Shown here: in pieces, positions 1 to 64,000 of the stretch
Layout: every line of letters begins with the position of its first letter
Numbering within the stretch: the first letter of the stretch is position 1
From: Arthrobacter sp. MN05-02
GTDB taxonomy: Bacteria; Actinomycetota; Actinomycetes; Actinomycetales; Micrococcaceae
Assembly: GCA_004001285.1 (NCBI GenBank)
Contig: AP018697.1
Location: 496,001-560,000, forward strand
Length of the DNA: 64,000 nt
Reading direction: 5' to 3'
Notes under the pieces: model-generated
Database searches by the model: none
Seen by the model: the letters and a program-made list of their open reading frames with translations, nothing else
What the model was told of the DNA's origin: nothing
Made by a program: the position numbers and the translations under genes

Positions 1-1177
1 CGGCTCGATCGTCGCCTACTGCCTGTTCGTGAGTGCCATCAGCACCCTCCTGATGCTCGGCGGCGGCGAGTACGGACTGCAGGCGCTCGATATCGGGATC
101 CTCGCACTCGCCGTCGCGTCGGCCGCCGCACTCGTCCGCTACTGCTGGTTCTTCCGCAGCGGCCTCGGTGCCGGGCTGCCCGCACGCCGCTACAACCTGT
201 GGTTGCTGGTACCCAGTGCCGCCCTCTGGTTCCTCGGACTCGCCCAGCCGCACACCGTGTGCGTCGCGGCACTGCCCCTGTGGTTCGCGTGCAATGCGCT
301 CAGCGTCGTCGTCAGCCGGCGCAAGCGTCCGTGGGTGCTCGTCGCGGGCTTTGCCACCCTCCTCGTCCACGTCCCGCTCGGTATCCTGCTCGGCCACACC
401 TTGGCCGGGCCGTTCTGGGAGAACGGCGGAGTGTTCTCCGTCGCCCTCTGGTCCCTGATGACGCCACTGCTCTTCGTGGCGAGCATCTGGTGGTGGGAGA
501 TCGTGCTGCGTCTGGACGACAGCCGTCGCACCTCGGGTGAACTCGCCGTCGCCAGAGAGCGCCTGCGCTTCGCCGCCGACCTGCACGACATCCAGGGCCA
601 TCACCTCCAGGTGATCGCGCTCAAGACGGAACTCGCGGGCCGCCTGCTCGACACCGACCCCGCGGCCGCCAGGCTCCAGATCGCCGAAGCGCAGGGACTC
701 GCTCGCACGGCCATGGAGGACACCCGGGCCCTCGTGCACGGATACCGTGCGGTATCCCTCGCGACCGAGGCGGCCAACGCCGCGGAGGTGCTCCGAGCCG
801 CAGGGATCGAATGCTCGGTCGACGTCGACGGCGACGGGCTCCCGGCGGAGGAGCGGACGTTGTTCGGCCTCGTCATCCGGGAGGCCACCACGAACATCCT
901 GCGCCACTCCGACGCCACCACAGTGGTGCTCACGCTCACGCACGGGGACGGGCGGTTCGTCCTCGGCGTGCGCAACGACGGTGTGACCGGTAGCGCTGAG
1001 CAGCGGCCCGGCGGTTCCGGGATCGACGGCCTGCGCCGTCGTTTCGACGCTGTCGGAGGAGGCATCCACGCAGACCGCGCGGGGAACGCTTTCGTCCTGA
1101 CCGCCTTCGTGCCCGAGGGCGGGACGGCGGATCAGCCCGGCGCGACAGCCGCGACGTCTCTCGGGGCCGAGCTGTGA
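1..1177 (+). CDS. Two-component sensor histidine kinase, HisKA_3 (NarL/DesK type), 5' end outside window
   Basis: The frame is open from base 2, and a hydrophobic segment precedes the first internal GTG at 29, so the gene very probably begins upstream of the window. Several membrane-spanning segments fill the first half. They are followed by a dimerisation/phosphoacceptor helix with the motif DLHDIQGHHLQ (the family form is DLHDxxGHxL, with the phosphorylated His after LHD's DL) and an HATPase_c domain with the N-box REATTNILRH and a glycine-rich G-box (GGSGIDGLRRR). The protein should sense an unknown signal at the membrane and phosphorylate the next gene's product. The stop codon overlaps the GTG start of that response regulator at 1174, so the two are translationally coupled. 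Confidence 0.93.
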   Translation, partial: GSIVAYCLFVSAISTLLMLGGGEYGLQALDIGILALAVASAAALVRYCWFFRSGLGAGLPARRYNLWLLVPSAALWFLGLAQPHTVCVAALPLWFACNALSVVVSRRKRPWVLVAGFATLLVHVPLGILLGHTLAGPFWENGGVFSVALWSLMTPLLFVASIWWWEIVLRLDDSRRTSGELAVARERLRFAADLHDIQGHHLQVIALKTELAGRLLDTDPAAARLQIAEAQGLARTAMEDTRALVHGYRAVSLATEAANAAEVLRAAGIECSVDVDGDGLPAEERTLFGLVIREATTNILRHSDATTVVLTLTHGDGRFVLGVRNDGVTGSAEQRPGGSGIDGLRRRFDAVGGGIHADRAGNAFVLTAFVPEGGTADQPGATAATSLGAEL

Positions 1178-1776
1178 TCCGCCTGATCCTCGCGGATGAC
1201 GAGCACCTGATCCGCGGGGCCCTCGTCGCGTTGCTGGGACTTGAATCCGACCTCGAGATCGTGGCGAGCACGGACAACGGGACCGACGCCGTCCGGCTCG
1301 CGAAAGAGTACGTGCCCGACGTGTGCGTGCTGGACCTCGAGATGCCCCCGACCGACGGCATCTACGCCGCCGAGGAGATCCTCCGTACCGTCGCGACGCG
1401 CGTCGTCATCGTGACGCGGCATGCCCGGCCCGGCGTCCTGCGGAGGGCGCTCGCGAGCAGGGTGGCGGGTTTCGTCCCGAAATCGACACCCGCGGACCAC
1501 CTCGCGAACGTCATCCGCGACGTCGCCGCCGGTCGCCGGTACGTGGATCCGGACATTGCGGCAAGTGCCCTGACGGGAGAGCACTGCCCCCTGACCATCC
1601 GGGAGCTCGACGTCCTGCGGCACGGGCGGCAGGGCGCGAGCGTGCAGGCCATCGCCCGCGAGCTGCACCTCGCCCCGGGAACCGTGCGGAACTACGTCTC
1701 CTCGGCGTTGGCGAAGCTCGACGTACCATCCCGACACGAGGCCGCCGCCCTGGCATGGGAGCAAGGCTGGATCTGA
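1174..1776 (+). CDS. NarL/LuxR-family response regulator
   Basis: This 200-residue protein has an N-terminal receiver domain: an acidic pair DD near residue 8, a phosphoacceptor Asp in VCVLDLEMP, and a conserved Lys in FVPKSTP. The C-terminal LuxR-type helix-turn-helix begins at LTIRELDVL and includes the recognition helix region GTVRNYVSSAL. It overlaps the upstream kinase by 4 nt, so it is almost certainly that kinase's cognate DNA-binding partner. The promoter it controls cannot be read from the sequence. The HTH segment LRHGRQGASVQAIA departs slightly from the common LRLxxxGxSxxEIA form but keeps the helix spacing. Confidence 0.93.
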   Translation: MIRLILADDEHLIRGALVALLGLESDLEIVASTDNGTDAVRLAKEYVPDVCVLDLEMPPTDGIYAAEEILRTVATRVVIVTRHARPGVLRRALASRVAGFVPKSTPADHLANVIRDVAAGRRYVDPDIAASALTGEHCPLTIRELDVLRHGRQGASVQAIARELHLAPGTVRNYVSSALAKLDVPSRHEAAALAWEQGWI

Positions 1777-1813
1777 CGTGCTCGCCTTCCGGCGGTTGTG
1801 GGAGCATAGCGTC

Positions 1814-2420
1814 ATGACTGAACAGCAGCCAGCCAGTCCCTTCGATCCCGCCCCCGGGGTCGCGCCCGGCACGCCTGAGGATCCCCGGCAGGGGGGCGGC
1901 AGCGAGGCTCCGGCGGACAACCGCCCGACGTCGCTCGCGGAGCTCGTGGACGAACCGGCGAAGGTCATGCGCATCGGCACCATGCTCAAGCAGTTGCTGG
2001 GAGGAGGTCCGTACCGCACCGCTCGACGACGCGGGCCGCACCAGGCTCGCCTCCATCCACGAGCGCTCCGTCAAGGAACTCGAGGACGGCCTCGCGCCCG
2101 AGCTGGTCGAGGAACTGCATCGGATCAACCTGCCGTTCGGGAACGATTCGGTGCCCACCGACGCGGAACTGCGTGTGGCCCAGGCGCAGCTCGTGGGCTG
2201 GCTCGAGGGCCTGTTCCACGGTATCCAGGCGGCGCTCGCAGCGCAGCAGATGGCGAACCAGCAGCTCGCGGCCCGCCTCCAGTTGCGCGAGCTCCCTCCG
2301 GGCACCGTCATCGCGCCCGGGGTGGTCATCGGCGAGGACGGCGAACCGAAGCGCACCCCGCCCGTGCGCCAAGCCCAGGCGGCCAAGGCGGACAGCCACG
2401 GGCCCGGCCAGTACCTGTAA
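1814..2420 (+). CDS. bpa: Bacterial proteasome activator Bpa/PafE (DUF2587), frame broken near 2000
   Basis: Bpa forms an ATP-independent dodecameric ring that opens the actinobacterial 20S proteasome. The first half (ATG 1814, SLAELVDEPAKVMRIGTMLKQLL) and second half (LEDGLAPELVEEL, DAELRVAQAQLVGWLEGLFHG) are clear family signatures. The protein ends in GQYL, the C-terminal motif that docks on the proteasome alpha ring. The halves lie in different frames. Removing one G from the GGG run at 1999-2001 restores LLEEVRTAPLDDAGRTRL, exactly as in the family. Because the rest of the protein is well kept, a sequence error is more likely than a true pseudogene. The corrected length is about 200 residues. 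Unlike known Bpa proteins it has a Pro/Gly-rich N-terminus and a linker before GQYL. Confidence 0.9.
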
Positions 2421-2427
2421 CGCGTAG

Positions 2428-2896
2428 GTGGCATTCTTCGCAGCAGCGCGGCAGGGACGGAAGGACGACGCCGAACTCGGCACGGGGGTCTGGCGTCGCG
2501 CCCCACGACCGCTTCCGCCGTGGACTGGACCGCTACCACCAGATCCTCGAGGGCATCGAGGACGACGACGTCTACAACGAACTCGTGGTGATCGCCGACG
2601 AGCTCGGCGCCATGCTGCCGCGCGTGCGTGCCGTCTGCTCGAGCGCCCAGGCCTCGTCACCGAGCACCGGCCTGGACATCCCCGGCGCGCTCCTGCAGGT
2701 GCACCGCGCCCTGTCGCGTGCGGGCAATACCCTTGCGACGACGGCCGAGGCGGCCGCGATGACCCGGCTCGACGGCGAGCGGTGGGGCATCGCGTCCGCT
2801 GGGCTGGACAACGTTCGCCGCCGGGCCCAGCTGGTGGCGGACGACGTCGAGGAGGCCGAACGCGCGATGCCGGGCGGCCGGCCGCAGGGTCAGTAG
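2428..2896 (+). CDS. Conserved actinobacterial hypothetical protein downstream of bpa, frame broken near 2486
   Basis: The body of the protein (2500-2896) reads FRRGLDRYHQILEGIEDDDVYNE and onward, a helical, acidic protein with a repeated leucine pattern. It ends before the converging minus-strand gene, with a few bases of overlap. The likely start is GTG 2428 (MAFFAAARQGRKDDAEL), 8 nt after bpa, but it is in another frame. Deleting one G from the GGGGG run at 2484-2488 joins the two into one protein of about 155 residues. I do not recognise a characterised family. Position suggests an operon with bpa. Start and N-terminal sequence are the uncertain parts. Confidence 0.65.
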
Positions 2897-4422
2897 AACA
2901 GCAGGGTGCTCCCCGGTGCGACGGCGATGTCCCAGACCTCCAGGTCCTGGCCGCCGCACACGCCTCGGTTCCCCGTCGGCACTCCCCGGATGAACGGGGT
3001 CGACCGGTACTCGTCCACATAGGGGTAGCCGCGCTCGTTCAGCACGGTCAGCACACGCCGCTCCGCCTCGGGGTCGCGGTCGGCGGAGGCCCGGGACGGC
3101 TCGCGCAGGTAGGCGGAGAAGCCGTCGGGCCAGCGGATCAGGACGGGGCGGCCGTTGAACTCGAACCAGACGCAGGCCTCGCCCGCCCCGGTGGCTGCCC
3201 GGAACGTCCCGAGCAGGCTCTGCGGGAGGTTCTGGGCGTCCCGTCCCTCGGCAGGCCGGATGCCGACGATCGATTCCGGGTCCAGGGACCCAGGTGCCGC
3301 ACCGCTCGTCGCCAGCGCCAGCTGCTCCTCCGGCATCGCATCGATGGCATCACGCAGTTCGTTTGGAAGCGCCACCGGGTCCCCGGCGATCGTGGTCGCT
3401 TCCCCTCTCCGGCGGTCGGCCAGGATGAGCACCGAGCCGTCGCCGTCGATCGGGCTGAGCACGCCGTTCGCCTCGCGCACCAGGAACACGAGTTGGTGGG
3501 GCGGGAAGAAGTTGCGGCTGTAGGGGCGCTCCAGGGTGCTCCGGCCGGTGACATCGAGGGTCAGGACATCCCGATCGGCCGCGCCCTTCACGATCTGGAC
3601 CACGGGGGCCCGCTGCAGGATCCGCATCTCGCCGTCGACGACCGTCGGTTCCACGCTGGTGGCGGCGATGACCGCGACGACGTCCGCGAGTCCGAACAGA
3701 CGTTCCGTCGTGCCGGCAGGACCGGGCGCGGTGCGGGGGACGAGCGCGACGGCCAGGGCTGCCACGATCAGGACGAGGCACACCGCACCGACGACGGTCT
3801 GGATGTGTCGACGGGGTGCCGCACCCCGCCTGTCCCCAGCCGGCATCGGCCCGTCGTCCGGGCGGTCGACCGGCACGGGACCGGCGGGGCGGCTCTCCCC
3901 GGCGATGGCGGCACCGGGGAGGCTGCCGCGGCTGTGCTCGAGTTCCCGGTCGGGAAGGGAGAGTGCCGGGTCGACGGCGGCGAGGACGGCCGGCAGCGCC
4001 ACGTCCGGGGCCGGCCCGACGGACAGCATGCGTGCGCACCTGGCCTGGACGGCGGGGAGCTGCCGCACGTCCTGCCCCGCGGCCCGGGCCGCGTCCTCCG
4101 CGCTCAGGCCGTCCCAGTGGAGCAGGAGCAGGAACTCGCGCTCGCCGGGGGAGAGCGCCGCGAGCGCGCCGTACAGGGGGAAGGCGCTGGAGACGCGGGG
4201 TGGCAGGTCCGGTGGGATGTACCGTTCGAGGGCTGCCCGGGTCGCCAGCAGGACCGGCACGATGTCGGGCCCGCCGTCGGGCTCGGCGTCGAGCGCCTCG
4301 ACGGCCTCCAGTGCCGCCGCCGAGGCGAGGCGCACCGACAGGGAGCGCCGGAAGGCGTACCGGAAGGCATCGTCGTGCAGTGCGTCCCGCCGCCCGTCCC
4401 GCGTCGCGCGCATCGTCCGCAC
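2890..4422 (-). CDS. Single-pass membrane protein with sigma-70 region-4-like N-terminal domain
   Basis: The product is 510 residues. Residues about 86-134 (LSPGEREFLLLLHWDGLS and the following helix) look like the helix-turn-helix region 4 of ECF sigma factors, where the pattern is LPxxxREvLxLrxwdGLSxxEIA. A Pro/Gly-rich stretch leads to one transmembrane helix at about 208-229, and roughly 280 residues follow on the outside. No region 2 is visible, so it is not a complete sigma factor. It could be a membrane-anchored regulator that signals across the membrane, or a protein that only borrowed the fold. The start is GTG 4422; an ATG three codons in (4411-4413) is an alternative. Function is unassigned. 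Confidence 0.75.
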   Translation of the reverse strand: MRTMRATRDGRRDALHDDAFRYAFRRSLSVRLASAAALEAVEALDAEPDGGPDIVPVLLATRAALERYIPPDLPPRVSSAFPLYGALAALSPGEREFLLLLHWDGLSAEDAARAAGQDVRQLPAVQARCARMLSVGPAPDVALPAVLAAVDPALSLPDRELEHSRGSLPGAAIAGESRPAGPVPVDRPDDGPMPAGDRRGAAPRRHIQTVVGAVCLVLIVAALAVALVPRTAPGPAGTTERLFGLADVVAVIAATSVEPTVVDGEMRILQRAPVVQIVKGAADRDVLTLDVTGRSTLERPYSRNFFPPHQLVFLVREANGVLSPIDGDGSVLILADRRRGEATTIAGDPVALPNELRDAIDAMPEEQLALATSGAAPGSLDPESIVGIRPAEGRDAQNLPQSLLGTFRAATGAGEACVWFEFNGRPVLIRWPDGFSAYLREPSRASADRDPEAERRVLTVLNERGYPYVDEYRSTPFIRGVPTGNRGVCGGQDLEVWDIAVAPGSTLLFY

Positions 4423-4524
4423 CCCCGCCCTCCGGCCCGGTACCGCCGTCCGGCGATACCACGCAGGCTGATAGTTGTCGGTGGGAACAGAAATAAATGG
4501 GAAGTGCCGTTGGTTCCCGCCTGT

Positions 4525-5364
4525 ATGACTACTTCACCAAACCTTACGTTCAACGACGGCCAGATCATCCCCCAGCTCGGGTACGGAGTCTGGCAGGTCG
4601 AGGACAGCGTCGCCGAGGACGTCGTGGGCAAGGCCTTCAAGGCCGGCTACCGCCACATCGACACCGCCATGATCTACGGCAACGAAGCCGGCGTGGGACG
4701 CGCCATCGCCTCATCGGGCCTGAGCCGCGACGAACTGTTCATCACCACCAAGCTGTGGAATGCGGACCAGGGCTACGACAGCACCCTCAGGGCGTTCGAC
4801 GCGTCCATGGAGCGACTGGGGCTCGAGAGCCTCGACCTGTACCTGATCCACTGGCTGCAGCCCAAGCAGGGCAAGTACCTGGACACGTGGAAGGCCTTCA
4901 TCGAACTGCAGAAGCAGGGTCGCGTGAAGAGCATCGGCGTCTCCAACTTCACCGTCGAGGCCCTCGACGAGATCATCGACGCGACCGGCGTGGTGCCCGT
5001 CATCAACCAGGTCGAGACCCACCCGTACCTCAACCAGTCCGAGCTCCGCGCCTTCGAGGCGGAGAAGGGCATCCTGCACGAGTCGTGGTCGCCCATCGGC
5101 TCCGGCAAGGGACTGCTCGACGACGCCGTGCTGCAGGACATCGCGCAGAAGCGGAACGCCACACCGGCGCAGGTCGTACTCGCCTGGCATGTCGCGCTCG
5201 GCAATGTGGTGATCCCCAAGTCCGTCACGGAATCGCGCATCATCGAGAACTGGGAGTCACTCGACGTGAAGCTCGAGGACGAGGACATCGACGCCATCAA
5301 CGGCCTCGACAAGGGCCCCGCGGGCCGCATCGGCGCTGATCCGGCGACGTCCGACTTCGCCTAG
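4525..5364 (+). CDS. Aldo/keto reductase
   Basis: A 279-residue NADPH-dependent oxidoreductase of the AKR family (2,5-diketo-gluconate reductase-like). The catalytic tetrad is readable: Asp in YRHIDTAMIYGNE, Tyr in the same segment, Lys in TTKLWN and His in YLIHWL. The family signature VKSIGVSNF and the coenzyme-binding IPKSVTESRI near the C-terminus are intact. I start at ATG 4525 (MTTSPNLTFNDG), which matches usual AKR N-termini; reading frames continuing upstream are shadows. It stands alone, ending before a strong bidirectional terminator at 5396-5432. The substrate cannot be told from the sequence. Confidence 0.93.
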   Translation: MTTSPNLTFNDGQIIPQLGYGVWQVEDSVAEDVVGKAFKAGYRHIDTAMIYGNEAGVGRAIASSGLSRDELFITTKLWNADQGYDSTLRAFDASMERLGLESLDLYLIHWLQPKQGKYLDTWKAFIELQKQGRVKSIGVSNFTVEALDEIIDATGVVPVINQVETHPYLNQSELRAFEAEKGILHESWSPIGSGKGLLDDAVLQDIAQKRNATPAQVVLAWHVALGNVVIPKSVTESRIIENWESLDVKLEDEDIDAINGLDKGPAGRIGADPATSDFA

Positions 5365-5395
5365 GCCGTCCGCAGGTACAGCCTGCTGCACGGAT

Positions 5396-5432
5396 GACAG
5401 GAGCCGCCCGGCGATGCCGGGCGGCTCCTGTC
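5396..5432. terminator. Bidirectional hairpin terminator between the aldo/keto reductase and fliW
   Basis: A perfect 17-bp inverted repeat (5396-5412 with 5416-5432) surrounds a 3-nt loop. It lies between two converging genes, so it probably ends both transcripts. There is no long T tract, as is usual for actinobacterial terminators. Confidence 0.85.
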
Positions 5433-5446
5433 GTTCCCGCCGGACG

Positions 5447-5818
5447 TCAGGCGGCCCGGGTCAGCGCCGCGCGCAGCGGGTAGTCCGAACCCTCGAGGAC
5501 CACCTGGGCGCACCGCCCGGTCGCAGGGTCCAGGACGATCGGTGCCGCCAGGTTCACCGTGGTGCCGCCCGGGGCGGGATTCGCGACGACGAACAGGTGG
5601 GCTTCCGGCACGTCCGGTCCGAGCACGTCCCGCTGCGCGTCCGAGAAGCGCGGGCTGTAGGCCGGCACGTAGGTCGCGGCGTCGAGCAGGAACAGGCGCA
5701 CGCCGGTGTCGTCGGCAGAGGTGAGGGTGAACAGACCATCGGCGCCCTGCACCTCCTCAAGGCGGAACTCGGTGCGCGGCGCGAGGCCGGGGGGAGGAGT
5801 CACGAAATCCGCCCTCAT
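5447..5818 (-). CDS. fliW: Flagellar assembly factor FliW
   Basis: This 123-residue protein matches FliW: LFLLDAATYVPAYSP, then the conserved block ANPAPGGTTVNLAAPIVLDP, and a C-terminal VVLEGSDYPLR. In Firmicutes and epsilonproteobacteria FliW binds the translational repressor CsrA and releases flagellin mRNA from it, while free flagellin competes for FliW. csrA is at the far end of this same locus and the fliC leader carries matching GGA sites, so the same role is likely here. Its ATG overlaps the flgL stop by 4 nt, and it is the last gene of the flgN-flgK-flgL-fliW transcript. Confidence 0.92.
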   Translation of the reverse strand: MRADFVTPPPGLAPRTEFRLEEVQGADGLFTLTSADDTGVRLFLLDAATYVPAYSPRFSDAQRDVLGPDVPEAHLFVVANPAPGGTTVNLAAPIVLDPATGRCAQVVLEGSDYPLRAALTRAA

Positions 5819-6690
5819 CGCAGGAAGTCCATCAGGGAGGGCTGGAGCACGCGCGCCGAGACGGCGAGGGCGCTCTGGTAGGCGGTCTCCTGCAGTTTGA
5901 GGTCCAGGATGATGGACGCGAGGTCGATGTCTTCCACGGCGGCGCGTTCTCCTTCGAGTGCCAGCGAGGCGTCGGTGACCGTGTCCTTGGCTTCGAGGAG
6001 CCGTGCGTGGCGTGTGCCGATCTCGCTGTGATGTGAGGTGAGGTCCTGGATGCGTTGCTGAAGTGGCGCGAGGTGGACGGACACGTCCTTGCCGGCGCGC
6101 AGGTCGGCGGCAATGGTGTCCAGCAGGGCGAACGCCGAGCCGGCACCGCTGCCGAAGACCGCAGCCCCGTCCGCGTCGACGCGGACCGTCCGGTCCGGGC
6201 CCACCCGTCGCTCGACCGTCCCCCCGGCGGCGAACGTGAGGTCCGGACCGAGTGCGGTGGGGGCATCCGTGTTCCCGGCGAACAGGAACCGGCCCGCGTA
6301 GGTCGCGTTGGCCTGCGCCGCGAGGTCGCTCCGCAGGGATTCGATGTCGAGCGCGAGGGCCTCGCGGGCCGCCGGCGGCAGCGAGGAGTTGGATCCCTGC
6401 AGCGTGAGGTCGTTCACCCGGTCCAGCGCGCGCTTCGAGGTCGTCATCGCGTTGTCGAGCTGGGCCAGCCAGCCCTCCCCGTCGGAGATGTTCCGCCCGT
6501 ACTGTTCGGTGGCGCGGATCTCCGCACGGACGCGCAGTGCCTCGGCCGCCCCGGCAGGATCGTCGGACGGGCGGTTGATGGCCTTCTGGCTGCTCGCCTT
6601 CTCCTGCAGGTCCGCGAGTCGTGCGAGATTGGTCTGCAGGGAGCGCTGGGCTCCGTGCAGCATGGTCTGGTTGGTGACGCGTGTGATCAT
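5815..6690 (-). CDS. flgL: Flagellar hook-associated protein 3 FlgL
   Basis: A 291-residue flagellin-fold protein. The N-terminal D0/D1 helix begins MITRVTNQTMLHGAQRSLQ and carries the family block INRPSDDPAGAAEALRVR; the C-terminal helix (YQSALAVSARVLQPSLMDFLR) closes the coiled coil. FlgL is the junction protein between the hook and the flagellin filament and is exported by the flagellar type III system. It follows flgK by 12 nt and overlaps fliW, so all three share the sigma-28-like promoter ahead of flgN. Confidence 0.94.
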   Translation of the reverse strand: MITRVTNQTMLHGAQRSLQTNLARLADLQEKASSQKAINRPSDDPAGAAEALRVRAEIRATEQYGRNISDGEGWLAQLDNAMTTSKRALDRVNDLTLQGSNSSLPPAAREALALDIESLRSDLAAQANATYAGRFLFAGNTDAPTALGPDLTFAAGGTVERRVGPDRTVRVDADGAAVFGSGAGSAFALLDTIAADLRAGKDVSVHLAPLQQRIQDLTSHHSEIGTRHARLLEAKDTVTDASLALEGERAAVEDIDLASIILDLKLQETAYQSALAVSARVLQPSLMDFLR

Positions 6691-6702
6691 GGTGGCCTTC
6701 CC

Positions 6703-8087
6703 CTAGCGTCCGACGATTCCCATACGGTTGATGAGGACGTCGAGCATCTCGTCGACGGCCGTCATCACGCGCGCGGCGCCCTGGTAGGCGTGCTGGTACT
6801 GCAGCAGGTTGACCTGTTCCTCATCCATGCTCACGGAGCCGGCGCCGAGCTGCTGCTGCAGCGCGGTGGTCGCCGACACCTCGGCGAGCGCGTTGCCCTG
6901 CAGTTCCGTCCGTGCCGCAGCGCCGAGGTCGGCGACGAAGGCGGACCAGGCGGCATCGGGGAGCCGGTACCGGTGCCGATCCCGGAGATCGCATCGGCGA
7001 CCGAGCCGTCATAGGCGCCTGCACCGGGAGCGCCTGCGGCGAGGTCCCCGAGGCGGGCCGGGAGGACCGTCAGGGACGCGGCTGCACGGTTCGGCTGGTA
7101 GGCGAAGAACGGACCCTTGCCGGCGCCGCTGTGCAACGTGTTCACCTGGTCGGCGAGCTTCGCGGCGAACGCGTCGTACCCGGCAGCGGCCTGTGCCAGC
7201 GCTCCTCCGGCGTCGGCGGGGGCAAGGAGCGAGAGGGTCGCTGCCAGTTCGCCGCTCTCCACTCCGGCGGAGGCGCCCGGCCGGTGGGCCCACTCGACCC
7301 GGACCGTGCCGGGGCCGTCGAGCCGTGCGGGTCCGGTGACCTGCAGGGCGCGCGCCGTGGTGCCCGAGACCAGCGCGTTGCCGGCCAGCAGGACGTCGGC
7401 GGTGCCGTCGGCGTTCTCACGGACCGTGGCGCCGGTCAGCCCGGCGAGAGTGGCGGTCAGGGTGGTGCGGCGGTCCAGGAGTTGGTTCGCGGAGGTGCCG
7501 GAGGCGACGGCGGACCGGATCTGCCGGTTCAGGTCGGCGATCTGCATGGCGGCGTCATTGACCTCGGTGACGAGGGTGCCGGCCGAGGAGCGGAGCGAGG
7601 CCCACTGGTCCTCGACCGCGCGGTATCCCGCCGAGACGCGCGCCGTGAGTTCGCCGGCCGCGGAGAGCAGCGAGGACGCCGAGGCGTCCTTCTCCGGATG
7701 GTTGGAGAGTTCCTGCCAGCCGGCCCAGAAGTCCTGCAGGGAGGCGGAGACGCCATGCGTGCCCGGCTCGCCGAGGCTGCCCTCGAGCGCCGAGTAGGCC
7801 TGGGCGCGTACAGCGGTGTAACCGGCTGCACCCGCGGTGATGCGCACCCGCGCCTCGAGATGGACGTCGTTGAGCCGCGCGATACCCTCGACGAGCACGC
7901 CCTCCCCGGCCCGCGTCCCGCTCGTGAACATCGTGGGCCGCACCGGGGCCGCGGCCGAGGTCTCGAGCCGCTGGCGCGTATAGCCTTGGGTGGTGGCATT
8001 GGCGATGTTCTGCCCTATGACGTCGAGGCCGGCCCGCGCGGCAGCAAGGCCGGAGTAGGCAGTGTTGAGTCCGCTGAAAGTGCTCAT
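6703..8087 (-). CDS. flgK: Flagellar hook-associated protein 1 FlgK, frame broken near 6960
   Basis: FlgK joins the hook to FlgL. The N-terminus at ATG 8087 (MSTFSGLNTAYSG) has the classic hook/rod block DVIGQNIANATTQGYTRQR. The C-terminal block (SMDEEQVNLLQYQHAYQGAA, then VDEMLDVLINRMG) is in another frame and ends at 6703. Adding one G to the GGGG run at 6958-6961 joins them as GSPDAAWSAFVADL, giving about 461 residues. Without repair the protein would lose its C-terminal D0 helix, which FlgK needs for export and assembly. It sits 7 nt after flgN, its likely export chaperone. Confidence 0.9.
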
Positions 8088-8094
8088 CGTCCCG

Positions 8095-8580
8095 CTAGAG
8101 GTCCTTGTTGAAGAGGGTCGGTCGGCCATGGCCCTGGGTGGTCTCACCGTCGGCCGCGTAGGTGCCCGCGCCCGTATTGATGCCCGCCAGGGTCTCCTGC
8201 GTGGAGCGGCTCGCCGCCCGGAGGAACTGCTGGTTGCTGTCGCGGACCGCGGCGATCTGCGCCACGAGGACCGTCATGGCCCGGAGGTGGTCGGCGAGGA
8301 GTTCCCCCCACGGCCCCTCCGGGGCGGCTGCCGCGAGTTCACGGAGGCTGGCGCCGTCGTGGATACCCCACTCCGTCGCGACGCCCGAGGCATGCACTGC
8401 ACGTGCAAGCCCGGTGTCGCGCAATCGCTCGAGCACCTGCTCCACCTCGCGGGTGGCATGGTGCAGCCAGCGCGTCTTGCCGGAGGTCAGCAGGAGCTGC
8501 TCCTCCTCCAACTTGAAGACGAGGAGTTCGAGTAGTTCACGCTCCTGCCAGAGCAGGGCGGAGAGATCCTGGACGCTCAC
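8095..8580 (-). CDS. flgN: FlgN-type flagellar export chaperone
   Basis: A 161-residue, mostly helical protein. Long amphipathic helices (LLWQERELLELLVFKLEEEQ at the start) are typical of FlgN, which binds FlgK and FlgL before export. I place the start at GTG 8580, preceded by AAAGGAGG at 7 nt; an upstream ATG at 8637 lies ahead of this and over the sigma-28-like promoter. First gene of the transcript flgN-flgK-flgL-fliW. The call rests on position and helical pattern as much as on residue identity, since FlgN is poorly conserved. Confidence 0.85.
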   Translation of the reverse strand: MSVQDLSALLWQERELLELLVFKLEEEQLLLTSGKTRWLHHATREVEQVLERLRDTGLARAVHASGVATEWGIHDGASLRELAAAAPEGPWGELLADHLRAMTVLVAQIAAVRDSNQQFLRAASRSTQETLAGINTGAGTYAADGETTQGHGRPTLFNKDL

Positions 8581-8627
8581 GGTGCCACCTCCTTTCCGGT
8601 GCCACGGGACGGGTGGAACCGGAAGAA

Positions 8628-8655
8628 CTATCGGCATTGCCCGCCGCGATGTAAG
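8628..8655 (-). promoter_or_regulatory. Sigma-28-like promoter of flgN-flgK-flgL-fliW
   Basis: On the minus strand, CTTACA (8655-8650), 15 nt, then CCGATAG (8634-8628). This matches the elements before fliC, flgB, flbD and fliM. Transcription would start near 8621, about 40 nt before the flgN GTG. Confidence 0.75.
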
Positions 8656-8693
8656 GCCGCCAGGCGTGTGGTCGACAATCTACCAGCCGGGGC

Positions 8694-10952
8694 CTACCCG
8701 AGGAGGGGAGAACCCGATCCGACCGGGGAGTGCCTGGTGATCCAGGAGGCCACCTCGGCGGCGGGGAGCGGCCTGGCGAAGTGGAAGCCCTGGGCGAGAT
8801 CGCACCCCAGCGCCCGCAGTTCGATCAGGGTCTCCTCGTTGTCGACTCCCTCTGCCACCACCCGCAGGTCGAGGCTGTGCGCCAGGTCGATGATCGAGCC
8901 CACGAGCCCGCCGGCGCGGCGGTCCGAGCGCATGGCGGTGATGAAGGACCTGTCCAGCTTCAGTTCGTCCGCGGGAAGATCGCGCAGGTACGCCAGGGAG
9001 CTGTAGCCGGTTCCGAAGTCGTCGATCGACACCTGGATGCCGTCCGCGCGGAGCCGCGCGAGGATCTTCGCGGAACGGGCCGGGTCGGCCATCAGCATGT
9101 CCTCGGTGATCTCGAGCGTGAGGCATCCGGCCGGCATGTGGTGCCGCTCGAGAAGGGCGCGGACCTGTCGGGGCAGACCGGGCTGGATGCAGGACCCGGA
9201 CAGGTTCACGGCGACGCTGATCGTCAGCCCGTCGGCACGCCAACGCGAGACCTGGTCCACGGCGGCCTCGAGCACGAGCTTGGAGAGCTCGGGCATCAGG
9301 CCGGCCTCCTCGGCGAGGGGCAGGAACGACGTCGGTGGCAGTTGCCCGATGACGGGATGGTTCCAGCGGATGAGCGCCTCGACGCTCGAGACGGCGTCGT
9401 CGGGCAGGTGCACCTTGGGCTGGTAGTGCAGCTCGAACTGGCCCTCGACCAGCGCCGCGCGGAGCTCCTGCAGCGTCCGCAGCTTCCGCGCGCCGCCGTC
9501 GTCGTCCAGAGAACTGTAGAGGTGGTGGCCGCTGCGCTCGGACTTGGCCCGGAACATCGCGATGTCCGCCTTGCGCATCAGGAGCTGGATGTCGGTGCCG
9601 TTCTCGGGTGTGAGGGCGATGCCGATGCTGACCCGGATCGTCAGGGCGGCCGTACCGATCCGGATCGGTTCCACGAGTTCCGCTTCCAGGCGTCGTGCCA
9701 TCTTCAGGGCCTCCTCCCGGGTGACGCCGTCGAGGAACACCGCGAATTCGTCCCCGCCGAGGCGTGCCAGCAGGTCGCTCGACGTCAGTGCCCGGGCGAA
9801 GCGCTCACCGACTTCGACGAGGAGGGCGTCCCCGACATCGTGGCCCAGGGCGTCATTGACGTCCTTGAAGCGGTCGAGGTCCAGGAAGAACAGGGCGCCG
9901 GAGCGCTGCCCGCCGAGCCGACCACCCAGATCCTGTACGAGCCCCCGGCGGTTGGGGAGGCCCGTCAGATCGTCGGTGGTCGCGAGGGCGACCAGCAGGC
10001 GGTTCCGGAACAGGAGGGGTGCCGCGGCCAGGAGGACGGTGAGGGCGGCGAGGACCTGGGCGAGAGGTGCGATGGGGACCTGGCACCCGATGAGCAGGAC
10101 GGACACGGCCGAGCCGGTGGCCACCATCAGCATGGTGACGGCGGGCAGGCCGCGGTCGTGGTGACGGAAGACCGTACCGGCTCGGGCGATGCCGTCGATC
10201 CACAGGGCGATGGCGACGATTCCCAGGATCCAGCCGGCGTCGATCACCGATCCGGAGCTGTACTGATCCGCGCCCAGCGCGTAGGCGATGTCCGCGGCGG
10301 CGAAGAGCATCAGGCCGGCCACGAGCAGCGGCCAGCGCGGCCCGGGATCGAGCTCGCGGGAGGTCATCAGGCCACCGATGGTACTGATCAGCAGGAGATC
10401 CAGGACGGGGTAGATGACGACGACCACCATCTCGAACGTCGTACTGCTGCCGGCGCCGGCCTTCAGGACCGGCGCGAGGATCATGGCCATGACGGATGCG
10501 GCGGCCAGGGCCCCCACGAGGCTGTCCAGCAGCAGGGGCCAGGTGCGGCCCCTCAGTTTCCGCACGGTCACCACGAGGGTGCCGAGCATCAGCGGATAGA
10601 ACGCGAAGTACGCGATATCCGCAGCCGATACGACGGTGAGGGAGTGCTGCCCCTGCAGCGCGGAGAGGTAGTAGGCGTCGCCCGCGGTGTAGACCGTCAC
10701 AGCCGCGGTACCGAACACCACCTGCCACTGTGAACGACGCGTTCCCACGACCGCGAATACGCAGACGACGACAGCGGAGAGTTCCGCGGCGATGCCGAGC
10801 CACGAGCGGACGGCATCGAACCGGGCTTGGTCGCCGAGCAGGAGACTGACGGCATACAGTGCCGCGACGACCACCGCTGCGATGACGGGAACCCGGGAGA
10901 TCTTCACCCTCTGCGCGCCATTCCTATCAACTTCAGACACATCAGCATGCAC
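8694..10952 (-). CDS. Membrane-bound diguanylate cyclase/phosphodiesterase (GGDEF-EAL)
   Basis: A 752-residue protein. About nine or ten membrane helices fill residues 21-320. A GGDEF domain follows, with an intact active site (LARLGGDEFAV, GGDEF at 399-403) and DLDRFKDVND before it. An EAL domain then follows, with EALIRW at 525-530 and DDFGTGYSSLAYLR, so both c-di-GMP synthesis and breakdown look catalytically possible. The product-inhibition site, RxxD five residues before GGDEF, reads TSSD, so feedback inhibition is probably lost. The start is GTG 10952 with GGAAGGAAAGGAAG upstream. It lies beside the flagellar export-chaperone operon, which fits a role in switching between motile and sessile states. 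Confidence 0.93.
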   Translation of the reverse strand: MHADVSEVDRNGAQRVKISRVPVIAAVVVAALYAVSLLLGDQARFDAVRSWLGIAAELSAVVVCVFAVVGTRRSQWQVVFGTAAVTVYTAGDAYYLSALQGQHSLTVVSAADIAYFAFYPLMLGTLVVTVRKLRGRTWPLLLDSLVGALAAASVMAMILAPVLKAGAGSSTTFEMVVVVIYPVLDLLLISTIGGLMTSRELDPGPRWPLLVAGLMLFAAADIAYALGADQYSSGSVIDAGWILGIVAIALWIDGIARAGTVFRHHDRGLPAVTMLMVATGSAVSVLLIGCQVPIAPLAQVLAALTVLLAAAPLLFRNRLLVALATTDDLTGLPNRRGLVQDLGGRLGGQRSGALFFLDLDRFKDVNDALGHDVGDALLVEVGERFARALTSSDLLARLGGDEFAVFLDGVTREEALKMARRLEAELVEPIRIGTAALTIRVSIGIALTPENGTDIQLLMRKADIAMFRAKSERSGHHLYSSLDDDGGARKLRTLQELRAALVEGQFELHYQPKVHLPDDAVSSVEALIRWNHPVIGQLPPTSFLPLAEEAGLMPELSKLVLEAAVDQVSRWRADGLTISVAVNLSGSCIQPGLPRQVRALLERHHMPAGCLTLEITEDMLMADPARSAKILARLRADGIQVSIDDFGTGYSSLAYLRDLPADELKLDRSFITAMRSDRRAGGLVGSIIDLAHSLDLRVVAEGVDNEETLIELRALGCDLAQGFHFARPLPAAEVASWITRHSPVGSGSPLLG

Positions 10953-10966
10953 CGGGTACTTCCTTT

Positions 10967-10998
10967 CCTTCCACCATCAGGACCCTGACGGTGGAAGG
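10967..10998 (-). promoter_or_regulatory. Hairpin in the 5' leader of the GGDEF-EAL gene
   Basis: An inverted repeat pairs 10967-10975 with 10990-10998 and 10977-10980 with 10085-style inner bases at 10985-10988, with one A-C mismatch and a 4-nt loop. It ends about 15 nt before the GTG start of the GGDEF-EAL gene, close to its purine-rich ribosome binding site. It may affect translation. No riboswitch class is recognisable. Confidence 0.45.
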
Positions 10999-11130
10999 AC
11001 GAGCCTACGGCGGTGAAAGGGGCCGGATTCCCGGTCCGGCCTCTCAGGGCGCAACCCACAGGGAAAACTGGGGGTTTGTTGCGTCGATCTGCGCCCGTGG
11101 AGGAAACCGGCAAGAAAGTTCTCGGGATTC

Positions 11131-11158
11131 CTTACATCCCCTCACGGACCTCCGATAG
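11131..11158 (+). promoter_or_regulatory. Sigma-28-like promoter of fliC
   Basis: CTTACA (11131-11136), 15 nt, CCGATAG (11152-11158). The transcript would start near 11165, leaving a leader of about 55 nt before the fliC ATG. It is nearly identical in both boxes to the promoter of flgN. Confidence 0.78.
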
Positions 11159-11170
11159 CTACTGGTGCCG

Positions 11171-11211
11171 GCCCATGGATGGGCAGGCGTTTGCAGCCCT
11201 TTCACGGAGGA
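11171..11211 (+). promoter_or_regulatory. Candidate two-site CsrA target in the fliC leader
   Basis: Bases 11171-11184 form a 5-bp hairpin (GCCCA, loop TGGA, TGGGC) that shows ATGGA at its loop. A second motif, ACGGA at 11204-11208, overlaps the Shine-Dalgarno CGGAGGA. Both fit the CsrA consensus AnGGA, and a GGA in a hairpin loop plus one over the ribosome binding site is the arrangement known in the Bacillus hag leader. The spacing of 29 nt is compatible with bridging by one CsrA dimer. Confidence 0.55.
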
Positions 11212-11218
11212 ATACATC

Positions 11219-12049
11219 ATGGGTTTCCAGATCAACACCAACACCGCGGCCAACACCGCATACCGCAACCTCTCCAGCACCCAGAACGACATCTCGAAGT
11301 CGCTCGAGAAGCTGTCCAGCGGTCTCCGCATCAACCGCGCAGCCGACGACGCCGCCGGCCTGTCCATCGCCGAGGGTCTGCGCTCGCAGGTCAACGGCCT
11401 CGGAGTTGCAGCCCGCAACGCCCAGGACGGCATCAGCGTCGTGCAGACCGCTGAAGGTGCGCTGACCGAGGTCCACAGCATCCTGCAGCGTGTCCGCGAC
11501 CTGGCCGTCCAGTCGGGCAACGACTCGAACAACGCCGACGCCCGCACGGCGATCAAGGCAGAGGTCACGGCACTGTCCGACGAGCTCACCCGTATCGGCA
11601 ACTCGACGAACTTCAACGGGACGAACCTGCTGGACGGCAGCGCTACGCTGACGTTCCAGGTCGGCGCAGGTAGCACAGCGGCGAACGACCAGATCGAGGT
11701 CGATCTGTCCGGCGCGGACATCAAGACGCTTGGTGCGACCATCGGTGCGCTGGACTTCGACTCCGCTGAGAACGCGCTGACGACCATCGCAGCACTGGAT
11801 ACGTCCATCAAGGACATTTCCACCTCGCGCTCCGAGCTCGGTGCCGTGCAAAACCGCTTCGAGTCCGCGATCAACAGCATCAACGTCTCGCAGGAGAACC
11901 TCGCTGCGGCCGAGTCCCGCATCCGCGACACCGACATGGCGAAGGAGATGGCGAGCTTCACCCGCTCGAACATCCTCTCGCAGGCCGGTACCGCGATGCT
12001 GGCCCAGGCCAACCAGATGAACCAGGGTGTCCTTCAGCTCCTCCGCTAG
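11219..12049 (+). CDS. fliC: Flagellin
   Basis: The filament subunit, 276 residues. The N-terminal D0/D1 block (MGFQINTNTAANTAYRNLS, then SGLRINRAADDAAGLSI) and C-terminal block (DTDMAKEMASFTRSNIL, ending NQMNQGVLQLLR) are the standard flagellin termini. The variable middle is short, which makes this a small flagellin. The start is ATG 11219 with SD CGGAGG at 8 nt; the in-frame ATG at 11165 is the sequence around the predicted transcription start. It is read from its own sigma-28-like promoter and is followed by a hairpin terminator at 12077-12117, so it is probably monocistronic. Confidence 0.97.
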   Translation: MGFQINTNTAANTAYRNLSSTQNDISKSLEKLSSGLRINRAADDAAGLSIAEGLRSQVNGLGVAARNAQDGISVVQTAEGALTEVHSILQRVRDLAVQSGNDSNNADARTAIKAEVTALSDELTRIGNSTNFNGTNLLDGSATLTFQVGAGSTAANDQIEVDLSGADIKTLGATIGALDFDSAENALTTIAALDTSIKDISTSRSELGAVQNRFESAINSINVSQENLAAAESRIRDTDMAKEMASFTRSNILSQAGTAMLAQANQMNQGVLQLLR

Positions 12050-12076
12050 ACGGTGAGCTCGTAGGCGAAAGGTGCA

Positions 12077-12117
12077 CGGTGGCGGGACTGATCCTGGACC
12101 GAGAGGTCCCGCCACCG
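12077..12117 (+). terminator. Hairpin terminator after fliC
   Basis: A perfect 12-bp stem (12077-12088 with 12106-12117) with a 17-nt loop lies 27 nt after the fliC stop. It would separate the abundant fliC message from fliD. Confidence 0.65.
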
Positions 12118-12190
12118 CGCATTCGCCTGATCGACGGCACTCCAGCCAGCACACCCCGATACACCGTTCCAGCCCCCGAGAGGTAGACCC

Positions 12191-13564
12191 ATGGCGTTCT
12201 CCATCGACGGCATCGCCAGCGGGCTGGACACCACGAACATGATCAACCAGCTCATGCAGCTGGAAGCACGCCCGCAGTCGATGCTCAAGGCGAAGGCGAC
12301 CTCGACACAGGGCTTCGTCACCGCCCTGCAGCAGCTCAACACGCGGCTCGGATCCCTGACCGAGCTCGCCACCAGGACGGCCAAGCCCGGAGCCCTCGAC
12401 GTCTACAAGGCCACGGCAACCAGCGACGCCGTCACCGCGACGGCCACCTCGACGGCTGCGGCCGGCTCCCTCGACTTCACCGTGAAGCAGCTCGCCTCCT
12501 CCCAGTCCTCCGTCACGGCAGCTCTGACGGCCTTCTCGCCGGCGGCCTCCATCCTGACCCTGCGCGCGGCGGACGGCACCACCACCGAGGTGAAGACCAC
12601 CGGTACGCTCGACGACGTCGTCGCCTCCGTCAACAAGGCCGGTGGCGGCATCACCGCCGCGAAGGTCAGCGCGGGGACGAACGCCGACGGCGTACCGCAG
12701 TACCGGCTCCAGTTCACCGCGACGGAGTCCGGCGCCGAGCACGGCTTCGCCATCTTCCGCGGAACGGCCGACGAGGTCACCGCCGGCACCGCGACCGACC
12801 TCTTCGCCCAGACCGGAGCGGCGACCGTCCGAGCCGCCCAGGATGCCGAGGTAGTCCTGTGGGGCGGGACAGCCGCGCAGCAGGTGGTGAAGTCGGCATC
12901 GAACACCTTCGCCGACATCCTGCCGGGGGTCTCCGTCACCGTCAGCAAGACCACCACCGAGCCGGTCTCCGTGACCGTCTCCCGCGACGCCGAGGCCACC
13001 ACGAAGGTGGCGCAGGACCTCGTCGACGCGCTGCGCAGCGTCTTCTCCTTCGTGGACACCAACACCAAGGTCACGCCCGGCACGACCGCCGGCGCCGCGC
13101 CGACCACGGGCCGGTTCACGGGTGACAGCGCCGTGCGGGGCATCGCCCAATCCGTGCTCACCGCGGCAACCGCGCCCGTCGGCGGGACGTCCACGTCGGA
13201 GTTCGGTATCACGCTCACCCGCTCCGGGACCGTCGAGTTCGACGCCGACAAGTTCGCGGCCGCGCTCGCGAAGGACCCCGCAGGCACGAAAAACCTGCTC
13301 ACGCAGCTGTCCACCCGGGTGGCGGACGCCGGCAAGGCCGCCTCGGACAAGTACGACGGCGAACTCACGCGCCGCATCACGAGCCAGGAATCGACGATCC
13401 GCACTCTCAACGACCGCGTGTCCGACTGGGACCAGCGGCTCGAGAAACGGCGCGCGACACTCGAACGCACCTACTCTGCGCTCGAGGTCCAGCTCTCACA
13501 ACTCCAATCACAGGGGGACTGGCTGTCATCACAGCTGGCGAACCTCCCCACGACCGGAAGCTAG
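12191..13564 (+). CDS. fliD: Flagellar filament cap protein FliD
   Basis: A 457-residue hook-associated protein 2. The N-terminal FliD_N domain starts MAFSIDGIASGLDTTNMINQLM, the family signature (GIASGLDT), and the C-terminal FliD_C domain ends in a coiled coil (LNDRVSDWDQRLEKRRATLE, then YSALEVQLSQLQSQ). FliD caps the filament tip and lets flagellin monomers add underneath it. SD GAGAGG lies before the ATG. fliS follows 6 nt later, so fliD, fliS and the next small gene form one unit. I see no sigma-28-like element in the 140 nt upstream. Confidence 0.96.
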   Translation: MAFSIDGIASGLDTTNMINQLMQLEARPQSMLKAKATSTQGFVTALQQLNTRLGSLTELATRTAKPGALDVYKATATSDAVTATATSTAAAGSLDFTVKQLASSQSSVTAALTAFSPAASILTLRAADGTTTEVKTTGTLDDVVASVNKAGGGITAAKVSAGTNADGVPQYRLQFTATESGAEHGFAIFRGTADEVTAGTATDLFAQTGAATVRAAQDAEVVLWGGTAAQQVVKSASNTFADILPGVSVTVSKTTTEPVSVTVSRDAEATTKVAQDLVDALRSVFSFVDTNTKVTPGTTAGAAPTTGRFTGDSAVRGIAQSVLTAATAPVGGTSTSEFGITLTRSGTVEFDADKFAAALAKDPAGTKNLLTQLSTRVADAGKAASDKYDGELTRRITSQESTIRTLNDRVSDWDQRLEKRRATLERTYSALEVQLSQLQSQGDWLSSQLANLPTTGS

Positions 13565-13570
13565 CTCCAG

Positions 13571-14020
13571 ATGCTCCAGATGAACGGATACCAGGCCAAG
13601 CGGTCGCAGTACGTCCAGGACGCCGTCCTGTCCGCGACACCCGCGGGGCTGCTGACGATGCTCTACGACCGGCTGCTACTCGATCTCGCCCGTGCCGGCG
13701 CGGCGCAGGAGGCAGGGAAGTGGGGCGTCGCCTCGGAGAACCTGCTGCACGCCCAGGACATCGTCGGCGAACTGATGTCCTCGCTCCGCACGGACATCTG
13801 GGACGGCGCCACGGGACTGATGTCCCTGTACGCCTACGTGCGCCAGACCCTCGTCGAGGCCAACGTCACACGGGACCGTACCAAGACCGCCGAGTGCGCC
13901 GAGGTGCTGGAGCCGCTGCGCCAGGCCTGGCACGAGGCCGCCCGCACCGGCCAGCCGGCCGCCGTCGCGCCGTCGGACCACGAAGTGCCGCGGGCCCTGG
14001 GAGTGCTCGGCATTGGCTGA
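13571..14020 (+). CDS. fliS: Flagellin export chaperone FliS
   Basis: The product is up to 149 residues. The FliS signature is clear: YQAKRSQYVQDAVLSATPAGLL, then LYDRLLLDLARA, and the helix HAQDIVGELMSSL. FliS binds the C-terminus of flagellin in the cytoplasm and prevents early polymerisation. In some bacteria it also affects FliW/CsrA signalling by holding flagellin. ATG 13571 gives MLQMNGYQ; the second ATG three codons later, 13580, is equally good as a start. It overlaps the following gene's TTG start. Confidence 0.95.
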   Translation: MLQMNGYQAKRSQYVQDAVLSATPAGLLTMLYDRLLLDLARAGAAQEAGKWGVASENLLHAQDIVGELMSSLRTDIWDGATGLMSLYAYVRQTLVEANVTRDRTKTAECAEVLEPLRQAWHEAARTGQPAAVAPSDHEVPRALGVLGIG

Positions 14021-14378
14021 CGACGCACGGCCGGCGGAGAACACCCGGCGCACCGACACGGCAGCCCTCCTCGCCTGGACCTCGGTCCTGGACGCCCTGG
14101 AAGCGGCCGTCGACGACGCCGCGGCCGGTGACGTCGCCCCCACCGCGCTCATGCGGCAGACCGCGGTCCTCGGCAGCTGGACCCCGCCGGTCGTCGACGG
14201 GCCCATCCCCGGCGCCCTGGTGGCACGTGCCCGGCGCATCAGCGAGCGCCAGCGCGCCGCACTCGCCCGACTGACCGCCGAGGCCGGAACCCTGCGGCGG
14301 CATCGGTCTGCCCTCGGCTCGGTCCGGGCGGCCACGACGGCGCAGCAGTCCGCCGTCTACGTCGACATCACGGGCTGA
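14013..14378 (+). CDS. Small helical protein, possible FliT-like chaperone
   Basis: A 121-residue protein that starts at TTG 14013 inside the end of fliS, so it is translationally coupled. It is mostly predicted helix (TAALLAWTSVLDALEAAV, then LVARARRISERQRAALARL) with no enzyme motifs. FliT, a FliD chaperone, usually follows fliS and has a similar size and helical makeup, and no other fliT candidate is present. Residue identity is too weak to be sure, so the call is from position. Confidence 0.6.
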   Translation: MADDARPAENTRRTDTAALLAWTSVLDALEAAVDDAAAGDVAPTALMRQTAVLGSWTPPVVDGPIPGALVARARRISERQRAALARLTAEAGTLRRHRSALGSVRAATTAQQSAVYVDITG

Positions 14379-14397
14379 AAGTTCCTCCCGAAAGTAC

Positions 14398-14426
14398 CTA
14401 ACGACGGCCCGGAGGACATCCGATAG
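14398..14426 (+). promoter_or_regulatory. Sigma-28-like promoter of the flgB operon
   Basis: CTAACG (14398-14403), 16 nt, CCGATAG (14420-14426). It lies before the long flgB-flgC-fliE-fliF-G-H-I-J cluster. The spacer is one base longer than in the other four copies. The leader has two ATGGATCG repeats (14439 and 14462). Confidence 0.72.
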
Positions 14427-14503
14427 TCGCCACCGAGCATGGATCGCTCGACCCCCAGGCCATGGATCGGCCGCTCAGCCTTTTCCAAGAAGGTCCTGCC
14501 GCC

Positions 14504-14845
14504 GTGCTCGATTCCGTGTCCTCGCTCGCCCTCCGCAGCGCCCTCGACGGGCTCGCCCTGCGCCAGCGCGTGACGGCGAACAACATCGCCAACGTCAACA
14601 CCCCCGGCTTCCATGCGCAGCGCGTGGACTTCGAGGACGCCCTGGCGCGCTCGGTGTCGATGGGGAACGGCAGCGTCCGGGCCACCACGGACACCTCCCT
14701 CGAGCCGACCCGGCTCAACGGCAGCAACGTCAACCTGGACACCGAGACCCTCTCCAACATCGACACCGTGCTGCGCTTCCAGTTCGCCGCCCGCGCCGTC
14801 GAGGGCCCCTTCACCAGCATCCGCACGGCCCTGAGGACCTCCTGA
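14504..14845 (+). CDS. flgB: Flagellar basal-body rod protein FlgB
   Basis: The proximal rod protein, about 113 residues from GTG 14504. It has the rod-protein block VTANNIANVNTPGFHAQRVD, and its C-terminal helix ends VEGPFTSIRTALRTS. I prefer GTG 14504 (MLDSVSSLALRSAL) because AAGAAGG lies about 10 nt upstream and because FlgB proteins begin close to this helix. An ATG at 14462 would add 14 residues (MDRPLSLFQEG) and cannot be excluded. FlgB polymerises with FlgC and FliE into the rod. The stop overlaps the flgC ATG. Confidence 0.93.
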   Translation: MLDSVSSLALRSALDGLALRQRVTANNIANVNTPGFHAQRVDFEDALARSVSMGNGSVRATTDTSLEPTRLNGSNVNLDTETLSNIDTVLRFQFAARAVEGPFTSIRTALRTS

Positions 14846-15237
14846 TGACCTTCGACGCCATCGGCATCTCCGGCACCGGCCTGACGCTGCACCGCAAGTG
14901 GCTCGACGCCGTCGCGGACAACATGGCCAACTCCAACACCGTCACCGCCACCGACGGCGCGGCCTTCCAGCAGCGCTACATCACCGCGCGGGCCGACGGG
15001 AACGGCCAGGGCGCCTACGTGGCAGGGGTCGAATTCGGCAGCGCCGAGGGCCGCCTGGTCCACGAACCCGACCACCCGCTCGCGGACGAGGACGGCTACG
15101 TCCGTTACCCCGACATCGACATGAGCGCGCAGATGGGCCAGCTCATCATGGCGCAGCGCGGTTACCAGGCCAACGCCGCCGTCGTCGACCGCGCCAAGGC
15201 CACCTACGAAGCAGCCCTCCAGATCGGACGCTCCTGA
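14845..15237 (+). CDS. flgC: Flagellar basal-body rod protein FlgC
   Basis: A 130-residue proximal rod protein. The N-terminal block MTFDAIGISGTGLTLHRKWL with VADNMANSNT is the rod signature, the central part has VRYPDIDMSAQMGQLIMAQR, and the C-terminal D0 helix reads YQANAAVVDRAKATYEAAL. The start overlaps the flgB stop (TGATG) and its own stop overlaps the fliE ATG in the same way, so the three rod genes are tightly coupled. Confidence 0.96.
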   Translation: MTFDAIGISGTGLTLHRKWLDAVADNMANSNTVTATDGAAFQQRYITARADGNGQGAYVAGVEFGSAEGRLVHEPDHPLADEDGYVRYPDIDMSAQMGQLIMAQRGYQANAAVVDRAKATYEAALQIGRS

Positions 15238-15539
15238 TGCCCGTTCCCGCACTCGGCGCGGTCCAACCCGTCGCCACCTCCTACCTGCCGTCCGTCGGCG
15301 CGGTGTCCGACGCCGGCGGCTCCGGTTTCGCGACCTCGCTCACCTCGGCGGTGGACAACCTGCAGTCCCTGCAGTCGGCGTCGAACGGGCTCGCCGTGCA
15401 GGCCGTCACCGGCGACCTCACCGACATCCACAACGCCACGCTGGCCTCGACGCGCGCCCAGGTGACGCTCGAACTCGTCGCGGCCGTCCGCAACAAGGGC
15501 GTTGACGCCTTCAACGAGATCATGAGGATGCAGGCCTGA
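15237..15539 (+). CDS. fliE: Flagellar hook-basal body complex protein FliE
   Basis: A 100-residue protein. The C-terminal part (QAVTGDLTDIHNATLAST, then VTLELVAAVRNKGVDAFNEI, ending MRMQA) is the conserved FliE core. FliE links the MS ring (FliF) to the rod. The start ATG 15237 overlaps the flgC stop and the stop overlaps the fliF ATG. Confidence 0.95.
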   Translation: MPVPALGAVQPVATSYLPSVGAVSDAGGSGFATSLTSAVDNLQSLQSASNGLAVQAVTGDLTDIHNATLASTRAQVTLELVAAVRNKGVDAFNEIMRMQA

Positions 15540-17179
15540 TGCCCACGCCGATGTCCACCGCCGCAACCCGCCCCGGGGATGCCGTGAAGAGCTTCACCAT
15601 CGCCCAGCGCACCATCGCCATCATCGGCGTCGCCGTGCTCGTCCTCGGCGGTGTCGCGCTCACCTCCTGGCTCTCCAAGCCGTCCTACACGCCACTGTTC
15701 TCCGGGCTGAGCGGGGAGGACGCGAGCACCATCGTCGACCAGCTCCAGACCGACGGCGTGCCGTACGAGCTCACCAGCGGAGGCGGCACCATCCTCGTGC
15801 CGGAGAACGCGGTGTACGACCAGCGGATCAAGGCCGCCTCCGCCGGCCTGCCGTCGTCGTCCACCGGGGGCTACTCCCTGCTCGACGACATGGGCGTCAC
15901 GTCCTCCGAGTTCCAGCAGTCCACCACCTACAAGCGGGCACTCGAGGGCGAGCTCGCCGCGACCGTCTCGGCGATCGACGGCGTCAAGACCGCCACGGTC
16001 CGTCTCGCCATCCCCGAGGACACCGTCTTCGTGGCCGAGCAGGGCAAACCGACCGCCTCCGTCTTCGTCGAGACCACCCCGGGTGCAACCCTGTCGAGCG
16101 ACCAGGTGCAGGCGATCACGCACCTCACCTCCGCCTCGATCGACCGCATGGACGCGGCCGACGTCGCCGTGATCGATGCCGAGGGCCGGGTGCTCTCCGC
16201 CGTCGGTGTCGGCGCCACCGGCGGGACGGACCAGCAGGCCTCCGACTACGAGAAGCGCGTCCAGGGTTCCGTGCAGGCCATGCTGGACCGCGTGGTCGGT
16301 GCCGGCAACGCCACCGTGGCCGTGGCCGCGGACATGAAGCTCGAAAGCGCGGAGCGTGTCGAGGAGACGTTCACGACGCCGGAGAACGCCCCTGCCCTGA
16401 ACGAATCCACCACCACCGAGGCTTACGAGGGAGCCGGCGGCGGCAATGCCGGCGTCCTCGGCCCGGACAACATCGCGGTGCCCGAGGACGGTGCGGCAGG
16501 TGACGGTACGTTCAACTCCGAGTCGAGCACGCGCAACAACGCCGTCAACAAGACCACCGAGTCCACCACCGTGCCCGCGGGCGGGATCAACCGCCAGACC
16601 ATCTCCGTCGCGGTGAACCGCGGCGCCACGGCCAACATGGACGTCGCGGCCCTGACGGCGCTCGTCGGCAGCGCCGCGGGTGTCGACGCGGCCCGCGGGG
16701 ATGTCGTGACGGTCGAGGAGCTGCCGTTCAACGACGCCGGGGCGGATGCCGCCGCGGATGCCCTCGCCCAGGCGGAGGCAGCGCAGGCGGAGCAGCAGCG
16801 CGCCGAGCTGATCCGCACGCTGTCCATCGTCGCGGCCATCCTCCTCGTCGCCATCGTGGCGCTCATCATCTACGCCCGCCGGTCCCGTCGGCAGCGGCGC
16901 GAGCCGCTGGACCTCGGCGAACTGAAGGGCGTCTACCCCGCGATCCCCGGCCCCGTGGCACCCGCGATCGATCCCGCCGTGGGGCTCCTCGGCGCCGTCG
17001 AGCCCGCCCCCAACACCACCACGATCGACGTCGCCGCCGTGCAGCAGGCGCTGCAGGCAGGGTCCGCGGAATCGGACCTGGAGCGCATGCGCTCGGACAT
17101 CGACGCCCTCGCCTCCCAGGACCCGGCGAAGACCGCCGAGTTCCTGCGCAGCATGATGGATGACAGGCAGAGCGTATGA
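15539..17179 (+). CDS. fliF: Flagellar MS-ring protein FliF
   Basis: A 546-residue membrane protein forming the MS ring, the platform for rod, switch and export gate. It has one transmembrane helix near residues 24-45 (IAIIGVAVLVLGGVALTSW), a YscJ-type ring-building domain (YTPLFSGLSGEDASTIVDQL), a large periplasm-side region, and a second membrane helix near 425-445 (IVAAILLVAIVALIIYARR). A cytoplasmic tail ends with the FliG-binding segment TAEFLRSMMDD. The order of domains is standard and the length is near the usual 520-570. It overlaps fliG by 4 nt. Confidence 0.97.
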   Translation: MPTPMSTAATRPGDAVKSFTIAQRTIAIIGVAVLVLGGVALTSWLSKPSYTPLFSGLSGEDASTIVDQLQTDGVPYELTSGGGTILVPENAVYDQRIKAASAGLPSSSTGGYSLLDDMGVTSSEFQQSTTYKRALEGELAATVSAIDGVKTATVRLAIPEDTVFVAEQGKPTASVFVETTPGATLSSDQVQAITHLTSASIDRMDAADVAVIDAEGRVLSAVGVGATGGTDQQASDYEKRVQGSVQAMLDRVVGAGNATVAVAADMKLESAERVEETFTTPENAPALNESTTTEAYEGAGGGNAGVLGPDNIAVPEDGAAGDGTFNSESSTRNNAVNKTTESTTVPAGGINRQTISVAVNRGATANMDVAALTALVGSAAGVDAARGDVVTVEELPFNDAGADAAADALAQAEAAQAEQQRAELIRTLSIVAAILLVAIVALIIYARRSRRQRREPLDLGELKGVYPAIPGPVAPAIDPAVGLLGAVEPAPNTTTIDVAAVQQALQAGSAESDLERMRSDIDALASQDPAKTAEFLRSMMDDRQSV

Positions 17180-18198
17180 GCACCGTCGCACGCACGTCGG
17201 TGACGGGTACGCAGAAGGTCGCCATGGTCCTGATGCAGCTGGACCAGGCCAGGGCCGCCGAGATCCTCAAGCAGATGTCCGAGGCCGAGGCCGAGGAGAT
17301 CGTCGCGGAGATCGTCCGTCTGCGGCGGGTCGAACCGGCAGCCGCCGAGGAGGCTCTCGCCGAGTTCCACGAACTGACCATCAGCGGCCGGCACCGGACG
17401 CGCGGCGGCATGGACGTGGCCATCGGCCTCCTCGAATCGTCCTTCGGTGCCGAACGTGCGGCCGGTGTGGTGGGCCGTCTCGCCTCGACCGCTGCCGGCA
17501 GGTCGTTCGATTTCCTCGACAGCGTGGAAGCCGGCCAGATCCAGACCGTCCTCGAGGGTGAGCTGCCGCAGACCATCGCCCTCGTCCTCGCGCACCTCAA
17601 GCCGGAGCGCGCTTCCGCCGTGCTCGCCGGGCTCAACCCCTCAAGCCGCACCGACGTCGCCCAGTGCATCGCGACCATGGGATCCGCGACCCCCGAGGCC
17701 GTGGCCGTGGTCGCGGACACCATCAAGATCAGGGCCGGCGGCGTCGCCGCACCACGCCACGGCATCTCGGCGATCGGTGGCATCCAGCCCCTCGTGGACA
17801 TCATCAACCGGGCCGACGTCACCACCGAACGCGAGCTGCTCGACGGCCTCGAGAACCGCGATCCCGCCCTGGCCGAGGAGGTGCGCGCCCGCATGCTGAC
17901 GTTCGCGGACATCGTGAACCTCGAGCGCCGCGACGTGCAGCAGGTGCTGCGCGGCATCGATTCCGCGGTGCTCGCCCTCGCGATGAAGGGCGCCGCCGAG
18001 GCCGTGGTGACAGTGATCCGGGCGAACGTGTCCGAGCGGAACCGGGAGATCCTCGACGACGAGATCCGCGGTGTCGGGCCGGTTCGCATCTCGCAGGTGG
18101 AGGAGGCCCGCGCCGAGGTGGTGCGTGCCATCCGCGACCTCGAGGCGCAGGGCGTCATCACGATCCAGCGCGGGGACGAGGACGAGTATGTCGACTGA
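17176..18198 (+). CDS. fliG: Flagellar motor switch protein FliG
   Basis: A 340-residue rotor protein that couples the stator to rotation. The N-terminal domain (TGTQKVAMVLMQLDQARAAE) binds FliF. The middle domain contains LPQTIALVLAHLKPERASAV; the EHPQ motif that contacts FliM reads ELPQ here. The C-terminal domain carries the charged torque helix (EVRARMLTFADIVNLERRDV, then QQVLRGIDSAVLALAMKG). It starts at ATG 17176 inside the end of fliF and ends inside the start of fliH. The His-to-Leu change in EHPQ may be common in this lineage but is worth noting. Confidence 0.97.
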   Translation: MSTVARTSVTGTQKVAMVLMQLDQARAAEILKQMSEAEAEEIVAEIVRLRRVEPAAAEEALAEFHELTISGRHRTRGGMDVAIGLLESSFGAERAAGVVGRLASTAAGRSFDFLDSVEAGQIQTVLEGELPQTIALVLAHLKPERASAVLAGLNPSSRTDVAQCIATMGSATPEAVAVVADTIKIRAGGVAAPRHGISAIGGIQPLVDIINRADVTTERELLDGLENRDPALAEEVRARMLTFADIVNLERRDVQQVLRGIDSAVLALAMKGAAEAVVTVIRANVSERNREILDDEIRGVGPVRISQVEEARAEVVRAIRDLEAQGVITIQRGDEDEYVD

Positions 18199-18790
18199 CG
18201 CGCTGACCCCCGTCACCTTCCCGTACCTCGGCCGGGGCTCCGGGCAGGCCGCACACGACACCGCCGTGGCCCGGGGTCACTCCGCCGGCTACGCCGACGG
18301 GCTGGCCCTCGCGCGTGCGGAACTCGCCGAGCACCGGGCACGGCTCGAGGCCGAGGCCGCGTCCGCACGCCTGCAGGCGGAGGCGCACCTCGCACAGCGG
18401 CTGCGGGTCCTCGACGCCGCGGCGCGCGCCCTCGAAGCGCGGACCGCGCCCGTGCTCGACCAGGCGCGGGAGCGCATCCTGGACGCCGCCTTCGACATCA
18501 CCGAGGCCCTGCTCGGGCGCGCCCTGGCCGACGGTCCGACGTCCGCCCGTGCCGCCGTCGCGCGCGCCTTCGAGGGTGCGGACGGCGAGGACGTGCGTGC
18601 CGTCCGCCTGCACCCCGCCGACCTCGCCCTGCTGGCGCCGGGTGACGCTCCCCAGGGCGTGACGCTCGTGCCCGACGCATCCCTGGACAGGGGCGATGCC
18701 GTCGCCGAGTGCCCGAACGGGTCCATCGACGCGCGGCTCGGCACCGCCCTCGCGCGGGTCCGCACCGCACTGGCGGGAGGGACGGCATGA
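18188..18790 (+). CDS. fliH: Flagellar export stator protein FliH
   Basis: A 200-residue protein starting at ATG 18188 inside the fliG end. An Ala/Glu/Arg-rich helical stretch (ARAELAEHRARLEAEAASAR) is followed by a globular C-terminal domain (ILDAAFDITEALLGRALADG) like that of FliH/YscL and V-type ATPase E subunits. FliH regulates the FliI ATPase and carries it to the export gate. FliH is poorly conserved in sequence, so the position between fliG and fliI is part of the evidence. It overlaps fliI by 4 nt. Confidence 0.92.
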   Translation: MSTDALTPVTFPYLGRGSGQAAHDTAVARGHSAGYADGLALARAELAEHRARLEAEAASARLQAEAHLAQRLRVLDAAARALEARTAPVLDQARERILDAAFDITEALLGRALADGPTSARAAVARAFEGADGEDVRAVRLHPADLALLAPGDAPQGVTLVPDASLDRGDAVAECPNGSIDARLGTALARVRTALAGGTA

Positions 18791-20103
18791 CGCTCACCAT
18801 CGACGACGCCGTCCACCTCGCCCGCCTCGCGGCCGCACCCCAGCGCGTGGGACGCGTCGCCTCCGTCGTCGGCCTCGGCGTCGACGTCGTGGGACTCGAC
18901 TGTGCCATCGGCGATCTCGTGACCATCGGAGACGACGTCCCCGTGGACGCCGAGGTGGTCGCCGCCTCGCTGACCGGGCTGCGCTGCATGCCCTACGGCC
19001 ACCTCTCCGGCATCCAGGCCGGAGCGCCCGTGCGCGCCCAGGGTGCACCTCTGCTGGTGCCGGCGGGGCCGGGACTGCTCGGGCGCGTGCTCGACGGCGT
19101 CGGCCGGCCCATCGACGGACGCGGTCCGCTCACCGACGTGACCTGGGTGTCCCTGGACAACACGCCGCCCGGAGCCCTCGCACGCACCCGCATCACGGAG
19201 CCGCTGCAACTCGGCGTGCGGGTGATGGACACGCTCACCACTGTGGGCCGCGGGCAGCGCATGGGACTCTTCGCGGGATCCGGCGTCGGCAAGTCCTCCC
19301 TGCTCTCGATGATCGCCCGCGGCACCGACGCCGCCGTCTCGGTGATCGCCCTCGTCGGCGAGCGCGGGCGCGAGGTCCGGGACTTCCTCGAGGACGACCT
19401 CGGGCCCGAGGGCCTCGCCCGGTCGATCGTCGTGGTCTCGACCTCGGACGAGCCCGCGCTCCTGCGCCTGCGTGCCGCCTTCGTCGCCACGCGGATCGCC
19501 GAATCCTTCCGCGACGGCGGCGCCGACGTCATGCTCATGATGGACTCGCTGACGCGCGTCGCCATGGCGCAGCGGGAGATCGGCCTCAGCGTCGGTGAGC
19601 CCCCCGCCACCCGCGGGTACCCGCCGTCCACCTTCTCGCTGCTCGCCCAGCTGCTCGAACGCGCGGGGACCGGGGCGGTCGGCTCCGTGACCGGGATGTA
19701 CACCGTGCTCGTGGACGGCGACGACCACAACGAGCCGGTCGCCGACGCCGCGCGGTCCATCCTCGACGGGCACGTGGTGCTCGACCGCAAGCTCGCCGTC
19801 GCCGGACATTTCCCGTCCATCGACCCCCTTGCCTCCATTTCCCGCGTCGCCTCCCGCGTCACCACGCACGAGCAGGCCGGCGCAGCCGGCGCGCTCCGCA
19901 GGACGCTGGCCGCACGCAAGGCCGCGCAGGACCTGATCGACGTCGGCGCCTACCAGCGGGGGACCAACCCGCTGGTGGATGCCGCCGTGGACCACGAAGC
20001 CGCGGTCAACGCCTTCCTGCAGCAGCGCATGGACGAACAGACCCCGTCCGGTGAGGCCTGGAACCGCCTCGCCCACCTCACCGCGTCGATGGGAGTCGCC
20101 TGA
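18787..20103 (+). CDS. fliI: Flagellum-specific ATPase FliI
   Basis: A 438-residue F1-beta-like ATPase of the flagellar type III export system. The Walker A motif reads GSGVGKSS, Walker B is in VMLMMDSLTRVA, and the signature GYPPSTFSLLAQLLERAG is the hallmark of the FliI/YscN family. ATG 18787 overlaps the fliH stop; the reading frame that continues upstream lies inside fliH. All catalytic residues look intact, including the Glu of LVGERGREV. It is followed directly by fliJ. Confidence 0.97.
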   Translation: MTLTIDDAVHLARLAAAPQRVGRVASVVGLGVDVVGLDCAIGDLVTIGDDVPVDAEVVAASLTGLRCMPYGHLSGIQAGAPVRAQGAPLLVPAGPGLLGRVLDGVGRPIDGRGPLTDVTWVSLDNTPPGALARTRITEPLQLGVRVMDTLTTVGRGQRMGLFAGSGVGKSSLLSMIARGTDAAVSVIALVGERGREVRDFLEDDLGPEGLARSIVVVSTSDEPALLRLRAAFVATRIAESFRDGGADVMLMMDSLTRVAMAQREIGLSVGEPPATRGYPPSTFSLLAQLLERAGTGAVGSVTGMYTVLVDGDDHNEPVADAARSILDGHVVLDRKLAVAGHFPSIDPLASISRVASRVTTHEQAGAAGALRRTLAARKAAQDLIDVGAYQRGTNPLVDAAVDHEAAVNAFLQQRMDEQTPSGEAWNRLAHLTASMGVA

Positions 20104-20537
20104 TGCCACGACAGTTCCCCCTCGCCGGCCTGCTCCGGCTCCGACAGCTGCGTGAGGACGAGGCGGCCGGCTCGCTGGCCGCCGCCAACGAGCGGCTGCG
20201 CGCCTCGCGGACCCGCACGGACGGCGTCAGCGACGCCCTCGAGGGCACCGACCTCGACCCGGCGGAGTCCGCGTCCCTCTACGCCGTGGCCGCTGCACGT
20301 GCCTCCGCGCGCAGCACCCTCGCCGACCTCCACGCCCTCGAGGCCCAGCTCCAGGCGGACCAGGAGCGCGCGCAGGACCGCTACCGGGCCGCACGCGCGG
20401 CGACCGTGGGCCTCGAGAAGCTCGAGACACGGCACCGGGACACCGAGGCGACAGCGCTGCTCGGCGCCGAGCAGCGGGTGCTCGACGAGATCGCTTCCGC
20501 CGGCCGGCGGCAGCACGCAGGAAAGGACCGGCCATGA
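20103..20537 (+). CDS. fliJ: Flagellar export protein FliJ
   Basis: A 144-residue protein made almost entirely of two long helices forming a coiled coil (FPLAGLLRLRQLREDEAAGS, then TLADLHALEAQLQADQERAQ). That is the structure of FliJ, the stalk-like subunit that inserts in the FliI ring. FliJ has little sequence conservation, so context (overlapping the fliI stop) and coiled-coil pattern support the call. Its stop overlaps the next gene's ATG at 20534. Confidence 0.9.
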   Translation: MPRQFPLAGLLRLRQLREDEAAGSLAAANERLRASRTRTDGVSDALEGTDLDPAESASLYAVAAARASARSTLADLHALEAQLQADQERAQDRYRAARAATVGLEKLETRHRDTEATALLGAEQRVLDEIASAGRRQHAGKDRP

Positions 20538-21301
20538 CGATGACCGACGCGGTGGGGCGTATCCAGCAGATCCAGTCCACCCTCACCATGCTCTCCGCCC
20601 CGGTGGCGCGGACGCAGGCCGGTGCCACCACCGGTTCGACGGCGGCCACCGGATCGACGCCGGCCGCCGGTACCGCTGCGGCGCCTGCGCCGACGGCTTC
20701 CGCGGACCTGTTCGCCGACGCCCTCGCCGGCGCCGCAGCACCGTCCTCCGTCGTGGATACCGGCAGTGCCGTGGGTGCCTCCGGTGCCGCGCCGCTGCCT
20801 GCCCCTGCCTCGGCCGATGCCGCCCGGCTCATCGAGGCGGCGCGCACGTACGAGGGCGTGCCCTATGTCTGGGGCGGCACCGACCCGGCCTCGGGCCTCG
20901 ACTGCTCGGGATTCGTCCAGCGTGCCTACGCCGACATCGGCATCCAGATCCCGCGCGTGACCTGGGACCAGATGAACGCGGGTACGCACGTCCCGTCCCT
21001 TGCCGAAGCGCAGCCCGGTGACCTCCTGTTCAGCCACGACGGCGGACACGTGTCCATGTACCTCGGCGGAGGCAAGGCGATCGACGCACCGCAGCCGGGC
21101 CAGACCGTGGCCGTCCGCGACATGTGGGAGACGGACGCGAACATCACGACCATCCGCCGGATCCTGCCCGCCGCGCCCGAGGGGGCGGCCTCCGTGGCAC
21201 CCGCCGACCTCGCCTCCGTGGCGCCGGCGTCCGCGGCGTCGGGCGCTGCCGATACCGCGTACGCGGCCCAGGCGGCGTTCCTCGCGAGCATGGCGCGATG
21301 A
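20534..21301 (+). CDS. NlpC/P60 (C40) peptidoglycan hydrolase in the flagellar operon
   Basis: A 255-residue protein. A helix at the N-terminus and an Ala/Thr/Pro-rich linker (residues 25-90) precede an NlpC/P60 domain with catalytic Cys124 in GLDCSGFVQ and His172 in GGHVSMYLG; the family block YVWGGTDPASG is intact. These enzymes cut D-Glu-mesoDAP or Lys bonds in peptidoglycan stems. No signal peptide is visible, so it may leave the cell through the flagellar exporter, like FlgJ of enterobacteria. Lying between fliJ and fliK, it probably clears peptidoglycan for the rod. It overlaps fliJ and fliK by 4 nt each. Confidence 0.92.
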   Translation: MTMTDAVGRIQQIQSTLTMLSAPVARTQAGATTGSTAATGSTPAAGTAAAPAPTASADLFADALAGAAAPSSVVDTGSAVGASGAAPLPAPASADAARLIEAARTYEGVPYVWGGTDPASGLDCSGFVQRAYADIGIQIPRVTWDQMNAGTHVPSLAEAQPGDLLFSHDGGHVSMYLGGGKAIDAPQPGQTVAVRDMWETDANITTIRRILPAAPEGAASVAPADLASVAPASAASGAADTAYAAQAAFLASMAR

Positions 21302-22869
21302 GCCCCGTGCAGCTTCCCCCCACCGCGGTGCCGGCCCGCGATGCCGTGCATCCCCTCCGGCCGTCGTCCGGCGTCCGGGGCCCGGTCGACGGCGCCCCCT
21401 CGTTCGGCGAGCTGTACCGCCGCCACGCGGCGGACCGTCCGGGCCCGGGTCCCGTCCCTGCCGGTCCGCGCCTGTCCACCTCCCCGTCCGCCGTGTCGGC
21501 TCAGTCCGCCGCCCCGTCCGCCGCGTCGGCTCAGTCCACCTCCCTGTCCGCCGCCCCGTCCGCCGCGTCGGCTCAGTCCACCTCCCTGTCCGCCGCGTCG
21601 GAGACCACGGCGGCGACCGTACCGTGTGCCGTCCCTCCCGCCGGAACGTCACCTGCCGCCTCCGATGCGGCCACCAGCATTCCTCCGCCTCCGGTCGACG
21701 GCACCGCTGTCCCCGACCTGCCGGTGACGCCGTCTCCTGCTGTCCCGGCTCCGACTCCGACGGCGGGTGCACCGATGGGCGGATCCACCGTGCAGGGGAG
21801 CGGGATTCCGTCCGGTGGACCCGGAACGGCTCCGGTCCCGACGGGTCCGACAGCCGCGACGGCCTCAACGGCCCCGACAACCCCGACGGGCCCGACGGTC
21901 GAGCCCCGTCCCGCCTCGACTGCAGGACGATCGGCCGGGGGAGAGGCGCCGGCTTCACGGGAGGCGTCGGACGGCGTCGCGGCCGGTGTGCAGCCGGCTC
22001 TCCCGACGTCCGGTATTCCGGAGTCGACGACCATCCCGGCCGCCGCTTCCGGCGGTGTCCCCGCAGCAGCGGGGATGTCCAGCGCACCCGGCGGTGGAGC
22101 CGGAACCGGGATCGACGGACCGGGATCCCGGCCGGGTCCTGCCGACGGGGCTCCGACAGTGCTGGGAATCCCTGCGATCGTCTCCGCTCCGCCCGCCGGC
22201 GTCCCGGGCGAGCAGGTCCTGGCGCTGACCGGCGTCGCCGGACCGATCGGCTCCGACGCGACCTGCCCCGACGCGACCAGTGGCACGGGCGGCACCACGC
22301 CGTCGGCCGCGGTACCGGATGTGCCCGCGGTATCGGCCGACGCTGGTCCTGTCCTTCCCGCCGCCGCGCGCATCGAGATGCCGGTCGCCGCGCAGCCGGT
22401 GGCCGCCGCCCCGGGCGCCACCGCGGAATCGCAGGCACCCGTCCGCGCAGGGGTCGCACCGCTGCCCCAGCAACTCGGTGCTCCCGCCTTCGCCCTCGCC
22501 CAGGCCGCCGCCGACACCCCGGGCGGCACGAGCACCATCACCGTCACGGTCGCCCCCGACGACCTGGGACCCATCACCATCCGCGCAAGCATCTCCGCGG
22601 ACGGCACGAGACTCGAGTTCTTCTCCACCACGGACGGCGGTCGCGACGCCCTCCGGCAGGCGTTGCCCGACCTCCGGCGCGAGGCGTCGTCGTCGGGCCT
22701 GTCCGCGTCCCTCGACCTCGGGACCGGCACTCCCGGCGACGGCAGGGACGGGCCGCGGGACGACATGCCGCGGCACGCCCCGCCCGGGGGAGAACCACCA
22801 GCGCCGACCCCCATCCCCTGGACCGGCCGCCCCGCGGCGGGCTCCCCGACCCTCGACCTCTTCGCCTGA
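21298..22869 (+). CDS. fliK: Flagellar hook-length control protein FliK
   Basis: A 523-residue protein. Residues 1-400 are low-complexity Pro/Ser/Thr/Ala-rich sequence with a tandem repeat (21508-21591). The conserved Flg_hook domain is near the C-terminus: TITVTVAPDDLGPITIRASI and DALRQALPDLRREASSSGLS. FliK is secreted as a ruler and its C-terminal domain switches FlhB from rod/hook to filament substrates. The start ATG 21298 overlaps the hydrolase stop. The disordered N-terminal part is typical and diverges quickly, so only the C-terminal domain carries the identification. Confidence 0.93.
   Translation: MSPVQLPPTAVPARDAVHPLRPSSGVRGPVDGAPSFGELYRRHAADRPGPGPVPAGPRLSTSPSAVSAQSAAPSAASAQSTSLSAAPSAASAQSTSLSAASETTAATVPCAVPPAGTSPAASDAATSIPPPPVDGTAVPDLPVTPSPAVPAPTPTAGAPMGGSTVQGSGIPSGGPGTAPVPTGPTAATASTAPTTPTGPTVEPRPASTAGRSAGGEAPASREASDGVAAGVQPALPTSGIPESTTIPAAASGGVPAAAGMSSAPGGGAGTGIDGPGSRPGPADGAPTVLGIPAIVSAPPAGVPGEQVLALTGVAGPIGSDATCPDATSGTGGTTPSAAVPDVPAVSADAGPVLPAAARIEMPVAAQPVAAAPGATAESQAPVRAGVAPLPQQLGAPAFALAQAAADTPGGTSTITVTVAPDDLGPITIRASISADGTRLEFFSTTDGGRDALRQALPDLRREASSSGLSASLDLGTGTPGDGRDGPRDDMPRHAPPGGEPPAPTPIPWTGRPAAGSPTLDLFA
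21508..21591 (+). repeat. Two perfect 42-bp tandem repeats inside fliK
   Basis: Bases 21508-21549 and 21550-21591 are identical and encode AAPSAASAQSTSLS twice, with a partial older copy just before. The unit is a multiple of three, so copy-number change would lengthen or shorten FliK without breaking its frame. Confidence 0.9.
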
Positions 22870-22884
22870 TCCGGAAGGACCGCC

Positions 22885-23316
22885 ATGCCCGTAGATCCCG
22901 TCGCCTCCGCGACCTTCGCCCCTCCCGCGGCATCCGCCACCGGAACCCGCAAGCAGGCCATGGACTCCGAGGTCTTCATGTCGCTGCTCGTCAGCCAGCT
23001 CCGCAACCAGGACCCCAGCGCGCCGATGGACACCAACCAGATGATCTCCCAGACCACGCAACTGGCCATGATGGAGAAGATCACGCAGATGACCGGCATC
23101 AGCGAGGAGAACTTCCATCTCCAGATGCGCTCCTCGGCCGCCGCGCTGCTCGGCAACGAGGTCTCCTACACCGGGGCGGACGGCGTCGAAGCGCGTGGCA
23201 CCGCGACCGCGGTCTCCTACAGCGGCCCCGTCCCCACCGTCACCATCGGCGGCAAGAGCATCGCGCTCGACCTCGTCTCCGGGGTCGGGACGGTACCTGC
23301 GACGCCTCCGACCTGA
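22885..23316 (+). CDS. flgD: Flagellar hook assembly scaffold FlgD
   Basis: A 143-residue protein. The N-terminal FlgD block (DSEVFMSLLVSQLRNQDPS, then MDTNQMISQTTQLAMMEKI) is standard, and a beta-rich part (LLGNEVSYTGADGVEARG) follows. The protein is shorter than proteobacterial FlgD (about 220), lacking most of the C-terminal Tudor/Fn3 region; short forms are common in Gram-positive bacteria. FlgD caps the growing hook. It starts 15 nt after fliK with SD CCGGAAGGA. Confidence 0.95.
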   Translation: MPVDPVASATFAPPAASATGTRKQAMDSEVFMSLLVSQLRNQDPSAPMDTNQMISQTTQLAMMEKITQMTGISEENFHLQMRSSAAALLGNEVSYTGADGVEARGTATAVSYSGPVPTVTIGGKSIALDLVSGVGTVPATPPT

Positions 23317-23386
23317 TTCCCCTGAATCCTTCCTGATCCTGCACCGAACCTCCTGATCCGCCCGCTCCGCACCGAAAGGCACCACC

Positions 23387-24559
23387 ATGCTCCGCTCGCT
23401 CTACTCCGGTATCTCGGGGCTCCGCTCCCACCAGACCATGCTCGACGTCACCGGCAACAACATCGCCAACGTCAACACGACGGGCTTCAAGGCCTCGGCC
23501 ACCCAGTTCCAGGACACGCTGTCCCAGATGACCCAGGAAGGGGGCGCTCCGCAGGAGGCCCTCGGCGGTACCAACCCCGCCCAGGTGGGCCTCGGCGTGC
23601 AGGTGGCCGGCATCGTGACCAACTTCTCGCAGGGCTCGGCCCAGGCCACGGGCCGGGCCACCGACATGATGATCTCCGGAGACGGCTTTTTCATCACGCG
23701 CCTCGGCGGCGAGACCCTGTACACCCGGGCCGGCGCCTTCACCCCCGACGCCGAGGGCAGGCTCGTCACGCCGGACGGCTCGCTCGTCCAGGGCTGGCCC
23801 GCCGTCGACGGCGTCGTCCAGCAGGGCGCCGTGGTCGGCGACCTGCGGATGCCCAAGGGCGCGGTGTCGCCGGCACAGGCGACGACGACCGCCCGCGTCA
23901 CGGGGAACCTGCCCTCCGACGCCGCCGTGGGCACCCAGATCACCCAGGAGGTCGAGGTGTACGGCGCGGACGGCGCCGCGCGAGACCTCACGCTGACCTT
24001 CACCCGCTCGGCAGCGGGCTGGAACGTCGCGGGCCAGGACGGGAACGGCGCGACCGGCGCCGGCCAGCTCGTGCTGCCCAACGGCCAGGCCTCGGCGGGT
24101 TCCTCCGTCGCGGTCGGCGGCATCGCCGTCGACCTCTCGGCCGTCACGGGCTTCGCCGAGCTCAGGACCGTCTCCATCTCGGAACGCAACGGACGCACCG
24201 CGGGCACCCTCGACTCGTTCACGGTCGGCGCCGACGGCACCCTGATCGGCGCCTTCAGCAACGGCAGCCGACAGCCGCTGGGCCGGGTGGCGCTCGCCGG
24301 TTTCGTCAACCCCGCGGGCCTCGAGAAGGCGGGCGGATCCTCCTACCGTGCGACGGCGAACTCGGGGGCCGCGGAGATCGGCACGGCCGGCTCCAACGGT
24401 CTCGGGTCGCTCGACGGGGGCACTCTCGAGATGTCGAACGTCGACCTGTCGCAGGAGTTCACCAACCTGATCGTCGCCCAGCGCGGCTTCCAGGCGAACG
24501 CACGCATCATCACCACGTCGGACGAGGTGCTGCAGGAGCTCGCGAACCTGAAGCGCTAG
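23387..24559 (+). CDS. flgE: Flagellar hook protein FlgE (FlgE/F/G family)
   Basis: A 390-residue hook subunit. The N-terminus MLRSLYSGISGLRSHQTMLD with GNNIANVNTTGFKAS is the family signature, a FlgE D2-like middle follows, and the C-terminal block reads LSQEFTNLIVAQRGFQANAR. The SD is GAAAGG. It follows flgD and is the only FlgE/F/G member in the window, so the distal rod proteins FlgF and FlgG are either elsewhere or missing. It ends the plus-strand block before the minus-strand map gene. Confidence 0.95.
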   Translation: MLRSLYSGISGLRSHQTMLDVTGNNIANVNTTGFKASATQFQDTLSQMTQEGGAPQEALGGTNPAQVGLGVQVAGIVTNFSQGSAQATGRATDMMISGDGFFITRLGGETLYTRAGAFTPDAEGRLVTPDGSLVQGWPAVDGVVQQGAVVGDLRMPKGAVSPAQATTTARVTGNLPSDAAVGTQITQEVEVYGADGAARDLTLTFTRSAAGWNVAGQDGNGATGAGQLVLPNGQASAGSSVAVGGIAVDLSAVTGFAELRTVSISERNGRTAGTLDSFTVGADGTLIGAFSNGSRQPLGRVALAGFVNPAGLEKAGGSSYRATANSGAAEIGTAGSNGLGSLDGGTLEMSNVDLSQEFTNLIVAQRGFQANARIITTSDEVLQELANLKR

Positions 24560-24580
24560 CCGGACCGGCCGGGAGCCCGA

Positions 24581-25363
24581 TCAGAGGCGGCCCTGACCGG
24601 GCAGGGTCAGAATCTCCGCTCCGTCGTCGGTGATGGCGATCGTGTGCTCGCTGTGCGCCGTCCGGCAGCCCGTGGCGCTCCGGAGCGTCCAGCCGTCGGC
24701 GTCGGTGACCAGGGCGGCAGTGTCCACCATGACCCAGGGCTCCAGCGCCAGCAGGAGCCCTGGGCGCAGGACGTAGCCGCGCCCCGGCCTGCCGGTGTTG
24801 GGGATGTGCGGGTCCTGGTGCATCGTCGACCCGATGCCGTGTCCGCCGAAGTCGGTGTTGACGGGATAGCCCGCCTCGCCCAGGACCGAGCCGATGGCGG
24901 AGGAGATGTCGCCGATACGGGCTCCTGGTCCGGCTGCTGCGATGCCTGCGGCCAGCGCGCGTTCGGTGGCTCCGATCAGCTCGAGGCTCTCCGCCGGCTG
25001 CGTGTCGCCCACGACGAAGCTGATGGCGGAGTCCGCGGCGATCCCGGCCTTCGACACGGCGAGGTCGAGCGTCACCAGGTCACCGTCGGCGAGCGTGTAG
25101 TCGCGGGGCAGCCCGTGGAGGACGGCGTCGTTGACGGAGGTGCAGACGTAGTGGCCGAACGGCCCGCGTCCGAAGGACGGCGCATAGTCGACGTAGCAGG
25201 ACTCCGCCCCGGCCTCGGCGATCATGTCCGCGGTCCACCGGTCGATGTCCAGGAGGTTCGTGCCGACGGTGCTGCGGCCCTTCAGCGTGTGCAGGATGTG
25301 CCCGACCAGGGCACCGGTCTCGCGTGCCCTGTCCAGTTCGGAGGAGGTGAGGATCTCGATCAT
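24581..25363 (-). CDS. map: Methionine aminopeptidase, type I
   Basis: A 260-residue metallopeptidase that removes N-terminal Met from new proteins. The metal ligands are visible: Asp in LVTLDLAVSKAGIAADSA (both Asp), His in GHGIGSTMHQDP, and the two Glu in ALEPWVM and AHSEHTIAI. I choose ATG 25363 (MIEILTSSEL); the open frame upstream of it lies over the promoter and the divergent gene. It is unrelated to flagella and interrupts the flagellar locus together with the divergent XRE regulator. It is probably a second, accessory Map, since the main one in actinobacteria sits near secY/infA. Confidence 0.95.
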   Translation of the reverse strand: MIEILTSSELDRARETGALVGHILHTLKGRSTVGTNLLDIDRWTADMIAEAGAESCYVDYAPSFGRGPFGHYVCTSVNDAVLHGLPRDYTLADGDLVTLDLAVSKAGIAADSAISFVVGDTQPAESLELIGATERALAAGIAAAGPGARIGDISSAIGSVLGEAGYPVNTDFGGHGIGSTMHQDPHIPNTGRPGRGYVLRPGLLLALEPWVMVDTAALVTDADGWTLRSATGCRTAHSEHTIAITDDGAEILTLPGQGRL

Positions 25364-25390
25364 GCGACGCCTTTCCCGGGGAAACCAATA

Positions 25391-25423
25391 ACTATACCGG
25401 TAATGGTATCCCGGTACTAGACT
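25391..25423. promoter_or_regulatory. Divergent map/XRE promoter with an inverted repeat
   Basis: An unusually AT-rich patch between two divergent genes. ATACC and GGTAT form a perfect inverted repeat around 6 nt (25394-25409). A minus-strand -10-like TATAGT (25396-25391) would serve map. A plus-strand TAGACT (25418-25423) sits 7 nt before the XRE start, and the repeat covers its -35 zone. This layout suits a repressor acting on both genes, probably the XRE protein itself. Confidence 0.5.
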
Positions 25424-25430
25424 CGGAGCC

Positions 25431-25727
25431 ATGGTCAGACTGCCGCTCACACCGGGGGAGGTCGAGCGCGGACAGCGCCTCGGTGCCCTCCTGCGGCGCG
25501 CCAGGGCCGAGCGCTCCATGCTCGAGACCGCGCTCGACGCCGGCGTCTCGCCCGAGACCCTCCGCAAGATCGAGTCGGGCCGCGTGGCCACTCCTGCCTT
25601 CCCGACCATCGCTGCCATCGCCGACGTCCTCGGCCTCTCCTTGGACGTCGTGTGGGCCGAGATCAACCAGCCCGAGCGCGACGCCGAACCGGCCCGCCGC
25701 GACGGGCGGGAGCAACTGGCGTCCTAG
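25431..25727 (+). CDS. XRE-family helix-turn-helix regulator
   Basis: A 98-residue protein with an HTH_3 (Cro/C1-type) domain over most of its length: RLGALLRRARAERSMLETAL, the recognition segment VSPETLRKIESGR, and FPTIAAIADVLGLSLDVVW. It has no sensor domain. It is divergent from map with a shared, repeat-containing promoter, so it may control map and itself. The start ATG 25431 follows a TAGACT -10 by 7 nt, suggesting a leaderless mRNA. Confidence 0.88.
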   Translation: MVRLPLTPGEVERGQRLGALLRRARAERSMLETALDAGVSPETLRKIESGRVATPAFPTIAAIADVLGLSLDVVWAEINQPERDAEPARRDGREQLAS

Positions 25728-25734
25728 GCGCGTC

Positions 25735-25762
25735 CTTACGAAGCTCCGGCACGTGCCGACAG
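25735..25762 (+). promoter_or_regulatory. Sigma-28-like promoter of flbD-motA-motB
   Basis: CTTACG (25735-25740), 15 nt, CCGACAG (25756-25762). It differs from the other four elements by one base in the -10 box (C for T). It begins 8 nt after the XRE stop and about 47 nt before the flbD ATG. Confidence 0.62.
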
Positions 25763-25808
25763 TGGAGGAAAGAGGCCCCGCCGGGGCGTCCCGACTCCAG
25801 GATGTCCG

Positions 25809-26147
25809 ATGATCGTGGTGACCCGGCTCAACGAGAGCCAGTTCGCGGTGAACCCTGACCTCATCGAGCGCATCCACGAGAATCCGGACACCACGCTCGT
25901 GATGGTCGACGGCGCGAAGTACATCGTGACCGAATCACTGCACGAGGTGATCGACCTCATCGCGGCCTATCGGGCCCGCATCCTCTCACTCGCCCGGTTC
26001 CAGCCGATGGAACCCACGGATTCGACCGGGCAGCGACCGCTCGGGCTCGTCCGCGATCGCGACGTCGCCGCGGCGGCCGCCCGCCCGGGCACCGACGTCG
26101 ATCCCGGTGCCGGCACGCCCGTCCAGCTCAGACCAAGGAACAACTGA
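25809..26147 (+). CDS. flbD: FlbD-family flagellar protein
   Basis: A 112-residue protein. The first 65 residues (MIVVTRLNESQFAVNPDLIE, then TTLVMVDGAKYIVTESLHEV) match FlbD/SwrD, a small protein found next to motA in many Gram-positive bacteria and needed for full motor power in Bacillus. The C-terminal 45 residues (Pro/Asp-rich) are an extension not usual in the family. The stop overlaps the motA ATG by 1 nt, consistent with a role in stator function. Confidence 0.93.
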   Translation: MIVVTRLNESQFAVNPDLIERIHENPDTTLVMVDGAKYIVTESLHEVIDLIAAYRARILSLARFQPMEPTDSTGQRPLGLVRDRDVAAAAARPGTDVDPGAGTPVQLRPRNN

Positions 26148-26998
26148 TGGATCCCGCAACACTCGTCGGCATACTCCTCGCTTTCGGGGCCCTGTACGCG
26201 ATGATCACCCTCGAAGGTGCGCACGTGCAGTCCCTCCTCCTGCCGGCGCCCATGGTCCTCGTGTTCGTCGCCACCCTCGCGGTCGGCATCGCCGGGGGCA
26301 CCCTGAAGGACTTCATCGTCGCGGTGAAGGCCGTCCCGCCGGCTATCATGGGCAGGAGCACGCCTCCGCAGGACACCATCGACAGCGTGGTGGTGCTCGC
26401 GGAGAAGGCCCGCAGCGAGGGACTGCTCGCGCTCGAGGAGGAGGCCACCACGGCGAAGGACCCGTTCCTCCGGGGCGCGCTGCAGAACATCGCTGACGGG
26501 ACGGACGGCGAGGAGCTGCGCGAGATGCTCGAGGACGAGATCGATTCCGCCTCGTCGACCCACCGCACCGCGTCCAAGTTCTTCATGAGCCTCGGGGGCT
26601 ATGCCCCGACCGTGGGCATCGTCGGGACGGTGGTGTCCCTGACGCACGTCCTCGAGAACCTCTCGAAGCCCGACGAACTGGGCCACATGATCGCCGCGGC
26701 GTTCGTGGCGACCCTCTGGGGCCTGCTGTCGGCGAACTTCCTCTGGCTGCCGATCGGTACCCGCATCAAGCGCCTCGGTGACATGGAGACCGCCCGGATG
26801 ACCCTCCTGATGGAGGGCGTGCTGGCGGTCCAGGCCGGCAGCCAGCCGCGCCTGCTCGGCGAGCGGCTGAAGGCCATGGTGCCGCAGCACGCCCTGGGCA
26901 AGGGCAAGGACGGCAAGGACGACGGAAAGGTTCCGAAGGCCGCGAAGGGCGCCAAGGGATCGGGCGACGGCGCGGCGCAGGGCAAGGCCGCGGCGTGA
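26147..26998 (+). CDS. motA: Flagellar motor stator protein MotA
   Basis: A 283-residue membrane protein with four transmembrane helices. Family features are MVLVFVATLAVGIAGGT, KFFMSLGGYAPTVGIVGTV and AAAFVATLWGLLSANFLWLP. MotA5-MotB2 forms the proton channel that drives rotation. A Lys/Gly/Ala-rich C-terminal tail of about 30 residues is an extra feature with a possible anionic-lipid or nucleic-acid affinity. The stop overlaps the motB GTG. Confidence 0.96.
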   Translation: MDPATLVGILLAFGALYAMITLEGAHVQSLLLPAPMVLVFVATLAVGIAGGTLKDFIVAVKAVPPAIMGRSTPPQDTIDSVVVLAEKARSEGLLALEEEATTAKDPFLRGALQNIADGTDGEELREMLEDEIDSASSTHRTASKFFMSLGGYAPTVGIVGTVVSLTHVLENLSKPDELGHMIAAAFVATLWGLLSANFLWLPIGTRIKRLGDMETARMTLLMEGVLAVQAGSQPRLLGERLKAMVPQHALGKGKDGKDDGKVPKAAKGAKGSGDGAAQGKAAA

Positions 26999-27921
26999 GC
27001 AGACGCCCCCACCGGAAGAACCGGGGCGAGGACCACGCCGACGAGCATCCGGACGAGCGCTGGATGGCGTCCTACATGGACATGGTCACCGTGCTGATGT
27101 GCATGTTCATCGTCCTCTACGCCATGTCCACCGTGGACCAGGCCAAGTTCGAGCAACTGCGCGTCTCCCTGGCCACCGGCTTCGGGGCCGTGGAGACGGC
27201 GACCGTCGACACGGCCGAGGGCACCGTGGTGCCCGCGGAGTACGCCAACGAGGAGGGGGAGTCCTTCACGGGCGGCGCGGCACTCACGGACGCGGACCCC
27301 GAGCCGGAGATGGAGGAGCCGGGTGTTGCGGCGGCGGCCGCGCCGACGCCGTCGCCTTCGCCGTCGGCCGGTGGTGACACCGCCGAGCCCGTGACGGACC
27401 GGGAACGCGCCGTCGAGGAGGTCGAGAACCTTCGGGCCCTGCAGGAGCGCATCGACGCCGGGCTGAAGGAGCGCGACCTCGCGGAGGCCGTCCGCTACGT
27501 CATCGACGAGCGCGGCCTCACCATCCGGCTCGTCAGCTCGGAGACCTTCTTCCTCCCGGACAGCGCCCAGCTGACCGACCAGACGCTGCGTATCCTCGAG
27601 AGCGTGGGCCCCGTCCTCGCCTCGATCCCCAACGAGGTGGGCGTCGAGGGTCATACGGCACGGCTGCCCGATTCCGTGCCGCGGCCGCTCGACTGGGAGC
27701 TGTCGACCGAGCGGGCGGTGAACGTGGTGCGCCACCTCATCGACACGGGCGGCGTTCCCGCCCTCCGGCTCTCGGCCATCGGCTACGGCGAATCCCGTCC
27801 GCTCGCCGCCGGGACCAGCGAGGCGGAACTCGAACTCAACCGCCGCGTGGACATCGTGGTGCACTCCGACCAGCCCGAGAGCGTCCGCGGCCTCATACCG
27901 GGAATCGCCGCCGGCGACTGA
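26995..27921 (+). CDS. motB: Flagellar motor stator protein MotB
   Basis: A 308-residue protein with one membrane helix (residues 25-45) that carries the proton-binding Asp29 in MASYMDMVTVLMCMF, matching Asp32 of E. coli. An Ala/Pro/Ser linker leads to a C-terminal OmpA-like peptidoglycan-binding domain (VEGHTARLPDS, LSTERAVNVVRHLIDTGG, LNRRVDIVV). It anchors the stator to the cell wall. The start GTG 26995 overlaps motA. There is no fliL between motB and fliM, where it usually lies. Confidence 0.96.
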   Translation: MSRRPHRKNRGEDHADEHPDERWMASYMDMVTVLMCMFIVLYAMSTVDQAKFEQLRVSLATGFGAVETATVDTAEGTVVPAEYANEEGESFTGGAALTDADPEPEMEEPGVAAAAAPTPSPSPSAGGDTAEPVTDRERAVEEVENLRALQERIDAGLKERDLAEAVRYVIDERGLTIRLVSSETFFLPDSAQLTDQTLRILESVGPVLASIPNEVGVEGHTARLPDSVPRPLDWELSTERAVNVVRHLIDTGGVPALRLSAIGYGESRPLAAGTSEAELELNRRVDIVVHSDQPESVRGLIPGIAAGD

Positions 27922-27925
27922 TTCG

Positions 27926-27953
27926 CTAACGGCCCCTGCAGGCCGTCCGATAG
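27926..27953 (+). promoter_or_regulatory. Sigma-28-like promoter of the fliM operon
   Basis: CTAACG (27926-27931), 15 nt, CCGATAG (27947-27953), starting 5 nt after the motB stop. The GTG I choose for fliM is only 8 nt past the -10 box, so the fliM mRNA would have almost no leader. Confidence 0.75.
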
Positions 27954-27961
27954 TGGCTGGT

Positions 27962-28873
27962 GTGACGGTCCAGGAACAACTCTCCTTTGGCGTGCCCTCG
28001 GGCACCGCCAGGGCGGTGGATGTCTATGACTTCCGCCGGCCCACCACTCTCGCGCGTGAACACTCACGCGTGCTCGAACTCGCCTTCGAGACGTTCGCGC
28101 GCCAGTGGGGCACGCAACTCACCGCGAAGGTCCGCGTGATCTCGCAGGTGACCAGCGAGCAGGTCCTCATGCAGACGTACAACGAGTACGCCGCGTCCCT
28201 GCCGCCCACGACGGCGATGGTCCTCTGCGCGATCCAGGAGCACGCGAGCAAGGCGGTCATCCAGTTCCCCGCATCCGCGGGCCTGTACTGGGTCGACTCG
28301 ATGCTCGGCGGCCACGGCACGGTGCCTCCCGGCGAGCGGAAGTTCACGCAGATCGAGCAGGCGCTGATTCGGCGCCTCATGGACGACGCCCTCGAGGGAC
28401 TCCACTACTCGCTGGGATCGGTCCTGACCCAGCAGCTGGGCATCGACTCGATCCAGTACAACTCCCAGTTCGCACAGGCGGCGTCGACCACCGAGCTCAT
28501 GATCGTCGGGACCTTCGAGATCCGCGTCGGTGAACGCTCCTGCCCGGCCACGGTCGCCATCCCGGCACAGCTCCTGCTGGCGCAGCTGGGCGACGCGAAC
28601 CCCACCGCCACCGGCGAGGACGCACGCGAACTGATCGAGCAGCAGGTCACGCACGTGCCGGTAGACGTCGCCGTGCAGCTCGCGGCACTGCCCGTCCTGC
28701 CGTCCCGCATCCTCGACCTCGCCGTCGGGGACGTCCTGAAACTGCCGCACCCGCAGCACCGGCCCTTCGAGCTCGCCGTCAACGGGCAGCGGCTCGGCGA
28801 GGCGGCCCTGGGCCAGAACGGCTCCCGCCTTGCCTGCGTAGTAGTGACCACCGAGGAGAACACCGCACCATGA
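27962..28873 (+). CDS. fliM: Flagellar motor switch protein FliM
   Basis: A switch-ring protein of about 303 residues. The middle domain has VYDFRRPTTLAREHSRVLEL and the CheC-like region (GLYWVDSMLGGHGT, IEQALIRRLMDDALEGL); a C-terminal SpoA-like domain (VPVDVAVQLAALPVLPSRI, LPHPQHRPFELAVNGQRLGE) follows. The usual N-terminal CheY-P binding motif (LSQxEIDALL) is absent; the chain begins VTVQEQLSFG. I prefer GTG 27962 over the in-frame GTG 27953, which lies in the promoter -10 box. It overlaps fliN by 4 nt. Confidence 0.94.
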   Translation: MTVQEQLSFGVPSGTARAVDVYDFRRPTTLAREHSRVLELAFETFARQWGTQLTAKVRVISQVTSEQVLMQTYNEYAASLPPTTAMVLCAIQEHASKAVIQFPASAGLYWVDSMLGGHGTVPPGERKFTQIEQALIRRLMDDALEGLHYSLGSVLTQQLGIDSIQYNSQFAQAASTTELMIVGTFEIRVGERSCPATVAIPAQLLLAQLGDANPTATGEDARELIEQQVTHVPVDVAVQLAALPVLPSRILDLAVGDVLKLPHPQHRPFELAVNGQRLGEAALGQNGSRLACVVVTTEENTAP

Positions 28874-29575
28874 ACACCACCACCGCCGAGCACGAGGCCG
28901 CAGCGTCCCCTCGCAGCACGACTCCCGCTGCCCGGACCCCTCACGGCCGAGCCCTGCAGCGCCTCCGAGGTGCCGTCCGCGAGCGCGTCCACCGCGATCG
29001 TCGCGTCCTTCGTGGGTGCGTCCTCCGCGGACCTCGCCGTCGTCCTGATCGACGCGCAGCCTCTCGCCGCCGCCGCCGGGACGTCATCGCCCCTCGTCTC
29101 CCCGGCGGACGTGCTCGTCCCCGCGCTCGAGGCGGCGTCGGCGGCACTCGGCGACGGCGTGCTCGGCGCCCCCGCCGTGCAGGACGCGCTGCCGCTGTTC
29201 CGCGACGCCGAGACGTCGGTGTTCCGCCTCGCCGGCAGGTCCGGGGCGGTGGGCTGGTTCGCCGTCCGCCTCCGCGGCGCCCGTCCGGGTGCGGCTCCCC
29301 GCCGTTCCTCCGCCTCCGCCGGTGCCGCCAACCTTGGCCGCATCAGCAATGTGGAGATGGCCATGACCGTCGAGATCGGGCGCACCCGGATGTCGGTGCG
29401 CGATGTCCTCGACCTCGAACCCGGCGCCGTGATCGAACTCGACCGCTCGGCCGGCGCCCCCGCCGACGTGCTGCTCAACGGGCGCCTCGTCGCCCACGGC
29501 GAGGTGGTCGTCGTCGACCAGGACTACGCCGTGCGCATCACCCAGATCCTCGATGTCGCAGACGGCGCCCTCTAG
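28870..29575 (+). CDS. fliN: Flagellar motor switch protein FliN, frame broken near 28908
   Basis: The C-terminal FliN/SpoA domain is clear (NVEMAMTVEIGRTRMSVRDV, then LEPGAVIELDRSAGAPADVL, HGEVVVVDQDYAVRITQIL). Upstream is an about 140-residue N-terminal extension with an Ala/Ser-rich part, so this resembles the longer FliY-like FliN proteins but shows no CheC phosphatase motif that I can see. ATG 28870 overlaps fliM in a different frame from the body. Removing one C from the CCCC run at 28907-28910 gives one chain of about 234 residues. The stop overlaps the fliO GTG. Confidence 0.9.
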
Positions 29576-30137
29576 TGGACGTCGTGGTCCTCGCGCTGAG
29601 GGTGCTGCTGTCCCTCGGCGTGGTCCTCGCGCTGCTCTTCGTGCTGCACCGCAGGCTCTCTCGAAGGTCAACGGCAGCCGTGCCGGAGCCGGGCTCGTGT
29701 CCGTCGTGGCACGCCAGGGTATCGGCGCGAAGGCATCCCTCGTGGTGGTCGAGGCCGAGGGCACCCGCTTCTACCTCGGCGTGACCGAGCAGTCGGTGTC
29801 GGTCCTCCATTCGTCGACCGCCCCGCGCGCACTGCAGGCCGTCCCGGTGTCCGACGACGCCGTGCCCACGGTTCAGGCACAGGCGGCCGCGGCCTCCGCG
29901 GGACCGGGCACGACGGCGGAACCCGCCGACGCCCGCTTCGCCGCATCCCTGCGGCTGGCCGCGACGGCTCCCGGTCCTGGGAGCACCGCCGATGCCGAAC
30001 CGGTCAGCCGCCGTGCTGCGCGTGCAGCACGATCAGCGGAGCCCGCGCAGTCCGCGGCGACCCTCCAGGGGTCGATCCTGTCGCCCGCCACCTGGAAGCA
30101 GACCGCGGCCTTCCTGCGCCAGGGACGGGCCGGGTGA
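29575..30137 (+). CDS. fliO: Flagellar biosynthesis protein FliO, frame broken near 29654
   Basis: GTG 29575 begins a hydrophobic helix (VVVLALRVLLSLGVVLALLF), the single membrane anchor of FliO. The following FliO domain (VVARQGIGAKASLVVVEAEG, then TRFYLGVTEQSVSVL) is in the next frame. One missing G near 29654-29655 (or two extra bases in CTCTCTC) would join the parts into about 187 residues. The rest is Ala/Pro-rich tail. FliO helps assemble the FliP-FliQ-FliR export gate and directly precedes those genes. Confidence 0.85.
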
Positions 30138-31030
30138 CGACGGCGGTCCTGCCGTCGGCACCCTCCGCACGCGGAACCCGCCTGGCCCGGTTCGTCCCGG
30201 CCCCGCTCCTCCTCGGAGCCGCAGCCGTCCTGCTCGCCGTCGTCGTCGTCCTCCTCGGAGCCGCCGCCGGCCATGCCGGCGAACTGGATCCCGCCGTTCC
30301 CGCGCCCACCGCCCCGTCCGCTCCCGCCAACCCCACGGCACCGGCCGAGCCGGGCAGCGGGGACGGGCTGTCCGTCGAGATCAACGGCGTCAACGGGGAA
30401 CCGAGTTCCGCCGTCCTGACCCTCATCGGCATCACGCTGCTGTCCGTGGCGCCGGCGCTGCTGCTGATGATGACGTCCTTCACGAAGATCTTCGTGGTGC
30501 TCGCGATGACGCGGAACGCGCTCTCGCTGCCGTCCATCCCACCCAACCAGGTGCTCGCGGGACTGGCCCTGTTCCTGTCGCTGTTCATCATGGCGCCGGT
30601 CCTGACCGAGATCAACGACCTCGCCGTGCAGCCCTACCTCAGCGGCGCGACGACCTTCACCGAGGCCCTCACGGACGGCGCCCGCCCCCTGCAGACCTTC
30701 ATGATGGCGCACACCCGGGAAGAGGACCTGGCACTCATGACGCGGGCCGCCGGCCGGCCGAACCCCGAGGACGCCGCGAGCGTCCCGCTGACCACCCTGA
30801 TCCCGGCGTTCATGATCTCCGAACTGCGGGCCGCCTTCATCATCGGCTTCGTGATCTTCGTGCCGTTCCTCGTGATCGACCTCGTGGTCTCCGCTGCGCT
30901 GATGTCCATGGGCATGATGATGCTCCCGCCGGTCATGATCTCGCTGCCGTTCAAGATCCTCCTGTTCGTCCTCGTGGACGGGTGGGGGCTCATCATCACG
31001 TCCCTCATCAATAGCTACCAGGGCGGTTGA
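30134..31030 (+). CDS. fliP: Flagellar export gate protein FliP
   Basis: A 298-residue integral membrane protein of the export gate. It starts at GTG 30134 with a cleavable signal peptide (LLLGAAAVLLAVVVVLLGAA), typical of FliP, then a linker of Ala/Pro. Conserved FliP blocks are MMTSFTKIFVVLAMTRNALS, PSIPPNQVLAGLALFLSLF, LIPAFMISELRAAFIIGF and GMMMLPPVMISLPFKILLFV. FliP5-FliQ4-FliR1 forms the export channel. It overlaps fliO by 4 nt and fliQ begins 1 nt after. Confidence 0.97.
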   Translation: MTTAVLPSAPSARGTRLARFVPAPLLLGAAAVLLAVVVVLLGAAAGHAGELDPAVPAPTAPSAPANPTAPAEPGSGDGLSVEINGVNGEPSSAVLTLIGITLLSVAPALLLMMTSFTKIFVVLAMTRNALSLPSIPPNQVLAGLALFLSLFIMAPVLTEINDLAVQPYLSGATTFTEALTDGARPLQTFMMAHTREEDLALMTRAAGRPNPEDAASVPLTTLIPAFMISELRAAFIIGFVIFVPFLVIDLVVSAALMSMGMMMLPPVMISLPFKILLFVLVDGWGLIITSLINSYQGG

Positions 31031-31031
31031 C

Positions 31032-31307
31032 GTGGATACCAACGCCGTCCTCGACATCGGGCTCGCCGGCATCTGGGCCGCGGCCAAGCTGTCCGCGCCC
31101 GTGCTCCTGACCGCCCTCGTGGTCGGTTTCGCGATCTCGCTGCTGCAGTCCATCACGCAGATCCAGGAGGTCACGCTCTCCTTCGTGCCGAAGGCCGCCG
31201 CCGTCTGCCTCGCCCTGCTCGTCTGCGGGCACTGGATGATCTCCGAGATGATCTCGTTCACGCACGAGATGTTCGAGCGCATCCCCGGACTCCTCGGGGG
31301 CGGCTGA
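31032..31307 (+). CDS. fliQ: Flagellar export gate protein FliQ
   Basis: A 91-residue protein with two membrane helices (APVLLTALVVGFAISLLQS and VCLALLVCGHWMISEMI) and the FliQ signature QSITQIQEVTLSFVPK. It assembles around FliP/FliR in the export gate. GTG 31032 starts 1 nt after the fliP stop, and fliR follows 1 nt after this gene. Confidence 0.97.
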   Translation: MDTNAVLDIGLAGIWAAAKLSAPVLLTALVVGFAISLLQSITQIQEVTLSFVPKAAAVCLALLVCGHWMISEMISFTHEMFERIPGLLGGG

Positions 31308-31308
31308 C

Positions 31309-32067
31309 ATGGAGATCGAACTCGACCAGGGCAGGATCGAAGCCGTCATGCTCGCCGGCGTGCGGATCGTCGCCTTCCTCGTGATCGCCCCGCCCTTCTC
31401 GTACAAGGGCATCCCGGCACGCGTGAAGGCCATGCTCGCCGTCGGGCTGGCGCTCGCGGTGTCCCCGCAGGTCGCCGGGAGCTACGAGACGGGCGGCACG
31501 GGCCGGTACCTCGGTGCCCTGGTCCTCGAACTCGTGGTCGGTGCCGCCCTGGGCTTCCTCGTGCTGGTCGTCTTCTCCGCGATCCAGTCCGCCGGGAGCC
31601 TGATCGACCTGTTCGGCGGGTTCTCCCTGGCGCAGGGATTCGATCCGCAGTCGATGGTCAACGGCGCCCAGTTCGCGCGCCTGTTCCAGCTCACGGCCCT
31701 GACGCTGCTCTTCACCTCGGACGGCTACCAGCTCATCATCGGAGGCCTGGTCCGGACCTTCAGCGCGCTGCCACTCGGCGGGGGGCTGGACCTGGGGGAA
31801 CCCGTCGAGGCGCTCACCGGCGCCGTCACCGGACTCTTCCTGGCCTCGGTCCAGATCGCCGGGCCGCTGATCGTGGTCCTCTTCCTGGCCGACGTCGGCC
31901 TCGGGCTCCTGACGCGCGTCGCACCGGCACTCAACGCCTTCGCGCTCGGGTTCCCGCTCAAGATCTTCATCACGCTCAGCCTCGGCGGCGTGGTGTTCGT
32001 CGCCCTGCCACGCGTCGTCTCGACCCTCGCGGACGACGCCGCCGCACTCCTGATGGGGGTGGGCTGA
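31309..32067 (+). CDS. fliR: Flagellar export gate protein FliR
   Basis: A 252-residue protein with six predicted membrane helices. FliR features are APPFSYKGIPARVKAMLAVG, VLELVVGAALGFLVLVVFSA, QSAGSLIDLFGGFSLAQGFD and LNAFALGFPLKIFITLSLGG. It closes the FliPQR gate and contacts FlhB, whose gene follows 1 nt later. Confidence 0.97.
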   Translation: MEIELDQGRIEAVMLAGVRIVAFLVIAPPFSYKGIPARVKAMLAVGLALAVSPQVAGSYETGGTGRYLGALVLELVVGAALGFLVLVVFSAIQSAGSLIDLFGGFSLAQGFDPQSMVNGAQFARLFQLTALTLLFTSDGYQLIIGGLVRTFSALPLGGGLDLGEPVEALTGAVTGLFLASVQIAGPLIVVLFLADVGLGLLTRVAPALNAFALGFPLKIFITLSLGGVVFVALPRVVSTLADDAAALLMGVG

Positions 32068-32068
32068 C

Positions 32069-33169
32069 ATGGCGGAGGATTCCGGCGAGCGGACCGAGCA
32101 GGCCACTGACAAGCGGATGAAGGACGTCCGCTCCAAGGGCCAGCTCGCCAAGTCCGAGGACTTCACGGCGTGGGTGGGTGTCGGAGCTGCGGCGCTGATG
32201 CTGCCGTCCCTCATCTCCCGCTCGTCCGACGCGGCGACCGAACAGCTCGCCCGCGTGGCCGACACCATCGCGAGCCCCGACCCCGCGACGGCCCTCGACG
32301 CCCTCGCGGACGCCGGCGCGTCCCTGGGCGCCATCCTGGGCCCTTTCCTGGGTGTACTGCTCGTGGCCGTGCTCGGTACCGCCGCCCTGCAGGGCGGCAT
32401 CCACGTCAAGAAGTTCTCCGGCAGGTTCGAGCAGTTCAACGTGGTCAACGGCCTGAAGCGGATCCTCGGCGGACAGGCCCTGTGGCAGGGCGCGAAGGCA
32501 CTCCTGAAGACCGCCGTGGTCGGAGTGGTGCTCGTCGTCGTCGTGCAGAACCTCATGCCGGTGCTGATGGCGGCCGGGGGACTCTCGGTCGCCTCGCTCC
32601 TGAACACCGCCGGCGACGGCACCGCCGCGCTCCTGCGGGCCGCCGTCGTCGCCGGTCTGGCTCTCGCGGCGATGGACCTCCTCGTGGTCCAGCGCCGGAA
32701 CCGCAAGAAGACCCGCATGACCAAGAAGGAGGTCAAGGACGAGAACAAGAACTCCGATGGCGACCCCCTCATCAAGTCCCAGCGTCGTTCTCGCCAGCTG
32801 GCGATGAGCCGCAACCGCATGATCGCCGCGGTGGGCGGGGCCGACGTCGTCCTCGTCAACCCGACGCACGTGGCGGTGGCGCTCAGGTACGAGCCGGGGC
32901 GGTCAGCACCGCGCGTCGTCGCGAAGGGTGCGGGCGTGATCGCCGCGAAGATCCGTGAGGAAGCGGAGAAGAAGCAGGTACCGATGGTCTCCGACATCCC
33001 GCTGGCCCGTGCGCTGCACGCCGCATGCGAGCTCGGCCAGGAGATCCCGTTCGAGAACTACGACCAGGTGGCCCGCATCCTGGCGTTCGTCATGTCCCTC
33101 AGGACCCGGGGGGCCGCACGCGGCCTCCACACCCTTCCCGCCCGACCCTCAGCCGCCGGAGGCTTCTAG
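32069..33169 (+). CDS. flhB: Flagellar export switch protein FlhB
   Basis: A 366-residue protein with a soluble N-terminus typical of FlhB (EDSGERTEQATDKRMKDVRS), four membrane helices, and a cytoplasmic autocleavage domain with the motif NPTH in VVLVNPTHVAVALRY. Cleavage between Asn and Pro, together with FliK, switches export from hook to filament proteins. The C-terminal tail after the cleaved domain is Arg/Pro-rich. flhA begins 3 nt after the stop. Confidence 0.97.
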   Translation: MAEDSGERTEQATDKRMKDVRSKGQLAKSEDFTAWVGVGAAALMLPSLISRSSDAATEQLARVADTIASPDPATALDALADAGASLGAILGPFLGVLLVAVLGTAALQGGIHVKKFSGRFEQFNVVNGLKRILGGQALWQGAKALLKTAVVGVVLVVVVQNLMPVLMAAGGLSVASLLNTAGDGTAALLRAAVVAGLALAAMDLLVVQRRNRKKTRMTKKEVKDENKNSDGDPLIKSQRRSRQLAMSRNRMIAAVGGADVVLVNPTHVAVALRYEPGRSAPRVVAKGAGVIAAKIREEAEKKQVPMVSDIPLARALHAACELGQEIPFENYDQVARILAFVMSLRTRGAARGLHTLPARPSAAGGF

Positions 33170-33172
33170 ACC

Positions 33173-35221
33173 ATGCGCTCCTCCCTCCCGAAATTCCTGG
33201 TCCCGGTCGGCGTCGTCGGCATCATCCTGCTCCTCGTGGTGCCGGTGCCGTCGGTGCTGCTGGACGTGCTGATCATCGTGAACATCCTGCTGGCGCTCGT
33301 GATCCTGCTGAACACCATGTTCATCCGCAAACCCCTCGACTTCTCCGTGTTCCCTTCCCTGCTGCTCGTTGCGACACTGTTCCGGCTGGGCTTGAACGTC
33401 GCCTCGACCCGGCTGGTGCTCGGCGAAGGGTATGCGGGGGAGGTCATCGCGGCCTTCGGACACGTCGCCGTCGGCGGCTCGATCATCATCGGCGCGGTGG
33501 TCTTCCTGATTCTCGTCGTGATCCAGTTCGTGGTGGTCACCAAGGGCGCCGAACGCGTGGCCGAGGTCGGTGCCCGCTTCACCCTGGACGCCATGCCGGG
33601 CAAGCAGATGGCCATCGACGCCGACCTCAACGCGGGGCTGATCACGGACACGCAGGCCCGTGAACGCCGCGCGGAGGTCTCGGCGGAGGCCGACTTCTAC
33701 GGGGCCATGGACGGCGCATCGAAGTTCGTGAAGGGCGATGCCATCGCCGGGATCATCATCATCATCATCAACATCATCGGTGGCATCGCGATCGGCATGC
33801 TGCAGGGCGGCCTGCCCATCTCCGAGGCCCTCACCACCTACGGGCTGCTCACCATCGGCGACGGCCTCGTCACCCAGATCCCGGCACTGCTCATGGCCGT
33901 GTCCACCGGCATGATCGTCACGCGGTCCAACGCCGAGGCGGACATGGGCTCGACGGCGGCCCAGCAGCTCGGGCAGTCGCAGAACGCCCTGCGCATCGCG
34001 GGCGCGGCGGCGATCGTCATGGCGCTCATCCCGGGCATGCCGAAGCTGCCGTTCATCGTGGTCGGTGCAGGTCTGATCGTGATCGCGCAGCGCCTCAAGA
34101 AGTCCGACGACGACGCCCGCACCGCGGCGGCGGCGCTCGAGGCCGAAGCCGCCGCACCCTCCGCCGACAGCACGGACGACCTGCTCGAGCAGATGCGGGT
34201 CCACGCCCTCGAGGTACTGCTCGCACCGGATCTCGTGGACGTCGTCACAGGAGCTCCCGACGACCTCCTCGGACGCGTCCGCGCCCTCCGCCGCAAGGTC
34301 GCCCTGGAACTCGGGGTCGTCGTGCCCCCCGTCCGCACGCGGGACAGCATCGACCTGCCGCCCGCCACCTACGTCATCAGGATCGCCGGTGTCGAGGCCG
34401 GCCGGGGCGAGGCGCCGCGCGGCAAGGTCCTGGCGCTCGGCGACCACCTCGCGCACCTGCCGGGCACCGCCGTCGTCGAGCCCGTCTTCGGACTCGCCGG
34501 GAAGTGGGTGCCCTCGGAGCTGCGGCACAACGCGGAACTCGCCGGTGCCACCGTGATCGACCGCGTCTCGGTCCTCGTGACCCACCTGTCCTCGGTGATC
34601 ACGGCCAATGCCGCACGGCTGCTGACGCGCGAGGACGTCCGGGTACTGACCGACGGCGTCCGCCAGGTCAACCCCTCCGCCGTCGAGGAGCTGGTTCCCG
34701 GGCTGCTGTCCCTCGCCGAGGTGCAGCGGGTGCTGCAGGGGCTGCTGTCCGAGCAGGTCCCGATCAACGACCTCGCCCGCATCTACGAGGCACTGACCCT
34801 GAAGGCGAAGTCCTCGTCCGAACCGGAGGGCCTGGTCGAGGCGGCCCGGCTGGCACTCGGTCCCGCTGTGACCCAGCAGTATCTCGACGGCACGCTGCTG
34901 CGGGTCGTCATGATCGACCCGCTGCTCGAACAGTCCATGCTCGAGGGGCTGCGCCCGTCCGACCAGGGCACGCAGATCCTCCTCGATCCCGCCCGGACCG
35001 AAGCCGTCCTCGCCTCGATCCGCTCCACGGTGGCCGACATCGAGACCACCGGCCGTACCGCGGTGCTGGTGTGCGCGCCGGCGCTGCGCCCCGCGCTCAA
35101 GCGGCTCGTGGGTCCCCAGGCGGCGGGCCTGCCCGTGCTCTCGTACCAGGAAGTGACGAGTGCGAATGTCGCCATTGAGACCATAGGAGTGGTGCGTGGC
35201 TCCGCAGTTATTTCATCTTGA
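33173..35221 (+). CDS. flhA: Flagellar export protein FlhA
   Basis: A 682-residue protein. Its membrane half begins FLVPVGVVGIILLLVVPVP and holds the FHIPEP-like block (LGLNVASTRLVL, GAERVAEVGARFTLDAMPGK, QMAIDADLNAGLI), followed by a cytoplasmic four-subdomain part (YVIRIAGVEAGRGEAPRGKV, TAVLVCAPALRPALKRLV). FlhA forms a nonameric ring that receives export substrates and couples proton flow. It overlaps the following FlhF-like gene by 26 nt. Confidence 0.97.
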   Translation: MRSSLPKFLVPVGVVGIILLLVVPVPSVLLDVLIIVNILLALVILLNTMFIRKPLDFSVFPSLLLVATLFRLGLNVASTRLVLGEGYAGEVIAAFGHVAVGGSIIIGAVVFLILVVIQFVVVTKGAERVAEVGARFTLDAMPGKQMAIDADLNAGLITDTQARERRAEVSAEADFYGAMDGASKFVKGDAIAGIIIIIINIIGGIAIGMLQGGLPISEALTTYGLLTIGDGLVTQIPALLMAVSTGMIVTRSNAEADMGSTAAQQLGQSQNALRIAGAAAIVMALIPGMPKLPFIVVGAGLIVIAQRLKKSDDDARTAAAALEAEAAAPSADSTDDLLEQMRVHALEVLLAPDLVDVVTGAPDDLLGRVRALRRKVALELGVVVPPVRTRDSIDLPPATYVIRIAGVEAGRGEAPRGKVLALGDHLAHLPGTAVVEPVFGLAGKWVPSELRHNAELAGATVIDRVSVLVTHLSSVITANAARLLTREDVRVLTDGVRQVNPSAVEELVPGLLSLAEVQRVLQGLLSEQVPINDLARIYEALTLKAKSSSEPEGLVEAARLALGPAVTQQYLDGTLLRVVMIDPLLEQSMLEGLRPSDQGTQILLDPARTEAVLASIRSTVADIETTGRTAVLVCAPALRPALKRLVGPQAAGLPVLSYQEVTSANVAIETIGVVRGSAVISS

Positions 35222-36602
35222 GGGTCCTTCCCTCGAGGAGCTGAAGATCCAGGCCGCGGCCCTGTACGGTCCGCGGGCACTCATCGTGTCCGCCGAACTC
35301 GTCACGGTCGGCGGTATCCGCGGCGTGCTCGCCCGCAGGCACTACGAGATCGTGGTCGAGGTGCCCGACCCTGCCACCGGACAGGCCGACGGCTACCGGT
35401 CCGTGTCCGGTTCCACGTCCGGCAGCCGGCGGGGGCGCCGCAGCGCCGCAGCGCCGGCCGGCATCGACGCCCTGCTCCGGCAGGCCGAACTGGACGAGGT
35501 GCGGATAGCGGGCGGGTCCTCTCCCGCCGGGTCGCCGGCGGCAGGCTCCAGGGGTGTCGCAGCCGGTGCCGCAGCCGGTGCCGGCGGGCCGGGATCCGGT
35601 ACGCCCGGTGCCGGTGCGGGGGAGCCGGCCGGCGTCTCGACGGACTCGGGTCTCTTCGCGGCCCTGATGGACAACCTCACCTTCGCGACCTCTCCCTCGG
35701 CACCCGGTACCGTCGCCGACCCTTCGGCGGCGCGGCGGCGGCACGGCGACGACGCACCGCGGGCACTCCCGGACGTCGAACCGACCCGGACCGAGCCACC
35801 CGGCGGACCCGTAGCCGCCGGATCCGTCACCGCCGGATCGACCGACCCCGGACCCTCCGGCGGGTCCACGCCGTGGGGCCTGCGCGCGAGCGGCCGGCCC
35901 TCCGCCGCGCCGGGAAGCGGTGAGGCACCCGATGATGCACCCGCCGTCGTGCCGCACCTCGCTCCGCACCCGGGCGACCCGGCGGACCTGCCCGACCTCG
36001 GAGGCTACGTCGTCGACACCGCCGCTGCGCCCGACCCCGACCCCGTGCCCGCCGTCCTCTCTGCCCCCGGCGACCTCGTGATCGTCGTCGGCGCGCCCGC
36101 CGTGGTGTGGGAGGTCGCTGTGTCCATGGCGGCGGCGTTCGGTCGGGGCGCCCCGGCCGCCGTGGCCGTCGCCGGGCCGGAGGGCTGGCTGACCCGCGAC
36201 GCACGCAGGATCGACGACCGCCTCGACGCCAATGCGGCCCGTGCCGCCGGAGTGGACGGCGGGCATCCGGTCTTCCTGGCGCTGTCCTCGGAGGATCCCG
36301 TGACCGACGCCCGGCTCCTGCTCGCCCTGCGCCCGGACCAGGTGTGGCTCGCGGTCGACGCCGGACGCAAGGAGGCGGATACTGCCGCGTGGGTCGGAGC
36401 GCTCCGCAGGAGCATGGAGCGCGCCGAGCTCGCGCCGGCAGGGCTGGCGGTCGTGGGGTCTGGGTCGACGGCGACGCCTGGCACGGTGGATGCGCTCGGT
36501 CTGCCCGTGGGCTGGCGTGACGGCGGGTCCCCGGAGTCCCCGACGCTCCGCCGCGCTGCCGCCGTCGGTCGACGCCGGGCCGAGCCCGCCGGGATAGAGT
36601 GA
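35196..36602 (+). CDS. FlhF-like protein with a degenerate GTPase domain
   Basis: A 468-residue protein. The first 50 residues match the FlhF N-terminus (HLEGPSLEELKIQAAALYGP, ALIVSAELVTVGGI). A long Gly/Pro/Ala-rich region follows, and then a nucleotide-binding-like fold starting LVIVVGAPAVVWEVAVSMAA. Where SRP-type GTPases have GPTGVGKT, this reads GAPAVVWEV, so the P-loop Lys/Thr are gone. The TKLD guanine-binding motif is also absent (GLAVVGSGSTATPG). It probably cannot bind GTP. It starts at GTG 35196 inside flhA. It could place the flagellum or act as a scaffold without GTPase cycling. No flhG follows. Confidence 0.8.
   Translation: MAPQLFHLEGPSLEELKIQAAALYGPRALIVSAELVTVGGIRGVLARRHYEIVVEVPDPATGQADGYRSVSGSTSGSRRGRRSAAAPAGIDALLRQAELDEVRIAGGSSPAGSPAAGSRGVAAGAAAGAGGPGSGTPGAGAGEPAGVSTDSGLFAALMDNLTFATSPSAPGTVADPSAARRRHGDDAPRALPDVEPTRTEPPGGPVAAGSVTAGSTDPGPSGGSTPWGLRASGRPSAAPGSGEAPDDAPAVVPHLAPHPGDPADLPDLGGYVVDTAAAPDPDPVPAVLSAPGDLVIVVGAPAVVWEVAVSMAAAFGRGAPAAVAVAGPEGWLTRDARRIDDRLDANAARAAGVDGGHPVFLALSSEDPVTDARLLLALRPDQVWLAVDAGRKEADTAAWVGALRRSMERAELAPAGLAVVGSGSTATPGTVDALGLPVGWRDGGSPESPTLRRAAAVGRRRAEPAGIE
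36595..36600 (+). promoter_or_regulatory. -10-like element 6 nt before csrA
   Basis: TAGAGT ends 6 nt before the csrA ATG. It lies within the end of the flhF-like gene. No clear -35 is visible and csrA starts 4 nt after that stop, so co-transcription with the fliM operon is also possible. Confidence 0.4.
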
Positions 36603-36606
36603 AACG

Positions 36607-36907
36607 ATGCTTGTTCTAACGCGAAAGGTCGGCGAGCAGATCCTGATCGGCGACGACATCGTCATCACGGTGCTCGATTCCCGCGGTGACGGCATCCGCA
36701 TCGGCATCGATGCCCCGCGCGGCGTGAAGATCCAGCGCGAGGAGGTCCTGCGTGCCGTCACGGAGGCGAACCTCGCCGCCGCGGCTGCCGATGCCGAGGC
36801 CGCCGATACGCTCAAAGGCGCTGCTCCGGTCCGGAGCGGTGGTGGCGACGGAGGATCCTGCCGACGGATCCGCCGATGCCCGCCGCGGCCCGGCCGACGG
36901 CGCCTAA
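36607..36907 (+). CDS. csrA: Carbon storage regulator CsrA, frame probably broken near 36842
   Basis: The first 50 residues are a perfect CsrA core: MLVLTRKVGEQILIGDDIVI, then GIRIGIDAPRGVKIQREEVL, with RNA-contacting Leu4, Arg6 and the conserved Arg before GVKIQR. CsrA dimers bind AnGGA sites over ribosome binding sites and block translation; FliW removes them. In the written frame the ORF runs on to 37221 with an Arg/Pro-rich tail. Removing one base near 36838-36845 gives a shorter end (DPADGSADARRGPADGA, stop at 36907) and about 99 residues, more in keeping with CsrA. It is the last gene of the flagellar locus. Confidence 0.9.
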
Positions 36908-37018
36908 CAGACTCTCCCCGCACTGGCGAGCAATCCGGATCCCCGATTCTGCGTTGTCGCTCGAAATCGACCGGATCTAGCCTGACACCACCTGTTCATA
37001 CCAACATGGAGGTGCCAC

Positions 37019-37261
37019 ATGGCTACTGGAGAAACCGGATTCGACGACGTCTCTTTCGACCTCATCTCGCTGCAGTACCACTCGCTCAAAGCAGGACACG
37101 ACTACGGGCAGTACGTGCGCGACGCCCGGAACGCCGGTCGCGACGACATCGCCGAGTTCTTCGAGCAGGTCATGGCCCAGGACTCCGAGCGCGCCGCGAG
37201 GTGCCATGCGTTCCTCGGTGAGCTGACGAAGTCCGACGACTCCGGTCCCGCGATGAGCTGA
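37019..37261 (+). CDS. Small conserved actinobacterial protein
   Basis: An 80-residue acidic protein (MATGETGFDDVSFDLISLQY and onward) preceded by a good ribosome binding site (GGAGG, 6 nt). It is predicted to be mainly two helices with His, Glu and Asp (SLKAGHDYGQYVRDAR, IAEFFEQVMAQDSERAARCH), a pattern seen in small ferritin-like or stress-associated actinobacterial proteins. I do not recognise a function. It stands alone, 111 nt after the corrected csrA stop, and is followed by a hairpin terminator at 37276-37307. Confidence 0.8.
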   Translation: MATGETGFDDVSFDLISLQYHSLKAGHDYGQYVRDARNAGRDDIAEFFEQVMAQDSERAARCHAFLGELTKSDDSGPAMS

Positions 37262-37275
37262 CCGTCGTCAGCCGA

Positions 37276-37307
37276 CAGCGGCGGGTGCTTCCGGGCGCCC
37301 GCCGCTG
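37276..37307 (+). terminator. Hairpin terminator after the small conserved gene
   Basis: A 13-bp stem with one G-T pair (37276-37288 with 37295-37307) and a 6-nt loop lies 15 nt after the stop codon. Confidence 0.7.
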
Positions 37308-37335
37308 CCATGTCTCGGCGGGCGGATGCACGAGA

Positions 37336-37364
37336 AAGCCCCGGCGGCGTACCGTCCGGGGCTT
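37336..37364 (-). terminator. Hairpin terminator downstream of tRNA-Thr
   Basis: AAGCCCCGG (37336-37344) pairs with CCGGGGCTT (37356-37364) around 11 nt. It starts 4 nt after the CCA end of the minus-strand tRNA. Confidence 0.7.
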
Positions 37365-37367
37365 CGA

Positions 37368-37443
37368 TGGAGCCTCCTGCCAGAGTCGAACTGGCGACCT
37401 TCTCATTACGAGTGAGACGCTCTACCGACTGAGCTAAGGAGGC
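37368..37443 (-). tRNA. tRNA-Thr (anticodon CGT)
   Basis: Read on the minus strand, the acceptor stem GCCTCCT pairs with AGGAGGC, the D arm contains AGCTCAGTCGGTAGAGC, the anticodon loop is CTCGTAA (anticodon CGT, decoding ACG), and the T arm has GGTTCGA-type GTTCGAC. The 3' CCA is encoded (37370-37368). All four arms pair. Confidence 0.97.
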
Positions 37444-37583
37444 AATGCTTCCCGGTCCGGGCGATGCCCGGGGCCGATCCACAAGCCCCAACTTTATAGG
37501 AGGTTCCGGCCCGGGGTCAAAATGGGCGCCGGGCCCCGGATCGGTCCGCGCTCACCCCGCTGCCGCACCGAAGGAGCCGGCCG

Positions 37584-39164
37584 TCAGCAGCGGGTCCCGT
37601 CCTCCGGCACCGTCCCGTCGATGAAGTAGGAATCGACGGTGTCGAGGATGCAGTCGTTGGACCGGCCGTAGGCGGTGTGCCCCTCACCCTGCCAGGTCAC
37701 GTGCACGCCGGACTCGAGCTGTTCCGCCAGCGCCGTGGACCAGGCGTACGGCGTGGCCGGATCGCCGGTGGTGCCGATGACGACGATCGGGTCGGCACCT
37801 TCGGCCCGCAGGGGAGCCGGGCCCAGGACCGGCGGATACTCCCAGGGGGCGCACAGGACGCCGCCGTAGGCGAGGAACCGGCCGAACGTCGGCGACGCGG
37901 CGACGAGCTCCTGCTCGTCGGCGCGCATCTGCGCCGGATCGCTCGTCATCGGGTAGTCGAGGCAGTTCACGGCGAGGAAGGCCGCCGTCGAATTCGTGGC
38001 GTAGGTCCCGTCCGGCCGGCGTTCCGCGGAGAGATCGGCGAGACGGAGCATGCCGTTCACGTCGCCTGCGAGGGCCGACGACACGGCCTGCGTCAGGGTG
38101 GGCCAGTTCCCGTTGTCGTAGAGCGGCAGGATGAACCCCTGGACGAACGTGCTGATCGGCACCAGCCGTCCGTCCTCGGCCCTCTTCGGCTCGCGTTCGA
38201 CCGCGGCGAAGAGGTCCTGGATCTGGGCCACGCCGTCGTCGACCGTGCCCGGATACGGGCAGTCGGCGCCCTGCTGGCAATCGGCGACATAGGCGCGGAC
38301 GGCGTTCTCGAATCCGCTCGCTTGGCCGAGTGTGATGTTCTCGTTGCTCAACGACGGGTCGATCGCCCCGTCGAGGACGAGCCGGCCCGCCCGCTCGGGG
38401 AAGAGGTCGGCGTAGGTCGCCCCCAGCTGCGTCCCGTAGGAGAAACCGAGGTAGTTCAGCTTCTCGTCGCTGACCACGGCGCGCAGGATGTCCATGTCGC
38501 GGGCCGCCGACTCCGTGTCCACGAAGCCGAGCAGTTCCCCGGTGCGCTGGGCGCACAGGCCGGCGTACTCCTTCGCGTCGGCCGTCATGAGTGCCAGCAG
38601 CTCCTCCTCGGAGGCGTCCACGGGGTAGCTCTCCTGCCGCGCCTCATCGAGCTCCGCGTCGGTGTGGCACTTCACGGCGCTGGACCGGTTGACTCCGCGG
38701 GGATCGAACCCGAGGACGTCGAAGTCCTCGCGCAGGCGCTCGCTCGTGACGTAGTCGAGCGAGTCCCTGACGATGTTGAAGCCGGAGCCGCCTGGACCGC
38801 CGGGATTGACCAGCACGGTCCCCTGCGCCTCACCCGTCGCATCCGAACGGATGGCGGCGATCTCGATGCTGCTGCGGCCGGGGTCGCTGTAGTCCAGCGG
38901 AACCTTGATGGTGGCGCACGAGAAGGATCCCTCGCAGCCCTTCCACTGCACTTCCTGCGTGTAGAAATCACGGAGGTCCTCCTCCACCTCGCCGATCGCA
39001 GCGGGATCGGCCGTCTCCACGCCGACCGCGGGCGCTTCCTCCTCCGAGGGGGAGAACAGCGTACATCCGGAGAGCCCGAGCACGACGGCGGCGGACGCCG
39101 CGAGGAGAGCCACGCTCCGGCGGCGCGGCGTGCGGTCGGGGGAGTGGAGCGGTCCGAGGGTCAT
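37584..39164 (-). CDS. Secreted alpha/beta-hydrolase lipoprotein (TAP-like tripeptidyl aminopeptidase family)
   Basis: A 526-residue protein with a lipoprotein signal peptide (lipobox LSGC, Cys34). The alpha/beta-hydrolase fold is shown by LVNPGGPGGSGFNI (oxyanion region), the nucleophile elbow GFSYGTQLG, Asp in IGTTGDPATPY and His in GEGHTAYG. A TAP C-terminal domain completes the fold. Related Streptomyces enzymes cleave tripeptides or act on esters outside the cell; the substrate here is unknown. The ATG 39164 overlaps the holB stop by 4 nt, so it may be co-transcribed with tmk and holB. Confidence 0.9.
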   Translation of the reverse strand: MTLGPLHSPDRTPRRRSVALLAASAAVVLGLSGCTLFSPSEEEAPAVGVETADPAAIGEVEEDLRDFYTQEVQWKGCEGSFSCATIKVPLDYSDPGRSSIEIAAIRSDATGEAQGTVLVNPGGPGGSGFNIVRDSLDYVTSERLREDFDVLGFDPRGVNRSSAVKCHTDAELDEARQESYPVDASEEELLALMTADAKEYAGLCAQRTGELLGFVDTESAARDMDILRAVVSDEKLNYLGFSYGTQLGATYADLFPERAGRLVLDGAIDPSLSNENITLGQASGFENAVRAYVADCQQGADCPYPGTVDDGVAQIQDLFAAVEREPKRAEDGRLVPISTFVQGFILPLYDNGNWPTLTQAVSSALAGDVNGMLRLADLSAERRPDGTYATNSTAAFLAVNCLDYPMTSDPAQMRADEQELVAASPTFGRFLAYGGVLCAPWEYPPVLGPAPLRAEGADPIVVIGTTGDPATPYAWSTALAEQLESGVHVTWQGEGHTAYGRSNDCILDTVDSYFIDGTVPEDGTRC

Positions 39165-40354
39165 CGGTCGAGGTCCTTCCGGGACAGGAGGCTCACGGTC
39201 ATGGCTTCGATCGCGAGGAGCGGCGACACGTTGGTGCTGACGAGGCGCGTGCGCACCTCGTTGATGGCCTCGAGCCGCAGGAGGGTGTCCTCGGAGCTCT
39301 CCCTGCGGGCGAACTCCTCGAGCTCGGGCCGCAGGGGCTCGTTGACGAGTGACTGCCCGCTGGAGAGCTGGAGCATGAGCACGTCCCGGTAGAAGGAGAT
39401 GAGATCCGTCAGGGCCCGGTCGAAGTAGTCGTTCTTGGATCGCTTCGCGCGCCGGGTCTGGTCCTCCTCGAGGCGCTTGATCTGTGCCCGCATCGACGGC
39501 GGCAGGGTACCGGTCTCCGGCGCCCCGAGGGTTGCGAGCAGTGCAGCCCGCTCCTCGGCGTCGCGCTGCTCGAAGGAGCTCTGCGCCTCCGCCTCGGCGA
39601 GTTTCACGAGATCCGCCGCGGCGCGCATGGCCCCGGCGACGGAGCGCAGCGTCAGCGGCAACCGCACGATCTGGTTGCGTCGTTCCCGCGCGCCGTCGTC
39701 GGTCGCAAGCCTCTTCGCCACCCCGATATGGCTCTGCGCGGCCCGGGCGGCCGCTTCCGCCGTGGCGGGGTCGATGCCGTCGCGGGCCACGAGCAGGTCC
39801 GCGACGTCCCGCACGGGCGGCAGGCGGAGTCCCACGGACCGGCAGCGCGACCGGATGGTGACGAGGACGTCACCGGGACTGGGGGCGCAGAGCAGCCAGA
39901 TGGTCCGCGGGGGCGGCTCCTCGATGGCCTTGAGCAGCACGTTGGTGCTGCGCTCCTGCATGCGGTCGGCGTCCTCGACGATGATGATGCGCCAGCGCCC
40001 GGTGGACGGCTTGTCCTGGGCCTTACGGACGAGTTCGCGTGCCTCGTCGATGCTGATCGTCACCTTCTCGGTGGTGACGTTCGTGAGGTCGGCATGCGTT
40101 CCCGAGAGGACCGTGCGGCACGCCTTGCACGTGCCGCAGCCCCGGTCGCTCAGCGACTCGCGGTCACAGAGCAGCGCGGCCGCGAAGGCGCGAGCGGCGT
40201 TCGACCGGCCGGAGCCGGGCGGGCCCGTGAACAGCCAGGCATGGGTCGGCACACCGGACTCGGCGGCCCGACGCAGCTGCTCGACCACCTGCTCCTGTCC
40301 GCGCAGCTCCGCCCACACCCCGGCCGAGGGGAGACCGTGCTCGATGGTGCTCAT
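39161..40354 (-). CDS. holB: DNA polymerase III subunit delta'
   Basis: A 397-residue clamp-loader subunit. An AAA+ fold is visible: a P-loop-like GPPGSGRSNAARAF in which the invariant Lys is Arg, as expected for the inactive delta' subunit, a zinc module (CDRESLSDRGCGTCKACRTV) with four Cys, and sensor segments (RWRIIIVEDADRMQ, STNVLLKAIEEPPPRT). It loads the beta clamp with DnaX and delta. It starts 4 nt inside the tmk stop, a pairing conserved in Actinobacteria. Confidence 0.95.
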   Translation of the reverse strand: MSTIEHGLPSAGVWAELRGQEQVVEQLRRAAESGVPTHAWLFTGPPGSGRSNAARAFAAALLCDRESLSDRGCGTCKACRTVLSGTHADLTNVTTEKVTISIDEARELVRKAQDKPSTGRWRIIIVEDADRMQERSTNVLLKAIEEPPPRTIWLLCAPSPGDVLVTIRSRCRSVGLRLPPVRDVADLLVARDGIDPATAEAAARAAQSHIGVAKRLATDDGARERRNQIVRLPLTLRSVAGAMRAAADLVKLAEAEAQSSFEQRDAEERAALLATLGAPETGTLPPSMRAQIKRLEEDQTRRAKRSKNDYFDRALTDLISFYRDVLMLQLSSGQSLVNEPLRPELEEFARRESSEDTLLRLEAINEVRTRLVSTNVSPLLAIEAMTVSLLSRKDLDR

Positions 40355-40998
40355 GCGGACACCCGGGGCAGCGCTCCGAGGATCGCCCGGTGGAGTTCCT
40401 CGGGCGCACGGGACGCGGCCAGCACGAGATAGCGTCCGGGCTCCTGCCGGGAGAGGTCGAGGAACGCGGACCGGATGCCGGCGTGGAAACCGTCGGGCTC
40501 GGACTCGAGCCGGTCCTCCGCGGCGGCGCCGGCCGTCCGGCGGCTACGGCCCTCGGCGGGGTCGACGTCGAGCAGCACCGTCAGGTCGGGACGGAGTCCG
40601 TCCGTGGCCCAGAGGTTCACGTCGAGCACGGCCTGCGCCCCGAGGCCGCGTCCCGCCCCCTGGTAGGCGACGGAGGAGTCGATGTAGCGGTCGCACACGA
40701 CGACGTCGCCGCGCTCAAGGGCCGGCACGATCACCTGCTGCACGTGCGCGGCCCGGGACGCCGCGAACAGGAGGGCCTCCGTCCGCGCGTCGATCTCGCC
40801 GTGTCCGTGCTCGAGGACGAGGGACCGCAGCTTCTCGCCGATGACGGTGCCGCCCGGTTCGCGGGTGCGCACGACTGTGCGGCCGCTGTCCTCGAGCGCC
40901 CGGCAGAGCATCGCCGCCTGTGTGGACTTGCCGGCGCCGTCGCCGCCCTCGAACGCGAGAAAGAGCCCGGGAAGCCCGTGCGGGAGGGGAAAGGTCAC
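40351..40998 (-). CDS. tmk: Thymidylate kinase
   Basis: A 215-residue kinase converting dTMP to dTDP. The P-loop reads FEGGDGAGKSTQ (residues 16-27), the DR(Y/H) motif is in VVCDRYIDSSVAYQGAGRGL, and the LID region has the basic residues RSRRTAG. Start GTG 40998 is 6 nt after a TAGGCT -10 element, so the mRNA is probably leaderless. First gene of tmk-holB-hydrolase. Confidence 0.96.
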   Translation of the reverse strand: MTFPLPHGLPGLFLAFEGGDGAGKSTQAAMLCRALEDSGRTVVRTREPGGTVIGEKLRSLVLEHGHGEIDARTEALLFAASRAAHVQQVIVPALERGDVVVCDRYIDSSVAYQGAGRGLGAQAVLDVNLWATDGLRPDLTVLLDVDPAEGRSRRTAGAAAEDRLESEPDGFHAGIRSAFLDLSRQEPGRYLVLAASRAPEELHRAILGALPRVSA

Positions 40999-41004
40999 GC
41001 GCCA

Positions 41005-41010
41005 AGCCTA
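41005..41010 (-). promoter_or_regulatory. -10 element for a leaderless tmk mRNA
   Basis: TAGGCT on the minus strand (41010-41005), 6 nt before the GTG start of tmk. No Shine-Dalgarno is present between them. Confidence 0.55.
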
Positions 41011-41078
41011 CCGAGTGCGGACGACCTTTACCTGCGGTAACACCCGCCCGGCCGGCGCCGGTCCCGGGGGCCCGGGGC

Positions 41079-41084
41079 TAGGCT
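41079..41084 (+). promoter_or_regulatory. -10 element for a leaderless PLP-enzyme mRNA
   Basis: TAGGCT lies 6 nt before the ATG at 41091, with no room for a Shine-Dalgarno. Confidence 0.55.
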
Positions 41085-41090
41085 CATGGA

Positions 41091-42278
41091 ATGGCACTCG
41101 AGTTCACGGATCTGGCCCCCGATACCCTCACCGTCGCGGCAGGTCGTCCTCCCCGCGAGCACGACTCGCCCGTCAACCCTCCGATCGTCCTCTCGACGAC
41201 CTACCACGAGACGCGCGCGCCGGAGGCCGGCGACCGCATCTACGCGCGCGGCTCGAACCCCACCTGGGACCCCTTCGAGGAGGCGCTGGGTGCGCTCGAG
41301 GGCGCGGACCTCCCGGCCCTCGTCTTCGGCTCGGGCCTCGGGGCGGCGGCCGCCGCGTTGTCCCTCGTGCCCACCGGGGGAGCCGTCGTCATGCCCCGCC
41401 ATGCCTATGCAGGATCGATCAGCCTCGCCGCGGACCTCGCCGCGCAGGGCCGCTTCGAGCTGCGCACCGTCGATGTCGCCGATACGGCAGCGGTCCTCGC
41501 GCTCCTCGACGCGCTCGCCGGGCGGTTCGACGCCGGACAGGTCATGCTCTGGCTCGAGAGCCCCACGAATCCGATGCTCGAGGTCGCGGAACTGTCCGTC
41601 CTGACGGACGCCGCCCACGCGACCGGCGCCGTCGTTGTGGCGGACAACACCTTCAACACGCCCATCGTCCACCGGCCGCTCGAAGAAGCCGGCGTCGACG
41701 TCGTCCTCCACTCCGTCACCAAGTGGCTGGCCGGCCACTCCGACGTCGTCCTCGGGGCCCTCGTCACCTCGGACGCGGACCTGCGCGCACGGCTCCTGGC
41801 GCACCGCACACTGCACGGCGCCATCGCCGGACCGTTCGAGGTCTGGCTCGCTCTGCGCGGACTGCGCACGCTCGCGCTGCGGATGGAGCGGAGCCAGTCC
41901 ACGGCCGCGTCGCTCGCGCACCGGCTCGCCGACCACCCCGCCGTGCGCCGCGTGCGCTATCCGGGGCTGCCGACGGACCCGGGCCATGAGCGCGCTGCCG
42001 CCCAGTTCAACGGCTTCGGGGGCATCGTCAGCATCGAGCTCGACGACGTCGCCACGGCCGATGCCCTGGTCGCGGCGGTGCGGCTCTGGCTGCCCGCGAC
42101 CTCGCTCGGCGGCGTGGAGTCGCTGGTCGAACGGCGACGGCGCCAGCCCGCCGAACCGGTCACCGTCCCGGAATCGCTCGTGCGCCTGTCCGTCGGCATC
42201 GAGAACCCCGACGACCTGTGGGCGGACCTCGAGCAGGCGCTCCGCCGTGCAGCGGGAGGACGGGACGGCGGCCTCTGA
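41091..42278 (+). CDS. Cys/Met metabolism PLP-dependent enzyme (cystathionine gamma-synthase/lyase family)
   Basis: A 395-residue fold-type I PLP enzyme. The Schiff-base Lys is in HSVTKWLAGHSD, the PLP-phosphate and ring contacts in IYARGSNPTWDP and ADNTFNTPIV, and the C-terminal Cys/Met_Meta_PP signature in LWLPATSLGGVESLVE. Members make or split cystathionine or act on methionine; which reaction this one runs cannot be decided from sequence. Ser in SLGGVES and overall length fit the family. It is divergent from tmk across 92 nt and both appear leaderless. Confidence 0.93.
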   Translation: MALEFTDLAPDTLTVAAGRPPREHDSPVNPPIVLSTTYHETRAPEAGDRIYARGSNPTWDPFEEALGALEGADLPALVFGSGLGAAAAALSLVPTGGAVVMPRHAYAGSISLAADLAAQGRFELRTVDVADTAAVLALLDALAGRFDAGQVMLWLESPTNPMLEVAELSVLTDAAHATGAVVVADNTFNTPIVHRPLEEAGVDVVLHSVTKWLAGHSDVVLGALVTSDADLRARLLAHRTLHGAIAGPFEVWLALRGLRTLALRMERSQSTAASLAHRLADHPAVRRVRYPGLPTDPGHERAAAQFNGFGGIVSIELDDVATADALVAAVRLWLPATSLGGVESLVERRRRQPAEPVTVPESLVRLSVGIENPDDLWADLEQALRRAAGGRDGGL

Positions 42279-42337
42279 CCCTGGAGGGCGCGGGCACGCC
42301 ACCCGCGGTTCCGGTGCACCCCGGACTGCAGGCCAGC

Positions 42338-42343
42338 TAAGCT
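42338..42343 (+). promoter_or_regulatory. -10 element for the leaderless DUF2516 gene
   Basis: TAAGCT ends 6 nt before the GTG at 42350. Confidence 0.55.
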
Positions 42344-42349
42344 GACTCC

Positions 42350-42680
42350 GTGGCTCTCGTATACGGCATCCAGTACTACCTGTACCTCGCGCTCGGTCTC
42401 GTGGCGCTGGGCATCGAGGGTGTGGGCCTTCTCCGACTGCGTGCGGCGTCCCGGCACGTCCTTCGAGGCGGCGTTCAAGCGGACCAAGGGCTTCTGGCTC
42501 GCCCTCACCGGCGGTGCCGTCGTCGTCGGGCTGCTGTCGGCCCTCGCCGGCCGCGGGGGCTTCAACCTCTTCCAGCTGGTCGCCATCGTCGCCGCCTGCG
42601 TCTACCTCGCGGATGTGAAGCCGGCCGTCAGCCAGACCTCCGGCCGCGGCGGCAACAACGGCCCGTACGGTCCCTGGTAG
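42350..42680 (+). CDS. DUF2516 small membrane protein, frame broken near 42419
   Basis: Two or three membrane helices: YGIQYYLYLALGLVALGIE at the start, then FWLALTGGAVVVGLLSALAG and FNLFQLVAIVAACVYLADVK. Between them lies the family block VWAFSDCVRRPGTSFEAAFK. The first 23 residues and the rest lie in different frames. Removing one G from GGG at 42418-42420 makes the family-like GIEVWAFSDC and an about 110-residue protein. Function is unknown; it is widespread in Actinobacteria. Confidence 0.88.
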
Positions 42681-42687
42681 GCCTCCG

Positions 42688-43488
42688 CTAGCCGGGCGCG
42701 ACCGCGCCCCAGGCCACGGTCACCTCACCGAGCCGCCAGCGCGACGCGCCGTCCAGCAGCGGCCATCCGTCGCCCTGCAGCGCACGGCACGCGGCGACCC
42801 ACCGCTGCCGGTTCCCGAACGAAGCGAGCGCTGCGGCATCGAGCCACGCCCTGTCCAGGGCGCGCAGGTAGCCGTGAACGCGTTCGCCCTCGACGTTCCG
42901 GTGGATCAGCGCCTTCGGGAGCCGTTCCGCCACGTCGGAGGGCAGGGCGAACGCGCCGAACCGGAGCGAGATGCTCAGCGACACCGGCCCCGCCGGGTCG
43001 AGGGCGGCCCACGTGGACCGGCGCCCGATCTCGTCGCACGTCCCGTCGACGAACAGCCCGCCCGGCGCCAGTCGCGAGCGCACCTCGTCCCAGTAGGCCG
43101 CGTACTCCTCCTCGCCGTACTGCCGCAGCACGTTGAAGGCACGCACGAGGACGGGCCGCCGCCCGTCGAGCGGCAGTTCGAACCCGCCCTGCCGGAAGGC
43201 CAGGCCCGGGCGGGCGAGGGGTGCCGCCGCCGCCACGCGTGCCGGATCGATCTCGATCCCGACCACCTCGACGTCGTCGCGCACGGCCCGCAGGCGCGTG
43301 AACAGTTCGACGGCGGTGACCGGAGCCGCCCCGTACCCGAGGTCGACGACGAGCGGATCGACCGCACGGCGGAGGCGGTGCGCTTCCGGGCCGGCGAGCC
43401 AGCGGTCCACGCGGCGCAGGCGATTGGGGTTCGTGGTGCCGCGCGTGATGGTCCCGAGGGGCTTCGGGGAACGGGGACGCGGGGGCAC
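42688..43488 (-). CDS. Class I SAM-dependent methyltransferase
   Basis: A 266-residue protein. Motif I is [20 protein letters not shown], motif II is [16 protein letters not shown], and later motifs include [20 protein letters not shown] and [16 protein letters not shown]. It is conserved in Actinobacteria but its substrate is not known to me. Start GTG 43488 follows a TACCCT -10 element by 6 nt. It converges on the DUF2516 gene with 7 nt between stops. Confidence 0.85.
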
Positions 43489-43494
43489 CCGTCA

Positions 43495-43500
43495 AGGGTA
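43495..43500 (-). promoter_or_regulatory. -10 element for the leaderless methyltransferase gene
   Basis: TACCCT (43500-43495, minus strand), 6 nt before the GTG start. Confidence 0.5.
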
Positions 43501-43577
43501 GGACACCCGTTCGACACTCGCGGAACAGGGGTGTCATCCGCATGACCGCCGCAGCGCGATACGGCAGACTAGGACGC

Positions 43578-44331
43578 ATGACCTACACACTGATCCTGCT
43601 GCGCCATGGGCAGAGCGAATGGAACGAGAAGAACCTCTTCACCGGCTGGGTGGACGTGGCCCTGACGGAGAAGGGCCGTGAGGAAGCCACCCGCGGCGGC
43701 CACCTGCTGACCGAGGCCGGGATCCTCCCCGACATCGTCTACACGTCCCGGCAGAAGCGCGCCATCATCACCGCGAACCTCGCGCTCGAGGCTGCCGACC
43801 GCAGCTGGATCGACGTCAAGCGCAACTGGCGCCTCAACGAGCGTCACTACGGCGCGCTGCAGGGCAAGGACAAGGCCCAGACCCTCGCCGAGTACGGCGA
43901 GCAGCAGTTCATGGAGTGGCGCCGGTCCTACGACACCCCGCCGCCGCCCCTCGACGACGCCAGCGAGTACTCGCAGGCGAACGACCCGCGCTACGCGGAC
44001 CTCGGCGGCGACGTCCCCCGCACCGAGTGCCTCAAGGACGTCCTCGAGCGCTTCCTGCCGTACTGGGAGTCCGACATCACGGTGGACATCCGGGCCGGTA
44101 GGACCGTCCTGATCGCCGCACACGGCAATTCGCTGCGCGCCCTCGTGAAGCACCTCGACGGCATCAGCGACAAGGACATCGCCGCGCTGAACATCCCCAC
44201 CGGGATCCCCCTCGTGTACGAGCTCGACGAGGACCTCAAGCCCGTGAAGGCCGGTGGTACCTACCTCGACGCCGATGCCGCAGCCGCAGCCATCGAGGCC
44301 GTGGCGAACCAGGGCAAGCACAAGCCCTGGA
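43578..44331 (+). CDS. gpmA: 2,3-bisphosphoglycerate-dependent phosphoglycerate mutase; normal stop apparently lost
   Basis: A glycolytic enzyme interconverting 3- and 2-phosphoglycerate. The catalytic His is in [18 protein letters not shown], the proton donor Glu in [12 protein letters not shown], and the second His in [14 protein letters not shown] start at ATG 43578; an in-frame ATG at 43542 would add 12 residues. GpmA normally ends right after [11 protein letters not shown]. The written frame instead runs through a strong hairpin and into the end of phoU, to 44447. Removing one G at 44329-44330 would create a TGA and end the protein at GKHKP. The gene order gpm-senX3-regX3 is conserved in Actinobacteria. 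Confidence 0.92.
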
Positions 44332-44335
44332 CAGG

Positions 44336-44369
44336 GACGACGGCGGCCCCCGCGGGGGCCGCCGTCGTC
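44336..44369. terminator. Hairpin terminator between gpmA and phoU
   Basis: A perfect 15-bp GC-rich stem (44336-44350 with 44355-44369) with a 4-nt loop, placed between two converging genes. In the uncorrected frame it is inside gpmA. Confidence 0.85.
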
Positions 44370-44401
44370 GTCGTTCTCTACGGGCCTCCCGGCCCGGTGG
44401 A

Positions 44402-45062
44402 TCAGCTCAGCGGTGCGCTGGGCTGCCATTCGCCCGTGACGAGGTAGGCGACCTTGCGGGCCACCGAGACGCCGTGGTCCGCGAAGCGCTCGTAATAGCG
44501 GCTGGCGAGCGTGACGTCGACGGTCGTGGGCGCGCTCTCGTTCCAGTCCTCCGCGGCAACGGCCTTGAAGACGCTGGCGTGCAGCTCGTTCACGCGGGCG
44601 TTGGCGGTGTTGATCTCGTTGCTCAACTCGAGGTTGCGGGTCTCCAGGAGTTCGGTGACCTTGGCCGCGATCTGCACGTCCAGCTCGGCGAGCTCGTCGA
44701 ACGTGGGGCGGATCCCCTCGGGGATGACGTTCGCGGGGAAGCGCAGCCGGGCGAGTTGCGCCACGTGGCGGGCGAGGTCGCCCATGCGCTCGAGCGACGC
44801 GCTCATCCGCAGGGCACCCACGATCATGCGGAGGTCGGACGCCACCGGCCCCTGGAGTGCGAGGACATCGATCGCCCGCTCGTCGAGGGGAGTTCTGGAG
44901 GAAGTCGATCCGCGCGTCCGCGGCGATGACCTCCTGCGCGAGTTCGGTATCGGCACCCTGGAAAGCGCTGTTGGCCTTCTGGATGGCCTCGGAGACCAGC
45001 TGCGAGATCTCGATCAGCTCCTCGCCGATCTGATGTAGCTCGGCCTGAAAAACCTTGCGCAC
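44402..45062 (-). CDS. phoU: Phosphate signalling protein PhoU, frame broken near 44888
   Basis: About 219 residues after repair. The N-terminal PhoU repeat ([20 protein letters not shown], then [17 protein letters not shown]) and second repeat ([25 protein letters not shown], written here in parts, with the metal-binding E-x-x-D-x-x-x-R helix) are both clear, as is [19 protein letters not shown]. One extra G in GGGG at 44887-44890 separates them; without it the join reads [13 protein letters not shown]. PhoU links phosphate transport to the SenX3-RegX3 system encoded just beyond. Confidence 0.93.
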
Positions 45063-45131
45063 GTGGGCTTCCTTCCCTGGAAGTTCGAATCGACCGTTGT
45101 CACAGTTCCGCCGACGACACTTCCAGCCAGC

Positions 45132-45171
45132 GGTGAACTGTTTCCCCGCTTTCGATGAACGTTAGTTGAAC
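45132..45171. promoter_or_regulatory. PHO-box-like repeats between phoU and senX3
   Basis: TGAAC occurs at 45134, 45156 and 45167, that is at spacings of 22 and 11 nt, always in the same orientation. The first copy is a full GGTGAAC (GTTCACC on the minus strand). Direct GTTCAC repeats with an 11-nt period are the known binding sites of PhoP/RegX3-type regulators in Actinobacteria. They lie ahead of phoU on the minus strand and ahead of senX3 on the plus strand. Confidence 0.6.
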
Positions 45172-45219
45172 CCCCTACCTATTGCCACCGGATCGGCCGG
45201 GACCGCCGAGGGCAGCGCA

Positions 45220-45225
45220 TAAGCT
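45220..45225 (+). promoter_or_regulatory. -10 element for leaderless senX3
   Basis: TAAGCT ends 6 nt before GTG 45232. An in-frame ATG at 45226 touches the hexamer and is too close to be transcribed. Confidence 0.55.
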
Positions 45226-45231
45226 ATGTCC

Positions 45232-46495
45232 GTGGACCCCCTTCTCCTGACGTTCGTGGCCGGGCTGGTAGGCCTCGCCCTCGGCGTGAGCGGCATGGCG
45301 GCGTTCCGTGCGAGCGAGGCGCAGCGGCTCCGGCTCCTCTACGAGGACGAACCCACACTGCCCGACGGCGCCGCGGAGGTCCTCTCGATCATCGGACGCG
45401 CGTACGTCATCGTGGACGCGATCGACGGCGTGGTCCGCGCGAGCCCGGCAGCCTACGCGTTCGGCCTGGTCCGGGGACACACCGTGGTCCACTCGGAGCT
45501 GCTCGACCTCACGGCGCGCGTACGGCGCGACGGCGTGATCGAGCAGCAGCAGCTCGAGTTGCCCCCGCGGGCCGCTCGGGCAGGGCACCATCGTGGTCCA
45601 GGTCCGCGTCGCAGCCCTCGGCGCCGAGTACATCCTGATCCTCGCGGACGACCGCACGGAGATCACGCGCAGCGAGGAGATCCGCAACGACTTCGTCGCG
45701 AACGTCTCGCACGAACTGAAGACGCCGGTGGGTGCCATCTCGCTCCTGGCCGAGGCCATCGACGAGGCCGCCGAGGACGAGATCGCCGTGCGCCGCTTCG
45801 CCCAGCGCATGCACAAGGAGTCCGGGCGCCTGTCCGCGCTGGTCCAGGACATCATCGAGCTCTCCCGGCTGCAGGGCGCCGACGTCGTCCGCCGCGGGAA
45901 GCCGGTGGACATCAACTCGGTGATCGCCGAGGCCGTGGACCGCAACAAGCTGCCGGCCGAGAGCAAGCAGATCGACATCGTGGTCGGCGGCTCCGTGGCG
46001 ACACCGGTGTACGGCGACCGAGAGCTCCTCCTCATGACGGCCTTCCGCAACCTCATCGACAACGCCATCCGCTACTCGCCCGAGGGCACGCGGGTCGGCG
46101 TCGGGGTCCGGGCCCGGGACGGACTCGTCGAGGTGTCGGTCACGGACCAGGGCTCGGGCATCACGCCGGAGGAGCAGGAGCGCATCTTCGAACGGTTCTA
46201 CCGGATCGACGCCGCACGATCACGGCAGACGGGCGGTACGGGCCTGGGCCTCAGCATCGTCAAGCACGTCGTGTCCAACCATGGCGGTGAGGTGACCGTC
46301 TGGTCGCAGGCCGGCCAGGGCAGTACCTTCACGGTCCGCCTGCCGGAGATGGAGGGGGCCCCCGACGACGGGGTCGGCTACGTCGTCCCGGATGGAGCCG
46401 CCGTAACGGCCACCGACCGGGCCGCGCAGGGGACGGACCGGTCGTCAGGGAAGACGGACAGCGCCGCTGTCCATGAGCAGGGAGTCAAGGCTTGA
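45232..46495 (+). CDS. senX3: Sensor histidine kinase SenX3, frame broken near 45564
   Basis: A phosphate-responsive kinase of about 420 residues. There is an N-terminal membrane helix (LLLTFVAGLVGLALGVSGMA), a PAS-like segment (EVLSIIGRAYVIVDAIDGVV), a HisKA domain with the phosphoacceptor in NDFVANVSHELKTPVGAIS, and HATPase_c with the N-box LIDNAIRYSPEG and G-boxes DQGSGI and GGTGLGL. The N- and C-terminal parts are in different frames. Removing one C from CCCCC at 45562-45566 gives LPRGPLGQGTIVVQVRV. I take GTG 45232 as the start because of the -10 at 45220. It overlaps regX3 by 4 nt. Confidence 0.93.
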
Positions 46496-47172
46496 GCCGC
46501 ATTCTGATCGTCGAGGACGAGGAGTCCTTCAGCGACCCGCTGTCCTACCTCCTCGGCAAGGAGGGCTTCGAGGTGTCCGTGGTGGACAACGGCCTCGACG
46601 CCGTGACCGAGTTCGACCGCACCGGCGCGGACCTCGTGCTGCTGGACCTCCAGCTGCCGGGGCTCTCCGGGACGGAGGTGTGCCGCCAGCTGCGCCAGCG
46701 CTCGAGTGTCCCGGTCATCATGCTCACGGCGAAGGACGCCGAGATCGACAAGGTGGTGGGACTGGAGCTCGGCGCCGACGACTACGTGACCAAGCCGTAC
46801 TCGTCCCGGGAACTGGTGGCGCGCGTCCGGGCGGTCCTGCGGCGCCAGGGCGAGCCCGAGGAGCTGATCCCGAACACCATCCAGGCCGGACCGGTCCGGA
46901 TGGACATCGAGCGCCACGTGGTCAGCGTCGACGGTGAACAGGTGGCGTTCCCGCTGAAGGAGTTCGAGCTGCTCGAGATGCTGCTGAGAAACTCCGGCAG
47001 GGTCCTGACGCGCGGCCAGCTCATCGACCGCGTCTGGGGCTCCGACTACGTCGGGGACACCAAGACCCTCGACGTCCACGTCAAGCGGCTGCGCGGGAAG
47101 GTCGAACCCGACCCCTCGAACCCCCGCTACCTCATCACCGTGCGCGGGCTCGGCTACAAGTACGAACCCTGA
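46492..47172 (+). CDS. regX3: Response regulator RegX3 (OmpR family)
   Basis: A 226-residue protein. The receiver domain has acidic EDEES near the N-terminus, the phospho-Asp in ADLVLLDLQLPGLSG and the switch Lys in YVTKPYSSRE; the OmpR-type winged helix has EFELLEMLLRNSGRVLTRGQ and the recognition part VHVKRLRGKVE. It starts at TTG 46492, overlapping the senX3 stop. With SenX3 and PhoU it forms the phosphate-limitation switch. A 19-bp hairpin terminator follows. Confidence 0.96.
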   Translation: MSRILIVEDEESFSDPLSYLLGKEGFEVSVVDNGLDAVTEFDRTGADLVLLDLQLPGLSGTEVCRQLRQRSSVPVIMLTAKDAEIDKVVGLELGADDYVTKPYSSRELVARVRAVLRRQGEPEELIPNTIQAGPVRMDIERHVVSVDGEQVAFPLKEFELLEMLLRNSGRVLTRGQLIDRVWGSDYVGDTKTLDVHVKRLRGKVEPDPSNPRYLITVRGLGYKYEP

Positions 47173-47195
47173 GCAGCCCGCCGATCCCAAGCGGA

Positions 47196-47241
47196 GACGG
47201 GACTGCCCGCCTCCGATCGATGGGAGGCGGGCAGTCCCGTC
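47196..47241. terminator. Hairpin terminator between regX3 and the lipoprotein gene
   Basis: A perfect 19-bp stem (47196-47214 with 47223-47241) and 8-nt loop between converging genes; the longest perfect hairpin I saw in the window. Confidence 0.9.
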
Positions 47242-47265
47242 CGGTGAAGGTGCTGGGAGGAGGGG

Positions 47266-47796
47266 CTAGTGGCTCTCTGCGGCTTCCTCGGTGGCGGCGG
47301 GCTCGCTCGGACGCGGCGTGTAGCCGCCGGGGACGAATTCGCGGTACTCCTCGAGCGTCCCGTCGAGCACGGGCACCTCGAAGGTCGCCTCCTCGCCCTC
47401 GACATCGAAGTCGACGTCGACGAGGGACCCCGGGAGGGCCTCGAGGCTCTCGAGGGTGGCGTCGTCCAGGCTCTCGTCCTCGAACGTGAACTGGCCCTGG
47501 CCCTCGATCGTGACCCTGGTGGAGGCGCCGCCGGCCTGGACGGACAGATCCACCGGGTCGTCGCTCGTGTTGAAGACGGTGCCCACGAGGCGGCCGGTGC
47601 TCTCGTCGTCGCGGCCGACGATCAGGATGTTGCGCAGCAGAACCGGACCGAGATCCTTCACGATGCCGTCCGACGCGGCGTACGGATCGGCCGTCGACTG
47701 GTCCGCGGTGAAGCTGCAGCCGGAGACGCCCAGCATCAGCAGCACGGCGCCGGCAGCAACGGTCTGCTGCGCTCGGTTCTTCGGTGCACAATTCAC
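47266..47796 (-). CDS. Secreted lipoprotein of unknown function
   Basis: A 176-residue protein. A signal peptide ends in the lipobox VSGC (Cys27). The mature part is a beta-rich, acidic domain (ILIVGRDDESTGRLVGTVFN, then TRVTIEGQGQFTFE) followed by a Pro/Glu-rich tail (YTPRPSEPAATEEAAESH). A copper-chaperone- or DUF461-like fold is possible but not provable here. The SD AGGAG is 8 nt before GTG 47796. The ortholog position between regX3 and carD recurs in related actinobacteria. Confidence 0.85.
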   Translation of the reverse strand: MNCAPKNRAQQTVAAGAVLLMLGVSGCSFTADQSTADPYAASDGIVKDLGPVLLRNILIVGRDDESTGRLVGTVFNTSDDPVDLSVQAGGASTRVTIEGQGQFTFEDESLDDATLESLEALPGSLVDVDFDVEGEEATFEVPVLDGTLEEYREFVPGGYTPRPSEPAATEEAAESH

Positions 47797-48020
47797 AGCA
47801 CAAACTCCTGGGGTTCAACAGGTGGGACAGGGACGTAATCCGGTGCGGACCTATGCAACAGACTATCGGCAACGGGATGGAACCGTGGTGTCCGTTTCGA
47901 CGCGCCCACGAGTGGAGGATCACCAAAAGCACTTCACGTCAAGAGGCGAATCATAGCCAGATGGGCTTGTTTCGGCGGCCTGACCTGCGAAAACGCGGGG
48001 TCGGCGTGTCGTTGCCGTGA

Positions 48021-48026
48021 TAAACT
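48021..48026 (+). promoter_or_regulatory. -10-like element upstream of carD
   Basis: TAAACT, 26 nt before the carD ATG; a GGGAAAGGGGAAAG ribosome binding region follows. No clear -35 box is visible. Confidence 0.4.
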
Positions 48027-48052
48027 GACTGGCGGGAAAGGGGAAAGTCCAC

Positions 48053-48535
48053 ATGGTTTTTGAGGTCGGCGAAACGGTTGTCTACCCTCACCACGGCGCA
48101 GCGAAGATCGAAGAGATCAAGATGCGCGTCATCAAGGGCGAAGAGAAGATGTATCTCAAGCTCAAGGTGGCACAGGGTGATCTGACGATAGAAGTACCAG
48201 CAGAAAACGTTGACCTCGTAGGGGTTCGCGACGTGGTGGGCAAGGAAGGGCTCGAGCACGTGTTCGACGTCCTGCGAGCCGAATTCACGGAAGAGCCCAC
48301 CAACTGGTCGCGCCGCTACAAGGCGAACCTCGAGAAGCTCGCCTCGGGCGACGTGATCAAGGTGGCCGAGGTGGTCCGCGACCTCTGGCGCCGCGACCAC
48401 GACCGCGGACTCTCGGCCGGGGAGAAGAGGATGCTCGCCAAAGCGCGCCAGATCCTGATCTCCGAACTCGCACTCGCGGAGAAGACCGACGAAGAGAAGG
48501 CGGCAAGCGTTCTCGACGAGGTCCTCGCCTCCTAG
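48053..48535 (+). CDS. carD: CarD-family transcription regulator
   Basis: A 160-residue RNA-polymerase-binding protein. The N-terminal Tudor-like RNAP-interaction domain ([20 protein letters not shown]) and helical DNA-binding domain ([40 protein letters not shown]) are both complete, including the Trp that wedges the open promoter bubble. CarD stabilises open complexes at rRNA and many other promoters and is essential in mycobacteria. It is followed by an intrinsic terminator with a T tract. Confidence 0.97.
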
Positions 48536-48553
48536 GAGTCGGACCGCACGGGA

Positions 48554-48581
48554 AGAGGGACCTCCGGGTCCCTCTTTTTTT
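48554..48581 (+). terminator. Intrinsic terminator after carD
   Basis: A perfect 9-bp stem (48554-48562 with 48567-48575), UCCG tetraloop, then a run of T. This is the only textbook hairpin-plus-T terminator I saw in the window. Confidence 0.93.
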
Positions 48582-48593
48582 GTTGCGCTGTCA

Positions 48594-48599
48594 TAGGGT
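48594..48599 (+). promoter_or_regulatory. -10 element for leaderless ispD
   Basis: TAGGGT lies 6 nt before GTG 48606, with the carD terminator just upstream, so ispD needs its own promoter. Confidence 0.55.
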
Positions 48600-48605
48600 G
48601 ACGGA

Positions 48606-49424
48606 GTGTCCGAGAACAACGTGCCACCTGCCGCCGGCGCCTCGACGGGCGTCGTCGTGGTGGCCGCCGGTTCGGGCCGGCGCCTCGGGCAGGGTATCCC
48701 GAAGGCCCGCGTCCTCTGCGGGGGCCGCACCCTGTTGGAGCATTCCCTGGAAGCGGTCGTGGCGTCGGGGGTCGCGGCGGTCGTCGTGGTGGTCCTGCCC
48801 GCCGGCGACACGGTGCTGTCGGACGTCGTGGCGAGCGCACAGCAGGCTTCCGGAGACTCCGGGCCGCGCATCTCGGCCGTGACCGGCGGTGCCACACGGA
48901 CGGCGTCCGTGCGCGCAGGGCTCGATGCCCTGCCGCCGTCGGTCGGCGTCGTCCTGATCCATGACGCGGCCCGTGCCCTGGCGCCGCCCGCGGTCTTCCA
49001 GCGGGTCGCCGCAGCCGTCGGATCCGGCGCACCGGCGGTGATCCCGGTACTGCCCGTGGTGGACACGGTGAAGACGGTGGAGGGCGACGTCGTCACCGCG
49101 ACACCGGATCGCGCTACCCTGCGCGCCGTGCAGACCCCGCAGGGCTTTGCCGCCGCCCGACTGCGCGCGGCCCATGCCGGTGCCTCTGCGGGCGACCCCG
49201 GGGTGACCGACGACGCAATGCTGATGGAGGCGGAGGGCACCACGGTGCGAGTCGTCGACGGCGACGCCCTCGCCTTCAAGGTCACCACGCCCCTCGACCT
49301 CGTGGTCGCCGAGGCGGTGCTCGCACAGCGCACCGTGGTGCTGCCGGTGGCCGACCCCGGACGCACTCCCAGCCCTGCCCCACCGACCGCCGAGCAGCAC
49401 AGGAGCGCACGTGTACCCGAGTGA
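48606..49424 (+). CDS. ispD: 2-C-methyl-D-erythritol 4-phosphate cytidylyltransferase
   Basis: Third step of the MEP isoprenoid route: MEP plus CTP to CDP-ME. The 272-residue chain has the nucleotide-binding loop [18 protein letters not shown], and the family residues in [30 protein letters not shown] and [14 protein letters not shown] with TDDAMLMEA. The C-terminal 30 residues are an extension. It overlaps ispF by 14 nt, as in many actinobacteria where the two genes pair. Confidence 0.95.
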
Positions 49425-49938
49425 GCACGACCATCTTCCCCGTACCGGGATCGGCGTCGACGTCCATGCCTTCGCATCCGACGACGCCCCGCTGTGGCTC
49501 GCCGGCCTGCTCTGGGAGGGGGAACGGGGGCTGTCGGGTCATTCCGACGGCGACGCCGTCGCCCACGCGGCAGCCGACGCGCTGTTCTCCGCGGCAGGCG
49601 TGGGGGACCTCGGGACCCACTTCGGCACGGATCGCCCGGAGTACGCCGGCGCCTCGGGATCGACCCTGCTGTCCGCAGCCGCGGGAATCGTGAGGGAGGC
49701 GGGCTTCGACATCGGCAACATCGCGGTGCAGCTCATCGGCAACCGGCCGAAGTTCTCCCCCCGCCGGGCAGAGGCGGAGGCGGCGCTGTCGGCTGCCGCG
49801 CAGGCACCGGTCAGCATCTCGGCCACCACCACCGACGGTCTGGGCCTGACCGGCAGGGGAGAGGGCATCGCTGCCATCGCGACCGCCGTCGTCGTGCGTT
49901 CCGCACCCCGCCCCACGCCGGCGGTACCGGCAGGCTGA
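49411..49938 (+). CDS. ispF: 2-C-methyl-D-erythritol 2,4-cyclodiphosphate synthase
   Basis: A 175-residue trimeric enzyme of the MEP route. The metal ligands are in GIGVDVHAF (Asp, His) and the second His in [19 protein letters not shown]; the family block [12 protein letters not shown] and C-terminal [19 protein letters not shown] are present. GTG 49411 lies inside the ispD end. Confidence 0.96.
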
Positions 49939-49952
49939 CCGCCCCCGCCGGG

Positions 49953-49958
49953 TAATCT
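49953..49958 (+). promoter_or_regulatory. -10 element for leaderless cysS
   Basis: TAATCT ends 6 nt before the GTG at 49965. Confidence 0.55.
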
Positions 49959-49964
49959 GGACCG

Positions 49965-51432
49965 GTGAGCCTGCGATTCTATGACACCGCCCGCGCCGAG
50001 GTGCGCCCCTTCGAGCCCCTCGAACCGGGCCGGGCGAGTCTCTACTACTGCGGTGCCACCGTCCAGGGTCTGCCCCACGTGGGCCACGTGCGGTCCGCGA
50101 TCGCCTTCGACCAGCTCACGCGCTGGCTGGAGGCGCGCGGACTGCGGGTCACCGTCGTGCGGAACGTGACGGACATCGACGACAAGATCCTCGCCAAGTC
50201 CGAGGACTCGTTCCGCGAGGGGGCCGCGGAGCAGGACCCCTCCGTGGTGCCCGAAGAGCCGTGGTGGGCGCTCGCGTACCGGTTCGAGCAGGAATTCCAC
50301 CGAGCCTACGCGGCGCTCGGCGTCCGCCCGCCCACGTACGAGCCGCGCGCCACGGGGCACATCCCGGAGATGCATGCGCTCATCCAGCTCCTGATCGAGC
50401 GTGGCCATGCCTATCCCGCGCCGGACGGGTCGGGCGACGTCTACTTCGACGTCCGCTCCTGGCCCGCCTACGGCAGCCTCACGCGCCAGGACATCGACGA
50501 CATGCAGGCCGCGCCCGACGCCGATCCGCGCGGCAAGAAGGATCCGCGCGACTTCGCGCTCTGGAAGGGCTCCAAGGACACCGATCCCGCGACCGCGTCG
50601 TGGGGCAGCCCCTGGGGGACCGGCCGTCCGGGGTGGCACCTCGAGTGCTCCAGCATGGTCACGAAGTACCTCGGTACCGAGTTCGACATCCACGGCGGCG
50701 GCCTGGACCTCCGCTTCCCCCACCACGAGAACGAGATGGCCCAGTCGCAGGCGGCCGGGCACGCGTTCGCCCGCTTCTGGATGCACAACGGCATGGTGAC
50801 GTACGGCGGCGAGAAGATGTCGAAGTCGATCGGCAACACCGTCAGCCCCCGGGAGATGATCGAGGCGGCGGGCCCCCGCGTGGTCCGTTACTACCTCGGG
50901 CAGGCCCACTACCGCTCGGTCCTCGACTACCGCGCGACCTCGCTGCAGGAGGCGGCGTCCGCGGTGGCGCGGATCGACGGGTTCATCGCCAAGGCATCCG
51001 CCCGCGTCGGCACACCGGCCCGCGGACCGGTCAGTGCCGGGGACCTGCCGCCGGAGTTCGCCGCCGCCATGGACGACGACCTCAACGTGCCACAGGCCCT
51101 CGCGGTCCTCCACACCACCGTGCGCAGCGGCAACACCGCCCTGGCCGCCGGGGGACGACGACGCCACCCGGACCGGGCTCGCCGCCGTCGTCGCCATGAC
51201 AGCGGTCCTCGGGCTCGACGACGCTGCGGACCCCGCCGCGCCGACCGCTGCGGGGGCAGGGGCGGCGAGGGCCCTCGACGCCCTGGTCGTGGATCGCATC
51301 GCCGACCGTGCTGCTGCACGGAGCGCGCGGGACTGGGTGCGGGCGGACGCCATCCGGGACGCACTGGCGGCCGCGGGGATCACCCTCGAGGACTCGGCGG
51401 ACGGCGTCACCTGGTCCCTCTCGGGGGACTGA
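49965..51432 (+). CDS. cysS: Cysteinyl-tRNA synthetase, frame broken near 51152
   Basis: An essential class I synthetase. The zinc ligand Cys29 and HIGH-like motif HVGH (38-41) are followed by VTDIDDKI, the Zn ligands Cys in WHLECSSM and His in [10 protein letters not shown], and KMSKS (about 284-288). The C-terminal anticodon-binding helix bundle ([33 protein letters not shown]) is in another frame. Deleting one G from GGGGG at 51150-51154 makes [15 protein letters not shown] and a full chain of about 488 residues. Since the cell cannot do without this gene, the indel is best read as a sequence error. Confidence 0.95.
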
Positions 51433-51512
51433 CGCCGGGGCGTCCGGCGCCGTCCTGACCGGTGCGGATCGCGTGCGGATCGCGGATGCCCGGGCACCGC
51501 ACCGGCTCCGCG

Positions 51513-51518
51513 TAAACT
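51513..51518 (+). promoter_or_regulatory. -10-like element upstream of rlmB
   Basis: TAAACT, 37 nt before the rlmB ATG, then a purine-rich GGAGGGG and an AT-rich leader. No clear -35 box. Confidence 0.4.
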
Positions 51519-51555
51519 GGAGGGGATTCTTCTTCTATATAAAGGTGTTCTCTCC

Positions 51556-52540
51556 ATGGCCAGTCACGGACGTCCAGGCGCGGTTCGCAAAACGAAAAAG
51601 GGCCCCACCATCGGCACCGGCGGCCACGGACGCAAGTCGCTCGAGGGCAAGGGACCCACTCCCAAGGCGGAGGACCGCCCGTACCACAAGGCGTACAAGA
51701 ACAAGGAGCTCGCCGAGCGTTCTGCGGCCAAGCGTGCCGGCGGGAAGAACGCCGGCACGGGCCGTACCAAGGGCAAGGCCGCCGAGGAGGCCGTGACCGG
51801 CCGCAACTCGGTGGTGGAGGCCCTCCGCGCGGGCATCCCGGCGAAGGCGCTGCACGTCGCGATCCGCATCGAGATGGACGACCGCGTGCGGGGAGTCGCT
51901 GAAGATGGCGGCCGAGCGCGGCATCCCGGTCATGGAGACCGGCAAGCCCGAACTCGACCGCATGACGGACGGCGCCGTGCACCAGGGCCTCATGCTGCAG
52001 GTCCCGCCCTACGAGTACGCCGATGCCCTGGACCTCGTCGACGAGACGATCGAGCGGTACAGGCGCGGCCACATCGGGAACGCCCCGCTGTTCGTGGCCC
52101 TCGACGGCATCACCGATCCCCGCAATCTCGGGGCCATCATCCGCTCGGCCTCCGCTTTCAGCAGCCACGGCGTCATCGTGCCGGAACGGCGTTCCGTCGG
52201 CGTGACGGCGTCGGCCTGGAAGACCAGTGCCGGTGCTGCGGTCCGGGTCCCCGTCGCGCGCGTCGGCAACCTGAACTCGGCCCTGAAATCCTTCAAGGAC
52301 AAGGGCATCTTCGTCCTCGGGCTCGACGGCGACGGCGACGTCTCGCTGCCCGAGCTGTCCCTGGGCCGCGACCCCATCTGCATCGTCGTCGGCTCCGAGG
52401 GCAAGGGCCTGTCCCGGCTCGTCCGCGAGAACTGCGACCAGATCGTCTCCATCCCCATCGACTCCGCCATGGAGTCGCTCAACGCGTCGATGGCGGTGGG
52501 AATCACGCTGTACGAGGTGTCCCGCCAGCGTTCGGCCTGA
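51556..52540 (+). CDS. rlmB: 23S rRNA (guanosine-2'-O)-methyltransferase RlmB, frame broken near 51891
   Basis: A SpoU-type (TrmH family) methyltransferase modifying the ribosomal peptidyl transferase region. A basic N-terminal extension of about 75 residues (Lys/Arg/Gly-rich) precedes the substrate-binding domain ([20 protein letters not shown]) and the knotted catalytic domain with motif 1 [16 protein letters not shown], motif 2 [18 protein letters not shown] and motif 3 [19 protein letters not shown]. Removing one G from GGGG at 51890-51893 joins the halves as [18 protein letters not shown]. It follows cysS as in most Actinobacteria. About 327 residues when corrected. Confidence 0.95.
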
Positions 52541-52548
52541 CCCCCGGC

Positions 52549-54652
52549 ATGGTCAATCCCGCACCGCTGACGCGCGCCTCCCGCGAGTTCCCGCTCGGAC
52601 TCCACTCCGTCAAGGGGGCATGGAGCCAGGACGGGCATGCCAATGCGGCGGTGTGGGCGCCCGGCATCGCCTCCATGGACGTGCACTGGTGCCGCGCCGA
52701 CGGCACCTGGACGTCCGAGACGCTCGTGGGGCTCGACGGCGGCGTCCACCACGGTGTCGTGGGACCGGTGGCTCCGGGTGCGCTCTATGCCTTCTGGCCC
52801 ACCGGCGAGGACCTTCCCGGAACCCCCGGGACGGCACAGCTGCTGCTCGATCCCTACGCCCGCGCGGTCGAGCCGGTCGCACTCGCCTCCGGTGCCGATG
52901 AGCCGCCGTCGCGCTCCTACTACTCGGTCTTCCTCGAGCACACGTTCGACTGGGGGACGAGCGAGCACCCCCGCACGCCCTGGCGGGACAGCGTCATCTA
53001 CGAAGCGCACGTGAAGGGCCTCACGAAGCTCCACCCCGGCATCCCCGAGGAGCTGCGGGGCACCTACGCCGGACTGGCGCACCCGGTGATGACCGCATAC
53101 CTCCGCGATCTCGGGGTGACCGCGGTCGAACTGCTGCCGATCCACTTCTCCATCGACGAGCCGCACCTGGAACCGCTCGGCCTGAGCAACTACTGGGGCT
53201 ACAACACGCTCGGATTCTTCTCCGCGCACTCCGCCTACGCCACTGCGGCCGCGCGGGAGGCGGGACCGGACGCGGTGCTCGACGAATTCAAGGGCATGGT
53301 CCGTGCACTGCACGAGGCCGGCCTCGAGGTCATCCTCGACGTCGTCTACAACCACACGGCCGAGGGCGAGCAGCACCGCCCCGCGCTGTGCTGGCGCGGG
53401 CTCGGCGACCGGGACTACTACCGGCACGACGACGCCGGGCGGTACGTCGACACGACCGGGTGCGGCAACAGCCTGGACTTCTCACAGCCCCGGGTCGTGG
53501 AGTTCGCGCTCGACTCGCTGCGCTACTGGGTCGAGGAATGCCACGTGGACGGTTTCCGCTTCGACCTCGCGGTCACCCTCGCCCGCGACGAGAACAACAC
53601 GTTCACGCCGCGCCACCCCTTCCTGGTCGCGGCCGGCGCCTCGAAGGCCCTGCGCGGCACGAAACTCATCACCGAGCCGTGGGACATCGGACCGGACGGA
53701 TGGCAGACCGGGAGGTTCCCGGTGGGCTGGGCGGACTGGAACGACGGCTTCCGGGACGCCGTCCGCGACTTCTGGCTGCGGGACGTTGCGTCCATCGCGG
53801 CCGGCGGCACGGGGTCCTCGCCGGCACGCCTGGCCGGCCGGCTCGCCGGGTCGGCCGATACGTTCGCCGGATCCGGCCGGAGCCCGCTGGCGTCGGTCAA
53901 CATGGTCACGGCCCACGACGGCTTCACGCTCGCCGACCTCACGGCGTACGAGCGCAAGCACAACGAGGCCAACGGCGAAGGCAACCGCGACGGGTCCAAC
54001 GACAACCGCAGCTACAACCACGGCGCCGAGGGACGCACGGAGGACGAGGGCATCCCTCGCGGCCCGTGAGAAGAGCGCCCGCAACGTCATGGCGTCACTG
54101 CTGATCTCGCTCGGCGTCCCGATGATCACCGCCGGCGACGAGCTGGGCCGGACGCAGCGCGGCAACAACAACGCGTACTGCCAGGACAACGACCTCGCCT
54201 GGCTGCACTGGTCGGACGACGCCGCGTCCCGGAGCATGCTGGCCGCAACGCGCACGCTGCTGTCCATCCGACGCGACTTCCTGGCCGCGCAGCCCGCCAC
54301 CTTCCCGTCACGGAGCGACCAGTCGACCCTCCTGTGGTTCAACGCCGCGGGCCTGCCGATGACGGCGCAGGAGTGGAACGACCCGGCCACCCGGACGGTC
54401 CAGCTCATGCTGGGCTCCACGGGTGGGAGCATCAACGGCCTCGTGGTGATCAACGGTTCGCTCCGCGAGACGCGCATCCATCTGCCGTCGGCCTGGATCC
54501 TGCAGGGGCAGGGCGTGGCCGGCGAACAGCCGCGCTCCTTCACCCAGACCTTCGACTCCGCGGTGAGGGATGCGCCGACCGACGCCGGACGGCTGCTCTC
54601 GGGCGAGGCCGACACCGTCGCTGCGGATTCGGTGCGCATCTACCGCTGCTGA
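52549..54652 (+). CDS. glgX: Glycogen debranching enzyme GlgX, frame broken near 54055
   Basis: A GH13 debranching or isoamylase-type enzyme of about 700 residues. The CBM48 N-terminus is at [14 protein letters not shown], and GH13 catalytic parts are VYNHTAEG, the nucleophile Asp in [10 protein letters not shown], the acid Glu in [10 protein letters not shown], and the HD in [12 protein letters not shown]. The C-terminal part ([20 protein letters not shown]) is in the next frame. Removing one C at 54054-54056 gives [17 protein letters not shown] 52549 follows rlmB by 8 nt. It converges on glgP across a hairpin terminator. Confidence 0.95.
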
Positions 54653-54671
54653 GTCCGTCCCCCTCCGGACA

Positions 54672-54709
54672 CGACGAAGCCCGGGACCGTCCGGTCCCGG
54701 GCTTCGTCG
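54672..54709. terminator. Hairpin terminator between glgX and glgP
   Basis: A perfect 17-bp stem (54672-54688 with 54693-54709) and a 4-nt loop between the converging genes. Confidence 0.88.
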
Positions 54710-54732
54710 CGTCCGGAGGACAGCGTCGGCGG

Positions 54733-57346
54733 TCAGGCGTTGACGACGAGTCCGAGCTCGGCCTTCGTGGCGAGGGTCGAGTGCTTCGGGAGCACGCGCA
54801 CGGTGTAGCCGAAGGACCCCGAGTGGTCGATCCGGATGCTGCCTGTGAAGAGGTAGCGCCCGCTGCCGAGGTTCTCGGCGACGGTGAGGTCGTCGACGGT
54901 CACGTCGCTCAGCTCGTCGCTCTCGAGTGCGCGGCCGTAGGCGACCTCGACGGCCACGTCGTCCGGGTCGAGTCCGCCGAGGGCCACGTAGGCGTTCACG
55001 GTCAGGGAATCGCCGATCTGCGGGTCCTCGGGACACGCCGGTCGAGTCCACGTGCTCCACCTGCACGGCGGGCCAGCTGCCCTGGACGCGTGAGCGCCAG
55101 GCCGCGGTCCGCTTGGCCAGGGCGAAGGAATCGGTCGCCGCCGCCTGGCCCGAGCGCCAGGCGGGGCGGTACAGCTTCTCCACGTAGTCCTGCAGCATGC
55201 GGTCGGCCGACACGGCGGGGCCGAGCGTCGCCATGGTGTGCTTGATCATCGCGATCCACTGGTGCGGGACGCCGTCGCGGGAGGGCTCCGACGGGCCGGC
55301 GGCGCCTGCTCCCTCGGCGGGGACCAGCGAGTAGAAGCGCGGGCCCACCTGCGTCTCGAGGAGGTCGTACAGCGCGGCCGCCTCGATGTCGTCGCGCTCG
55401 TCCGCGGAGGCACCGTTGTTGGCGGTCGGGATCGCCCAGCCGTTGTCGCCGTCGTACATCTCGTCCCACCAGCCGTCCAGGACGGACAGGTTGAGCCCGC
55501 CGTTGATGGCCGCCTTCATGCCCGAGGTGCCACAGGCCTCGAGCGGGCGCAGCGGATTGTTGAGCCAGACGTCGCAGCCCGGGAAGAGCGTGAGCGCCAT
55601 CGCGATGTCGTAGTTGGGCAGGAAGACGATGCGGTGGCGCACCTCGGGATCGTCCGTGAAGCGGACGAGGTCCTGGATCATGCGCTTGCCCTGCTCATCG
55701 GCAGGGTGCGACTTCCCGGCGATCACCAGCTGGATCGGGTGCTTCGGATGCAGGAGCAGCGCCTTCAGGCGGGCAGGGTCGCGCAGCATGAGCGTGAGCC
55801 GCTTGTAGGTGGGCACGCGGCGGGCGAAACCGATGGTGAGGACGTCCGGGTCCAGCACCGAGTCCGTCCAGGTCAGCTCGGCATCCGCAGCACCGCGCTT
55901 CTTCCAGGAGGCACGGAGCCGCCGGCGGACATCGTCCACGAGGTTGGACCGGAGGTTGCGGCGCAGGGCCCAGACGTCCGTGTCCGGCACGTCGTAGACC
56001 TTGCTCCACTGCGCGTCGAGCACCGACTCGGCGCCGAAGTGGGACAGCGCGAAGTCCGCAATCTGGGGGTCGACCCAGCTCGGGACATGGACACCGTTCG
56101 TGACCGAGGTGATGGGCACCTCGCGTGCGTCGAATCCCGGCCACAGACCCGAGAACATGCCCCGCGAGACCTCGCCGTGCAGCTTCGCGACGCCGTTGGC
56201 CCGCTGAGCAAGGCGCAGGCCCATGATCGCCATGTTGAACTTGGTCGGATCGCCGTCCGCATAGTTCTCGGCGCCCAGGGCCAGGACGCGGTCCGTCGGG
56301 ACGGCCGGCGCGAGGCCCGCATGGAAGAAGTGCTCGATCTGGGAGCGGTCGAAGCGGTCGATGCCGGCAGGAACCGGGGTGTGGGTGGTGAACACCGTCG
56401 ACGCACGGCCGGCCGTGAGGGCCTCCTCCCAGCTCATCGGGGACTCGTTCGACGGGTCCATCAGTTCACGGATGCGCTCGATGCCGAGGAAGCCCGCGTG
56501 GCCCTCATTCGTGTGGAACACCTCGGGAGCCGGCGTCCCGGTCAGCCGCTGGAAGATCCGCAGCGCCTTGACGCCGCCCATCCCGAGGAGCAGTTCCTGC
56601 TGAAGGCGCTGGTCCCCGCCGCCGCCGTAGAGGCGGTCGGTGACGTTGCGCGCCGCGTCGTCGTTCTCGGAGACGTTGGAGTCGAGCAGAAGGAGGGGGA
56701 CGCGGCCGACGTCGGCACGCCAGATGTGGGCGGACAGCTGCCGGCCGTTGGGCAGGGGGAGCACGACCTTCGCCGCCGAGCCGTCCTCCTCGCGGAGGAG
56801 GGTGAGGGGGAGGCCGTCGGGGTCGAGGACGGGGTAGGTCTCCTGCTGCCAGGCGTCCCGGGAGAGCGACTGCTTGAAGTAGCCGGCCTGGTACAGCAGG
56901 CCGACGCCCACCAGGGGCACGCCGAGGTCCGACGCCGACTTGAGGTGGTCGCCGGCCAGGATGCCGAGGCCGCCGGAGTACTGGGGGAGGACGGCGCTGA
57001 TGCCGTACTCGGGGGAGAAGTAGGCGATGCTGCGGGGCGCGTCGTCGCCGAGGCCCTGGTACCAGCGCGGTTCCGTGAGGTAGCTTTCGAGGTCGGCACC
57101 GAGCTCCTGGATACGCCGCACCAGCTTCTCGTCGCTCGCGAGCTGCTGGAGCTGCTCGCGCGTGACGGACCCGAGGAAGGACACCGGGTCATGGCCGCTC
57201 TCCTCCCACGCCACCGGGTCGATCTCCTCGAACAGGCGCGAGGTCGGCAGGTGCCACGACCAGCGCAGGTTGCCCGCGAGTTTGCCGAGCGGCGCGATGC
57301 TCTCGGGGAGGACGGTTCGGACGGTAAATCTGCGGATTGCCTTCAC
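54733..57346 (-). CDS. glgP: Alpha-glucan phosphorylase, frame broken near 55031
   Basis: A GT35 enzyme that releases glucose-1-phosphate from glycogen, about 870 residues. The N-terminal DUF3417 domain begins FTVRTVLPESIAPLGKLAGN; PLP-enzyme features are HTPVPAGIDRF, TSVTNGVHVPSW, GFARRVPTYKRL and the PLP-Lys region EACGTSGMKAAINGG. The last 90 residues lie in another frame; removing one G at 55030-55032 joins them as STGVSEDPQIGDSLTVNAY. Start GTG 57346 follows a TAGCGT -10 by 7 nt. It is divergent from glgE. Confidence 0.94.
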
Positions 57347-57353
57347 CCCGGTT

Positions 57354-57359
57354 ACGCTA
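57354..57359 (-). promoter_or_regulatory. -10 element for leaderless glgP
   Basis: TAGCGT (57359-57354, minus strand), 7 nt before the GTG start. Confidence 0.5.
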
Positions 57360-57391
57360 GCGCACTTGCCCAGCGCTGGGGAGGGCTCCGG

Positions 57392-57405
57392 CGCAAACGC
57401 TTGCG
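57392..57405. promoter_or_regulatory. LacI-type operator between glgP and glgE
   Basis: CGCAAACGCTTGCG is a palindrome with one mismatch and the central CG typical of LacI/GalR-family operators. It lies 46 nt upstream of the glgP start and 75 nt upstream of glgE, so one repressor could govern glycogen breakdown and the GlgE pathway together. Confidence 0.5.
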
Positions 57406-57466
57406 TTCCCCGAAGCCGGCCCCGATGTTACGCAAAGCTCCCTTAGCATTTCGGCCCATTACTCGC

Positions 57467-57472
57467 TAACGT
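57467..57472 (+). promoter_or_regulatory. -10 element for leaderless glgE
   Basis: TAACGT ends 7 nt before the GTG at 57480. Confidence 0.5.
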
Positions 57473-57479
57473 CGTACGG

Positions 57480-59518
<2,039 letters not shown>

Positions 59519-59519
<1 letters not shown>

Positions 59520-61285
59520 TGCCCAACCCCTTCCAGCTCAACGCACCCGGACTGGCCCACGACCCCCACTGGTACCGCAAGGCGGTCTTCTACGAGGTCC
59601 TGGTCCGCGGATTCGCCGATGCGAACGGGGACGGCTCCGGTGACCTCTCGGGCCTGATCGACAAGCTGGACTACCTCCAGTGGCTCGGCGTGGACTGCCT
59701 GTGGCTGCCGCCCTTCTTCAAGTCCTCGCTGCGCGACGGCGGCTACGACATCTCGGACTACTACGACGTCCTCGACGAGTTCGGGTCCCTGGGCGACTTC
59801 AAGCGGCTCGTCGCCGAGGCGCACGCCCGCGGCGTGCGGGTCATCATCGACCTGCCCGTGAACCACACCTCGGACCAGCACCACTGGTTCCAGGAGTCCC
59901 GCAGGGATCCCGAGGGCCCCTACGGCGACTTCTACGTCTGGAGCGACACCGACGAGAAGTACCAGGACGCGCGCATCATTTTCGTGGACACCGAGGAATC
60001 GAACTGGACGTTCGACCCCGTGCGCCGGCAGTTCTTCTGGCACCGGTTCTTCAGCCACCAGCCCGACCTCAACTTCGAGAACCCCAAGGTGCAGGAGGCG
60101 ATCTTCGACGTCGTGAAGTTCTGGCTCGACCAGGGCATCGACGGCTTCCGCGCGGATGCCATCCCCTACCTGTTCGAGGAGGAGGGCACCAACTGCGAGA
60201 ACCTGCCGAAGACGCACGAGTTCCTCAAGCGGCTCCGTGCGATGGTGGACGAGAACTACCCGGGCCGCGTCATCATCGCCGAGGCGAACCAGATGCCGGA
60301 CGAGGTCGTCGAGTACTTCGGCGACGAGGACGGGCCCGAATGCCACATGTCCTTCCACTTCCCAATCATGCCGAGGCTCTTCTACGCGCTGCGCGACCAG
60401 AAGTCCGCACCCATCATCGAGACGATGAAGGAGACCCCGGACATCCCGGCCGGCGCGCAGTGGGGCACCTTCCTGCGCAACCATGACGAGCTCACCCTCG
60501 AGATGGTTACCAACGAGGAGCGCGAGGCGATGCTCGGCTGGTACGCGCCGGATCCCCGGATGCGGGCCAACGTCGGTATCCGACGGCGGCTGTCGCCGCT
60601 GCTCGACAACTCGCGCGCGGAAGTGGAACTGATCCACGCCCTGCTGCTGTCCCTGCCGGGCAGCCCGTTCCTCTACTACGGGGACGAGATCGGGATGGGC
60701 GACAACATCTGGCTGGAGGACCGTGACGCGTCGCGGACCCCCATGCAGTGGAACCCGGACCGCAACGCGGGCTTCTCCCCGGTGGACCCCGGGAAGCTGT
60801 ACCTCCCGGTCGTCCAGTCGCTCGTCTACCACTACAACCACGTGAACGTCGAGGCGCAGATGGCGACGTCGAGTTCGCTGCTGCACTGGGTCCGCCAGAT
60901 GCTGGCCGTCCGCAAGGCCCACCCGGCGTTCGGGCTCGGCACCTACCGCAACGTCCCCGTCGAGTCGGAGCACGTCCTGGCTTTCCTCCGCGAGGTGGAT
61001 GCGGACAACGCCGAGGGCGAGCCCGAAGAGTCGGTCCTGTGCGTCTTCAATCTGTCGCAGCACCCGGTGGCGGCGCGGATGCGCTTCCCCGAGTTCGGCG
61101 GCCGTGGCCTCCGGGACCTGTTCGGCGGTTCGATCTTCCCCGCGTTCGCGGAGGACGGCGAGATGACCCTGACGCTCGGCAGCCACGACTTCTTCTGGCT
61201 GCGCGTGCGCTCGGCCAGCTCGAACACGTCATCCCCGCACACCCAGGCGATGCCTGTCATCCCCGTCCCGGAGGCGATCCGATAA
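59519..61285 (+). CDS. treS: Trehalose synthase (maltose alpha-D-glucosyltransferase)
   Basis: A 588-residue GH13_16 enzyme that interconverts trehalose and maltose. Visible motifs are DLPVNHTSDQHHWF, the nucleophile Asp in GIDGFRADAIPYLFEE, the acid Glu in RVIIAEANQMPDEV, and HD in TFLRNHDELTLEMV with the TreS-typical FLYYGDEIGMGDNIWLEDRD. Its GTG overlaps the glgE stop and its own stop overlaps the maltokinase ATG. Maltose from TreS is phosphorylated by maltokinase and used by GlgE. Confidence 0.97.
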
Positions 61286-64000
61286 TGGCGACCCATACCC
61301 CCTTCATCCCGGAGATCCTCACCGAATGGCTTCCGTCCCAACGGTGGTTCCCCGCGAAGGGACGCGAGGTCGCCCTGACGGTCGTCGGCGGAACGGTCCT
61401 GGAGGATCCTGCCGGTGCCGCCGGCTTCGAGGTGCACTTTCTGGCCGTCGAATCCGGACGGCGGACCGACGTCGTCAGCGTGCCGATCAGCTACCGCAGC
61501 GAACCGCTCGACGACGCCGCCGGGCTGATCGGGCAGGTCGAGCATCCCGCGCTCGGGACGCGGTGGGCCTACGACGCCACCCACGACGCCGACTTCGTGC
61601 GGCTGTGGGTGGACTTCATCCTGTCCGGATCGGGCACCCCCGACGGGCGGCTCACCGGCGTCGTCGTCAAGGAGCCGGAACACCAGGAACCCGGCTCGTC
61701 CCAGCCCGTCAAGGTGCTCCAGGGCGAGCAGTCGAACACCTCGGTGGTCTACGGCTCCGGCCCCGGCTCCATGATCGTGAAGTTCTTCCGCGTGCTCGCG
61801 GCCGGCGACAGCCCCGACGTGCAGATCAGCGCCGGCCTCACCGCCGGCGGGTCCACCGACACCCCCGACACGTTCGGGTGGGTCACGGGCACGTGGCAGG
61901 AGGCCCATGGGGAGCCCGGCCACCACGTGAGCGGGCACGTCAGCGTCCTGCGCGACTTCGTCGAGGGCAGCACCGACGCCTGGCGCACGGCCTCCCTCGC
62001 CGCCTCTACCGCCACCGACTTCACCGCAGAGGCACGCGGCCTCGGCCGGGCCGTCGCGCGGATCCACCGGCAGCTGGACGGCGCCTTCGGGAGCCGCACG
62101 GCGACCGCCGAGGAGGAGAAGGACTTCAAGGACGCCCTCGCGCAGCGGATCCGGTGGGCCTGGGAGGAAGCAGGCGACGCCGTCGGCCCACTGGGTGCCG
62201 AGGTGGACCGCATCGTGCGGGACATCGAAGGCCTCGAGGACATCCGGCCCCTCCAGCGCATCCACGCCGACCTCCACCTCGGCCAGGTCCTCCAGGCTCC
62301 CGACGGCACCTGGCTCATCATCGATTTCGAGGGCGAGCCGCTCCGGCCCACCGCCGAGCGCAGCGTCCCGGACGTCCCGGTCCGCGACGTCGTCGGGATG
62401 GTCCGCTCGCTCGAGTACGCTGCCGCCTCGCGGGGAGCGGCCCCGGTCGGTTCGCCCGAGGCCGTCGTGACCGAGCAGTGGTCCGACGCCGCGCGGAGCG
62501 CCTTCCTCGACGGGTACGCGGAGGAGTCCGGCGCCCCCGTCGACACCTCGGGTCCGCTGTTCCGGGCGCTCTGGCTCGACAAGGCCCTGTACGAAGTCGT
62601 CTACGAGATCCGCAACAGACCGGACTGGGTGGAAATGCCCGTCCGGGATGTCCGACGCGCACTGGGGGCACACTCCGGAGCGGACGCTACGAAAGCAGCT
62701 GACATGAATTCTCCGAAGAACTCCGACGAGGGCGCGGCCGAGGAATCGCTCGCGGCCAAGGCCGCCAGGACCGTCACGGGCACGGCGAAGGCCGTAGCTG
62801 AGACCGCGAAGAGTGCGACGGCGGGCCTGAAGGACAAAGTGCGGGAGACCGGAGGGGACGCGGAGCCGGATGCGGCCGCCCCGCCCTCCGCCGACACCGC
62901 GGCCGCCGACCTGACTCCCGCTCCCGTCGATCCCGACGTGCTGCAGCAGGTCTCGGACGGCGTCTACCACCAGCCCCACGCGGTGCTGGGCGCCCACCTC
63001 GACAGCGACGACGTCGTCACCCTCCGGACGCTGCGCCGCCTGGCGCAGTCCGTCGTCGTCGTCACGAGTGCGGGCCGTACGGAGCTCCGGCACGAGCACA
63101 ACGGCATCTGGGTCGGCGCCCTGGCGGCCGAGAACCCCGGGCACGTACCCGACTACCGGCTCGAGGTCACGTACGACGGCGGACCGGCGATCGTCGACGA
63201 CCCCTACCGGTTCCTGCCGACCCTCGGTGAGATCGACATGCACCTGATCGGCGAGGGCCGGCACGAGACCCTGTGGACAGCCCTCGGCGCCCATGTCCGC
63301 CACTACTCCTCCGTGCTCGGCGAGATCGAGGGTGTGTCCTTCGCGGTGTGGGCGCCCAACGCGCGCGCCGTCCGCGTCATGGGCGACTTCAACGGCTGGG
63401 ACGGAAGCGTCAACGCCATGCGCGCCCTCGGCAGCTCGGGTATCTGGGAGATCTTCATCCCCGGCGCCGGGGCCGGTGCCTGCTACAAGTTCGAGATCCT
63501 CGGCAGCGACGGGCAGTGGCGCGAGAAGGCGGACTCGATGGCGCGTGGGACCGAGATCCCACCGCTCACCGGATCGAAGGTCGTCGAGTCGACCTACGTC
63601 TTCGGCGACGACGAGTGGATGCAGGCCCGTGCGGCGAACGACCCCCACAACGGCCCGATGAGCGTCTACGAGGTGCACCTGGGCTCCTGGCGCCAGGGCC
63701 TGAGCTACCGCGAACTGGCGGAGCAGCTGGTGGAGTACGTGACCTGGCAGGGCTTCACGCACGTCGAGCTCATGCCCGTGGCCGAGCACCCGTTCGGTGG
63801 GTCGTGGGGCTACCAGGTGACGTCCTACTTCGCGCCGACATCACGCTTCGGTTCACCGGACGACTTCAAGTACCTGATCGACGCGCTCCACCAGGCGGGC
63901 ATCGGCGTCATCATGGACTGGGTCCCGGCGCACTTCCCGAAGGACTCGTGGGCGCTTGCCAAGTTCGACGGCGGCACCCTGTACGAGCACGGCGACCCGT
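61285..64000 (+). CDS. Maltokinase-GlgB fusion: maltokinase domain joined to 1,4-alpha-glucan branching enzyme, 3' end outside window
   Basis: One frame is open from ATG 61285 to the window end, at least 905 residues. Residues 1-460 are a maltokinase (Pep2/Mak): EWLPSQRWFPAKGREVALTV, an ATP-binding part, and the aminoglycoside-kinase-like catalytic block HADLHLGQVLQ with WLIIDFEGEP. Residues about 475-545 are an Ala/Lys/Glu-rich linker. From about 548 it is GlgB: DGVYHQPHAVLGAH, CBM48 with VSFAVWAPNARAVRVMGDFN and GWDG, then the barrel start MSVYEVHLGSWR and WGYQVTSYFAPTSRFG. It makes maltose-1-phosphate and branches the GlgE product. Alternatively these are two genes (ATG 62704) with a stop lost by an indel. 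Confidence 0.88.
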   Translation, partial: MATHTPFIPEILTEWLPSQRWFPAKGREVALTVVGGTVLEDPAGAAGFEVHFLAVESGRRTDVVSVPISYRSEPLDDAAGLIGQVEHPALGTRWAYDATHDADFVRLWVDFILSGSGTPDGRLTGVVVKEPEHQEPGSSQPVKVLQGEQSNTSVVYGSGPGSMIVKFFRVLAAGDSPDVQISAGLTAGGSTDTPDTFGWVTGTWQEAHGEPGHHVSGHVSVLRDFVEGSTDAWRTASLAASTATDFTAEARGLGRAVARIHRQLDGAFGSRTATAEEEKDFKDALAQRIRWAWEEAGDAVGPLGAEVDRIVRDIEGLEDIRPLQRIHADLHLGQVLQAPDGTWLIIDFEGEPLRPTAERSVPDVPVRDVVGMVRSLEYAAASRGAAPVGSPEAVVTEQWSDAARSAFLDGYAEESGAPVDTSGPLFRALWLDKALYEVVYEIRNRPDWVEMPVRDVRRALGAHSGADATKAADMNSPKNSDEGAAEESLAAKAARTVTGTAKAVAETAKSATAGLKDKVRETGGDAEPDAAAPPSADTAAADLTPAPVDPDVLQQVSDGVYHQPHAVLGAHLDSDDVVTLRTLRRLAQSVVVVTSAGRTELRHEHNGIWVGALAAENPGHVPDYRLEVTYDGGPAIVDDPYRFLPTLGEIDMHLIGEGRHETLWTALGAHVRHYSSVLGEIEGVSFAVWAPNARAVRVMGDFNGWDGSVNAMRALGSSGIWEIFIPGAGAGACYKFEILGSDGQWREKADSMARGTEIPPLTGSKVVESTYVFGDDEWMQARAANDPHNGPMSVYEVHLGSWRQGLSYRELAEQLVEYVTWQGFTHVELMPVAEHPFGGSWGYQVTSYFAPTSRFGSPDDFKYLIDALHQAGIGVIMDWVPAHFPKDSWALAKFDGGTLYEHGDP
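62704..64000 (+). other. glgB: GlgB part of the open frame; possible separate start at ATG 62704
   Basis: ATG 62704 (MNSPKNSDEGAAEESLAAKA) is in frame with maltokinase and could start an independent glgB. The sequence before it (GAAAGCAGCTGAC) is only a weak ribosome binding site. The helical linker here (AARTVTGTAKAVAETAKSAT) is like the Ala/Lys-rich tails of phasin- or histone-like proteins. The GH13 barrel is cut at the first catalytic strands, so active-site residues are not visible. Confidence 0.6.

Follow-up and report, generated by a model that had tools for sequence, protein, structure and literature searches.

The 5' leader of the flagellin gene fliC in Arthrobacter sp. MN05-02 is, with high probability, a two-site target of CsrA and part of a CsrA-FliW flagellin switch of the type known from hag and flaA, as judged from its sequence. 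Two CsrA-type sites, the second of them over the Shine-Dalgarno sequence, are conserved among the CsrA-bearing members of the family together with a covarying stem, FliC, CsrA and FliW co-occur in the family's genomes, and in one lineage csrA, fliW and both sites are absent together. By analogy with Bacillus and Campylobacter, we infer CsrA binding, repression of translation, relief by FliW and feedback from flagellin. A CsrA dimer would dock on a GGA in a hairpin loop and bridge about 29 nt to the GGA of the Shine-Dalgarno sequence, and the bridged CsrA would keep ribosomes from starting flagellin synthesis until FliW, binding the CsrA helix that carries V51 and N55, lifts the block. Unexported flagellin would hold FliW and CsrA would stay active; upon completion of the hook and its junction, flagellin would be exported, FliW freed and fliC translated.

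Two candidate CsrA sites in the fliC leader

The window, which here means the whole stretch of 64,000 nucleotides that was analysed, has a GC content of 70% and comes from a genome of 3.64 Mb on two contigs. The features around the leader, all on the forward strand, are as follows.

11132..11158, + strand: inferred sigma-28-type fliC promoter (TTAC, 15 nt, TCCGATAG; from sequence)
11165..11218, + strand: inferred fliC 5' leader, 54 nt (match to covariance model R1)
11167..11188, + strand: 5' hairpin with arms 11167-11174 and 11181-11188 and loop 11175-11180 (covariation of 82 leaders and R1 alignment)
11174..11181, + strand: candidate CsrA site 1, CATGGATG, with GGA in the hairpin loop
11203..11210, + strand: candidate CsrA site 2, CACGGAGG, over the Shine-Dalgarno sequence
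11219..12049, + strand: fliC, flagellin, 276 aa (Pfam Flagellin_N and Flagellin_C)
12191..13564, + strand: fliD, filament cap (domain match)
13571..14020, + strand: fliS, flagellin chaperone (domain match)

The sigma-28-like -10 element TCCGATAG at 11151-11158 would place the 5' end of the fliC RNA near 11165. CCGATA-like -10 elements are kept in relatives, often with CTAAC upstream, and a scan for sigma-70 promoters and terminators around fliC found none. R1, which was built from a family alignment that includes the window leader, matches the window once, at 11165-11221 (65.7 bits, E 3.9e-18; next best 9.1 bits). At Rfam gathering scores a tRNA was the sole match in the whole window, and the leader fits no curated RNA family.

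An earlier note on this DNA had pointed to ATGGA in a hairpin loop and ACGGA over the Shine-Dalgarno sequence, and both motifs were found where it had placed them, at 11175-11179 and 11204-11208. Both sites are longer than first claimed, as CATGGATG and CACGGAGG each fit CANGGANG. ANGGA by itself is near chance in the window, with 437 matches on both strands against 409.5 expected. When the 54-nt leader was shuffled with its dinucleotides preserved, two CANGGANG occurred in 0 of 5000 shuffles and at least one in 198. The proposed two-site arrangement also held up: the sites are 29 nt apart, within the published range of 10-63 nt over which one CsrA dimer bridges two sites (PMC7652899). CAN precedes GGAGG at 5 of the 55 mechanically defined GGAGG start sites in the window, fliC included.

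Conservation of the leader within the family and alternative readings

In the family sample of 295 genomes, a FliC-type flagellin was found in 98, a match to CsrA in 97 (of which 96 exceed the cut-off) and a match to FliW in 97. CsrA and FliW occur together in 96 of the 98 FliC genomes, and the other two (G102 and G133, of one genus) have neither. Among genomes that lack FliC, a CsrA match is found in G022 alone, sub-cut-off and with a stop inside, and a FliW match in G029 alone, a genome that is 82% complete. The stretch in G022 (G022:C2:46405-46554), with its internal stop and no flagellin match in the genome, looks like a relic of csrA after loss of flagella. The 98 genomes yielded 101 fliC leaders, 99 from genomes with CsrA and FliW and two from genomes with neither; G013 (flagellin match with E 4.5e-4) and G029 (one weaker match, E 1.4e-20) contributed no fliC leader. 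In the flagellin tree, the window protein clusters with its A. ruber counterpart.

Conservation of the loop motif had been set beforehand as the refuting test, and the motif is kept in 99/99 leaders from CsrA-bearing genomes and absent from both leaders without CsrA and FliW. Each of these 99 leaders has a single CANGGANG site, 40-58 nt ahead of the start, and a single TCA[CT]GGAGGA at the Shine-Dalgarno sequence, with a spacing of 28-38 nt between the sites (29 nt in the window). Across the family TCA[CT]GGAGGA is present in 99 of 101 leaders, the exceptions being the two CsrA-less ones. A strict hairpin test, which required a contiguous stem closing a loop that holds ANGGA, picked out 93/99 leaders, compared with 3.3 expected by shuffling, and the six misses have a stem mismatch or a short stem. 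The leaders of fliD served as a control, in which a start could be assigned by pattern in 8 of 30 loci (L003-L032), and CANGGANG was present in none of these few loci (0/8).

The minimum-energy fold of the window leader by itself pairs A11175 with U11180 and leaves a UGGA loop, and the arms contain one G-A mismatch (11170/11185). In 57/99 family leaders, the window's included, the loop ends in a U that may pair with the A to give a four-base loop; in the other 42 it ends in C or A, which makes the A-U pair impossible and the loop ANGGAN. The folding energy of the window leader is ordinary (z 0.00); the case rests on conservation. Collapsing 17 identical leaders left 82 distinct ones as alignment rows. 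The core CC-ANGGAN-GG is invariant in all 82, and the outer stem pairs covary. The covariation score was 0.403, compared with 0.139 (sd 0.014) in shuffles, none of 500 shuffles scored as high, and the score was at most 0.107 when the partner was slid by 1-3 columns. Pairing was possible in 85.8% of alignment cells (69.7 in shuffles), double changes occupied 119 cells (52 in shuffles), and five of the eight stem pairs changed on both sides, that is, in a compensatory manner. Two of the five covariation measures were not above shuffles, namely the number of pairs with any double change (484/500 shuffles as high) and the number of pair types (175/500), and two stem pairs never vary and are uninformative on covariation. 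C[ANGGAN]G is the hexaloop type of RsmE/CsrA targets, and CsrA hairpins obtained by SELEX mostly have four or fewer contiguous pairs (PMC7652899); stems in the present leaders are often longer, which counts against the CsrA reading.

The leaders of G102 and G133 carry neither site and keep a Shine-Dalgarno sequence of the AGGAG type. G102 retains flgK, flgL-like, fliC and fliD genes, and in G133 two flagellin-type matches were examined. The flagellin of both genomes falls inside a group of family and neighbour flagellins (99/95), nearest to Actinotalea and Occultella but not firmly so (91/82), on a long branch (1.13) that may be misplaced in a midpoint-rooted tree. From this placement we conclude that the lineage probably once had the leader and then lost csrA, fliW and both sites, a single event represented by two genomes of one genus. 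Upstream of fliC in loci L100 and L102 of this genus there are still GGTCC and GGACC stretches similar to the stem arms, but the loop core is gone, perhaps a decayed hairpin.

Among the alternatives, the one that fares best accepts that CsrA binds the leader but holds that the outcome is localisation or decay of the mRNA, or that FliW itself binds the leader. We regard this as unlikely, even though CsrA-FliW controls the localisation of flaA mRNA in Campylobacter (PMC4894983), and B. subtilis CsrA is reported also to restrict the hag transcript and FliW to bind the hag leader (PMC6529632); the position of site 2 over the Shine-Dalgarno sequence in 99/99 leaders points to translation. The alternative overlaps with the CsrA-target reading, and the outcomes may add together.

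Much less probable is that the leader merely combines a strong ribosome-binding site with an mRNA-protecting 5' hairpin whose loop GGA has no protein partner. GGAGGA is also the ribosome-binding consensus, a stable 5' hairpin is a common means of prolonging the life of an mRNA, and the hairpin is indeed located at the inferred 5' end. Such a hairpin would need no fixed loop, yet CCA-N-GGA-N-GG is the same in 82/82 leaders while the outer pairs vary; TCAY before GGAGG, which ribosomes do not require, is invariant in 99 leaders; and the CsrA-less genus keeps its Shine-Dalgarno sequence with neither site. That the hairpin is instead the DNA operator of a transcription factor, for which GGCCCATGGATGGGC, imperfectly palindromic and immediately downstream of the promoter, would qualify, is very improbable, since the arms of an operator should be conserved, whereas here they differ among genera with pairing mostly kept, and the invariant part takes in the asymmetric centre. 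Both the operator and the mRNA-protector readings were set aside on these grounds.

csrA, fliW and the flagellar locus

The two-site CsrA reading also calls for the protein partners, and the earlier note had located both genes in the flagellar locus. We found csrA and fliW there, placed as it describes, with the following neighbours of fliW.

5447..5818, - strand: fliW, 123 aa, a divergent member (Pfam FliW 63.1 bits, cut-off 25)
5815..6690, - strand: flgL-type, flagellin-like, 291 aa (domain match and place after flgK)
6831..8147, - strand: flgK (domain match)
8095..8637, - strand: flgN
36607..37221, + strand: csrA, core at about residues 1-65 (Pfam CsrA 84.2 bits)

The fliW gene shares 4 bases with the end of flgL, lies downstream of flgK and flgN as well, and is probably co-transcribed with flgK and flgL. 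Its product scores below the NCBIfam FliW cut-offs, and a sequence comparison with solved structures gave no match. The csrA product is barely above the cut-offs of two NCBIfam csrA models. Residues L4, R44, V51 and N55 of CsrA are present in the window protein and in all ten same-genus csrA genes that were fetched; L4 and R44 are critical for RNA binding by CsrA (PMC7652899), and binding of FliW requires V51 and N55 in Campylobacter and N55 in B. subtilis as well (PMC7829508).

After about residue 68 (window 36800-36830), the csrA frame diverges from that of the ten genus relatives and runs to 204 aa. The relatives' products have 78-121 aa, most with an LKALLQSGA-like tail, and a tail of this kind can be read in another frame of the window; a 204-aa fusion protein was set aside in favour of a frame difference on this ground. 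The shift is possibly an assembly error in a short A run, and the core residues are unaffected.

Several other genes of the locus deserve mention. Downstream of csrA come a small unnamed gene and a tRNA gene. An 80-aa ORF of unknown family lies after csrA (37005-37261, + strand) with the Shine-Dalgarno sequence CATGGAGG. It was found in 3 of the 10 genus csrA regions (L325, L327 and L334), all with CA[CT]GGAGG at that place, and by its sequence is a possible second CsrA target. Between flhA and csrA, a 468-aa ORF (35196-36602, + strand) gave no Pfam or NCBIfam match, and its position suggests an FlhF-like protein. A gene for a GGDEF-EAL protein, a cyclic-di-GMP gene (8694-10952, - strand), is situated between flgN and fliC and divergent from fliC.

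Reach across the phylum and comparison with known systems

Outside the family, the strict hairpin was found in 11/12 leaders from other families of the order (0.4 expected), 22/31 from other orders of the class (1.5 expected) and 27/56 from other classes (3.2 expected). CANGGANG lies upstream of the Shine-Dalgarno region in 12/12, 28/31 and 30/56 of these leaders, respectively, and in eight of the nine strict-hairpin misses from other orders of the class; conservation of the leader weakens outside the class. The class set of 31 includes one leader each from G708 and G1017, incomplete genomes with no CsrA match; the leader of G708 (L201) is still present. G1025 and extra copies were left out of the class leaders, and G746, G748, G770 and G1038, which are under the cut-off, out of the class test for CsrA and FliW. 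That test found CsrA in 45/50 genomes and FliW in 45/50, with the same five lacking both: two are incomplete (63 and 80%), two are large family f5 genomes whose flagellin matches are odd, and one has a weak flagellin match only. In the phylum sample, from which genomes with weaker matches only and some extra fliC copies were left out, 59 leaders comprised the 56 from other classes and 3 from other families of the order. The 61 genomes tested were the 59 of the phylum sample that bear flagellin, together with G102 and G133, in which both proteins are missing; CsrA was present in 57 and FliW in 56 of the 61. CsrA is present in 57/59 of the flagellin-bearing genomes despite the patchy site outside the class, and in some genomes of family f16, which belongs to another class, the loop GGA was not seen although CsrA is present.

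At E 0.01 or better, the family-built R1 recovered 36/43 leaders that belong to the class but to other families and orders; it also found 4/7 hand-picked leaders from other classes, and gave no match at E 10 in four loci of the two CsrA-less genomes. A search of a collection of 84,980 species (one genome each) with a two-site DNA pattern returned at least 120 stretches. Among the matches listed, which include Curtobacterium, Leifsonia, Cryobacterium, Microbacterium, Cellulomonas, Kineococcus, Demequina and Nesterenkonia, a flagellin-like N-terminus follows the pattern directly in 82/120 by a loose pattern of our own, and the other 38 look unrelated, e.g. those in Rhodanobacter and Streptomyces; a stricter flagellin pattern gave 50/80 among the matches listed. 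Two metagenome-assembled contigs assigned to Armatimonadetes and Acidobacteria (L221 and L269), which match R1 by construction, show the hairpin and Shine-Dalgarno pattern before a flagellin-like gene; this could reflect convergence, transfer or a binning error.

CsrA-FliW control had been called scarcely described in Actinobacteria. Scarce it is, but it is not undescribed, as CsrA control of Kineococcus radiotolerans flagellin through a site like BS2 of hag was proposed in 2008 (PMC2587704). Actinobacteria are also listed among the groups that may use FliW (PMC4682653), and in the accessible text of PMC10746217 CsrA and FliW are named merely as queries. In the open-licence literature we found predictions only and no experimental test of the switch in Actinobacteria; our analysis predicts that a switch tested in e.g. 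Bacillus, Clostridioides and Campylobacter extends to this phylum. flgM was reported missing in K. radiotolerans and three other flagellated Actinobacteria (PMC2587704), and because it was reported absent in those sequenced by 2008, the leader could be a main checkpoint for hook completion. In Actinoplanes, flagellar genes are said to be all transcribed at once with no transcriptional checkpoint, and a 2021 review considers post-transcriptional control there possibly important but unknown (PMC8306008). We tentatively propose, as a conjecture rather less likely than not, that in flagellated Actinobacteria the leader, CsrA and FliW form the main or only tie of flagellin synthesis to hook completion, that this arrangement was inherited from early flagellated ancestors within the phylum, and that csrA, fliW and both sites were dropped together in one genus of the family. 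The question of hook completion becomes directly testable in organisms reported to lack flgM. The conserved hairpin also offers a ready means of spotting flagellin genes in genomes, and the genus without csrA, fliW and sites is a natural control.

Among known systems, the flagellin leader of B. subtilis hag likewise has a pair of CsrA sites, one of them over the Shine-Dalgarno sequence, and there FliW opposes CsrA and is itself held by flagellin (PMC7652899, PMC6070490). The likeness is one of layout, taken from published descriptions of hag and not from a sequence alignment, and whereas fliW adjoins csrA in Bacillus (PMC4894983), in the window about 31 kb separate the two genes, which lie on opposite strands. 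The flaA leader of C. jejuni, a 45-nt 5'UTR, likewise carries one ANGGA in the SL1 loop and another over the ribosome site; its structure is backed by compensatory changes and FliW antagonises CsrA, but Campylobacter belongs to another phylum and its second site is itself in a stem-loop (PMC4894983). K. radiotolerans is an actinobacterium with csrA in its motility island, and the Shine-Dalgarno region of its flagellin gene Krad1626 matches hag BS2 at 9/12 bases. As far as the accessible text of that paper goes, the prediction gives the BS2-like site only, FliW does not appear, and there is no mention of a hairpin site upstream, of conservation or of loss (PMC2587704). Finally, RsmE/CsrA hexaloop targets share the ANGGAN hexaloop on a hairpin (PMC7652899); gammaproteobacterial RsmE/CsrA systems are relieved by small RNAs, whereas the antagonist gene in the window is fliW.
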